From Urechis unicinctus (taxonomy: Eukaryota > Annelida > Polychaeta > Xenopneusta > Urechidae): a stretch of DNA of 64,000 nucleotides. The notes below the pieces were generated by a model. That model was not told where the DNA came from. It worked only from the letters and a program-made list of their open reading frames with translations, and ran no database searches. Both the position numbers and the translations under genes were made by a program. Shown in pieces: positions 1 through 64,000 of this stretch. Positions within the stretch are counted from its first letter, which is position 1; each line of letters starts with the position of its first letter. The stretch spans positions 69,303,527 to 69,367,526 of the forward strand of contig CM067344.1 of assembly GCA_034190875.2 (NCBI GenBank), in the 5' to 3' direction.

Positions 1-949
1 CTCAGCCACAACAGCTATCATACATAGCCAGGGCTTACACGTGGTATTGACAACCACCACAAATTGTCTGTGCAAAAACATTCAGTAACGTACATTACCA
101 TCGCAGTACAAACATCATAGGCGTTACGCTTTCGAAAGAGGTGGGTGATGGCTTAGACGGGCTTGATTAGCAGCGAACAGTACATCCCTCTAATGATACA
201 CTCACGCAGCACCCACAGCGGCTAACATAGCTGCTGTTAATATATTAGAAATGATTGGGGGGTGGGAGGGAAATGACCCTGTGGCGTGGCGTCAGATTGA
301 CACGACACGACAGTCACGTGAGGAAGTGCTTCGTCGTAATCACCTGTTTATCATGGATTGATTACAGGCGGAGCAACTAAATGGCGGTAACCGCATCACA
401 CTGCATCAGACCCCACTATAACTCTTGTTCAGCTCCATTAGATAATCACATCAGTATATTGCCTTTCTAATATCACCAACGTATTGGTCTTTTGTATTGG
501 AGGTAAATATGATTGCCGATGGCCTTTCTGGGTTACACAATAATTGACATAGGCACACAATCGGTTAAAGTAGTGAATTATTTATGAAGGGATGCCGCAG
601 GCAAGATCAAGTTCTCATTACCTTCGTGATTAGCAAACAGTGATGTTTTACCTTGTTTGTCACCGGGAAAAGCCCACCTGGTCTACTTATCTTTACACTG
701 GAGGCTGAACTGACCCTGTCGACACATTGGGTATTGACACATTGCCGCAAACATATTAATGTTGAGCATGCAATGCCCCTTTTGCGAAAACCCCGGCTAT
801 GACACTTGCAATGTGTGCTCGATATTGAGCGCATCCATACTCTTGACTTGTTGGAGAAATAGGCCCATGGGACATGGGGGAACTTTGCGAACTGTATCGG
901 GAAGTTTGAAAATATGCGGAATCGGCCCATATGGAGAGTCATTATGGAT
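1..949. other. Gene-free left flank
   Basis: No reading frame here resembles a known protein. The short overlapping open frames at about 600-1080 lie on both strands and look like chance. There is a short G-run near 257-270. Nothing else was resolved. Confidence 0.5.
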
Positions 950-2060
950 TTTAAATTTTTGGCAACCACAATTCAACAATTTTCATGACAATCACACGTA
1001 TATTGATGATTTGGCCGACTCAAGGAAAACCTTTGCTTTTAAATATTACCGTGGCGTGCCTTACTTGACAGCATGCCGATGAGGCAAGCAGAGAGCAGTA
1101 GCGACCTTTGAACTCCCCGATGCGTGGGCTGCTGTTCACAAACCCGTTAAAAACCGCAGAAGTGAACTCGTCGTACTTCTAGCTTACTGTCGATAATTTA
1201 AAGCGCAAGGGAATTAGTTATATATTCAGAATATGATATGATCATTAATGTCGGGGAAACGACACGTTTACTTCAGATTTCAGGCCCGTTTTAAATTTGA
1301 TTCGTTCGTAACCGGAAGTGAACTCATCGATATCTATCAAATTTAAGGATAAGATTCACGCTGTTCACAACAACTGGCGCAATTTTTATGACCATTGGAC
1401 CGACATTTAATATTTCTTAAGTGATCGAAAATTTTAGAAAAATTTCCATCTGGACACTTGGAAAACGACGAATATTGTGATAAAACTTGTGGATTATAAA
1501 ACTTTGATATTTAATTCAGCTTTTTAGAAAAAAATTTACAATCGGACAAAATTAATTGCGAAATTAAAACGTTCAGGCATTTTTTTAGGGATGCATTATT
1601 TACAATTACATATATTCAGAAAACGTTAGCAATTACATTACACTTTCAGAATATTTAAACTGTTTTAAACTTGAATTCTAAAGCATGGAGGTATTAAGCA
1701 TTGAATTTGTGTCATTTTTTGAAAACTTTGATGCTTTCGTAACCGGAAGTGATACCATCCATGAAATCTAGGGATCCGACTTAGTAGGCACGGAGAACAT
1801 GTGACCTAATTTTTACAACAATCGGACATGTATTGACGGTTTTATAGGTGCTTGAAATATTCATGACACTTTTGTTGATATTTGGACTGATACCATGATT
1901 TTTCGACCTGGGACTCTTGGGAAAACTGTTGATTTTTTACAACTGTTCAAATGAAATAAGCTACAAAATGGTGTAAATTATGTGAAAATCGAAGCATTCA
2001 AGATTTTCAATGACCTTGCCCTAACCTTGACGTCAAGGTCAAAATAAATCTTCTGGGTTC
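950..2060 (+). repeat. Degenerate ~430-bp direct duplication
   Basis: The 17-base string TTCGTAACCGGAAGTGA occurs at about 1305-1321 and again at about 1736-1752. Each copy is followed at similar distance by a related stretch: an ATC-rich segment, then an AATTTTTAYRACMATYGGAC-type segment (near 1380 and near 1818). A weaker related segment appears near 957-1010 (TTTTCATGACAATCACACG) and near 1150 (AGAAGTGAACTCGTCG). This is best read as two to three decayed copies of one repeat unit. The family is not recognised. Confidence 0.5.
2025..2038. promoter_or_regulatory. Perfect palindrome containing a CRE-type octamer
   Basis: CCTTGACGTCAAGG is its own reverse complement, and its centre TGACGTCA (2028-2035) matches the CREB/ATF consensus. 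It lies in repeat sequence with no gene nearby, so a regulatory role is only a possibility. GACCTTGACC-like strings are common in animal repeats. Confidence 0.25.
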
Positions 2061-2274
2061 TGCGCATCATTTGTCCCGACAAATAAAAAAAAAAAACTCG
2101 AAAATTGCGACCTGTATCGCGTGCCCCAAAAATGTTAACTAACAAGCATACACACATAGCTACAAACGCGACTGACCAAGATAACTTGGCGAATGCATGG
2201 TGAGGGACATTCTCAAATCGAAAGAAAGTAGAAGTGATGCTGAGACACGGTCACTGGCTATCTGAGCGATATGC

Positions 2275-2700
2275 CTGAGTCACATGAGACTTGCGGACCA
2301 AAACCACGCGAGTCCGTGCAGTCCCGTGGGGGGCCCGCGCGATTTTTTGAAGATGTTTGGACCCGTACGGGCCCCGTATATCCCGTGGCCAACAGTTGAA
2401 CATGCACTACTTTCAAGCACGGACTCTTTAAGCCTGTTTAAGGCCTGTAGACATTCGTGCGGGTTCTTACGGGTTCTCTGTGTCCCATATTGTGCACGTA
2501 TTGGTTATTTTGACCCCGTGGCAAGATTCCAATAAAGAACATATTAAATGTCCGCAGACCACCCGTAAAGCATGTGACCACACCTTCGCAGAGGGGGGTG
2601 GGGTGAGGGGGGGGGGGCATAGTTTCCTACGGGCTTCCTACGGGCCACAGCCCCATACAGTCCTCAAGGCCATACGGGGCCCGTAAGTACCTGTACGTCT
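2275..2700. repeat. GC- and CpG-rich palindromic repeat, possible fold-back element
   Basis: This patch is much richer in G+C than its surroundings. It contains nested variants of TACGGGCCC / GGGCCCGTA near both ends (about 2365-2378 and 2670-2684), in inverted arrangement, and several CCCGTGG and ACGGG motifs. A G-tract lies at about 2592-2618. The overlapping open frames at 2284-2535, 2438-2620 and 2480-2686 follow from the low stop frequency of this composition and are not called as genes. It may be a small non-autonomous transposon, but no target-site duplication was identified. Confidence 0.4.
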
Positions 2701-4786
2701 AACGTGACTTAAGCAATAATGGCGAGCTTGAGGCTTCTTCTCGAGCTCTATTGGCTGATTGGCTGTTTTGGGAGTGTGTCATGCGTTAAGCTGAGTGTGT
2801 TTAGAGCTATATAAAGATCGGTCTAACGGAAAATGATTGTATATTATTTAGATAAATAAAATGGCATGTTTCAATACTGTGCATAGAATATTCTCGCCTT
2901 AACCCATGAACTTAATTAATTGATTGACTGACACAAAGTAGTTGGCTTCATATATCGTTATTGAATATTTCTAAGAGTATATATTACCATAAACATGAAG
3001 TCTGCAACTCACATTGCATAATTCTTAGCATAGAGGCTGAAAGGTTGCATGTAGGGCTGACGTGTGATTGATGTTACAACCTAAGGTGTGGCCAGGCTAG
3101 TGCTATAGGGTGAAACATTGTTAATAGTTTCATGAAGAACCCCATTTCGTTAATGCCACATTAGTATTGGTACTACCATTGTGGGTTAAAACGGCGTTTC
3201 TGATTGTTCACATCATTCGATTAGCCATGAGGTACACCTTCATATTGGCAGATGCTTTCGCTTATACCTCTAATACAGGCATGCAAATAGTTGTTCTTCA
3301 TCAATAAACCAGATCGCGGTTTGATGCCATCCAACACAATTGACACAGCTGCATAGGTTGGGCATATGATGATGCTCAACCAGCCATTGTCAGCCTGATC
3401 AAATATCATTCATTTTAGTGATGTGTGTGTCAATGTTTGATTCACGATTATACGAGTTGTGTTCAATAACTGATCTGATGCAATATTATTGATGCATTAG
3501 TATTTGTAAATTATACCTGCAATTGACAATATTAAATGAAAAAAGGACCATTTGACCAGGGAACATTTCATTGGTGTCTGTAGTATGTCATCATCCCACT
3601 GCTCATTAGAATTTGGTGGACTGGGGTAATATGATCTGTATGGTTTTCCTCATGCCTGAACACGGCACTTGCCCACAGTTAACAAACTGATTCAAGCATA
3701 GGAATCCAAATGTGCGCAAACACTGATGTACTATAGAATATGAAGTCATTGTCAAGCAATCCCACGCAAGCAAAGTTTTCGGTATAGGGGATTTTCAATG
3801 CTTGAATATTGTTCGAACATCATGCCGGATGTGGCCACAGCCGCCAAACATGCCATAAATTTTAAACAACGAACAGACAACAAACGAGCAATGCAAGAGT
3901 GGCATCACACACCATGAATACAAGGGTTGTGTGGACAATTCACTGACACAATCAGTCATAGCAGTTTTGCAAACTGGCAGCGACTTTTTTCGTTTCCCAA
4001 TCAAACGAAAAAACGCAAATACTGCTTATGCTGGTCTTTAAAGTGCTAACGTCTTTTTGCTCTTTTGCTTGGTGTACAAATCGAATATATGTATAGTCTA
4101 CAAATCAGCCCATATACTAGTGGACCGCGCTTATAGCATTTGTCTCTTCCTCTTCGTGTCGCTATGTTAATTGACAACAAATATGCAAACACGTTTATGA
4201 CAAGAAAGCAAGGAAAGTGGACATCATCTACAGATTTACAATATGCGGCTACTACAAACCACGCGACTTATCTTGCTTGGTTGAGCAAACACGACATATT
4301 TACTACAGAACTACTAGCTGTCTACTTCTGGTCAAATAAATACCTTTAGTGCATTGTTTCACTACAGTTATCAATATCTCCAATGAATTGAGTTGCTCTT
4401 TGGTGGCATTACACAGCGAATCTTATTTCGACAAATGGGTCTGGCTCGTGCCATATTCTCATTCCGGCGGATGTAACGGCCTCTCCAGTCAATGACGAAC
4501 GACATTTTCACACGGTACTTCTCAAATACAATAACTACATTATCTTTGCAATGCACTGTCATTATAATGCTGTTACCAAGAACTAAAATATTTCCAATGA
4601 CAATATCATCAAACCATCAAGCCATTCAACAAATTAGTGTCTATGTTACTAATTCGATGTGGATTGATTGCTAACATTGAGGCTTTTACAAATCTACGGG
4701 TTTCGCCATACAAATACATCCACCACTAATTAATCTGCGTAAGTCAATATATTTCTTTTGGCCCAACTAGATATTCAGGGCTAGTC
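2701..4786. other. Gene-free AT-rich spacer
   Basis: No recognisable coding sequence, RNA gene or tandem repeat was seen. Short frames at 3795-4004 (minus) and 4140-4349 (plus) show no family features and have no splice context I could support. Confidence 0.5.
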
Positions 4787-4892
4787 GAATATATATATAT
4801 ATAGATATATATATATATAGATAGATAGAGAGATATAGAGATAGAGAGAGATATAGAGAGATATAGAGAGAGAGAGAGAGAGATAGAGAGAT

Positions 4893-4938
<46 letters not shown>

Positions 4939-4943
4939 CTCTC

Positions 4944-5007
<64 letters not shown>

Positions 5008-5236
5008 CTCTCTCTCTCTAGAGAGATCTCTCTCTATAGATCTCTCTCTCTCTCTATCTCTCTAGAGATATCTCTCTATCTCTCTAGAGAGATCTCTATC
5101 TATCTCTCTCTATATCTCTATATATCTATATATCTATAGATATATATCTATATATCTCTCTCTCTATATATATCTCTATATATATATATATATCTATATA
5201 TATATATATATCTATATATATATATATATATATATA
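4787..5236. repeat. Composite TA / GA / TC microsatellite
   Basis: An (AT)n start grades into (GA)n to about 5004, then (TC)n with GATATA interruptions, then back to (TA)n. Several AGATCT- and CTAGAG-centred palindromes join GA to TC runs, so single strands could fold into long hairpins. A minus-strand frame at 5126-5353 is only the translation of this repeat. Confidence 0.95.
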
Positions 5237-6642
5237 CTTGGACTGTGGGTGAATGGCCGAAATATTTAATTGATGGAAATAACTTAATGGAAATTTACAA
5301 ACTGTATAGAAATTAATATAAAGCTGTGAAACTTGAAAAGATATTGTGCACACAACGTGGAAGCAATCAAAATCATTAAAACGTTAACCAAGGCAGGAAT
5401 CCAGGTCGCCTATTGTGTAATTAAATCCATTACAACGTGCTACGGTACGGAAACCAGCCGCTCCACGTGCGTATGTCGCTGTTGATGGGGGCTTGATGCG
5501 AGGTCGGCGTTGTGGTTATTGCATGCGAATTCCGAATTGTCTAACTCACCCTGTACGCCAGATATTGCGGCGCATTGAAACTGACTATGTTGGGATTCGC
5601 ACTATCATACGTTTACTTTTCTTTCCGAATCATGTATTCGCTCTGTCATTTCACTGACAAGACTGTGGTTTTCATTTCTATACAGGAAGAACACGACTTA
5701 ATCTAGGTGATATTAAGCAAATTTGTAAAATGTTATTAGTGAAATTATTTTAAAACAAAAGGGGTAAAATGAAATGAGCTCATCAAATGTCGATTTTCTA
5801 GAATAATTGAAATATCAACCAGTTATTGAGTGCTATCTTGTCTGAATGAATTTCGAGGAATGAAGAACACAATGCTGAGTTGAGGGGCGAAAGATATGAA
5901 ACAGCTTCTAGCTGACCAGTGGTTATTAATTCACAGCTTTACTAGTAAGCCAATCATGGCGTAACTAGGGTTGCATGAAGATAAAAACATAGTCGCTGGA
6001 ATCTTACATTTTTGGTCACAACATTTTATGGTACTGAAAATAGGTTATCAACCAAGGGTTTGAGATGGAAAGAAATATATCTAATATTCCTTTGAGATTC
6101 ATCACCTTGAAAACAATTTTCGTTTTGTGTTGAACAAATCCACCTTTCATCATTTTCTGAGGATTTGTTTATTCTGGACATCAACACATTTGCGTATGCA
6201 ACTGTAAATATAATGTCATAACACACTGTTGGTCATAATGCCAATTGAAGCAGCACTTTGTGGGAATAACGGCTTGTAAAAAAGCATAGATGCATTTAAT
6301 ATCATGGTCTTTCTGACCATACCCCGCATGGCGCCCCATATATCATATTTTGACAGACCCATCTCAATTATAGAATACTGCAGGCAATATCAGTGCTGCA
6401 TGTCATTCCAAAATGAAAATTTAAGTATGATATATGGCGAAGCCTTAAGTGTTTCCTTTTGCAGCGTGGTGAGTTTTCGATTGGTTAACATTGCGAATGG
6501 CGGCAGATTGCTCCATTATATTATATGTTATGTCGTCTACAAAAGTTCTCTACATAAGTAGACTATTTCGTCGGTGAAGTATTCGTCGTCTATCTCAGCC
6601 ATTCCAATCATATTAAATATTGCATCCAGTTATAGCAGCTTT
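5237..6642. other. Gene-free spacer before the THAP element
   Basis: Open frames at 6026-6226 (minus) and 6304-6561 (plus) have no recognised domain. The region from about 6470 could hold upstream sequence of the gene that starts at 6944, but no promoter motif was convincing. Confidence 0.4.
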
Positions 6643-6943
6643 TTAAAGTGCCTATGACACCTAAAATGTGATTTTTGAGTATAAACTGAACAAATCGATG
6701 CGGATCGAATGGTGTTGGAGTTTTTGGCCTCCGATGAATAATAAAAGAGATATTAAACGTTCTTTGGAGCGAAGCGGCATTTCGTGCGTGAGCCGAGGTC
6801 AACCGGAAATGACGCATATAGGGGGTCCCAGTTTCAGCAGCCCAAGTCAGCTTCGATAGATGCGCTGGCGCTGTCAGAGCCTGAGTTTCTTTGCCTACCA
6901 TAAAACCCACGTGAATTTATATCTTGTTTAGTCTGGATCAGTC

Positions 6944-7285
6944 ATGCCAAAAAGCTGCTTGGCCGCGAATTGTTCGAACTTTTCTTCGGAAAGCATTCGA
7001 TTATACATTTCCCCGGGAGGAGAAGTTGCGCAAGCAATGGATATCGCAAGTGCGGCGTACAAGGGCAGATTGGCCGGGTCCGACAACCCACTCGCGTTGT
7101 GTAGCGAGCATTTTAGACCGGAATGTTTTGACCAGGCACTTGCAGTGAGAGAATCTCTCGGATTTGGGTACAAATGTTCCCGAAATATTCTCCCAACTGC
7201 TGTTCCTACCATATTCAAGAGAGGTTGCACGGAATCGCCACCAGTCAGAAAGTCTAAGGCAGTGGAGAAAAGGGAGCACCAAAAG
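6944..7285 (+). CDS. Exon 1: THAP zinc finger with two compensating frameshifts
   Basis: THAP fingers are C2CH DNA-binding modules. Frame 1 opens MPKSCLAANCSN, giving the first Cys pair, and ends LCSEHFRPECF then AVPTIF, giving the Cys-x2-His pair and the C-terminal AVPTIF box. The middle of the domain, with the near-invariant FP and Trp, is instead in frame 2: FDYTFPREEKLRKQW and then RTRADWPGPTTHSR. So the genomic sequence leaves frame 1 near 6990-7000 and returns near 7098, where one T appears to be missing. The two shifts cancel and no stop arises, so the exon stays open but loses the conserved Trp. The 7285/7286 junction AAAAG|GTGAGC is a good splice donor. The ATG at 6944 fits the canonical THAP start. 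Confidence 0.75.
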
Positions 7286-8528
7286 GTGAGCTGACATATT
7301 GCCAAAATCTCTTAGATGTTTACTTTTTCCATAGTTTTATTCTAGTATTGTGAACCACCTGTACTGGAGTGTAGTATCAAGCCCCCCCCTGGAAATGGAC
7401 AGCTGGTGTTGGACAAGTGGCTCTCAATCCTTGACCACATTCAAAATATTCATTCTGGGTTTGGTGGTCTGTTCCAGTCCTATGTTCATCGACCTTTGAC
7501 TGGTCGTGAGAGACGCAAAAGGTGGATCAAGCCAGGTGATACAATATATCATTTTAGAGTTCAGACTAAAAAGACCACAAGTTCCTTAAATTTCCTTGAA
7601 ACACAAAAAAAAAATCTTGCAGTTATATTGCTCTTTACATCCTAGATACATCTTAGATACGAGGTGTGCCATAGAATTGGAAAACATTATCACCAACAAG
7701 AGATTGTGCAAGGACATCAAGAGACTATCAGGCAATGCCCAGACCTCCTACATAGAGGCTTTCCACAGCCTTCTGATCCAGTTTGCTCCAAAAACCTGTG
7801 CTTTCAGTTACCCTGGTCTACTTTGCCGGTAAATCTTTCAACTATCCCAGTCTGCTTAGCTTAAAAGTTGGAACTAGTTAGATTTTACCCTTCTTTCAAA
7901 TGTAGGATTATTGTTGACAAGTGGATCCATAAACAAAAACAAAGTGGAATAAACAAGCCGTTTAATTTCATGAAGTATCTTTCCGCACGTCATTCATTCT
8001 AGTCATGAATAAAGTTAATTTACTGCTGAATCCAACTTATCACAAAACATCCAATAAATCAAACATGAAAAGCACAAACTTATCCTATTTAAAACTGATA
8101 GAAAGGTTCATAAATGATTTCAGATCAATCATTGCAACTATGCATTTCAATGAAAATGCTGGACGACAACAAAGAATAACAGCACAGGGTGGGGACATGT
8201 ACAGCCTCCACTACCCCAAACACAAGGGAGGAGGTCACACAGTGAGGAAAGTGCTGAATGATCCAACGTATGCTAGGGATTGTTTCTAAATTTCACTTTT
8301 ATGTGAAAATTATAATCTGTAATCTCAAATGAACAACTAACACATATATACAATACAGGCTATGTAGAAGATCTTTTGGCAACGACAGTCAGCATATGCA
8401 AGGCCAGTGACATAAATGATGAGGAGATGGAAGCACTGGAGATCCCACCCAATCTCAACTCTATCTTCGAGATCCCAGAAATACACCAAGCAGTTGATCA
8501 GTTCCGCTCACGCTTCTCTAAGTGCTAG
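6944..8528 (+). CDS. THAP-domain, Kolobok-like transposase-related protein, five exons
   Basis: Exons are placed at 6944-7285, 7346-7535, 7657-7828, 8124-8272 and 8359-8528; the total is 1023 nt (340 residues), and all phases agree. Exon 1 is the THAP region. Exons 2-5 carry the order LDKWLSILDHIQNIH, WIKP, LCKDIKRLSGNAQTSYIEAFHS, FAPK, FSY, MHFNENAGRQQ, YPKHKGGGHTVRKV, GYVEDL, which I recognise from memory as the C-terminal part of large THAP transposase-like proteins of fish and marine invertebrates. The usual long central region with the catalytic acidic residues is absent, since exon 2 begins directly with the C-terminal block. Introns 1-3 are GT-AG. The exon 4 donor is not GT (CT at 8273-8274), and exon 1 has a frameshift pair. 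It is probably a degraded or derived transposase. A domesticated DNA-binding gene is the alternative. Confidence 0.65.
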
Positions 8529-9135
8529 TTTCATATCCCACATAATTGTTTGACTCCTCTGGAAATGATTTTCGTATGACTGAAGTTACACAGGATGGTA
8601 TAGGTATGCGATTTTTCTTGCCAAGATAATGGTAGCACCACCGGATAAAATGCTTGTATCCAGTGTAACGCTTCCAGCTGTAACACACAACCATACACAA
8701 ACCCTTAAACATCTTTACAGTGCTGAATAAATATGATATTTCAACCCATACATTGATTTGATGATTGAGTCTCAAAAATAGTGTTATCCTGGTATAAACT
8801 GTATTGATAATTCAGTCTGGATTGAAAACGTCATTCATTTGAGTAAAAATGACCCAGTAGTTTGGGGATTTTTTTCCCAACATAAATTTATAATTTGGTG
8901 TTTGTTGTCTGTCAATACTTACTTGTTTCCCTTGTACGGACCATGATCCTGTTTGTAGGCGTAGTACGCTGTCTCCAATACATCTTCATTAAGACATACA
9001 GCATTAAAATTTGGATGCTGCGTCACACATTTAATTTCTAGTAGATTTTCTATTTTAATCATCACTTTCTCTTGCTCCACACAGCAGACACTTTCCCTGA
9101 CAGTTGGCATGGTTAAGCAGCCTCCACATTGGCAC
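8518..9135 (-). CDS. P2X7 ballast-domain-like protein, last two exons
   Basis: Two exons read on the minus strand: 9135-8923 and 8677-8518, with a 245-bp intron whose GT (8922-8921) and AG (8679-8678) ends are canonical and whose phases match. The first gives CQCGGCLTMPTVRESVCC, then CVTQHPNFNAVCLN and VLETAYYAY. The second gives GYKHFIRWCYHYLGKKNRIP, IPSCV, IRKSFP, NNYVGY and then a TAG stop. This is the Cys-rich pattern of the cytoplasmic ballast of P2X7 receptors, which binds zinc and guanine nucleotide in the mammalian protein. The channel part is not present, and such domains also occur alone in invertebrate proteins. The acceptor at 9136-9137 implies an upstream exon, which I could not find. 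Both exons look intact, unlike the facing gene. Confidence 0.75.
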
Positions 9136-9939
9136 CTGAAACCAGGGTTTCAAAAACCTATCAAATACATGCCAAACTCTGTCTAAGACATAGTCTAAGA
9201 TTTTTCGCTAAGTTCGTTGGCGAATACAAACCTTATTCCATAACACCAAGAAAAACGAAATCGATATCAAATGATGCGACCAATATAAAATGCATAGTTT
9301 CGTGATGATTATAATTCGACTAAATGTTTTGAAGACGGTCATGTTCGGATTATCGCCTCTCGGAACACGTGAATAGTGTCACTATGTGTCGGACAGATAT
9401 GGGAATCTGTGTACAATGAGCTACATCCTCTTTATTCTCAAACATTTGAGGCTCCAGCATCACCGTCCAATAATCGTCAAATTCGATAAATTGTCACCAT
9501 AGTGTTATGTGTACATGGGCTGTTGAGGCTTTTATATCTATGCCAGCATCAATAATCGTGATTGCGAGTCAACATTGATATCGTTGAGTGCCTTCACTTA
9601 TAAAAGCCGGTTATAAACATTACCTCTTCCAAACTCATCTACCGTTTTGAATTTGGTGGCGTTTACCTCTTCCAGGTTTAAATCACTTTTTTCAATCATA
9701 AGTTTTTAGTTGCCCAATGTGCTTGCTTTAGCTAGTCCCCTCACCTCATTTTACACAGTATGTATGATCGCATGCAATAAATTGCTATAAATGGATACGG
9801 CATTTAGTTTTTCAATATTTCTGCAAGTAAGATGTATGAAAAATAACACGCGAACGATATTTCTTCAGCTCCTACTAAATTTCGACATCACTAAAAGACT
9901 GCATACACAGAAAGATTTTATTGCTGCTGTCCTTGTCTT
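9136..9939. other. Spacer upstream of the ballast-domain gene
   Basis: No further exon of the minus-strand gene was recognised. The string CAGTATGTATGATCGCATG near 9758 recurs near 21669, and the segment around 9796-9815 resembles 39827-39846 (TACGGCATTTARTTTTTCA). This suggests dispersed repeat sequence. Confidence 0.35.
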
Positions 9940-10010
9940 CGTTTTATGACTAAACCCAGATACTTATCCTTCCTTTAGTAGTCATAAAACCCGATATTCC
10001 CATTATCTCA
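9940..10010 (+). repeat. Tail fragment of the SINE-like repeat
   Basis: The segment with AAAACCCGATATTCCCATTA matches the end of the SINE-like copy at about 19540-19910 (AAAACCCGAATATTTCCATTA), and both are preceded by an AGTA/AGTC-rich stretch. Only the tail part is recognisable here. Confidence 0.4.
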
Positions 10011-10439
10011 CAGCCAATCTCCTCGAAATGGCAGTTGGACTGTATCTCTCGAACATGCAGACAAGGTGACATGTTGATCTGTCATGCCACATCACTTCAA
10101 TCCATCCCAGTTATAATAGAGCAACTGCTCTCTAGGTCTGATTGTGAGCAGCACAAAATTTAAAAAAAATATAGCTTTGTGAATCTATTACCAACAGTAT
10201 ATAACCACGTCAATACGAGTAGCGTGCGCTTAAGTCACGACATAGTTCGCGGGGTAGGAAAAAGAACAAGGAAAGATGGGGCAATTTAAAAGCCTCACAA
10301 AGTGCATCCAAGCAACAAATATTGCAATCAATCCGGTCACTGCATGTAAGCAACCATGTAGAAATTCCATGGCAGATAATCAAATAGGGCTGAAATATGC
10401 TGACATATTGGCATATGAAACTTGACATCCAACTAATTC

Positions 10440-10760
10440 AACATTAAACAAAGATATATTTTACAATGGTGGTTACACAAATTTGTTTTTCGCAATGGCA
10501 AAAAGACTGTTCCGTGAACGCAAAGCCTTTCTCAAATACAGCTACGTCTATTTGGTACGCCTGTCTGGATGACTTAGCATTTGCACACACAAAGTTTAAT
10601 ACTCTGTCCATAGTTTGCTCCAGCTTGAATGTTGGATACTTCTGATTTTCGTGAGCATCGTCGAAAATGTCGGAACAACGTGCTTTGGAATAAATGGTGA
10701 CTTCCATGCGCATATTGTGGCAGTGGTGGGTGATGGTAGCATAAAAAAATGAGGTCATAA
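10440..10760 (-). repeat. Diverged repeat with a shared peptide pattern, copy 1
   Basis: The minus-strand frame contains DRVLNFVCANAK followed by YQIDVAVFEKG. A similar pattern is read on the plus strand near 24280-24410 (TVLSNICKADL, then YQHQVDLAVVD) and a partial one on the minus strand near 40434-40560 (DRILNVTCKAI). This could be a fossil gene or a repeat. The family is not recognised. Confidence 0.35.
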
Positions 10761-13700
10761 ATCGGTGGCTTGTAGTAATCAGTAAGCAGCAATCTGTTAA
10801 ATGCAGTAGTGAATCAATGGAATGCTCACAAGCTGATTAAATTATAGTTTCTTCTTACCATATATGAATTTATATCATCGATGGAATGGCGCAATGTGGT
10901 ATAAGCTGTTTGATGTATTAGACTATAGTTGGACGAATAAAAGATCCATGCACCACCATTTCGTCGCGAACTAACCTCAGACAGTAAGGTGGGCTTTGTC
11001 ATTTCAACAAGTACAAGCTTCCGTACATCCGATTTCATTTGTTATTTTTATTTACGTTTGATCTACCAAATTGTCCTTACTGTGTAAACCCGGTGTATAG
11101 CATGCTAATGTAAACATTCAAGAATCCATTGCCACTCAGATCTACCCAAACCTTGCGTACCAAACCTGTATATTTGATATATTAAGCCTTTTCTCCAACG
11201 ATTCTACCCTATAAGGAAACGATATGTTTGAATATATTCATACATTTCAACACGCATAACCAATAATTTATTTGCATATGTCATTTGGAAGGTATTCTAA
11301 ATGTCACCAAGGCTCATAAGGTTATCACGTATGTGCAGTCCTCGCATCTTAACCATGACGTTTCTTGCGAATATCTTATCCGGAGTACTTTGTCCGACAT
11401 GGCTTACTATACAAAGACAGCAGAGTACTAATCAAGATTAATTATCTTAATGAGCACTTCACTTCTTCACATGGGGGCAATAAGCGGCTGAGTATCAATC
11501 TCCTATCTGAAAAAAAAACCTTCCTCTATTAGCATTCATCTGCTACAGGATTTGAGCGCTTTTATCAGTACATGTAATGTCGCGCACGTGATGCGCATGA
11601 ATACAGTATGCGATGTCCACGAATACTGCACACATAATAACAAAACGCATGGTTCCTGTCATCGTAATGTAACCTACTCAATAATGCGTCGGATATTATC
11701 GCTTAAGAAATGTAAGTTCTTTAGGATTGATGTATCTATGCACGCTTCATATATTGCAGGTTAATACATTACCCACATTTAGGACATATGGAAGAATGCA
11801 CATAAGATAATCGACTCTTGTGTAATACGTTGTATATGTCCGGCAAAAGAAAAAACGTTGACAGTGCACATCTTAATAAAGCTTATTATACTGGTGTCAC
11901 TCACGTTTCAGGTATCATGCATAAAGTAGCCAAAAACAATATTTAAACAAGCCAGATCAAAGAGATCATTCCCTAGAGCATGACTCGTACCCATTACAAT
12001 AACAGTTTATATATTAAAGCAAACGAGAAACATATTCTGCACTCTCTTTAAAGACTTCGATAAAATACCAACGAGGTGCTCAGATAAAGCAGGGGTTCGT
12101 AGTGATATATTGAGCAATTGTCCAATTTCGATAATAACTAATTTTCGTTACCAGAGATAGGGAGACAGAGAATGAATGTCATCAACAAGTATTTCTTATT
12201 CTAATTACTGGATAATTTAATGTTTACTCGTTATTGATGCTAACAATTAAAAGGAGAAAATGGTATGCTTATCGGCTTGGTTATTGTGGCCATTCGCACA
12301 CAAAGAACATTTGAAACTTCTCCCCCATATTTTTCCGTATCGGCGTTGATAATTTGCATTGAAATACACCTTCACTTTGTCATGGGTTTGATGTGAAAGC
12401 GTTTCTATAATCTAACAGAACATGTAAAGGAGAACAAAATATGCAGTATTGTCCATGGAAGGCCCATTGAGTGGTTACGTCTACCTAGGTAACCTTTTAT
12501 CATTCACAATATAATGTATCTACCCAATCGTTTATTGATATAAGGTTTGTGTTTTCTTATTATTATGCGGCAAACAGAAACGAAGGGTATCCCGGGAGTT
12601 ATGTCATAAACTGTTATCTTATCTCCTTTCCTTGAATGTGTTTACGCAATGATTAGTTTTATTCACAAACAGGTTGAAAATATTGCAGCCCTACGTCCCT
12701 GTAGCCAACAACATTAGCTATTTGTCCGATGTTTGACAGGGTATCATGCACATTGGCTTATTTTATGACTCGGTTCAATTGTACTCAATTGTATCGACAA
12801 GGTGAAACGTGTCTTTATTATCCCTTATGCCCTCTCAAACCATGAGCACAGTCATAATGTTGGAGAACGCATTGCGTGGCATTGGAAGAGCAGTACAACC
12901 CATGGATGTATATCAATGGTTGCATTCAAACTGCCTTGTCGCTTACTTAAGTGTCATAGTATACGTTCAAATGCACATAACAACAAACATCGCAGACAAT
13001 ATAATGAACTATCAGTTGTCATATTTTATATGATGGTTAAACGTCAAACCATACCTGGCGCGCAGTATCCAATGTCAATATCCAACACAGCGTCACTTCT
13101 TCTTGATGCCTTCAACAGAGAGGTGTGCATAGAAAATACACGGTTTTGCAGTCGCAACTTAAACTCTCATCTCTTAACTATTAATAGGAAATCTTTGTGC
13201 TTTTGGAGCATAGGCATAGTATTTCACCATTCTGCTCTTGACAGGCCACAAGTTATTGTTGCGTAATTTGACCAACCAGAGAGAGTATGCACCTGGGTCT
13301 CATCAGTCATCAAATGACCGCCTTAAATCACCAAAACAATCAATTATTGACGTGGATTGTTATTACCTCTGAATACTGAGCGTAGATGTATTAATTAATC
13401 AAAACAATTGACAATTATATTATCAGATGTGACATAACAGTTGTATTCTCGTGTTGGTCTAGTTCATGACTGCGCTTATTGTGTTCATTAAGCATGCGAG
13501 ATAAAGTCTCAAAAAGCCTCCACAATGTCCATTCCGAATTTATATTTATGTTATATAAGACAAACGCGCCTATTTGCTATATCGTTGCCATTGACTGTAT
13601 GCGGCAGCACTAAGATCGAGAACAAGCTCACAACTGACAGACAATTTGGTGCGGTCGCTATCTTATTGCACCAGTGAACAGTTAATGGGGGTCACTTGGC

Positions 13701-14302
13701 ATTGTAAGGATTTACATTCTAACAGATTCAAAGTCATTGTACCCTCGAAAATGTATACTTCTGTACTTTGTAAAAACGAATATGCACATATAAAATATCC
13801 CATGCTTGATTTAGTATTGCGAGCCGATTAAGTGCTTTCATATTGATCTATCGAACTTTTGTCTCAGGTTCACCGTGATGCGAGGGTGTGTTTGCAAATC
13901 TAGTGGAAGAAGAACCAATGTGAGCAGGCACTGTGAGACTATATATATGCTTATGCATTTTGTCTCATGCCTATTTAACAACGATTGCTGTTTTACGGCC
14001 ATTTAAGACGATACACAGACAGACATAAACAATTAATAAGACCACGTAAGTGGAGTTCTCGTTAGTCCTTTATTTTGTTGTACGTTCTGGCAATGCTCAC
14101 ATAACAACGAAACACTTAATCAGTAAATGATTCCCCCCCTAAGGCATCTATCGATTTTGGGGGCGTTATTGGTTTATGTTCTTGGAAGGGGAGGACTTTA
14201 TCTTGCACATTTTGCTATAAGGAATTCGGAATCCTCCTTCATTGATAATCGATAACTGATTGTGTTATATATAATAGTGCTTAGGCTATATATGTTGATC
14301 TC
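10761..14302. other. Gene-poor spacer with old repeat traces
   Basis: No recognised gene. The stretch near 12511-12610 resembles part of the duplicated block near 35800-35900 (shared ATGWAYCTACCCAATMG-type string followed by a similar AT-rich segment). The longest non-repetitive open frame in the window, 154 residues at 12802-13266 plus, shows no domain, signal peptide or splice context that I can support. Confidence 0.4.
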
Positions 14303-14413
14303 ATGGCCGATGAAATTGCAAATTCAGGGAGCAGTGGTAGTTGTGTGGTTCGTTTGGGTAAAGTGGAGCGCTCGACGTCGGTGGTTAATGAGCTATTTCG
14401 AGCAAAAAAGGAG
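14303..14413 (+). CDS. Candidate first coding exon of an unknown gene
   Basis: An ATG in a fair context (TCTCATGG) starts 37 codons: MADEIANSGSSGSC, then RLGKVERSTSVVNELFRAKK and a final Glu. It ends exactly at a good donor, GAG|GTGAGG (14413/14414). The composition is more protein-like and CpG-richer than the surrounding AT-rich DNA. No following exon was identified and the peptide matches no family I know. It could equally be chance, or a fragment of a transposon gene. Confidence 0.3.
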
Positions 14414-17400
14414 GTGAGGTCATCGAATTATTAATTGGGGTGTTTTAGGATACGGTCAGAGATAACTAAAGACGGCAGGGGGCTAAGATAGTTTTCATGC
14501 TTTATGCTTTGGAAGGTATTCATATAATTGATAAAGATGTATAAAATGAATGTCTAAATAGCTTTGTGACGCTCATAAAGCGTTGTCATACTGACTATTT
14601 AGAACACCCTGAGAACGATCGTTATGATCATGGTCAATATAAGCTTATATTTAAGAGTCTTAATGGAACTGTATTACACGCTCTTGACAAAGAAAAGAGG
14701 TCATTTTGATGCAAGGTATCTGCATCGCAAAGGCGTGCAGGAGGCAACGATTCCTCTCCGAACAGTTTCACGAATTGAGCTATTGATTATCACATTCCAT
14801 AAATCAAAGTTTTTCTGTCATCGCTTATCCTCAACGAGTGCATCGAGATACTGTGTGATACTACAGATTGTTGTGCACATGACCTACATGAGATTGATCA
14901 ATGACTCCAATTCATGCAAAGTGAGGAATAAGTGTTCCCTCGATAGGATAGTGATGCACGAAACACATGCCGAGGCTCCGTCCAATGATCGCATAGGAAA
15001 CGTATACCACAAGTGATGCTTGCTCTCCAATGCGAGTGTTAACATGAAAGCTCTGCTCTGCAGCCCAATAATATTTAACTATTAAAAAGCCAACGATGCA
15101 TGGCTAATGGCAGCTAAATTTACCTCACAGTATGTGTCCTTTATGTGCAATCGCCTACTTGAAACGATGTTGTTTTGCCATGCAGAGATGCGAACCCCAA
15201 GCTACCATTCACTCACCCTGCCCAAAATGCACATCTTTAATTGTGACTGGATTTTCTTGCAGCATGGCGTTGCACATAAGCAAGGTAATCGAGGCTCTTT
15301 TGCAGTAGCATACTTAACAATTTGCATATCATCAAAATTCAGTTTAGTAATGATGTGGTTCTATGCACTTTTATCAGTTTATCAATTCAGGAATATCGCT
15401 GACATAATATATTTCCATGTCAAATAAGTTATTTTCTCGACACAAGCACATAATTGCCGAGTTAAAATTGAGCGGTTTGTTAAACATTGAACGATTTATT
15501 GCGCAATAACGGCTTCATTATCCCCTATATTGATTTGATTGCACAAGAGTAATGAAAATGCTGGGCACATAACTCATTTGTCCATTTGTCTTTAATAAAA
15601 CACTCAGCATGTATATGAGCATTTGCTGTCGATTTGAAGCGGGAGTTGAAAATGCTCAATCAGAATTGAATGTGTTTGCACGTTGACAGTTTCACTGATC
15701 TTATCACACGATGAAAAAGAAACAAAAGGGATATATTCAACTATGGAGAATAAGAACGTTTTATCCTAGCGGCGGTGGCTTGTGAATCCTAACGTATGTA
15801 TGACCATTGGTCTTGTGCATTTAACAGATGATTGTATGTTAGCATTGCATGATATTGATGAACACTTTTTACCCAAGCGAGAATGAACTGCACAATGGAT
15901 TTTGGGAGCTGCTATATACGAAGTTTTACCGTGCCTTTTGGACGTAAGTACAGGGTCTCATTTATAAGAGGTATTCGATTGCATGATAACAATGTCCGAT
16001 ATAATGTTGCAGACAGAATGCAACAACAAATACAGCACCCCGAAAGTCCTCCATTTAGCAATTTATTTCCATGCTATGTTGCTACACATGGCCCAATAAA
16101 CTCATGTAATATATAACAGATAATGTAACCAAATAATGTATCTACATCTTGCCCTCCGGTGATTCTGCAGCCAATAATGTTAATGAAACATCATAGCAGC
16201 AGCACATGGCCCTAGAAAGGTCATCAGTCGATTATTCCTGCTTTATCCTCTATCCTTAGGCAATGTGCTCACTGTAATATGTTTATCATATATCCTTAAA
16301 AAGAAATATCTCTCCATCCTAGTTCTCCTGACCATTGTCATGCAAAGAAAATACCCAACGCTTTTAGTTGCAGATTATCACAAACGTCGGTTTAGGATGA
16401 AAATGATTCTATCGCTTCGATCATTTTGCGTCTTGGTAATGTTAATCTTATATTAACTTTTATATGGTGTGGTATTAATGTAAATTTTAATATATTCATA
16501 CACACTGGTCTACAATTACGTACATACCAGCATATGTAAAGCATGACATAAGACGTTAAGTCTGCCCGAGTACGTCGGGGTCAGCTTGAAACAGAAATAT
16601 CCAATTGTCTTTACCGCTCGCTTATTGATTTCCGGAGCAACATCAGAGGGCATCAATATGTGACACAAAACTAAATCAAATTTTTAGCTAACGGTTGAAG
16701 CTGTGTGAGCTGATTTGTGATGCGATATCTTGTAGTGTATGAGGCATTATGGAAGCCCGATAACTATGCGCAGGAGGGAATTTCAGACCACCTGAGTAAT
16801 GCATAAATGAGTGATTTGAATGCAACCTATTTACGTGATGCATTATCGTACATCTTTTGGATACCCAGTTGCTACATATACCAGCGTCTAATTTTATGCT
16901 TAAATGATATCAAAGTGAATGAACTAACTAAGATAAATGGCGTGTTAGTTTGCATTAGTTGGAAGACAGTTCTCGCGATTAGATGGAAATCAATAGCGCA
17001 TGTTTCTGCAAACTGCATTGATTCTCTGCAAATGTAGATGAATAATGCGTACATTACTCGAACTAACAACTTGCAGTGTGAAACTATCGATATATTCTTA
17101 AATAATTTGACCCGGACATATAGGTATTTTTCCACTTGCTTAACGCGATTATGTCCAATGCGGCGTGGATGTCAGTCTAAACAATAATTCTGCTCACTTT
17201 AAAGGGCAGGCAGACAATTCTGTATATCGTTCATATTAATTAACATTCTATCGTAAAATCTATCTAGGTTATATCAAATAAGGCCTAGCATTTTTTTGAT
17301 CGAGCTGGTGCAAGGTGATATTGATCTAACAGCATAGAAAAAAATATTAAACATTTCCCTCTTGCATTAGCAGGAATCATATATCATATCGCCTGTCTGT

Positions 17401-19539
17401 CTAACCTAGTGCTGCACCCAGCCTCTTGACACCTACAAGCCTTTAAGTGACACCCACTGCAGTTAAGGTAGATGAACAGACAAAAGACATCAGCCGGCAT
17501 AACGGGCACTGTCCCCATGCCTTCTACAGTTAATATATAGAGCGGCTTGAAAGTACATACCCTCCCAGTTTAATGACGTAATAGCGTGCTGTATACGTAT
17601 GCCACGCCCATCCATTGACTATGACCAGATATTATGGCTTATATTCTTACAATTACTAGATTGTGCGAGACAATGATGCTCAAAAGCTAGCTTACCAAAT
17701 TATGAAGTGTCAATGCAATCACATGCATGACAAAACATATATCCAGCAAAATATAATTGAAACAGCTATGCTTCATTTATGTAGTATTTTGGGTCCACTA
17801 ATGTCATGTAAATTGATCAAGTGCGGCAATTTCCTTCGTATTAAGATGAATATAGCTGGTACGTTCTGGCAACAAAATAAGTCACTCATTCAATCATTTG
17901 TTTTTATAACACATGGAGTCATATTCCTCGCTACTTGACGATAATTATGGCGATGGGCAGGGCATGATAAGTTGTGACTTAGTGTGAAGATACTATTCGT
18001 TACATGGAAGCATCATTGTAGAGTGCACCAATGGAAATTATTCCATGTACCTATCACTTAAGCATCCCACTAAGAGATGTTGATTTCAATTTTAATCAAT
18101 AAAGCCGTTCTCCAGTACAAGATGTCGCCCATCTATCGCAATCTCAATGGGTATCATTCAAGCAAACACGAGCGCAAGCGACGACCATGCGCCACGCATC
18201 GAAGATAATGAAAATATAAAGCCAATAATTCATCAATATTTCCAAACACCATAAGATAGATCTAATAATAGTACGAACGTTTGATATTCTAAAGTGATAA
18301 AGTAAAGTCACTAGCAAATGGACGACTGGTTGAATTGATTGAGTAGGTACTAAGTTCAATTTACTAAGATGATGACACTAATTATGGCGTTTATAACAAT
18401 ACAATTATGACCAAACCTACTTTCTGTACCACCAGAGAACTACAAGCTAGCGTCTCTCTTTTCTTCACTATTGGACAGCGCAACTTCCTGCGATTGGCTT
18501 ACTTATTGCTTTGATTTCACATATAATTGCGTAGTATATCTCCGTATTATGATACCTACACTTAGCTTGCCTGCATCCTCATAGCGAATATATGAAGCCC
18601 AGTTATGGGTAGTTGTCACGTAAATTTCACGCGCTTAGCTACATTGACCAACTCAACAGTCATTCATTATTGTGCAAGTGATATTGGTATGGCAATATTA
18701 TCAACCAGAGCAAATTAGTTTGTGTTTGGGTCTTTCCCCACTTTACGAGGACTATCATGATAGCATGACCTATACTCTCCTTTATTTGATATGACTGTTT
18801 GGGAACTTTCATTCACCATCTACCATAAACCATAGACTTTAACATTCCTCTGCATAAATGTTGGCTCAAAGCAGAGTGCAATGATCTTCTTATAGAATGG
18901 CAATGATGAAGTTTCACGTCCTCGTAGCAAGCGATATGTATCGAGTGACTTCCCTCAGGACGACAACGCTTCAATTTGGAGATGTTGAGGACAAGAGTTG
19001 ATGATCGTTCGCCGAATTTCTGAACATCGAAAACATTACAAAGCAAACTATCGGGTACAGTGCCAAGCACTTGCTACAAAGTAATAAATACACCTGCAGT
19101 CACAGAAGAATCTCACGAGTAGAATAAGTTATGATCAAGACCTGTTCTTGATTCACTCCCCAAAAACGTGATGGTTGCTGTGTGTGAGTAAATTATTAGC
19201 AACTAGAGAGGTAACGAACCCGTGTCCCTGTTGTCAACAATATTAATTGTGATACTGTGTTTTATGGCTATCTTTGCTAGTTGAAACATCCGCTGCCTCG
19301 TCTTGTTAGGGTCCCACCAATAATACGTGATGTTTGATGTTCTTCATCAATTCAGTAAGCTTCAATAAGGGATCAGATGCTACTCGTTGCATTTGCATAT
19401 AGTTGTATGAATAATTCAATTATGTTGATTTGATTACCGCTTTCAGTACCATGAAAATTGACATATATATATGCGCACAGTATTCAACCTCATTCTCATT
19501 AGATTTCTGCTTATCAGCGAATCTGCTAGCTCTATCTGT
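14414..19539. other. Gene-poor spacer
   Basis: Open frames of 60-130 residues occur on both strands (for example 14624-15016 plus, 15107-15427 plus, 17663-17938 plus, 18813-19070 minus), but none shows a domain or supported splice structure. No tandem arrays were seen. Confidence 0.45.
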
Positions 19540-19910
19540 TTGATTCGGCTTTGTGGCGTAGTGGTTATGTACGTCGTATTTCGACCCACAGGTTGTGGGG
19601 TTTATCCTAAGGTGGGAGAACCAGTCTGGTAACTCGTGACTCAAATGATCACGTTTAACACCGCTCCGATCTCTAAACGGATATGATATCTCCAACTGAC
19701 CCGGTTACTCAATATTATCGTGCTGCACCTTCGTTCCAGTGGAGTGAGTTTCGCAGCCCAGATTGGGCAACGGGTTTGTGCCATATGAGTGCAAGCACTT
19801 AAGGGTGCTGTCCAATCATCGCAATCACCCTCCTCGATCACCGTCGCGATGTGACCTTGCTGTTGAAAGTAATGTAAAACCCGAATATTTCCATTACCTT
19901 TGATTCTACT
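19540..19910 (+). repeat. tRNA-derived SINE-like element, copy 1
   Basis: The head GTGGCGTAGTGGTTATG resembles a tRNA A box, and GGTTGTGGGGTTTATCC about 30 bases later sits where a B box would be. A body follows with CTGGTAACTCGTGACTC and a later ACCTTCGTTCCAGTGG segment. The same order is found near 57590-57775 with B box GGTTCGATCCC, CTGGCAACTCATGACTC and ACCTTCATTCGAGTTG. This copy has about 90 bases more in the middle. Such a composition is typical of SINEs. The specific family is not recognised. Confidence 0.5.
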
Positions 19911-20457
19911 ATGTCCCCAGTACAGGGTGACTGAATGAATCATTCATACAAATCATTTAACATCAGCTTGGTTTAAAAAAACACAAGTGCACCGTAAAGA
20001 ATGCACTCTGTCGTTGATTATTACCTGTATTGATAATTTACTTCATCATATTATTTGTACAGATGAGTACGATAATTAACACAAATGGTTTTGTAAAATG
20101 AGCCTTATTCACAACAACCCCCTTATGGATCTGGGGAGAGAATAGGCCCGCTGCATGTCGTAAGAGGACACTAATATGGGACAAATTATTTGCTGTGGGT
20201 TTATTTCAGTTGACATAAATAATTGAATGTTTCAGTTATTTTACTTTTGCTGTGTGAGGCAGCAGGCTCATGTGACACGGTTCTGATACATGATTAGATA
20301 TCATACACATACTACTTACCCTTGACTAATGCATAAATAGTGATGTATATTTCTGCTAAAACTACTATTATATAATATTCCAGGTATAGTTTGGTGCTGT
20401 ACAAGAGACAAAGCTCATGCAGCATGCGTAAGCTTCTTATGCGATGGCGCTTAAAAT
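19911..20457. other. Spacer before the 50-bp array
   Basis: AT-rich sequence with no gene or repeat recognised. Confidence 0.5.
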
Positions 20458-21550
20458 GTTACTGTGGAAAGTGGAAGGGACTCAGAAAACTAGCCCTTCA
20501 CCTAACTATTACTGTGGAAAGTGGAAGGGACTCAGATAACTAGCCCTTCACCTAACTATTACTGTGGAAAGTGGAAGGGACTCAGATAACTAGCCCTTCA
20601 CCTAACTATTACTGTGGAAAGTGGAAGTGACTCAGATAACTAGCTCTTCACCTAACTATTACTGTGGAAAGTGGAAGTGACTCAGATAACTAGCTCTTCA
20701 CCTAACTATTACTGTGGAAAGTGGAAGTGACTCAGATAACTAGCCCTTCACCTAACTTCACTCCTAGCTCTTCACCTATTACTGTGGAAAGTGGAAGTGA
20801 CTCAGATAACTAGATCTTCACCTAACTATTACTGTGGAAAGTGGAAGTGACTCAGATAACTAGCCCTTCACCTAACTATTACTGTGGAAAGTGGAAGTGA
20901 CTCAGATAACTAGCTCTTCACCTAACTATTACTGTGGAAAGTGGAAGTGACTCAGATAACTAGCCCTTCACCTTACTATTACTGTGGAAAGTGGAAGTGA
21001 CTCAGATAACTAGCTCTTCACCTAACTTTTACTGTTACTGTAGCTCTTCACCTAAAAGTGGGAAGTGACTCAGATAACTAGCCTTCACCTAACTATTACT
21101 GTGGAAAGTGGAAGTGACTCAGATAACTAGCTCTTCACCTAACTATTACTGTGGAAAGTGGAAGTGACTCAGATAACTAGCTCTTCACCTAACTTTTACT
21201 GTGGAAAGTGGAAGTGACTCAGATAACTAGCTCTTCACCTAACTATTACTGTGGAAAGTGGAAGTGACTCAGATAACTAGCTCTTCACCTAACTATTACT
21301 GTGGAAAGTGGAAGTGACTCAGATAACTAGCTCTTCACCTAACTTTACTGTGTGGAAAGTGGAAGTGACTCAGATAACTAGCTCTTCACCTAACTCTTTA
21401 CTGTGGAAAGTGGAAGTGACTCAGATAACTAGCTCTTCACCTAACTACTACTGTGGAAAGTGGAAGTGACTCAGATAACTAGCTCTTCACCTAATTATTA
21501 CTGTGGAAAGTGGAAGTGACTCAGATAACTAGCCCTTCACCTAACCCACT
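20458..21550. repeat. 50-bp minisatellite, about 21 units
   Basis: Unit starts ACTGTGGAAAGTGGAAG, then TGACTCAGATAACTAGC, then TCTTCACCTAACTATT. The period is exactly 50 bases over most of the array (20461, 20511, 20561 and so on). The first three units carry GGGACTCAG. From 20611 the units carry GTGACTCAG. Two rearranged junctions occur at about 20752-20780 and 21028-21075. CCCTTCA and CTCTTCA variants alternate, suggesting block-wise spread. No reading frame is maintained. Confidence 0.97.
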
Positions 21551-23121
21551 TACTATTTCGCCTACGTGGACATCTTCTTTCGTTTCTGCAGACTTAAGGG
21601 TTTACTACTGCTTCTCGTGTCCCCTCTCCTTCAGTCTCCGAGAAATAAATGGTTGCCACTTTCCTTGCAGTATGTATGATCGCATGTAGAGCGGAATAAT
21701 GGATGACCATAAACCTCTATGACAGCTTGCTTTACTTTGTATAAACAAACTTATTGTATTATTAATGCCCCTTATTCAAGAGTAAGTTACCATCAGCCAC
21801 CTGGTGTTGCCGTTACGTTTGCCTTTATTTGAGGTGCAAAAATAGAAGATTCTCTAACAACTGTATCTGTACTCAGTTTTCCCTGGTCTAGTTAGCATTG
21901 ATGTATCTAATTCCCTCGTATTTTTCGTTATTTAGATTTATAGATATGCGTGAACACACCAATGTTAAAGAATGGTGGCTTGTTAAGCAATTCCACCAAC
22001 ACATCGTGAAGAGATATGTTTCCGCGTAGATGGTATTAATTAAACACTGTTTTGAAGTTTCTTGCATATGAACACTGGGTATCAAAGTGAAATTAATCTA
22101 ATGCTATAACTGAAGCGGTATTGGAAAAACAAATTGTAATGTAACGGGCTTCAAATCGTGCTTCTTTACGCAAACTATGGGATACACCGTACAACCCACA
22201 AAAACACCGGATTTAAAGGGAACCTCACGACCATTTAAAGTGGGATATTGGGAAATTATTGTAAAATTAGACTTGAACTTTTCCTCCATGCAGCATACAA
22301 TGAATGACACATTCTTGTGAATAACCCAATAACGATTAATATGGCATATGCACGCGTTCATTGGGCTGGTTAGGATCCAATAGCCTCAACCTTCTTTGGA
22401 CTTCTATTGCAACGACGGTAGCGTTAGCAATGCTGAGCGGACGATGGTACTTCATGGGTGCCGTGCAAACATTCAAATAATCTATTGTAGTTAAAAGTGA
22501 CATTTAAAAAATTTCAGTTTGATTGTATAGTGCTAAGATAACTTATGCGTTCATCATGGAAATATAACAAGTTCACACATACATTTTGATACGCAAAATG
22601 TAATCAACAACGACGGGCATGGGATTGCAAGTTAACAACTTGAGTATAATGACATGATTGGTAGCTTGCCAATATGAATTATGCAACCCCATAGTATCTC
22701 CAGAAATAAATACAACGCTGTAATGTTTATCTACTGCTGATCTGCTTGATGTCACTTAGTGATTGCACGAATTAACGTCATACTGTGTCACCAAGCTCAA
22801 ACTAATTTACCAGATGAATTTCCTCGTGCTTTTGTTGCATTCATGGGCGCGACTAATGTAGATCAGCGGGTCTGGCGTATGCCAGGTTATCATTATAAAG
22901 CACCGGACTGCCTCTCCAGTAGGCTCTACGTTCTCATGCGGTACTCGTATCATACAAGCACTGTTGGTGTATTCCTGATAAGAGCTTCCCAATGAGAAAA
23001 TTATCATTCCATCAAGCAATATAACACATCTCTACTTACTGTACGTCTTCAGTATTAACCAATTGTGAACCTTGAGCCCATGTAGGATAGAATCATATCC
23101 TAGTGATCAAATGTGCATGCA
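21551..23121. other. Spacer between two minisatellites
   Basis: No recognised gene. The string CAGTATGTATGATCGCATG near 21669 is shared with 9758. Frames at 22104-22361 (minus) and 22759-22995 (plus) have no identifiable domain. Confidence 0.45.
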
Positions 23122-23410
23122 TTAATCACTTATCAGGATGTGTTCGGTGTTAAATGCGAATACATGATTCACTTATCAGGATGTGTTCGGTGATAAATGC
23201 GAATACATAATTCAGTAATCATGGTGTGATCGGTGGTAAATGCGAATACATGATTCAGTAATCAGGATGTGATCGGTAATAAATGCTAATAAATGATTCA
23301 TTAATCAGGATGTGTTCGGTCCTTAATTCGAATACATGATTCAGAAATCAGGATGTGTTCGATGATATATTCGAATCAATGATTCACAAATCATTGTTCG
23401 GTGATAAACA
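23122..23410. repeat. 43-bp tandem array, about seven units
   Basis: The CAGGATGTGTTCGGT core recurs every 43 bases (GGATG or its variant at 23136, 23179, 23222, 23265, 23308 and 23351), followed by AAATGCGAATACATGATTCA. The last unit is partial and shortened. Units differ by several substitutions, so the array is fairly old. Confidence 0.93.
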
Positions 23411-24279
23411 CTATTCTTCCAAGGGGCTTTCACGACTCGATAAAAACACTCGGTCGAACATTTCTGATTAGGTTATCTAAGGTTGTTTTAAATTGAATAG
23501 CAGATATTATAAGTGATTACAAACATCTCACTAGGGCGATTATACTTGGAGTATAGTTATGTTGTGTATCTATCTATGAAATATCCTCGTTACATTCATC
23601 AAATTTTACGATACCAGCTTCCGTAATATTTCCAAGGTTTGTATTAACCTGGACAAAGCCAAAGCATGATATATTTCTGTTTGCAAAAACTAGGGGCCAT
23701 AATATGCTGGTATTGATCACAATGATGCTATAAGGGGTAAGCACAGCGGTTTGCATTAAGTCATTATGAACAAACTTTGCGCAGCTTTGTATGAATTATT
23801 GTACAGTATCTTATTTCAATACAGGGCGGCCCACCCCCAAATAGAGATCAATTGCGGAAGGCTGCAAGCAATATCAAGGATGTATATATCACCACAAATT
23901 GCAATTTTAAGTATGATAGTGTAACGATAGGTGTATTCTTTTGGATAATTGTTATATACTTTGCTTTGTATTTGACAATGAGGGACAGTAGTTTCAGTAT
24001 TAAATGCCGTTTTTGTTAAATAGGTTCTATGCACAAGTGGGCGATTTCGGCGAAGAAACGATTGTCGCCTCTCTGTGCCATTGTATTTGCATTATAATCA
24101 GATATTTTACCCGATTTTGTTATCAACCGATTAATAATCAAGTATGTTGCTACAATATTCACTTCTTTATACCATTATTGCGTAATATCACGCAAATTGG
24201 CCCTGCTCTATACTTCATCTCAAAGCAGCATCGCTATCGTACATATATTTGCAATTGCTTTTAGTGATAGGGTCCAAAC
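23411..24279. other. Spacer, nothing recognised
   Basis: Short frames on both strands, for example 23574-23756 (minus) and 24004-24264 (plus), show no family features. Confidence 0.45.
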
Positions 24280-24410
24280 AATCAGTGACCATGTGTAACG
24301 TGACATCAACTGTATTAAGCAACATCTGCAAGGCTGACCTGACGAAATACCAACACCAAGTAGATCTTGCCGTAGTTGATTTGTTTTCAAAGAGGGTTCC
24401 AGTCATGAGT
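24280..24410 (+). repeat. Diverged repeat with a shared peptide pattern, copy 2
   Basis: Plus-strand translation gives TVLSNICKADLTKYQHQVDL followed by AVV, which aligns with the minus-strand pattern at 10440-10760. The two copies are inverted relative to each other. A stop follows soon after. Confidence 0.35.
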
Positions 24411-24839
24411 CTTTCATAAATCAGCAACCATCTTACATAACAGGGCCAATACTCCATTAAGGTTTCAAACCATTTACTTACACATCTTGTCCAAGCTTGA
24501 TATCACATTTCATACATGAAGCATGCACCGAAAACCAACGAATACTTAATGTACAAAGCGATAAACCATTTTCCGATGGCTACTAACACACAAACTGCAA
24601 TAGATTACCCACTTCAGCAAGCCTCTAAATGTTTGGGTTTCTTTTAACGTCCAGCTTTCTTGTTTGTTGACGAAATCAGGGAATTAATATTTGCAGTAGT
24701 ATTCATAAAACTAGATTACATCAGTATTATTATCCCTCACAATTCCAATGATTTACAACCATTCTTTCCTTAATGATAATTTGTGTGAGATCGGCCTAGC
24801 ATCAAAGAGCTTCAAGTTACGCTAAGAGGGCTTACTCCG

Positions 24840-25290
24840 AATAGTTGTGGGGCGCGTATGAAAATAAGTGAAACACGCGCCCGTCATCAGGTGATGCTAC
24901 CATGAACACAACAAAAGCATATGAGACTCTTGATAAAACGTCTCGGGCTTCGGCGGTGGAGTCTTTTGATTTGTCGAGGCGACGACGCCCCCGAATTTAG
25001 TAGAAAATTCAATGTGGTTGTAACAGACACTATGCATATTCGCATAGCTTTAAACTCTTTGTTTACATGTCGGCACTGTGACATGTATACTTGTCAAGTC
25101 TGATTATTTCATTTCACCGGAGCTGATATACATCCTCTGACCTTAGATTTAGATTGGAAACTGTACGAAATGGATAACTAAAAATTGGAATTTCATCATA
25201 AAGCTACCCTCGTGCAAATAGCATGCCCATTAAACGCGACATTGATTGCAGAATGGGATCCAGAATGAGAAAGGTAAGACGATGGCCGAG
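24840..25290. promoter_or_regulatory. CpG-enriched patch with a GC hairpin, possible gene 5' end
   Basis: GGGCGCGT (24850-24857) and ACGCGCCC (24875-24882) are perfect reverse complements around a 17-base loop. CpG-rich sequence follows to about 25000 (CGGCGGTGG, CGAGGCGACGACGCC). Near 25255-25290 are two ATGs, each shortly followed by a possible donor: AATGAGAAAG|GTAAGA and ATGGCCGAG|GTAAAA. Together these could be a promoter with a short first exon, but no downstream exon was found. Confidence 0.25.
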
Positions 25291-27828
<2,538 letters not shown>

Positions 27829-27978
27829 TACCGAATTAATTGTTGTGTGCGTGCTACTTTGGGAGCAACACAATCCAGGAGTGTATATCAATTTGTTGGA
27901 GTCTTTGTTTGCTTATTGGGGATGAATTGTTCATCTGCCACCGATTGCTATTGCTGACTAACCGCAATCATTCACGAT

Positions 27979-30900
27979 GTAATTAACCATCTCCATCGTA
28001 TATTTGATATGATGGGTGTGAATTCTTGTATCATGTGCACAGTTAGCAGATAAGTCCTTGATGCTGTAATTATTACTGACATTACCGTCTTCTGAGCTTT
28101 ATGTTGTACAAAGGTAACTGTATAGAGCCGAAAACTAATATTCTATTCGTCTACGACCAACCTGGACATTCAAGGCGCTTCTTCTGATGCCTTTTCTATT
28201 ATGCTTCTATTTTTGTTGTCCATGTATTTGTCTGACATGATCGTAGATGTATGATTGAGCAAGTTATTTGTCAATACCAACCATATGATCGAGGTGAGCA
28301 CCGTCCACATATGGTCGGCGCTGCACTTTATGGTCGTGTACATTACCTGTACTAATGCGTTATATCAGTAGTATTATCAATTATTATGTACCGTATGGTG
28401 AAGAGGGTTATATCACATTAATATCGATTTTGTACGCCGCATGAATCATCGTCCAAGTCTGTCATATAAAACTGATTTAATATTTTATTTTGGCCTATTG
28501 TAGCATATATATTAATTAAAATGCACTGTCATAGACTATTGTGATCATATGCCGCTATGGAGCAATAAGCTTGGTTTCTTGCTAGAGAGGGAATGCGTAT
28601 CGCACCACACACGATATCAGAATCAGTTTAGCAATTTATCCTCGAACCCTGACAAAAACCCGTCGTTCCTCTGAACTTTTAGACAACAAACATCGTAGTT
28701 TATGTTTCTATAAACTATTCGTCCAAATAAATTATATTGTCACCTTTATTTCTGACTTGTGTGTAAAGTTTTATATACGGTGATAAGCATTGATAGAGTC
28801 GTGCCGTTCCTCAGCTTGTCGATGGTTCATCGATAAAAGCTAGTTTATCTTTATATAGGGTAGGGAGTACAACGAACACAACAATTTGCGTATATCTTCT
28901 TAAATATGCATTTTGTCGTTGCCAGAATTTCGGTGATGTTTGGTCAAAAGCACCTTTAAGTAAATATAGCCAGACAAGATATGTTGCTTCAGTTTTTCAT
29001 TTTGTTTCTTATTTTGACTATTTTATAAAATGACACTTTTTTGCTGAATGGGTGTGATATGGTTACCTGTGCTGCTCACGAAGATGATAATATATCCACT
29101 CACCATTATTATTCAGAAGATTTGATCAGTTTATAAAGAACAAAATATTCGGTGCGGTACCAGCATATAGTCTTAAGGGCATCACATAGCATTTTCTCGT
29201 GATTCGCACTGAAAATAACTGATTCATAATCTTACCTAATGTTATATGGCTGTTAAAATATAATACCCAAGACAGTCATAATCAACAGACAAGGACACTT
29301 ATGTAAGCTTATCGTGAGCCCATTATTGCTATCGTGGGAATTTATATCTATAGTTTATTAGTACCAGTGAGTGCAGTCCCGACAGAAGATAACATAAAGC
29401 AGAACTATACGGTATGATGACGATAAACTTCAAGCAAAACAATATTTAGAATACGATCAAGGTGAAACCACTATGTTAGGATATAAGATATTTTGCATTC
29501 CAGATTATTTTATTGTGACGCGATATTTCGGTAAAGTTTCTATTATTTTTGGTTTCTTCCTTTTCAATAGCGCCATAAAATGTCTAACGATTACAAAGAC
29601 CACTGCAAGCATAGCCATTATGACCATATCTAATATTAGGTTCGTTGATGGAACGTAGTATCTGGTTTTCATCTCAGCGTAATGGAATAGATAAAAGAAA
29701 CTCATGAATTGTGCAATATTGAGCATTTATCTCAACCTCCACTACATGTGGTGTGTTTGCGTCACATTGACAATGTGCATTTACTGCATACCCCTAACAT
29801 GGCCAATGTAAAAGAGAAAGACAAGAGTAGGAAACATGTGTACAAACAGATGTATGGCTATGTACAAAGTATGTAATTCACGGAGAAGAAAATTAAGATT
29901 GTAACACGTTTATGCAGGTGATTATGTACGTGTTCTTGCTGATAGCGGTATTTGGGAACTTTGTCGAGATTTGAGCGTTAGCATCATCAAACACAAACAT
30001 GGGCTAAAATAGAACGATTCATGCACGATACTTTGGAAACATTAATGGTCGCAGTTTATAAATCATACTTTAATTCCATAGTTGCTCAACAAACCAAAAG
30101 TGTTTTTGCAGATAGTGAGTGATACTGTGTAACTGGCACATATTGTTAAGCACGTGACTTACGTGACATAAATGACTCCAATTAATGTAGAACTCTTCCT
30201 TTACACCAAATTCACAATTCCAAAAACTTTTTATTTGTATCTGTTGTTATTGCTTGTAATATGTATATGACAATAAATCAACAACCATTGCGTTCCTCGA
30301 ATGTTTTACAGAATCTCAGTCTGTAATAAAGTGATGATGTCAGTCATAGTACACATAGTCACGTTATTTCAATTTGGATCATAGCACTTGTTAAATGGCG
30401 AAATAGAACAACACGTCGTACCACTATTTATGATAGTGTTTGAATGTAAGCTGACAAGTGACTTGGCACGCTCAATTGTCTTTCAAACGGACTATTCTTC
30501 ATTAACATGATGGACATAGATACGCATGCCCGTGAATGAAGTCGATGGCCAAATATTGGTTATTACAGTAACATACGGAATGATTAGAATCTGCCACACT
30601 TTTGGATTGATGCCGTACTTTGTTAATGTTATACCGGTACCATATGTTGCATCAAAGTCAACAGTCTGCACACATAGGGTTATGCCACAGTGATTCACCA
30701 GTAATGTGAATTAAAAGACAGGAAAGTGGAGTATCCAAGATAATATAACTGTGTATAATCGTGTGCATCAGTATGCACATGGGTAAGTCAATGATTAGTA
30801 AAAGCGCCATGTATATTTGTCAAGGTGCACGCATGTATAACAAATGTTAATCAATCAACAAGTCGGTCAATTATAACCATTTAAGTCAACGGCAGATGCT

Positions 30901-33900
30901 GAGTAATTTATTCTATCACCAGACAACATTACATCCATCGTTGAGATTTGAGTTGCTTCCAACAGCGAAGTGATATCCTTACAATGACAGATGAGAATAG
31001 GCGTGATGCTTGCTCTGCGTCGCGTAAACGCCACACTATCACTATATTGTATACCCCCATCTCCCCTGCCCCACCCCCAACCCAACCAACCACCCCGCCT
31101 CCCACGCCCCCTCCACCGTGGACGTCTGATGCGATACCGCTATGACACCGGACTGGCAATGGCAAAGACAAAAACAGCATCTTGTCGTGTGTTAGTACAG
31201 ACAATATTTAGCAATCATTCTATTTGTAAACGAAAAATTCGTGAATGTGTTTTAAGTGAACGTGTGCGTGTTTATTCGCCACTGCACGGCCCATTATTAA
31301 TGGTTGTATGGATCACACGGCTATTACCTGGGCTGCGTATAACGCTGACTTTACATAGAACCAGCAACCATCAATTCACCACGCCCAGAAAGCACATCCA
31401 TCAACTATGAAATTTTCCTCTCTTCCGAAAGAGTGCGCATGGATGCAAGGTGGTGGGCGATTCCTTAAACGTGCTATGCTAAGCTTGATAAAACGTATAT
31501 GCATGTATTATATTTTGGTGATAATCTCAGCATTCCTGGCTGTGTAATTCGCTGGATGTATCGTTCACAATTCAAATATCACTGTTTAATTAATATCTGT
31601 CACATGATTAACTGAGGTAGGGCGCTTTATAGGTCTTCATAACGGTGGTCATGTCCAAGCATGTGAGGCTTCACCCGGGTATTGATTGCGCGGGACAAGG
31701 CAATGAATATACCTATGCCGTTTTCTCTGTTTTAAGAGGCCTGTGCAAATAGTGTGATGTTGGGAATAGTATTCACAATATGCTTGGCAAAGTGCGGAGT
31801 ACGCATGAAACTTGTGGTGAAAATGAGGATACAAGTTATTGTGCTGGTAATAAGCATTCCACTTAAACAGATGCAAGGATGGGGATAATATCCACTTGAA
31901 CTAAGCTTGCGTTTAGTGAGCCCAACTTAGCTGTCGACATAGCAAGGGAATATAATTCAAGAGGTAAAGCAAAGCATTTTGCTGTGGGTGGCGTTCCTAT
32001 ACTACGAATTTCTGCGAAGTGAATATTCCATGGTTACACGTAGCCAGTGGTATGTGGTGCGCGAATTAACACTCATATACACAAATTATATTATACGAAT
32101 GTGTGTCCATAATGGTGCCACGCCGCCAGCACACCAACGGACGCCCTTGATAGAATTTTATGGGGGCTCATCCCTCATCGTTTTGCCGATATGTCTCCAT
32201 TGTGGCAGACTGTAGGCAATATGAAAGCTATATATTACCCCAAAAGAGACTTTAAGTTTGATTGATAGTTAGCAGGGCATTATTGGTAATGTCTTCTGCG
32301 CCGTGTGATGTGAATAACACAACAGGTGTGACAGGGTTTTGTATTTAGGGCACTGGAGTGCTCGATTTTTGAGAAAGATGCAGCCTTCTGTTTTGCAATA
32401 CATGTTGCATTGCATCACTTTTATTTGGGTTATATTTCCAACAAAGCACCTTAGCTAAACCAGCAGTATCATTGTTATAAATAATGCGCTTTTATTGTTC
32501 TAAATCTAACAAGTCATAATTATCGTTGTTAGTACAAATACCATGATAACTGTTTCATCGGGCGATGCCATTGTTTGCATTGACCACGGTAGTGAAAATG
32601 TTGGGCACGTGGTACGAGGTACGTTCTAACAACACACAATGTTACGCATTACTTAATGCTTCTTTTATGATATGGAAATAAAAAGCCCATACATGTCAAA
32701 ACATGTTCCTTGTGACTTGATGACAATGCTGATGCTGACGATGATGTATTTGAAGGAGACGTTGTGAATAAACACGTATTAGCATATCTAAGTTGAATTA
32801 ACGAGCCTACCAATAGACGCCACTTGGTATTGTGTCTCAATCAAGATGAATTCCTATCCAGTCACCCCATAAAGAGAGTCGCAAACAAAACAATTTACAA
32901 GAATCAATGCCCCCGTTTGAATAATAGTATAATAACATGAAAGGGGTAGTATTTGGGATAGCTATCCGACAGAACAAAGCAACAAGGCGGCAATATCAAC
33001 TGAAATCTGTTGAACATTAACAGCACATTACCACAATAGACTATATTAATCAATACAAACCTGAACCATTCTGGCTATTGTATCGAGTATCCAAATAGTA
33101 TACGGCTTACATCAGAACAATCAGTACTCAAATATCAGTTATAATAATCTGTCAAACGATCCACTTCCCAGCGCAGCTGTATTTGTAGTTCCTTTCGAAC
33201 ACACCAAATCTCCAGCATTCATACTGGAGATTATACAGCAGAACTTTTAAAAACATAACCAAGGCACAAGTTGCCATCTAATCGCAGATAGTTGATCATG
33301 CGTTATAAACGTAACATACAATTCTACGGTCTGCGTCTCATCCTGGCATCAGAGGAGCATTTGATTTTCATGATGATACCAATGAATCAAATACTTTTAC
33401 TGAAGTTCACAATTACTGCAGAATTATTATACTTATTAATATATTTTGTCATGAGTTTAGTTTTAACAAAGAGATAGAGTCAATTCCCTGGTAAAGGGAT
33501 TATATACTCCTTTCAGGTTTTTCCTTACCTGTATTAAGTTGTGATCCCGCAATTTCATGTGTCAGTTTAAGCTTAAGACAATATTTGCTATCTAGTGTAT
33601 GTAAACAGTATGCTTATAATAGCACCGAGCTATGTGCTTTTGTTTCATACCATAAAAATGGCAAAACAAATGGCTCACTATTTGTAAGTACCCTAGCTGG
33701 GTCATTGCATATCATAGGTGGTATTTGAGACGAGACTATAGCCCATATGCCGATCAAAGGGATCTCAGAGGTTTATAGACTGGAAACCCGCTGCATGCTC
33801 ATATGTGGTAGGGCAATATATTACAGCTGGATATCATTCTGTGGTTATCGTTATCTGATAAACGATTATACTATCAACCTGGTTTATAATCGGTGAAATT

Positions 33901-34000
33901 GTTTTGCTGCCATGCTGTGTTGTTAGATATTGAACCCTGCCTAACATGTATCCATTGCCAATATAAACAATGGACAGAGAGAATAAACTCCGCTGTTAGT
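27979..34000 (+). repeat. Diverged direct duplication D1, left copy
   Basis: Segments in the same order and orientation match 35800-39570: 27979-28140 with 35800-35950, 29555-29800 with 36660-36900, 29990-30070 with 36985-37070, 31610-31760 with 37470-37620, 32090-32230 with 38085-38230, 32290-32480 with 38280-38500, 32640-32780 with 38700-38810, and 33865-34000 with 39445-39560. Shared strings include GTGGCAGACTGT, CAACGGACGCCCTTGA, GAACGATTCATG and CTTGTGACTTGAT. No gene is recognised inside. The offset shrinks from about 7.8 to 5.6 kb, so the right copy has lost sequence or this copy has gained it. Confidence 0.6.
31041..31130 (+). repeat. C-rich pyrimidine tract
   Basis: A run dominated by CCCC and CCACC sits inside otherwise AT-rich DNA. 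It opens frames on both strands (Pro-rich on plus, Gly-rich on minus), which are compositional artefacts. Confidence 0.7.
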
Positions 34001-35799
34001 GAATCATTGCTACCCGAATATATTAACAAAAACAAATACAACCTAGGTAAAGCAGGAGCTGAGGTGCAGACAGATTATATTGGCGACTTATTCAGATGTA
34101 GCAATCCGGCTATAGTGTCCAATCGAGATGCAGGTGTTATCATTTGAAAACATATGAGCACACTTGTACAGTATAACATTGATTGGTATTTTATGCCTAT
34201 GCCAGGGCCGTATCGTGTAAACATTCTCACCAAATAGCAGTGAACGTGAACGTATGCAAATGCTATTTTGTCCGCTTTTTAAGTAAAACACATCTTACAA
34301 GCAACGACGGGACTATAGCAACCGGGCAAATACTAATATGTAGGTGAAAGGGATGATGGTTACACAATGAAATGCGGAGAATAGAGAGTTGATGACCACA
34401 TGACTGTAGCTGCAATTCCAACTTGACCATACGCTCAAGCATTGATGAGCACCAGCTACTGGTACATAGTGTTCAAGCACCACTTGTAACTTTCAAGCCG
34501 TAAGTAGCCATGGGAATATATAGTTTCCCGTGTTATTAAACAACGCGATGACGAAACTTTAGACTAGAATGGGATAACAAAACCACACTATAGAGAAACT
34601 CGTACTCGAACGTAATAAGTTATAATTAATTTATTGTAATCCCAGGTGGTAACACTTCGCATGTTGTTTGATGTAGATCAGGAATAGGAATGGTGATACT
34701 GCAGCCTGCAATATTATTCTTACATTAGCATATAAGCTAAATTCTTATACTTTTGAGAGCACAATAAGCGCAGCATGTCCTTGAAAGACCCCGAAAGCCA
34801 TTTTGTGTAACTTGCGGCCTAACAGCTCAATTGAGAGGCTGTGTGAGAGTGTAAGGAAGTCAGTTTTTGGGGTTAGTTTTCGTGAGGCATGATGACAGCT
34901 GATTATTTAGCAGCCAATTGCTCTGTACGGAAAAGAACAATTATTTAGGTGACATTATTTGACATGCCCAATGCTTCCCAATCATATTAAAAGATACATA
35001 ATCGCTGATGACTTGGACTACCAGTGGCTACAGTTATCAATAAATAACCTTTTTGCGAAGTTACATCAAATTGGTGGAAATAATTAACGAGCGGAACACG
35101 TTGGAGACCATTATTCTTAGCGACAGCACTTGCAATCAAATAGCACCAGTCACTAGATGCAGAATAATTAACCATCTGACAACATGTTATGGTGTGCATT
35201 ATCCTGGCCACTAATTAACTATCAGCAATGTTTCCATTCCATTAACGGAAGTTAGAAATGATGTGACGCGTTGTTGCTATCACAATGCTGAGCAAATACG
35301 GCGGCGCAAGGTGACGAAGGAGCAATTTTTGCTAATTGAATGGCATTTTAAATCGCAAATGAAAGCCAATGTCATTTGAAAACGTGCTCAAAGTCCATCT
35401 GGCTATAGTCTCTCATGGCAGACCACATTCTATTAGGTATTTCCCACTTCTATTTGTGCATCCTTTATCATCTAAGCAAATCCGGATACACGACATAATC
35501 ATGGAATATATGGTCTATATTTTTATACTTCTGCTACTAAAAGGCCCACATTTGATGCAAATGTCCGACATCTTCCAAGGGAGTATAGAGAAAGTAGTTG
35601 CCACTAAACATGTATAGACTCTTCACCATTTGCCCAATTAAATAACAATTGATTGTTGTGCGCGTATCATGAGTAGAACAATACCATCCAGTAGTGTATA
35701 CGGTTAGTTGCGTGCATTCCATGCTCATCGGGGATGGATTGTCTGTATGTTAATATACTCATCGGTTAATAATGTCAACTACAGACGAACATTTACATT
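34001..35799. other. Spacer between D1 copies
   Basis: No recognised gene, RNA or tandem repeat. Frames at 34987-35211 (minus) and 35369-35617 (plus) are unremarkable. Confidence 0.45.
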
Positions 35800-38700
35800 G
35801 TAATGAACCTACCCAATAGGTTATTTGCTATGATAGGTGTATATTCGTATATGCTGTGCACAATCAACAGATATATCCCTGATGTTGTAATAACAACTGA
35901 CTTAACCATCTCCTGAGCTTAAGTGTATTTTTAAGAGGAAAGTATAGAGACGATCTCCAGCTACATATAGGTGCTTAAAAGTTGAAAGCCTGTGACCCTG
36001 CCAGCACTGACATGAATTATTCAGGAACCATTGCCTTTACGGCTAATCCGGATATGCAATCCGCTTCAAGTGATGTGACATACATCAACCTGTCAATGAC
36101 GCCTAAGTATATTACACATTTATATCGCTTGCGTCCGCTTCATCGACGTCTTTCACGATAAATTTATTGCAGGATGTCTTTCGATCTGTTGAACCATGAA
36201 ATTGACCAAAAATACCGATAACTCTTTTATATTCCGTTACAATGTATCAAATGCATTCTATAATTCAGCTCCTTGATAATCATCGAAGGATGCTATATTG
36301 ATATCCATAGTAGATGTTTATGAAAGATTATCTAAACATTGAATATTGCCATTGCAATATAAAGCCAACCTATAAGGATTTGATGAAAAAAACTCACTCT
36401 CACTGGGTGATTCTATACGATGCAAGCATTATAATTTATCCCCTTTTTAGGATATATCCAGGGAGAAAGGTGGCAGTGGCGCGCAAGGGTAATTGGCATT
36501 CTGTTCGTCGGGCATAGGAAGAGGTACAGTAATCGAATTACCAGATGGTGAGTTTCAGGCTGTGGTCAAAGAGAGTAAGATATTATACATGTTTTCTGCT
36601 TTAGAGGGCATTCCACGTAGCCTAATGACGTTGCAATATATCAGTAAATTTCTCGATAACTTCAGGTTTGCCCTCTTGAAGGTTATCATGAGACGCATAT
36701 CGGTTCCAAAGATCACAACGAGCTTTGTCATTATGATCATATCTTATATTATGGTCGTTGACGGAAATTCGTAGATTCCTTGTATCACAGTGCTATGACA
36801 TGAACAACATTATGAAATAGCAAACTTTAGTCTCCACCTCTATTGTATGTTTTCATCACCAATGCGTGCATTGGCTTTATATCCCCAATAAAATTAATGT
36901 CAGAAGCAGAAATTATATGTTCTAACGTCTATGTAGATAGTTAAGGTAGTGTTGTTCGAGACATCTTCTAGATGTAACATATAGTCTCATTAGACATGGG
37001 CTGAAATCGAACGATTCATGAACGATGATTTGGACGCATTTATGATCCCATTCTATCCAAAATATTAAACAACACCTATGATTTTGAGATTGATAAATGA
37101 CACGAATTCATGAAGCGCTCGGTTCAATTCACAAAGTTATCTGTGGCGTAATGAAATGTATAATCAAAGTATATGTAAATGAAATCGCAATTATTAACAA
37201 CGTGTAATGTATGTTCATGTGAATATGTGCGTGATTGCTAGCCACGATAGCACATGCTCATAATCTTGGAACTGTATGGAGCGCGCTGCCTGGGTATAAC
37301 TTGGTATAGAGCCATTATCCACATATGTACAATACCCAAAGTGCCGCGTGCATGCAAGACTGTTGGCACTCTGTTACACTTTGTAGATGTGCATTAAGAA
37401 ACGCATGTGTGTGTATGAGATGCTCGCAGTATTTCATGCTATTTAACTTGTCGAATAAAAACTGCCCCATAATAACCTCTTGTGGGGTGCTTTAGAGCTC
37501 TTATGACGGTAGTCCTATCTAAAGTCGCGAGGCTGCAACCGGGTGTTTATTGCGTGAGAGTGCATTGGATAAATTTCAGCCGGTTTCTCTGTCAATATGA
37601 GCATATATTGGTTCACTATGCTCGGAAATAGCATTCACAACATTAACGGCGTGTGTTTGAAGGTCGGTTATCACACTGAAGTACAGTAGTTTCAACACGT
37701 ATTCCACATTAGCAGATGTTAGGCTTTGAATAATATCCACGTGAAGTAAGCGTGCTTTTAGAGAGCTCTGCTGACCTGTCGACAGAGCAGGAGAATGTGT
37801 TTTGCAATAGCAATTCTGATCCATGGCATTGTTAATGTAAGTGCATTTCGTACAGAAATAAGCCACCTAATTCCATATATAGGTGCGTAGGTATGTGTAC
37901 TTACATATATTTCATAATTTAAATTCCAAATGGGGTGTTTAACAATCCGCATCATTACATTTTGTCCTATATATATTCTTCTGTTATATGAAGCGAGCGG
38001 TTCTTGCTTCGCAGATTACTCTCTACGTCAATTGTACTAATCAATTGTGTTCTGTTAGGCGATATATAGGGGGAAAACCTTATTCAATTGTATGTTCATA
38101 CCTTTCGTGGTGCAACGCCGCCAACTAATCAACGGACGCCCTTGAACACATTTTCTGAGTGCGTATCTTTCATTGTTAAACTGATGTCTCTGTTGTGGCA
38201 GACTGTCGGCAATATAAAATCCTTACCACCGAAATGAAACGTTAGCAATACTTTATAGATGGGACAGTTATTACTTATGTCTTCTAAGCCGTTGGATCTT
38301 AATTACACAAAATGTGTGACATAGATTTGTATTTAGGTCACTCACTGATAAAATCATTTGATAGCCTTCCGTTGCAGATGTAATTATGGATGTTTGAGAG
38401 AAGCGCAACATACTATTTTGCTACGTACTACATCAATCGTATTTGGGTTATAGTTCTTTCATTGCACCACCTTCTGCAGTTCAAAAGAATCTCTGTCATA
38501 AATGATGCAGCTTTAGTTGCCCGTGACAAATAAGTCAGGATAGGAATTGTTTGAAGCTTCCCCTACAAAAAGCCGAAATGTGCGATAGCTGCTTGTCATA
38601 GTTTGCATACCCATGCGTAGCTAAACTGCTGGGTACCAACAACAATTTGATAAATAGATGGACGCCGTTGGATAGTAAGTAAGAGGTACGTCCTAACAAG

Positions 38701-39570
38701 ATGTTGTACAATAACTTGTTTCTTATACAATACATGGATAAAGCAACATATTTCTTGTGACTTGATAAAGATACTGATGTTGACGATGCTTTAATCGGTG
38801 GGATAAGATAAGTGCTTGTACAGGATGAAGATACAGTGTTTTCACATGTATAAGTAGCCTGAACAAAAATTGGATCTGCCTATAGAAGTGACTCTTACTT
38901 TATGTAAACCTAGCTATTTATATGCCAAGCACTTGAGCTACACTCATGAGAGCCGTAATCATAAACAGAAAAAAGCCAAACAGCATCCGGCTGCGATTAA
39001 TAAGATTCTATGACCAAGAAAATAATCTTCTGATTAAAATTATGGTAACAATAGATGAAATAAGAATCTATTGAGCGGGTAATTATTAAGATAGAGATTC
39101 AACAAAAAATCAACCACGAGGCATTTCAGCTCGACCAATAACCATTCACAAGACAAGATCAAATAATAAAGTACGTAATTTCGCCACAAGGTCAGTCAAT
39201 AAGAGAATGTAATACCGTAAGGTCACCTTGACCATGGGCGCAGTGGCATTTACGACCCAACCTCAATCCTTATAACTACACCTATGTAAACAACGACGCT
39301 CATACCTAGCAATCTCAATACACATCACTCGAACCATAGCGACCGCTGGCCATGACCCATGTACACGAGAATGATTGGCATCGATTTCCTTGATAAAGTC
39401 CATTTTACCAGCGCATTGCCTTGTGCATTGAAATAATATATTATATATATCACCCTGGTTCATTATCGATGAAAAAAAGGTCGCGCAAGCAGATATTTTA
39501 CACTACCTTACATAAATACTTTGCCAATATAAACAACGGGCAAAATGAATTGAACTCCTACTCCATACAT
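35800..39570 (+). repeat. Diverged direct duplication D1, right copy
   Basis: This is the partner of 27979-34000, with colinear anchors. The best-conserved stretch is 38100-38225 against 32110-32225, where GCAACGCCGCC, CAACGGACGCCCTTGA and TTGTGGCAGACTGT occur in the same order. Similarity is patchy and no long open frame is conserved, which argues for old non-coding duplication or two copies of an unknown large repeat. Confidence 0.6.
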
Positions 39571-42500
39571 GGCCAAAAGAGGCCGAAAGGGGGTAAATTC
39601 TGAGCCAACAGAAGCCATATCTAAACATTAGTGCATTTTGACAAAGACATTCGCAATTTTGTTATTTACACATAATCTTTTGTTTATATTGTTGAAATAG
39701 CACAAATATGATGTCAAAGAGTAATTTGTAACTATAGTAAGGGCGTGCCGTTGCTGCATACTGTACCACCCCAACCCAAACTCGCCTGGCGCACACATTT
39801 GACAGCGTCATCTGTGACCGCATGTGTATTTACGGCATTTAATTTTTCAGACACAATACTAATTAATGTGCTTGATGGTGTATCTATTTTCAAAAAAACC
39901 GATCAGATCAACATTCCTATGGAATTCCAATACTGGTTCACACGCAATATGTGTCAATTGTTATAATTAAATCAAATTAAAAATAGATGACATCACTCTG
40001 TCGCATTTGCATCTGTATAATTGGGATGCTGGGCTGCATATTGGCCGTTACTTTCGTATAGACCATCACCAAAATACAGCATGACAGTGGAATTTTATCA
40101 GCAAACAATCCGAAAGCGGTTCTAAGCTTAGCAAACATTTTAATAAATATTTCACGAGGGATGCTCCACTGCTATAGCAGGCTTCAAATTAAGATACCAA
40201 AACATGTAGGAACATAAATGGGCTGTCGCAATCGCCGACAGCTCATATATGTTTTCCTGAGTATCATCAGCTATTGCATTGAGGGGTTTGCATATATTCA
40301 CAGTTTATGCACACTTGCATCGATTTGATCGAGTACAAGCGCTAGAGAGCTTATCCGAACCAAGCGGTGACAGATGCAATTTGCATCCAACCCCACGCAT
40401 AAATTTTTTGATTATGACCTGCTTGTAGAAATTGGTGATCTGTTGGACTGACGAATGTAGTAGCAATATTCATTACTTTGAGGAAGAACTAACCCACAGT
40501 TCTCAATCGCTTTGCATGTTACATTGAGAATTCTGTCTGGTTCCTGAATGAGTGTATAGAGTAATCTTATTGAGATCATGATCTCATTTCATGACTTTGT
40601 ATTCTTACACGCGCTACCTCCCCGCGTTCTACCTAGATCATACAACCGAGCAGCTGTGAGTGTGTACTGCAGCACTTTAAACATTCCTGTTGTGCTTATG
40701 TCTATGTTTCAGCAATGTCTGTGTGAGCATCATTCATCTTCAAAATCGCACCCTATTTCAATGTGCACGTTATAATGACAATAGTCGTGTCGTTACTTCG
40801 TGCGGAGACACATGCATGAAAACCATGCTAGTTCCATAGACGCAGAAGTTTGTCGAGGTATATATATGTTTGCTACAAACGTAGTAAGAAAAGCATAAAT
40901 GTCGTTATTCAGCAAATCGATTAGCAAACGTATAGTCGCAGAAAAGTAATTCTTCATTTTATCAGATCAGATCTTCTAATTTACTTTACATAGTAACAAA
41001 AAGAAAATTATCTGTTCCATACAATATAGTTATCAGAGAGCATGGTTTCCTTCGCTGTGCCTGTCCGTGTGTTAGTATGGAGAAGGTGTGATCTTTAGTA
41101 TCCGCCTGATAGTAAGCCGAGACCAACTGACACTAATAATACAATTAACTGATTGTAATGAGCTCGGACTAGCACACATATAAGCATTCATGTATTCTGT
41201 TAATGTATGTTGACTCACATTAGCTTTGTATAATCCTTGTTATGTTTGCTTTTTTTAATATGACATTTTGCTGCTTAATGTGAGTGAATATCATTAAACG
41301 ATCAAACGTGGCCTCTGTTTGGGACACGAATATGCCAATTCTACTTTGAGCACGTCAATTGTCTATTCTGTGTAGCATATTCATAAAGAGTTGTCTAAGG
41401 TATAAACGAACCCAGGACGCTTGTTTGATTTTTGCCTTGGCTGGATATTTGGCTAGCCTGAATAATAAAGTTAATATAACACAACGAGGCAAGCAAACAG
41501 TACAATCCAATATCTAACATAAAGCTGTTTTTGTATTCCTAGGTTTGACAAGAAATATGATATAGTCGGCCTTGGTACGTGGAATACTGACTTTGGAATC
41601 TCCCTAAACTCCATGCAATCATAGTAATGAGGTCTCAAGTTCATTCATGGAGAATGTTGTTACATTTGAAGCACCAACGAAGAAGGAAATCCAAATGTGC
41701 AAAATTCATTTATAACACTGGATCATATTGGCGTCATTCCTATTATCAAAGTCGATAATAGCCGGTATATTATGTCAGACCAGTTTGCTCACATTAAAAG
41801 AGTTAGCTGTCAGTGCATAAAATACAGCAAATGAGTTCACTGATTCGTTGACTCACTGGTGCCTGTAAGACAGACATGACTGGTCTGTGGCGATAATGCA
41901 TTGAAATTACACTTTTAATGTTGTACACGAAGAAGAAAAATACACAAGAAAACAACCTCAAGTCAATGATTTCAAAAGTTATGCGAAGCGATGCTATGTG
42001 CAATTTGATAGGTACGTGATTCAGGTTAATTTAATATTCAACCAATATTGTACGCTGACGACCCATTATATGCAAACCACAATTGGTCGACAATTCAAAG
42101 TATCGGTTATCATAACACGTCATTGACTGCATCTTGGTATGTGGCCCGATCAAGTAACAGCTTCGGTGGGATATTACTTGAATTCTGTAATTAATGACAT
42201 GAGCTAAATCTGTGACTGTCTTTGCCGACACCTGTAGGTATCATGACAATATCACGAGTATGATTGCGTTTTCATACTTTCTGATTAATGTTTGATGTAC
42301 GGAGAAGATACGCTCTACTTATGTTCAATCGAATGGACATGCGAATTAGCAATTAATGCACACTATCTAATTCAGCATTTTATTGTTCATTCCAGGCCAC
42401 GTTTGCATGCTGTTCCCATACTGTCCCCATACTGTCCCTTTACTGTCCCCATTTCACACACCTGCAATGGCTGTATCTGCGGTAGGTATGTCGATTGTAA

Positions 42501-43534
42501 CATTAAATGACAGAAATAATTGAAACCGGATTACATGTGATATCAAGCGGCCTTTTTCTATGGAAGTGATAAATGTGTGCCTGCATGAAAACGCTATTTA
42601 AACCTGTCTGCTTATTCGTCACTTTGATCTCACAATCTGTAGATCCTGTGGATCATGAATGGTTATGGCTTTTAACTTTCCATGGCCGCCGTCCCATTTT
42701 TTATCCATGCATTTTATCCCATTGCTTCCTTTTCATCAGCAAGGACCTCTCTTTCACAGGCTCGAGTATGGCTTAATGAGCCATTTAGGATAAACAAGAT
42801 TTCTAGTGGCCAGTGGGATTGGCCATAAGAAGAAGTATCTATTTAAAAGATGCATTCCGGGAAAGCAATGAATGTAGATACATATACAGCGGAAATTTAA
42901 CCGGCTTTGTCCTGCGATATTATGCAAATCTCAACGAACCATATCCATTCATTTACCATGTGTAGCAAATAATTAAGTTAACCAGTTAAACTAACTTTTA
43001 AACAGATTGCCTGCTTCATGTAACAAATGTTAAATCACCGAACCTCGGATTGAGGGATGGTGTATAAACATTTATAGAATGCCAGAGCCACTGGTAACTG
43101 GTCGTTTCACGTAGCAACTGCTGTACCAACAAGACTCGATTCAGACAAATTTAAACCCGCTGCCCGGGCGGACAATATAGCAATTTTGATCTCAACAATC
43201 TTGACGTACTTGTTTACGTCTGCTTGTCAAAAGCAGCCACAAAAGCATCACCGGATTAGCAGCTCACATTGCTTTGATTGCATTCGTTGAGATTGTCATT
43301 CGGATCAAGGTTAAAAGCGTCGCGTTGCAACACTAATGTCAACCTAGATGTCTTTTGTAGTAAAGGAGGTGGAGGAATGGTCGTTTTTACTGTAGCCGGA
43401 CAGTATTCTCCTGATTGCATTGGAGGCAGCATCAGCTGCAGCATGCCTATAAAAAGCACAGAAGCGACATTCTTGTCAATGAATGCCTGCTTTACTATCA
43501 TTGTCATGCCTGCTTATTCATTATGGCAATATGA
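39571..43534. other. Gene-poor spacer
   Basis: No recognised gene. A small 11-bp tandem (CATACTGTCCC, about three units) lies near 42416-42452. The minus strand near 40434-40560 carries a partial match to the peptide pattern at 10440-10760. The start of the frame at 43278-43733 is ordinary sequence that runs into the microsatellite. Confidence 0.4.
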
Positions 43535-43608
43535 GCACATATATAAGCGTTTATATACACACATACAATATACGTACATATATATATGCATATATATATA
43601 TATATATA

Positions 43609-43682
<74 letters not shown>

Positions 43683-43969
43683 CACATATACATTTATACA
43701 TATATTTATATATATGTATATATATATATATAAATATATTGAAAGAAAGACATTTATATCAATATCTAGATATGTATATGTATTCATACATAAATATGTG
43801 CAAATATATATTTATATATATACATATCGATATACCTATATATATATATATATGGATATATACATAAATATACATTCAAATGAATATGAATATATATGTA
43901 TATATAAATGTAAACATGTATGTGTATATATATGTTTATAGATGTATATATGTATATATATACATAAAT

Positions 43970-44047
<78 letters not shown>

Positions 44048-44118
44048 AATGTGTGTGTATATATATGTTTATAGATGTAAATATGTATATATATATAAAT
44101 ATTTTATCTATATATATA

Positions 44119-44207
<89 letters not shown>

Positions 44208-44215
44208 GTATATAC
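43535..44215. repeat. Compound (TA)n / (GT)n microsatellite region
   Basis: Long TA runs with ATGTATATA interruptions, a (GT)n block at about 44008-44043, and further TA runs. Tyr/Ile and Cys/Val open frames across it on both strands are translations of the repeat. Confidence 0.97.
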
Positions 44216-47200
44216 TTGTTTTATACTTGGCATTACGGCTTTTGTCACAAAAGCATCACAATGAATTCTTGTGGTATACTCGCTTTTACTCTCAGCGGGG
44301 CTATTGTATACTGTTTAAATGTTTTTTTGTGTCGGACATGGATACACTGGCCACATAAACAGCAAGTGTTAGCTGAGTATCGTCCGGATCAGTTATCTGG
44401 GTAAGAACACATTATTGTCAATAACGTGAGCCTAAATATTGATACCTATTTCCCGGTGAGTGTTGTTGTGATGTCTTCACAGGGGGTCAGCCACTCATGA
44501 TAAAGACCGAGCATTCATGACTCACAGAACCCAGCTGAATCAAATGCCCTTTGTGAGATGTATAATTTACCACTGCAGTGGGAATTGCTAATTTTCTTTT
44601 ATCAAATGTTTCCCATTGCATATTGGGTTTATATATTGAACATATCGCGAGTGGTTCCTGGACTTATTCACTATAACAGATGCCCATGCCATGAATAGAT
44701 GCCATCCCCTTAGCCCATATTAATGCGGCGCAGTCACAAACAGTGACCTAGTTTGTATGCGAATTGTATTCATCGAGTGTTCTGCAGTACAAAAGAACGA
44801 ATGGTAATCCAATTTCGTGTAACCAAAGATGTCCATTAATGAAAGGATCAGCATCAGATGTGCGCCAGCTGAATCAATGTCTGGATTGACTGGCATTCTA
44901 ACACGCATGGCATCACGTGGCATATTCCTCGGCGATAATCAAGTTTTGTAGCAATTACAAATATAACAAATCCTGAGTATATGTGTGGTGATCACCGTTG
45001 TCAAGGCTAGTGACAGTATCCGCTGGATAAACTGCTTCAGAGGCTTCCGTGGCCCTTACGGACATTATTGCTGAGCAATATATAGAATCTCAAATAGCGC
45101 GGATTCACTCAAGCTTAAAACACACAGTCAACCGTACAGGTAGTACGTGTGCCTAGCTTACAAATCCTGACATTGTGTACTTCATATCGCTGCACAGATG
45201 AAAGCCGGCTGTGGTCAAATAGAAATCAGAAGCCACCATTGTATCATACAGCAAACTATCACAATTAGTTTCACTCTTTATAGTTAGTTTCACTCTTATA
45301 ATTACCAAACATCTGATAATTCGGTCATTTACTTTGGTTTACCCTTCAAAGTATCACGGAGTCCATTTCTACATCTTCCAGCATATTCACTGTAAAACAA
45401 ACTGTTGTTCCACAATTAGATTATACTTCTAGACACATAAACCAGGCACACTGAAATAATTGGCGCTAGAGATGTCGCCTAAAGTAGCTATAACCCCGCA
45501 CTGCCCCATATATAATGTAATTATCTAAGACAGGCAGCCTCTATATAGACCTTGAGCAGCAGCGATTCAAAGGCTCCTTCCTACAATGCATCGGTTACAA
45601 TTCTGTAGGCGACACGTTGTACCCGATAGCCGGAAAACAGCAAATGAACCGTAATTTTGCTTTGATCATCAACATGCTCTCTTTCAAGTTTCCATGATAT
45701 AGGGGGCGCATCTGTTTGTTTCCGTTTGGGATTCCATCGATACTGCGGTAAGATGGTCCTATGTGATTCAACAGGTAATTAATTTCATTTACTAGTTACA
45801 TAAGCTGACATAACGCATTCATATTCCATTTTATTTCCTTCACGTCCATTTTGTACGGCGTGTATCCTAAAGCTGTGCTTGTTGTCCGCCAGCTGTTGTC
45901 TGAGTCATGAAGGCGTGACGAGGAATACGATTGGCTCATTGACCAATGTATTGTCAGTTGGATGGATGGGTTACTCCTTGGATACGAGCTTTGGCTGGTA
46001 TGCTAATGAAGCGTAATACAGCTGCCACGCATCCCATTTCCCGCAATACTTGGGGAACTCTACATACGCTGAATGCGATGTTATATGTCACGTGACGCAA
46101 TACGCCTACGGGTCAGCAAGAATGCTTCTGTGATGTAATATGATGCAACTTGACGCCAAAGTCCGCAATATAGAGATAGCTGTATGACCTATTGCAGTAC
46201 TCACATGTTTTTGTTAAATTGATACTTACCTCAGAGCATAGAAAGGATAAGAACATTTGTCTCGGTATGCATTCACATATGCTGACATTTAGCAAAACAT
46301 TTTGTGCTTATTTCAGTTACATTACACCTAAACGATGGAGATTATTGATCTATATCTAAATATGGAGGATTGATAGTTAAATGATAAAAGCATTGGGGTC
46401 ACTCAACTGGGTGCCGAAAACAAGCTGGAAGTGTTATCAGTTACAACTTTGCATAGCGAAGGAGCAGAAGCTTAATGTTGAAATCCGAATAATTTAGTTT
46501 AATGATTTCTAATCGCCAAAAAAACCTTGTCCACCACGACTGACACTATCATCATATTGAATGGTACACCGAACATAAAACTATAACCGCTGTATATATG
46601 TGGTGATCGCTGTAAAATGATTCGTGCTGATTTTCATGATCCTTTGCGTCTGGCTTCCAATAAAGTGTTTTAATAACATGTCAACTTATCACTCCAATGT
46701 AAATATAATCAGCACCCGAGGCATCATTATGTAGACAGCTGGTAGAACAATCATCACTGTATGTGGGTGGCGGTCTCTGTCCCTTAATTGCCTGCTTATT
46801 GCCATGGACACTTTTTATCCGACTTCCATGAGAGAGGCCTTGAAGAGCTGTCAACCTGTTGCTTTATGTATATTTTACCAGCCTTAAGCGACAGAGTTAT
46901 GAATAGAAGTATCCGGTGTGTTCTGCCATTATTGCAGCAAACTATGTGTGCGCTCAGAGCGCTTATTGGCGCCAATGTACATAAAACAATTATGCGAAAT
47001 GTTCATTTTCAGCGAGAGGAATCGATAAAGATAGCTCTTGCAACTTTGAAACGCCATGCTATCTTCAAAAAACATCCTGTTACGCTCAAACTAGATGGCA
47101 TAGGCTATCGGTATACAACGGATTATCACTAGATGCACACGCACCGACCATATCTTGTTTAATGTATACAAACCGGGTGCACTTAAATCCTGCTTCAACC

Positions 47201-48339
47201 GGTCTGATCATAATGGAGGTATATGGGAGCCTTATCCCAGCAATATATCATCATGACAATTTCGATTACATGACATTAACGTCGTGGTAGGGTAGCAATA
47301 TTGAACTCATCTTCTGCACCAATTCTGTTGATACGATCATCTCTAATAGGGTCAACATGAGGTATTTGGTGATAATTGTAACATCTTAGTCATGTTATTT
47401 TTGTTCACAGCGAGTAACGTAGTTTTCATGTTTAACATGTAAATGCATGTGCTTTGTAAGATGCTTTTCATGATCAGATCAATCCGAAAAGAACAAAGTA
47501 ATTGTTTATGCTAGCAAATGTTTGATTGGGATGCTCTACGCACAAAGTAAATTATGAAATCGACGTGTTCGAGCATTGTATTAACACATTAAATATTTAT
47601 ACCAAATAGTTCCCCTTTCTGGAGAAACGGGAGTTTTATTGAATTTAGCGGACACGTCAATGAACGCAGATGTTGAACACAGTTGTCCGAAACTACTTAA
47701 TTAACTGGTTGTTGTAGACAAGAGCTAACAATCATATTGGTTAATTAATATTTTCAGCAGATTAAAAACAGAAATAAAAACGCGAAATCCAAGGAACTAC
47801 AATGTAACTAGGTCTGCTTTCCTGCGCATATTCATTCTCAATCTGGACTAAATTATATACGCTAGAGGTAGTGCTCTTTATCTATTGTAACAAAAGGAAA
47901 GGAAATGTTTACTGGTGGAGGACGGGATTCGTTCGCCGCACCTGTAAACCAATCCTACATACTCCAAAATTACCCTGTATATTATCAGCTATGTGCATGG
48001 ACCCCAGGACCCAAGAAATGATTTACGAAATCCGTCTATTATATTGATGCAAGCAAATGTAGGGAGCTGAATCATAGGCTGCATCTCGTGATATTATTCG
48101 ATCGCTCCAATATGCATCAACCTGTTTATGTAGTGGTTCTATGGTTATTGATGATAGCTATGGTCGATTTTCTTATACTTCTCCTCAATATATGCGTTGC
48201 GGGCGACACAAATAATCATGAACACGTTTGTACTGTCTTTGTAATTAAATATGAAAGTTATTTAATGCAGAATTAGTAATAACCCACTTTGTGCGTAGTT
48301 AAATTCCCAGGCTCCAGTTCAATTGAACAATATAATTGA
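44216..48339. other. Gene-poor spacer
   Basis: No recognised gene. The frame at 46788-47132 (plus, 114 residues) has no identifiable domain and no supported splice context. Short strings near 44980 and 46590 (GTGTGGTGATC / ATGTGGTGATC) hint at another old duplication. Confidence 0.4.
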
Positions 48340-48592
48340 TTTAGAGAGAAATTACAAAACTGTATAGAGAATTAAGAGAAGACACAGACAAGGTCATATG
48401 TCAGCTGAGGCACTTTAGTTAATTAGCTCGATGGACAAGCAATACTTGATGGCGGTCCACGTACCCTTTTATGCCCTAACTCTTGACCTAATGAAAGACA
48501 AATAGTCGAGGCCGACTGTATGCTACGTTGCTTGATATAACATAGGAAGGAAACAATCTTGCTGTATGATCACGGTCAGAACATTTTATATA

Positions 48593-48751
<159 letters not shown>

Positions 48752-50145
48752 TGAATGGACTGCTTGTAAGTCTACAAGACACAACAATTATATTTTAGCG
48801 ACTGTTATTGTGAACGAAGAAACTCGCTTGAACTAAGCGGTTACCTATATTGAGCGATTGCTCTATACACATACAATTAAAAGACCGTGTGCGACGACTT
48901 GCGAGAGGAGCAGACTTTCAACATTTCTAAGGATTTCTTCAGAGGTGTGGCATTCTATCACGCATCATCGAGTAAACGCTTCAACATAATCCAGATGATA
49001 AGTGTGTCATTTGACAATCCACATTGATTACGTGACAGGTGTTTGATCACCTCTGCTGCCCTGGCAAGCCTTATGATGCGAGGCCTATCCTGAGAGAAAA
49101 CATGTCGATTGTTATAACCCACTGCACTGAATATGCATAACAGAAGATAATTCCGAATCGATCCTAATGTCTTATCATGATTTGTCTGTAATCAATTATT
49201 CCGTGATGCTTCATTTACTTAAGCTAAATAATCTTACCCGTAATTTATCCACAGGAGACTGCAGAAAATATTTGCAGATACAAAACCGGAAGCGGTGAAA
49301 GCATAACATTCACACCAGTGTCATGCATATTTATAAGAATGTAGAATAATTATTCTTCAACAATTTTAGAAATATCAAGCCTTCGGTTTTCATTTCTACT
49401 GTATGTGACCATTGAAGATCACTTGCAGGAACTGTTCCTTAACAGTGGTACTAGGACAAGAAATTCTAAACTACTGAATTTCCGGGTCATCACAGACTGC
49501 AGTGTGCTTTGCTTTCCAGTCGAATACTTGGCACTAAGCTTGTTGTTGCCAAAATCGATTTCCATGATGAGTTTATACAGCCCTGGGCGTAGTGGTTGAT
49601 TGCTGATCGACTGTGGTGCATTCGGATATTTGAACGACCCGAAGGTTTTCAGTATCTTTCTATAACAACTAATTATAATGGCTTTGTTAAGCACGATACG
49701 ATATATGCAATATGTCAAACGGTAAAGTAATTACACATTCAGATGATGAAGCCGTGAGGCCAGACAACAGACCTTATAGTCGGATATATTGTCTTCACCG
49801 CACCACCAAAATAAAAACTTAGTCCGAGAGCCCAAGAGCAATTCTATTACCTACAGTATATATAGTGGTTAATTGCATAACAGTCCTTGTTGCTGGACAT
49901 ATGCTATTTGTGGCTCTTATTGCTTGACTTTAATAGGGTTTTGTGATTAGAAGTCAAGTAAGTGCCTTTGTGGTGCTTAAGATTTGTGTGCTGATCAGAT
50001 GCTAGGAAGTATCGGGAAGTAGTATTTGTCATTGCTATTTAATGGTATGCATTGTTATACGAACCATGTGGTCGGTAAACTTCAGATATGTCACTAACAA
50101 ATTTCACCATAAACACAATCAACATCGCCTTAAACCGGACATTAT

Positions 50146-50705
<560 letters not shown>

Positions 50706-53600
50706 AAAATCGATACAGCACTGCGTGAAAGAAATTATGTCAATGGCACAACGGTTGTGTCGATCTCGATGGTGTGTCGAGCAACAAACAATTATTATTT
50801 ATTTGCAATGGCTCGCTGCGTGGCATCTTGAGGGCGCTCGTTATAATTACCCATAAGCTACTTTGAGCGATAGGTTGCTCGTATATGGTGCATGGTTATA
50901 TGCATTCGTTAATCTGGTGCAAGCCATTGACAATAGCGAACCTGCGATAATAATGACGACAAATGCACGCGTCAAATGCAGCAATGATTTTTGCATCATA
51001 ATATGATATTCATGAAGTCATTTGCTTCAAAGGGCAACGTGATAGAGACAAGGATATAGCTACAAAACACCGATTGACGAATATTCATGAGGTTAGGAAG
51101 TGGGATGGTAAATGAGTTGATACAACACGAGAAGATCAAAGAAGCGACATTAATGTGCAAATCGGGAACATTATGCACCTTAAGCCCCATACCTCATATC
51201 ATCTATGTAATGACCTGTTATCTTGCTGTCGACTTGGTATGCAATTGGCTCTAGCGGGTTGATATATTTTATTCAGTAAAGCGTCATATGCGTAATTGTC
51301 CATTAATGCTGATGATGGTCACTTAGATACCAATGTTAATAGCGAATTTCGATAACCAGAGCCTGCACATCAAGCGACATATTCGTGCACTGACACGCCC
51401 ATGCATACACAGATACAATGCCAATAATCTTTGAAGTTGGGTCAAAAACCATACGTAATCAATGTTTAAAATAGCAGCGAACGTATTCTTATTGACCAAC
51501 TAAATATTTCTATTTCTGGGCAGGTAACCAAAATGTCATATTTTATCCATTTGAAATAAATCATATACAATTACCCGCACATTAAGCACTCACACGTTTG
51601 GCTGGTCTTGAGGCAATTCGTATAAAACCGAGTCCTACATTGCACAAAGCATTGCCATAGGCAAACCTAATATGCACAACGTCCAATGAACGTGTATGGT
51701 AAAGTGCATTAAATATGTCGAAGCAGTGAGTTGCATCACTGCGTATCATCCTGTAGCAACATCAACAAACCTGACTAAATATATCGAATAGAGGGCAGAC
51801 TACTGTTACACATGCTCTGAAGAACTATGAACTGCGACGACCTTGTAATTAACTTTGATTCGATAGTGTCATTTGACATAAATATGTGTACTCTATACTG
51901 CTTCCTCGATGTGGCTAGATTTCGTTCAGCTTGCGATCGAGTTTTTCGGCGCCATTTATCATACTCATGGGTATGAAACAGGCCTGCATTGTGAGCAAAT
52001 GAAATACTCAATTATTGAATTTCAAGGACATCAAACAGTGCAATGTGCTTCTGGTATGAATGTATCTGACACGTAGAAACTGTGTTATTGTTATAATAAT
52101 GCACCTCGACGACCAGCCAATACAACCAATTGATGGCAACGAAAACCCGTTTGTTGATTCAGCCTCCAGAACCATAAAATCACAAAAGCTAGTCAACCAA
52201 TTAACCAAAGTATCTTTTCGGACATCAGAGGAGAGTTTATCTAACGATTATGGTCTGTTAACGCGATAGTTGTTGATTATTAAGTGTCACATGGCAAATA
52301 TATTCTGATGCTGAACATGACCGTACCGGACACAAGGCCTTATTGTCTGACGCATGGTCATTGTCACAACACTGACATAAATCTCTGGCAGATTGGGCTG
52401 GCTTTGTTAAACGCACATACGTCCCTCTCGCCGACAGTGTGCGTCTGCGCCATTGCACCCATGCGCTTGTTGTTAGATCCAGTTTACTCATAGCGTTTAT
52501 CATTGTTTGTCTTAATAAGGTTTTGCAATACGTTAAGTTAGCGTTGATTTTGAGGTAGACGTTCTCGAGATGGAATCGTGTGACTGCTAATTTAACCCTT
52601 TGATGATCGCTCTCATTGGTATTGCTTTGCAGCAGAGTCATCTTCATCAGGAGTTGGTATACATATAACATTTTATTAAAGCGAATAAAACCATGTAGCC
52701 GAGCAGTTCTATCACACTAAACATTACCATCGGCGTATCAGAAAGTCACATCATTCATTAACATTGGCCTATGAGGATGCATGGTGCATCAGTCAGATTG
52801 ATCAAACTCTCGGAGTTATCAGTAAATCAGTTTGATTACATCATTTAACAGAGAAAAGATTAATTTGTTCAATCATTTACGCCGGTATATGTTGCGATAT
52901 ACCTCCTCGAAATTGCACTCCATTTAAAACGGTCCTACAGAACTGTGAGACAAAGCAATCCGCACCTACAACAAAGCAATAGCGCATGTAGTGTGGGGCA
53001 ACGTCCTTTTATTTGCTGCCAGAAGGAACCGCTTGTCATTGCTGCAAACCACTGCACATATCAAGCATTTGAATAGTGGCTTTAAGCATACGAAGGCTAT
53101 TCCGATGCATTGTGCCGTGTTATGTCGTATGGTCGGTGGATGTCACAAATGTGAAACATCTAAGACTTCAATCTTATTCCGGGCTTGCAACAATTCAACT
53201 GCTATGGCATTGTTAGGAAGCCATTTCCAAATATCCGTGCACCAAATCGGCTGGTGTTTATAGCTCTCTGGACTTTTGGGCACATGGGGGCCATCGTAGC
53301 CATATGCACGCTAATGGTATCGAATATGCAGTCAGTACGTCAGGCAGAATTCAATAGTACATGCCTATGGCATTATTCATACTAGCCCAGTAACTAGGGC
53401 GTGATTCGATTACGTGTCACTTAAAGTTTCGATGAGTCTCCAGAGACATGGCTTGAATTCAGTGACAAATATGTCAAACAACCATCAGTTATGATATTTG
53501 CACCACTGCAATTGCTTACCTACAAAGCGAGGCGGCATTGCCGTCAAGTTCAGGAACTAATAATCTAATCATGATACAAATACCGGCATAAAGTTGTACG

Positions 53601-54649
53601 GCTGCATCGCACAACTGTCTCGAAGTAGTTCAACATTGAAATTTACGGTATTTCTGACAAACGCATCAGGCAACGCATAATGTAACGATGGGTTCAATTC
53701 CAATTATTCCTTGGGTAAAATTGAAAAGTGATGACAATGCTATACAGAGACCAATAAGCAACATTACACCTTCCAACAGAGTCATAACGGCTGCTTGCTA
53801 ACACTTTCAGCGCTGAGGTTAGTGGAATATACCAGCAAACTTCCTGAGACATTACATTTTGGTGATATGTGGCAACAGGTACAAGGTGGATTGGGATGAG
53901 GCTCACACGAAACACTGTTGAAACATCATAAACACCAAAACATGCCTAATGATGTTTTATATTTTGCAACGTTTCCACGCCCCAATTATAAGATCCCCTT
54001 CTTGATAAAAGTGTAGATTCACGACAAAGCAAATTCGCCAGATAGCTTTTGAGTGACAAACCGCGTTGAAGCAAGCTACAGAAAAGCATCGGCTACATGA
54101 TGAAATCCTACCTCCGATTCCAACTGCTCATTTGCCTGTTATTAAGCATTCGTAATATTTAGCGTTGTAAAAATGCAAAATCGCTGGTGTAGCCCTTGTA
54201 ACCTGTATGCATGTTGAAACATTCCATCTCTATGTAACAGCTGTCTACCAACACCGTCATTAATGACTTCTAATTCGCTCAGTAAATACAACCAATTTGG
54301 TTCTTATGTGTGATGAAGGAGGGCAAGCTCACAAACCAATGACGCAGTTGCTGGTCATCTGCATCATGACATGCCTGTTTCGTTGTCATATGCTATACGT
54401 GCTATGGAAAGCACAATTGTTCTTGTAGGGATTAAGGTTTTGTCTTGCTAAATGACACCGAATTAGCGATGATAGTATAATTGGAGACTGCTTGCGCAAT
54501 TTTCATTTAATCCATGTATAACAATATGTCTTGTTATGCGATCTTGCCCTAGAGTAAAAGTCTTTTAACATAGCGTTCGTGACCTCATAATTGACCTCTT
54601 TGTATGAAGCAAAGCTCCCCAGGTACTGTATATATGGTAAAAACATATT
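53601..54649. other. Spacer between D2 copies
   Basis: No recognised gene or RNA. GGGTTCAATTCC near 53691 resembles a tRNA B box, but there is no matching A box or cloverleaf. Confidence 0.45.
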
Positions 54650-55511
54650 GCTTGAGTATAGTTACAAAAGGATGTGAACGAGGATACAGAAAATGTCACT
54701 TGTCTACTGGCTCGATGGGCCTGTAATAGTTCGTCCATTTCCTTTTATATCCTGATTCTTGACCATTTGGGGGACAAATAGTCAAAACTGAACGTCTTCT
54801 TTGTAGTTAAGAATAAAGTGGGGGGAATAATTTCTGTATGTTCACAGTCAGAGCATAGTATTCCCTGTCCCAGATGGTTTACATACCAAATATACCTAAT
54901 AGGTCAACCACTTTGTTGTCAAATTAAAACATATATGTGTTATATAAAACATTAAACCACAACTAGAGAAATCTCTCGCTTTAGTTCGCTTCACAAAATA
55001 TGTATATACACAGTTGGAAGCCCCGACCATTGCGACATTTATCCTGGATCCTAGTATTATGTTGGCCAGATGGTAAACATGAAACTCAAATAAATTGGAG
55101 CCGATCACAGCAAAACTACCTCTATCACAGCAGATGGAGAGTAGGAGAGCTTTATCCTCACTTGAGTGGTTTGATTGTATCGTGCTCTGTTTTAACGTTC
55201 TGTAAAAAAGCGTGTCATGTACACATATGGTGATTTGGTTGTATATTTATTAGAACTTACATCAACTGCACAAACACACAGTTGTATTTGTAGGTATCTG
55301 CATGTCCTCTTTTCTATGCTGCACAACCAACTGCCATAAAAAGTGTACGATCCCAGCAAGAAGACGAGCATAAACGGCCGTGTTCAAACACGTTTAAACA
55401 CACCAAATAATCTGCAAATAATTTACATGGAATCTGTTTTCAACCAGCTCGCTGAAAGCTATGACTGACCGATTTCAGACTGAAACAACAAACAGATGTA
55501 ACTGTTGAACA

Positions 55512-55715
55512 AACTCAGCACAGCACAGTCGCCTGCTGTAACGCCTATGGGACGCCTTTCACTAACCAGAACAGTCGCCTGCTGTAACAGTCATTATGGG
55601 ACGCCTTTCATTAACTAGCACAGTCGCTTGCTGTAACAGTCATTAAGAGACGCCGATCCCTAACTAGCACGGGCACCTGCTGTTGCAGTCATTACGGAAC
55701 GCCTATCCCTAACTA

Positions 55716-55717
<2 letters not shown>
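55512..55717. repeat. 49-bp tandem array, about four units
   Basis: Units begin CAGTCGCCTGCTGTAACAG, continue TCATTATGGGACGCC and end TAACTAGCA. The first unit is shortened. The array abuts the (TA)n tract directly. Confidence 0.9.
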
Positions 55718-57080
<1,363 letters not shown>

Positions 57081-57589
57081 ATTATGTATATATGATTGTA
57101 CCCTCTCGACTAGCTACTACAGTGGAAATATGCTGTAAGCTTGGCCAATAAATGCACAAATGTTGATTGAATCGTCGACTTGGATTACCTTTTTTTTATT
57201 AATGTTTTTCATGATGGTTCAGGTTTGCATCATATTCACTAGAAAATACTTGAAAGCTTGAAAAGAGTGAATCTGTTTCATAATAGGTGATCGCGCGCCG
57301 CACATTCTCACAAGTACTGGACAAAAAAACTACTCTCTAGTTTGCTAAACTGAACGAATATTATGACCGCTGACGTGTCAACGTGATGGGTTGCAAGGCT
57401 GAGGCTAAGCACCTTAGTGTGCTACACATTCCTATCACAACCCGGTCTGCTATGATAAAAGTATTAGGTGATTGGCATATTGTAATCATACGCATATTAA
57501 GCGATTTTATGGAACACTTTTGTCACTGTGTGGTCAGATATATACTTGGTTTCAAAAGGCAATATCTTGTTATATGTTATGAATGTTCA

Positions 57590-57780
57590 ACCAACTGGAG
57601 GTGGGTTCGATCCCTATGTGCGATAGCCTTACTGGCAACTCATGACTCGGATGATGACAGTAAATGGTGGTCCCAGGTGTGTCTTTGTAGAACCTTCATT
57701 CGAGTTGCATGGGTTTGCAAGCCTTGCACGGGAAACCGTTTGCCGCCACATGGCCGTTTTAAAGTGCCTTTCGCAAGGTT
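57590..57780 (+). repeat. tRNA-derived SINE-like element, copy 2
   Basis: Contains a good B box (GGTTCGATCCC at about 57606), then CTGGCAACTCATGACTC and ACCTTCATTCGAGTTGCATGG, in the same order as the copy at 19540-19910. Its A box region is not clear. The frame 57383-57784 that spans it is not a gene. It lies immediately upstream of the decayed THAP-element gene. Confidence 0.45.
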
Positions 57781-57829
57781 ATAGGTACTTCGCTGAAACT
57801 AATTCATAACGTGATCAATTAACTCAAAC

Positions 57830-58740
57830 CGGTCCAATAACCGTCGCATCTGATCAGCAAAGGCTAAAAGTTCAAAAACAATTCAGCTCAAATTAGCGCG
57901 ATCGACGATCGCTACGGCAGCCATGATCTAGGTCAGACCCAGAGGTGTGACGTTTACTTGGTTCATTAAACCGAGGGATGTTTTGAGCAGGCAACGAAAG
58001 AGAAGAGCTTGGTTGGATACCACGTTGTAAGCTGGTCGTAAAGACAGATGCTGTACTCTTTTCGCGAAGGCCTCTGTTGTCAGGCAAGCAAGATAGGGTG
58101 GTGAGACAAGTGATCCTCTGCCATCCCAGGCCAGAAAAAGTATATCTGCATCGGTTGAAGGTATCCATAGTTTGATTAACCACTCCCCACAAGATGCTGG
58201 TCTTCTTCTACGCGGGCATGGTCGCCTGGAAAGTACTATTGTTATAATATAATTCGTTGCTTATTACAGTGCTCCTTCATTGTGGTGTTTGTATATACTG
58301 AATTAAGTTTGTTTACTTGTGGTTGCATGCCAAATAAATGTGGGTCACGTATGATTGGTTCATTGTATCACAGAGTAAGACTGGGTGCCCTCTACTACAA
58401 TGAAAATGGGGCAAGAGACCAGGCGGCAACAGAATCGAGGGATCCAGTCTTCAAGCTTAGATACCTCACGTTTAAGCTGGGACATGTTTTCACAAAAGTA
58501 GCAACAAAGGCAACATTTTATGAATATTTGGACATTAAACGATAACAAATTCCCTTACCATGGGGTTAAAAGGTTGTAAGCGACAGTCTGTGACTTGTCA
58601 GATTCCTGTTATGTTTCAGAATATGTGGAATGCCAGATGTCTGAATTCCCGCTGGTTTGCTATGAGCCAATCCTGCCCAAGACAGAAGCATCACCTCAAC
58701 TGAGCAATATCAGACAACTGACTTTTCCGCAAAGTAAGTG
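57830..58740 (+). pseudogene. Second, decayed copy of the THAP-element plus-strand gene (exons 2-5 only)
   Basis: Exon 4 equivalent at 58374-58522 reads RLGALYYNENGARDQAAT, LRYLTFKLGHVFTKV and TFYE. It has an AG acceptor in the same phase and exactly the 149-bp length of exon 4 in the copy at 8124-8272. Exon 3 equivalent ends at 58228 and reads SVEGIHSLINH, then, after a frameshift, HKMLVFFYAGMVA; its donor is GAAAGT instead of GTAAGT. The same frame has a TAG at 58094-58096. Exon 2 remnants near 57896-58022 read SHDLGQTQRC and AGNEREELGWIP. The exon 5 equivalent starts after AG at 58619 and reads EYVECQMSEF. No THAP exon is found. It cannot encode a working protein. Confidence 0.6.
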
Positions 58741-59870
58741 GGTGCAACATGCAGGTTTTGCATGCCCGGCATTTCATGTTGGTAGGCGCTGTTGTTGGAT
58801 GTTACGTGTGTTAAATACGTCACCACCAGATGCTTACATGCTAACGCAGGTCTGGTTATATTATTCATTCATCCCTCGGTGTGTGTGAATATTCTGCTGT
58901 TCTCCGATTCCATTTAGATGAATTTCACATGACATCCATCAATCATCTTCATGGCCTTCACTGTGCTAACATCGGTGTCAATCAGTTCAGTAACCATCAA
59001 CCTTCCCTTTCACAGAACACACCATCTCCATGCAGTTGAGTACATGGAAGCATTACTTGTGCAGGCAATGTCGTGATACATATAAATAACAGACTCTGGA
59101 GGTAATAGAGGGACTTGAAACACTTTCGAAACCATACCAACAGTCTAGTGAAAACGTTACATTTGTTTGATATATTTTGGACCGGAATACGCTTGTAGGT
59201 CATACAAATTGAAAAACTTTCTGTAAAATGGTGCGGTTTAATTATTCCCCTAATGAAGAATCCTCTGAACCCGATTAAGCCTTTCTTCCGATATATTATG
59301 ACCGCTTTGGATTGGTATTCTAAGAATCGATGCTATATATTGAACAATAATGTCACAGACAATGCGTAAGCTTATCTTATCAATATACCTTTTTAGTTCG
59401 TTCGAACATATTTTTTAAAAATGTATATGTGTATGTGTATGTGACGTGAATTTTCGAATTAGCAAGTACAAACATTGTGTCTGTGCAAGTTGAATGGTGT
59501 TTATCTTGTGAGGTTTATAAGGAGCCTCTTCAACTCCTTTGAAATAATGTAGCTCGCGGGAAAGCTTTACATCATCCAAATGTTTGATATTACACTGGAT
59601 CTGGGAAAGGCAATTTATCAGCACATAGATGATGTTAATCCCAATAGCTCCCCAATCACTAATACTTATTATTGACTTTAAATGGCTTATTGTGTTGCAA
59701 CTCGACGATTCTTGTAACAGTCACGCGTAAGACACGGGGAATGTCAGGTTACCAGTATGGATGGAGTACATATGCATTCGTGGTTATGACGCACTTTAGC
59801 GAACCTCGGATGTTAATGATAAAACTCCAACGCATCAAATAAGCAGCAATGGTTCTTGGGGAATGCGTGA
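58741..59870. other. Spacer, nothing recognised
   Basis: No ballast-domain exons were found on the minus strand opposite the decayed gene. Frames at 58997-59203 and 59415-59624 (minus) have no recognised domain. Confidence 0.4.
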
Positions 59871-62191
59871 TAATTTGATATTCATGAAGTCATTCGCTTC
59901 AAAGGTTATCGTGATAGAGATTACCACAAAAATTCGATAAAAGAATATTAATGAGGCCATAAAGCGGCGCAGTCAATGAGCTGAAACAACGCGGGAACAT
60001 CAAAGAAACGACAATAAAGAGCAAATCAGGATCACTGTGCTTAGTAAGCCCCAAACTCATACAATTCACGTGTATGAGTCTGTTATTTTGCTGTCGCGAT
60101 TATATGCCATTAGCTTTGGTGAGTCGATACATTCTATTCTGTAGAGAGTCGTATAGTTATTGTCCTTAATTACTTAGATAGAGAGCGCGCTGCTTGCATA
60201 AATAATCAACTGCTCTCAGCTGCATGTTCATTCATGTTGATGTTCGTCAGTTAGATACCAGCGTTATCAGCGTATCTGGCTAATCATAGGCCGAACATCA
60301 CACGACATACGCGTGCATTGGTACACCCCTACATCCACATATACACTATATACCAATATTATAATTGACATAAAATGATTATCTATCTTTGAACTTGTGT
60401 CAAAAACCTTACACGATTAATGATTGCAATGTCAGTGATTACATTCTTATTTACCAACAAAACATCGCTGGTTCATTAGCATCAATACCTGGACCAAAAA
60501 AAAGCCACATTGTCTCATTAGAAACAGTCAAGATGAATTGAGTTATATACCAAGAGCACATAACTACCGAACTTTATGCACTTACAGTGATGAAGTTATC
60601 TTTGATTTTATGTTGTCCTGAAATTATGGCATTGTTACGACTGCAAGATTAGCTGGTCTTGAAGAAACTCGCATATTATAAGTCCTTTTCCTGCATTGTC
60701 AAAGACTACGCCAGGATGTATTTAATCAACTCGAGGGCAGAATATTATGACCTCATTTGCTCTATTTAACTATGTGCAGATCATTAACCTGGCATTGGAA
60801 AGCATGCCTAATACTACCATTTGACATAAATATATATACCCTCTATACCGGATGGCTGGATGGTACTTGATTTCGTCGTCGTACAAATTCATACGAGATG
60901 TTTGGTCATTTCTTTCTCCAAAAACGGACTTGGTAAAGCAAACAAATCGTGAACCTTCAAATCTATGAAATACATGGCAGAATCATGGACAGGTGCGTTG
61001 GTAGAGACACATTTCACAGAAAGATCCCTAACAGAACAGATACAAACGGGAGAACTGTGCCAGATTACGCAAGCCGCCATTTGAAATGCATGACTGCACG
61101 CAAAATATGTCTCCATTCGAGTAATACATTTATATATGTTTGTGTTCAACCGAGTAGCATAAGAATCCTGATTATAAGTTATTATTCAGTTTCAGTCTTA
61201 GGCATTTTACTATACTCAGCAGATGCATTTGTGGACACCACGCCTTATTGTATGACTCGTGGCCATTGCCAAAACACTGACATAAATCTATGGCAGATTG
61301 GCCCGCCTTTGTATTACGTCCAGAGGCAAGTCCCTCTCACAGTGTGCATCTACTCCAATTTCACCCCAGCGCTTGTTGTAAGACACTTATTATTCATAGT
61401 TTTTATACTTTTTGTTTCCTTATCAAGGTTTTGCAATACGTTAAGTAAGTATCCGTTTTTACATGAGAAGTTCATTTAACATGATTTAGACAAGTGCCCT
61501 TTGATATGATGGCTCCCCTATTTATCGCCCAGCAATGGGACTTATCTGCTTGAGACACCAAGAGGTTGGTACACTTCTTACATGTCATGGACGAGAAAGA
61601 CATTGAACTTATCAATTAAGCTAATTAAGCTTGGCTGGCGTTGTACAAACAGGACGCTCACATTGAAAATCGACGTCGTCCAATATATGTTACACAAAGG
61701 TAATCAGGCTGCATTTAATGAAGACATTTTCCAGGAATACATGCCCGATTTATTCTCGTTTTCCACCATATATTCTTCTGTCGTACATGCTTGTACAATA
61801 TTTATTGCCAAAAACAGCCATTAATAGATCAACAATGATTTAACAAGACACTGCTCTCATTTCAAGCCGAATTAATTTAATAACAGATATTTGCGACCCT
61901 GGAATGCGATGCAAATAGCCAGCATTGGGTTACCCTTTGAAAAGTAAGACAGTGGATTAATCTTGAATTCCTTTGACAACATGCATAGTCTACACATGGA
62001 ACTGCCATATATCCTGGTCTTATCAATCACAGTTAGGTAAGGCTGAATATCCACGTGTGATATGCCGTGACAAGGTTAATCGTGAAAGCTCACAGGTCTT
62101 ACTGTGATCAAATGCAGCAAATGGGTGGCGCAGATAAGTATTGTCAGGCGTCGTGGAACATTTATATTAATTGCCACTTTATGCTAGGTTA

Positions 62192-62276
62192 CTGTTTCCA
62201 TGGTCACTGTATCCAAGGTCACTGAATCCATGGTTGCTGTATCCAATTAAGATGTAGTCATGGTCACTGTAACCAC
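62192..62276. repeat. Short degenerate 15-bp tandem
   Basis: Variants of CCATGGTCACTGTAT repeat about five times with substitutions and one longer spacer. It lies within duplication D2, right copy. Confidence 0.6.
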
Positions 62277-63232
62277 GGACTTTGTTTCTGTCGTCATAAC
62301 TCAAACATTTATCATTCGATGGTGGTATGACATTAATGTCAGTCATTAAGAGCGCATCATGAGATAACGTAAATCACATGGTAACACATGGCGTATAAAG
62401 AGAGCACCTTGATCACAACCCATGCCGTATGGTAGATGTCATCAGCCAGATCATATTAACCCAACTCACGGCTTTATCAGTAGATCAATATGATATGGCT
62501 GGCAACAAATCAAGGAACACATGTTATAGTAATGTACGACTGTTGACGTTGTGATTTACCTCCTCGAAATTGACTTCCTTTAGAAGGTCCTACAGAGCAG
62601 CGAACAGCAGCTGGAGCAATGGCGCGTTAGACGCGAGGGAAGCGTCCATGTATTCGTTGTCAGAACGAGTCCCCAGTCCGTGCTGCAACCAAGTGCACAT
62701 ATCCAACATTCGAGCAGTGGCTTTTAGACCTAACATGGGCTTTTCCGACACGTATTGATGTGTAAGAATGAACGGATACAGGATGTAGGTTCTACATGCG
62801 TGTCGTTGCACCGTCAGTTGGTATGGTCGGTGGATGTCACCGATGAAAAAACACATGAGGATTCCATTGCAGGTTCGGGTACCGTGTGCGTGCAATAATT
62901 CAGCTGTTATAGTATTACTGGGAAGCCATTCCAAAATAGCGGTGCAGAATTTGTTCTCGCATTCCAGTCTTTGCAGCACCAATCGTGACACAATACATGA
63001 TGTTAATATAAAATATGCCATTGAGACTGACTTAAATAAAACATGCATAGAAAATAATATGTGATTCTAAACAAGTAAATATGGGGATTCGCTCAGAGAA
63101 ATGGTTTGAATCGTTTGATTCCATCACAACTTTAATTGCTTACCTACTAAGCTCTCTCTAACTTTTTGTATGTCATTCTCCCATAAATCAAGGGTTTCTG
63201 GACAAGAATCTAACATACAACGAAATACAATT

Positions 63233-63421
63233 GTCACTCCAGTGTTGGACAAAGATTACTCTAATTTAGTGGACGACAACATTTTGGTTACCTCAGTGGA
63301 ACATAACTATGCGGTTACTTCAATGGTGGGCAAAGATGCGATCACTTCAGAGGAGGAGAAAGATTAGCTTACTTCAGTGGAGGAAAAAGATTACGTTACC
63401 TCAGTGACGGACAAAAACTCA
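63233..63421 (+). repeat. 27-bp degenerate tandem array, seven units
   Basis: Units align at 27 bases with consensus close to GTTACTTCAGTGGAGGACAA plus AGATTAC. On plus they encode nine-residue units such as VTSVEHNYA and VTSMVGKDA until a stop at 63365-63367. The period is a multiple of three, but the frame is closed, so a coding role is doubtful. Confidence 0.8.
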
Positions 63422-63452
63422 TGTTGCATTGGCATTAAGCGGATACTGATTA

Positions 63453-63497
63453 ATACATTCATGATAGCTAAGCAATACTTAGTCATCATGAATGTAT
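63453..63497. other. Perfect-arm inverted repeat (hairpin)
   Basis: ATACATTCATGAT (63453-63465) and ATCATGAATGTAT (63485-63497) are exact reverse complements. The 19 bases between them contain CTAAG/CTTAG, which add a second five-base stem around CAATA. It sits between the 27-bp and 33-bp arrays. Confidence 0.85.
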
Positions 63498-63572
63498 AGT
63501 AATGGATAAGAGGAACATTATTCCAAGCAGGTTAGGCACCCTTATTAGTCTCTGGACGACAGAGTCAGATAC

Positions 63573-64000
63573 CCTGACCAGTCACTGAACGATTGAATGA
63601 GACAACTAGATTGGTCACTGAAAGATGGAGTGAGACACCCTGACTGGTCACTGAAAGATGGAGTGAGACAACCTGACTAGTCACTGAAAGACGGAGTGAG
63701 ACACCCTGACAGGTCACTGAAAGATGGAGTGAGGCACCTTGACTGGTCACTGAAAGATGGAGTGAGACACCCTGACTGGTCACTGAAAGATGGAGTGAGG
63801 CACCTTGACTGGTCACTGAAAGATGGAGTGAGACACCCTGACTAGTCACTGAAAGATGGAGTGAGACACCCTGACTGGTCACTGAAAGATGACGTGAGAA
63901 ACCTTGACTTGTCACTGGACAATAGAGTGAGACACCCTGACTGGTTACTGACAGATGGAATGAGACACCCTGACTGGTCACTGAAAGATGGAGTGAGACA
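63573..64000. repeat. 33-bp minisatellite, about 13 units, runs off the window
   Basis: Unit GGTCACTGAAAGATGGAGTG then AGACACCCTGACT. The 33-base period keeps an open minus-strand frame (63981-63565) whose translation is the 11-residue unit VTSQGVSLHLS with substitutions. Units are closely similar, suggesting recent expansion. The open frame can be explained by the stop-free unit alone. Confidence 0.95.

Follow-up and report, generated by a model that had tools for sequence, protein, structure and literature searches.

A degraded transposon copy in Urechis unicinctus, very probably a KolX-carrying Kolobok element, with transposase and KolX genes that meet tail to tail

The closest described relatives of the locus analyzed here are DNA transposons of the Kolobok superfamily. 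According to the accessible parts of PMC6004289, Kolobok transposases usually carry DDE, THAP and H2CH motifs, and the elements use TTAA targets and have RR ends, which read AG in the tabulated Xenopus copies. Within this superfamily, accessible passages of another report describe Kol0 elements that encode a transposase plus a second protein, KolX, which has the fold of the P2X7 ballast and from which the tail of P2X7 is reported to derive (Kojima and Bao, 2022; PMC9587614). The same passages describe KolobokP, in which the transposase lies on one strand and a His-Me finger nuclease is encoded downstream on the complementary strand (PMC9587614). Ballast proteins have been found across animals, accompanied in invertebrates by two linked markers close by, as given in the available portion of a third report (Rump et al., 2020; PMC7016195), the main text of which contains no word beginning with 'transpos'.

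The window discussed below is a stretch of 64,000 nucleotides from the annelid Urechis unicinctus (GenBank assembly GCA_034190875.2, contig CM067344.1, forward strand positions 69,303,527 to 69,367,526). It contains a tandem array with a 50-bp unit in about 21 copies at 20459-21545, to which longer periods also fit, a second array of 13 copies of a 33-bp unit (a multiple of three) that runs to the window end at 63562-64000, and a long AT-rich simple repeat at 55718-57077, with a GC content of 0.258 in 56001-58000.

There is little doubt in our minds that positions 6643 to ~9454 of this window represent one degraded Kolobok element, a DNA transposon of the cut-and-paste type that belongs to the KolX-carrying Kol0 lineage of this superfamily, a putative membership that is based on KolX and on the motifs of the transposase (Table 1).

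Table 1. Features of the transposon copy in the window (positions are those of the window)
Feature	Position	Strand	Basis or remark
TTAA, left side of target-site duplication	6643..6646		Sequence; same TTAA at left end of C1 and C2 copies
Left terminal inverted repeat, starts AG (5'-RR), AGTGCCTATGACACC...	6647..6665	+	Terminus comparison with C1 and C2 copies
Transposase exon 1, THAP finger, frame-shifted inside relative to C2 copy	6944..7285	+	Exon end by eye
Junction of 1,500-bp internal deletion	7343..7344		Comparison with C2 copy
Transposase exon remnant, between second D and E, frame-shifted near start	7346..7535	+	Limits by eye
Transposase exon with presumed catalytic E (SYIEAFHSLL)	7657..7828	+	Start from AG of C2 copy
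Transposase exon, IIATMHFNENAGRQQ...	8124..8272	+	Sequence, ORF list, comparison with C2 copy
Last transposase exon, stop TAG 8526-8528	8359..8528	+	Sequence, ORF list
Overlap of convergent transposase and KolX coding ends	8518..8528		11 bp; kept in 27 of 30 copies
Last KolX (ballast) exon, stop 8520-8518	8518..8677	-	Splice acceptor by eye
Middle KolX exon, cysteines CQCGGC...CC...C	8923..9135	-	Splice sites by eye
Eroded first KolX exon and part of intron before middle exon	9226..9454	-	Comparison with C2 copy

A sequence-only reading of this DNA had reported two convergent frames whose coding ends share positions 8518-8528, and both the sequence and the list of open reading frames confirm this: the plus-strand frame ends in ...RSRFSKC before a TAG stop at 8526-8528, and the minus-strand frame ends in ...YVGYETST before its stop at 8520-8518. 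An overlap of 11 bp characterizes the window family and goes beyond chance, because both stops fall within the same 11 bp in 27 of 30 copies (29 others plus the window copy); the exceptions, L061, L063 and L067, each lack one of the stops. The pair could also be explained as a transposon fragment that happens to converge on a host ballast gene unrelated to it, an account for which nothing speaks beyond the damaged state of the window copy, and to which we give almost no credence, since these copies, at many places in the genome, repeat the pair together with its overlap and so refute it.

The copies of the degraded transposon were obtained by searching 1.19 Gb of genome sequence. With window positions 6600-9700 as a DNA query, the 40 best of 1234 candidates were scored and all 40 match, one of them being the window itself, which leaves at least 39 other places. 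Thirty loci were excised, and the 29 besides the window's own (L040-L068) match the window at 87-94% in the genome DNA search. Comparison with two whole copies, C1 and C2 (named after their contigs), gives 98.4% identity to C2 for window positions 6643-7344, 98.6% to C1 for the same part up to 7335, and 96.9% to both for positions 7344-9260. Over the longest piece aligned to L040, 16 of the 28 other copies are 98.0-99.5% identical to it and the remaining 12 are at 93-95%; this high mutual identity, as far as sequence can tell, speaks for recent movement. At four places (C15, C13, C6, C12) the position corresponding to window 7327 is joined straight to that corresponding to 7576, a deletion that these places have in common.

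The whole copies C1 and C2 start with TTAA-AGTGCCTATGACACC and finish with its inverse and then TTAA, so the 4-bp TTAA target-site duplication is present at both of their ends, whereas in the window copy only its left side is visible. These termini, 5'-AG ... CT-3', fit the pattern 5'-RR ... YY-3', and the right end of the C2 copy is 95.7% identical over 23 bp to window positions 6643-6665 in inverted orientation. The exact right-end motif was found in 22 of 29 copies, with TTAA next to it in 21 of these, and was absent from the other 7. Across the genome, the exact 19-mer TTAAAGTGCCTATGACACC has 325 matches (151 forward and 174 reverse), and its reversed control has 0. Among the first 100 of these sites listed, 18 neighboring pairs face each other at less than 8 kb; 7 of them span 4.56-4.78 kb, which is full length (a whole copy measures 4.68 kb), another 10 cover 1.1-3.3 kb and the last one 5.9 kb. 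The shorter and longer pairs, the interiors of which are mostly unread, are as expected for internally deleted or enlarged derivatives. The repeats, the shared ends and the whole copies together bear out the proposal of that reading that a THAP transposase and a ballast-domain partner are encoded tail to tail by a two-gene transposon.

The right terminus of the element was not found in the window. With up to 3 mismatches allowed, the terminal motif matches the window only once, exactly and at the left end (0.53 such matches in the window would be expected by chance), and the right ends of C2, L045, L060, L065 and L067 show clear similarity to the window no further than 9454, the position at which clear similarity of the window copy to other copies stops. 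An alignment of window positions 9501-9900 to the terminal portion of the C2 copy does not stand out from shuffled controls (128 of 200 shuffles score as high), and in a DNA search with positions 9200-10400 the best 40 of 347 candidates match only 9200-9454, the window itself excepted.

The coding content of the whole copies shows what an undamaged member carries. On its plus strand, the C2 copy has a THAP finger, the motif of the first Asp, DGRADSPGHSAKYG, a further exon that includes TDRH and DIWH, and C-terminal exons with SYIEAFHSLL; its minus strand has three KolX exons. The DDE/DxxH motif names in this copy (DGRADSPGHSAKYG, TDRH and DIWH) were assigned by eye, and the E in SYIEAFHSLL is presumed from its position to be the catalytic E of the DDE core. 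A MULE transposase domain is matched in the TDRH/DIWH exon with an E value of 9.5e-5 and 23.2 bits, under the cut-off of 27.6. The THAP domain (PF05485) reaches 61.4 bits in the C2 copy and 24.2 bits in the window exon from 6944, barely above the Pfam cut-off of 23.9. For the exon with SYIEAFHSLL, the window also offers an alternative AG at 7644-7645. Comparison of the transposase C-terminus with a protein database gave 1 match among 12 candidates, an uncharacterized protein of Branchiostoma lanceolatum with 51% identity, and Rfam has no match in the window at gathering thresholds.

The ballast domain of KolX is recognized by its likeness to PF20478 and to P2X7 chains, and so it is a predicted one. 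On the minus strand of the window, P2RX7_C (PF20478) scores 27.5 bits in 8521-8775, where the cut-off is 23.5, and 15.4 bits, under the same cut-off, in 8919-9137; the open frame of the last KolX exon extends to 8775. When joined, the KolX exons of the window match P2X7 residues 477-592 weakly (E 0.017), and the KolX of another family in the same genome matches P2X7 chains and structures with E values of 4e-18 to 3e-17.

Measured against the C2 copy, the window copy is heavily damaged. It lacks 1,500 bp at 7343/7344 that include both catalytic Asp regions and the DIWH (DxxH) motif, so the DDE core with its C/DxxH motif is present in the C2 copy and absent, as part of the deletion, from the window. 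The junction creates a chance AG that resembles a splice acceptor, which is why the THAP exon and the next exon can be read as one gene; both are partly frame-shifted relative to the C2 copy. The splice donor after the exon at 8124-8272 is CT in the window copy versus GT in the C2 copy. Mismatches to the C2 copy amount to 2.2% in 7346-9225 and to 19%, along with nine small deletions, from 9226 through the first KolX exon.

A sharp break is therefore visible in 9226-9511, where mismatch leaps from about 2% to 19% and more and small deletions are many. This end may derive from an older copy by conversion, or it may have been poorly repaired; conversion is proposed because the window end has a small feature in common with L060, L065 and L067.

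Given the 1,500-bp deletion, the internal frameshifts and the eroded right end, the pair cannot be read as intact genes in the window copy, which is, to judge from its remaining coding content, dead or at best non-autonomous. The loss of the DDE core and the lack of a recognizable right end indicate that it can encode no functional transposase and that it is, most likely, unable to move. Its state is one of decay and not a new arrangement. This damage also bears on whether the two genes might be a domesticated host pair of transposon origin, for which there is precedent in reports, as far as their accessible passages go, of domesticated Kolobok transposases (PMC6004289) and of the KolX-derived host proteins P2X7 and Nanor (PMC9587614). 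Domestication is nevertheless very hard to credit here, since the copies that the window copy matches at 97-98% identity are close to one another, and yet the window copy has suffered a 1.5-kb deletion, frameshifts, the loss of a splice donor and erosion of its first KolX exon.

The association of KolX with a convergent transposase extends beyond the family of the window copy. A count of convergent pairs at other loci, which the sequence-only reading had suggested, shows that at 26 of the top 30 ballast loci of the host genome a transposase piece lies downstream on the opposite strand within 1.5 kb when family-specific queries are used. The queries for two other families were drawn from L009, L010 and L013, which match by construction, and the count for the remaining loci is 23 of 27. 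Of the 30 loci, three yielded no partner, and all that was recovered at L015 is from the window family and lies on the same strand. Queries built from the exons of the window family itself brought up few convergent partners, owing to the distance of the other families. The pair thus recurs at many loci, and the prospect raised in that reading, that the two families co-occur only here by accident, does not hold.

The other families can be tied to that of the window in steps. Family B (L009, L013) is connected to it through DDE pieces, both Asp regions of L013 showing 40-48% identity, and family C (L010) is linked only via family B, at 42% identity; compared directly, family C and the window family show no significant match (best E 0.17). 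Of nine L010-type loci, five (L010, L011, L012, L016 and L023) have 6 bp between the stops of KolX and the transposase, L022 has 25 bp, and in L030 a broken frame displaces the stops; in L014 and L018 the stop codons of the pair were not located. Tail-to-tail packing is hence special neither to the window copy nor to its family. Two loci have more complex arrangements: at L015:1495-3096 the KolX of another family has transposase pieces of the window family beside it on the same strand, probably through nesting of elements, and L017:1582-3419 holds a pair of unlike KolX genes in facing orientation, about 1.1 kb apart, of which one is closer to the window family.

For intact members of these Kolobok elements, family membership suggests that the transposase would bind the element ends through its THAP finger, and that the DDE core would cut the element and join it into TTAA, a reaction that would produce the duplicated TTAA seen in the flanks. 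KolX, read from the other end, would be an accessory factor, our best guess being a protein-protein or DNA scaffold in the transposition complex. The two genes run inward from both ends of the element, so that their tails come together in its middle, and in the window family the final codons overlap by 11 bp. It is conceivable, and in our judgment unlikely, that this abutment is a selected and old trait of KolX-bearing Kolobok elements, with convergent read-through leading to dsRNA or to mutual interference that limits transposition; across families, the abutment is an 11-bp overlap in the window family versus a 6-bp gap in the L010 type.

As an element, this is an ordinary discovery, a broken copy of a known kind. 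Its value lies in the P2X7 ballast module, which appears here as a transposon protein convergently paired with a Kolobok transposase at many loci of one genome, a pairing that fits the published view that the P2X7 tail was taken from a transposon. In addition, the young and repeated KolX families provide material for testing the job of KolX.

The sequence-only reading had suggested a form of element not described before, and the two convergent genes do lie within common ends, as they would in a new type of two-gene transposon with the ballast protein as a new accessory factor. We consider such a type highly improbable, and that suggestion falls away, because the combination of a transposase with a ballast-fold KolX has been published under the name Kolobok Kol0 in accessible passages of PMC9587614, and THAP, DDE, TTAA and RR termini are Kolobok traits in the available parts of PMC6004289. 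The passages of PMC9587614 at hand hold no statement on the orientation of KolX relative to the transposase in Kol0, which may be published nonetheless, and no description of close tail-to-tail packing in KolX-bearing elements was found in the portions of the literature searched.

The likeness to Kol0 (type Kolobok-1_XT), as that type is described in the accessible passages, includes a THAP transposase with a DDE core and DxxH, a ballast-fold second protein, TTAA duplication and RR termini, and the window copy differs in that its DDE core and right end are absent. Like KolobokP, the window family has a second protein encoded convergently on the complementary strand downstream of the transposase, but this protein is KolX and not a nuclease; the long terminal direct repeats of the KolobokP type (about 450 or 660 bp) are absent from C1 and C2, whose self-comparison reveals short inverted ends only. 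With the C-terminal ballast of P2X7 and with Nanor (ZCD proteins), KolX shares a ballast domain by sequence, and it differs from them in that no channel domain is seen in the window-family element and in that it is encoded by a repeated element.
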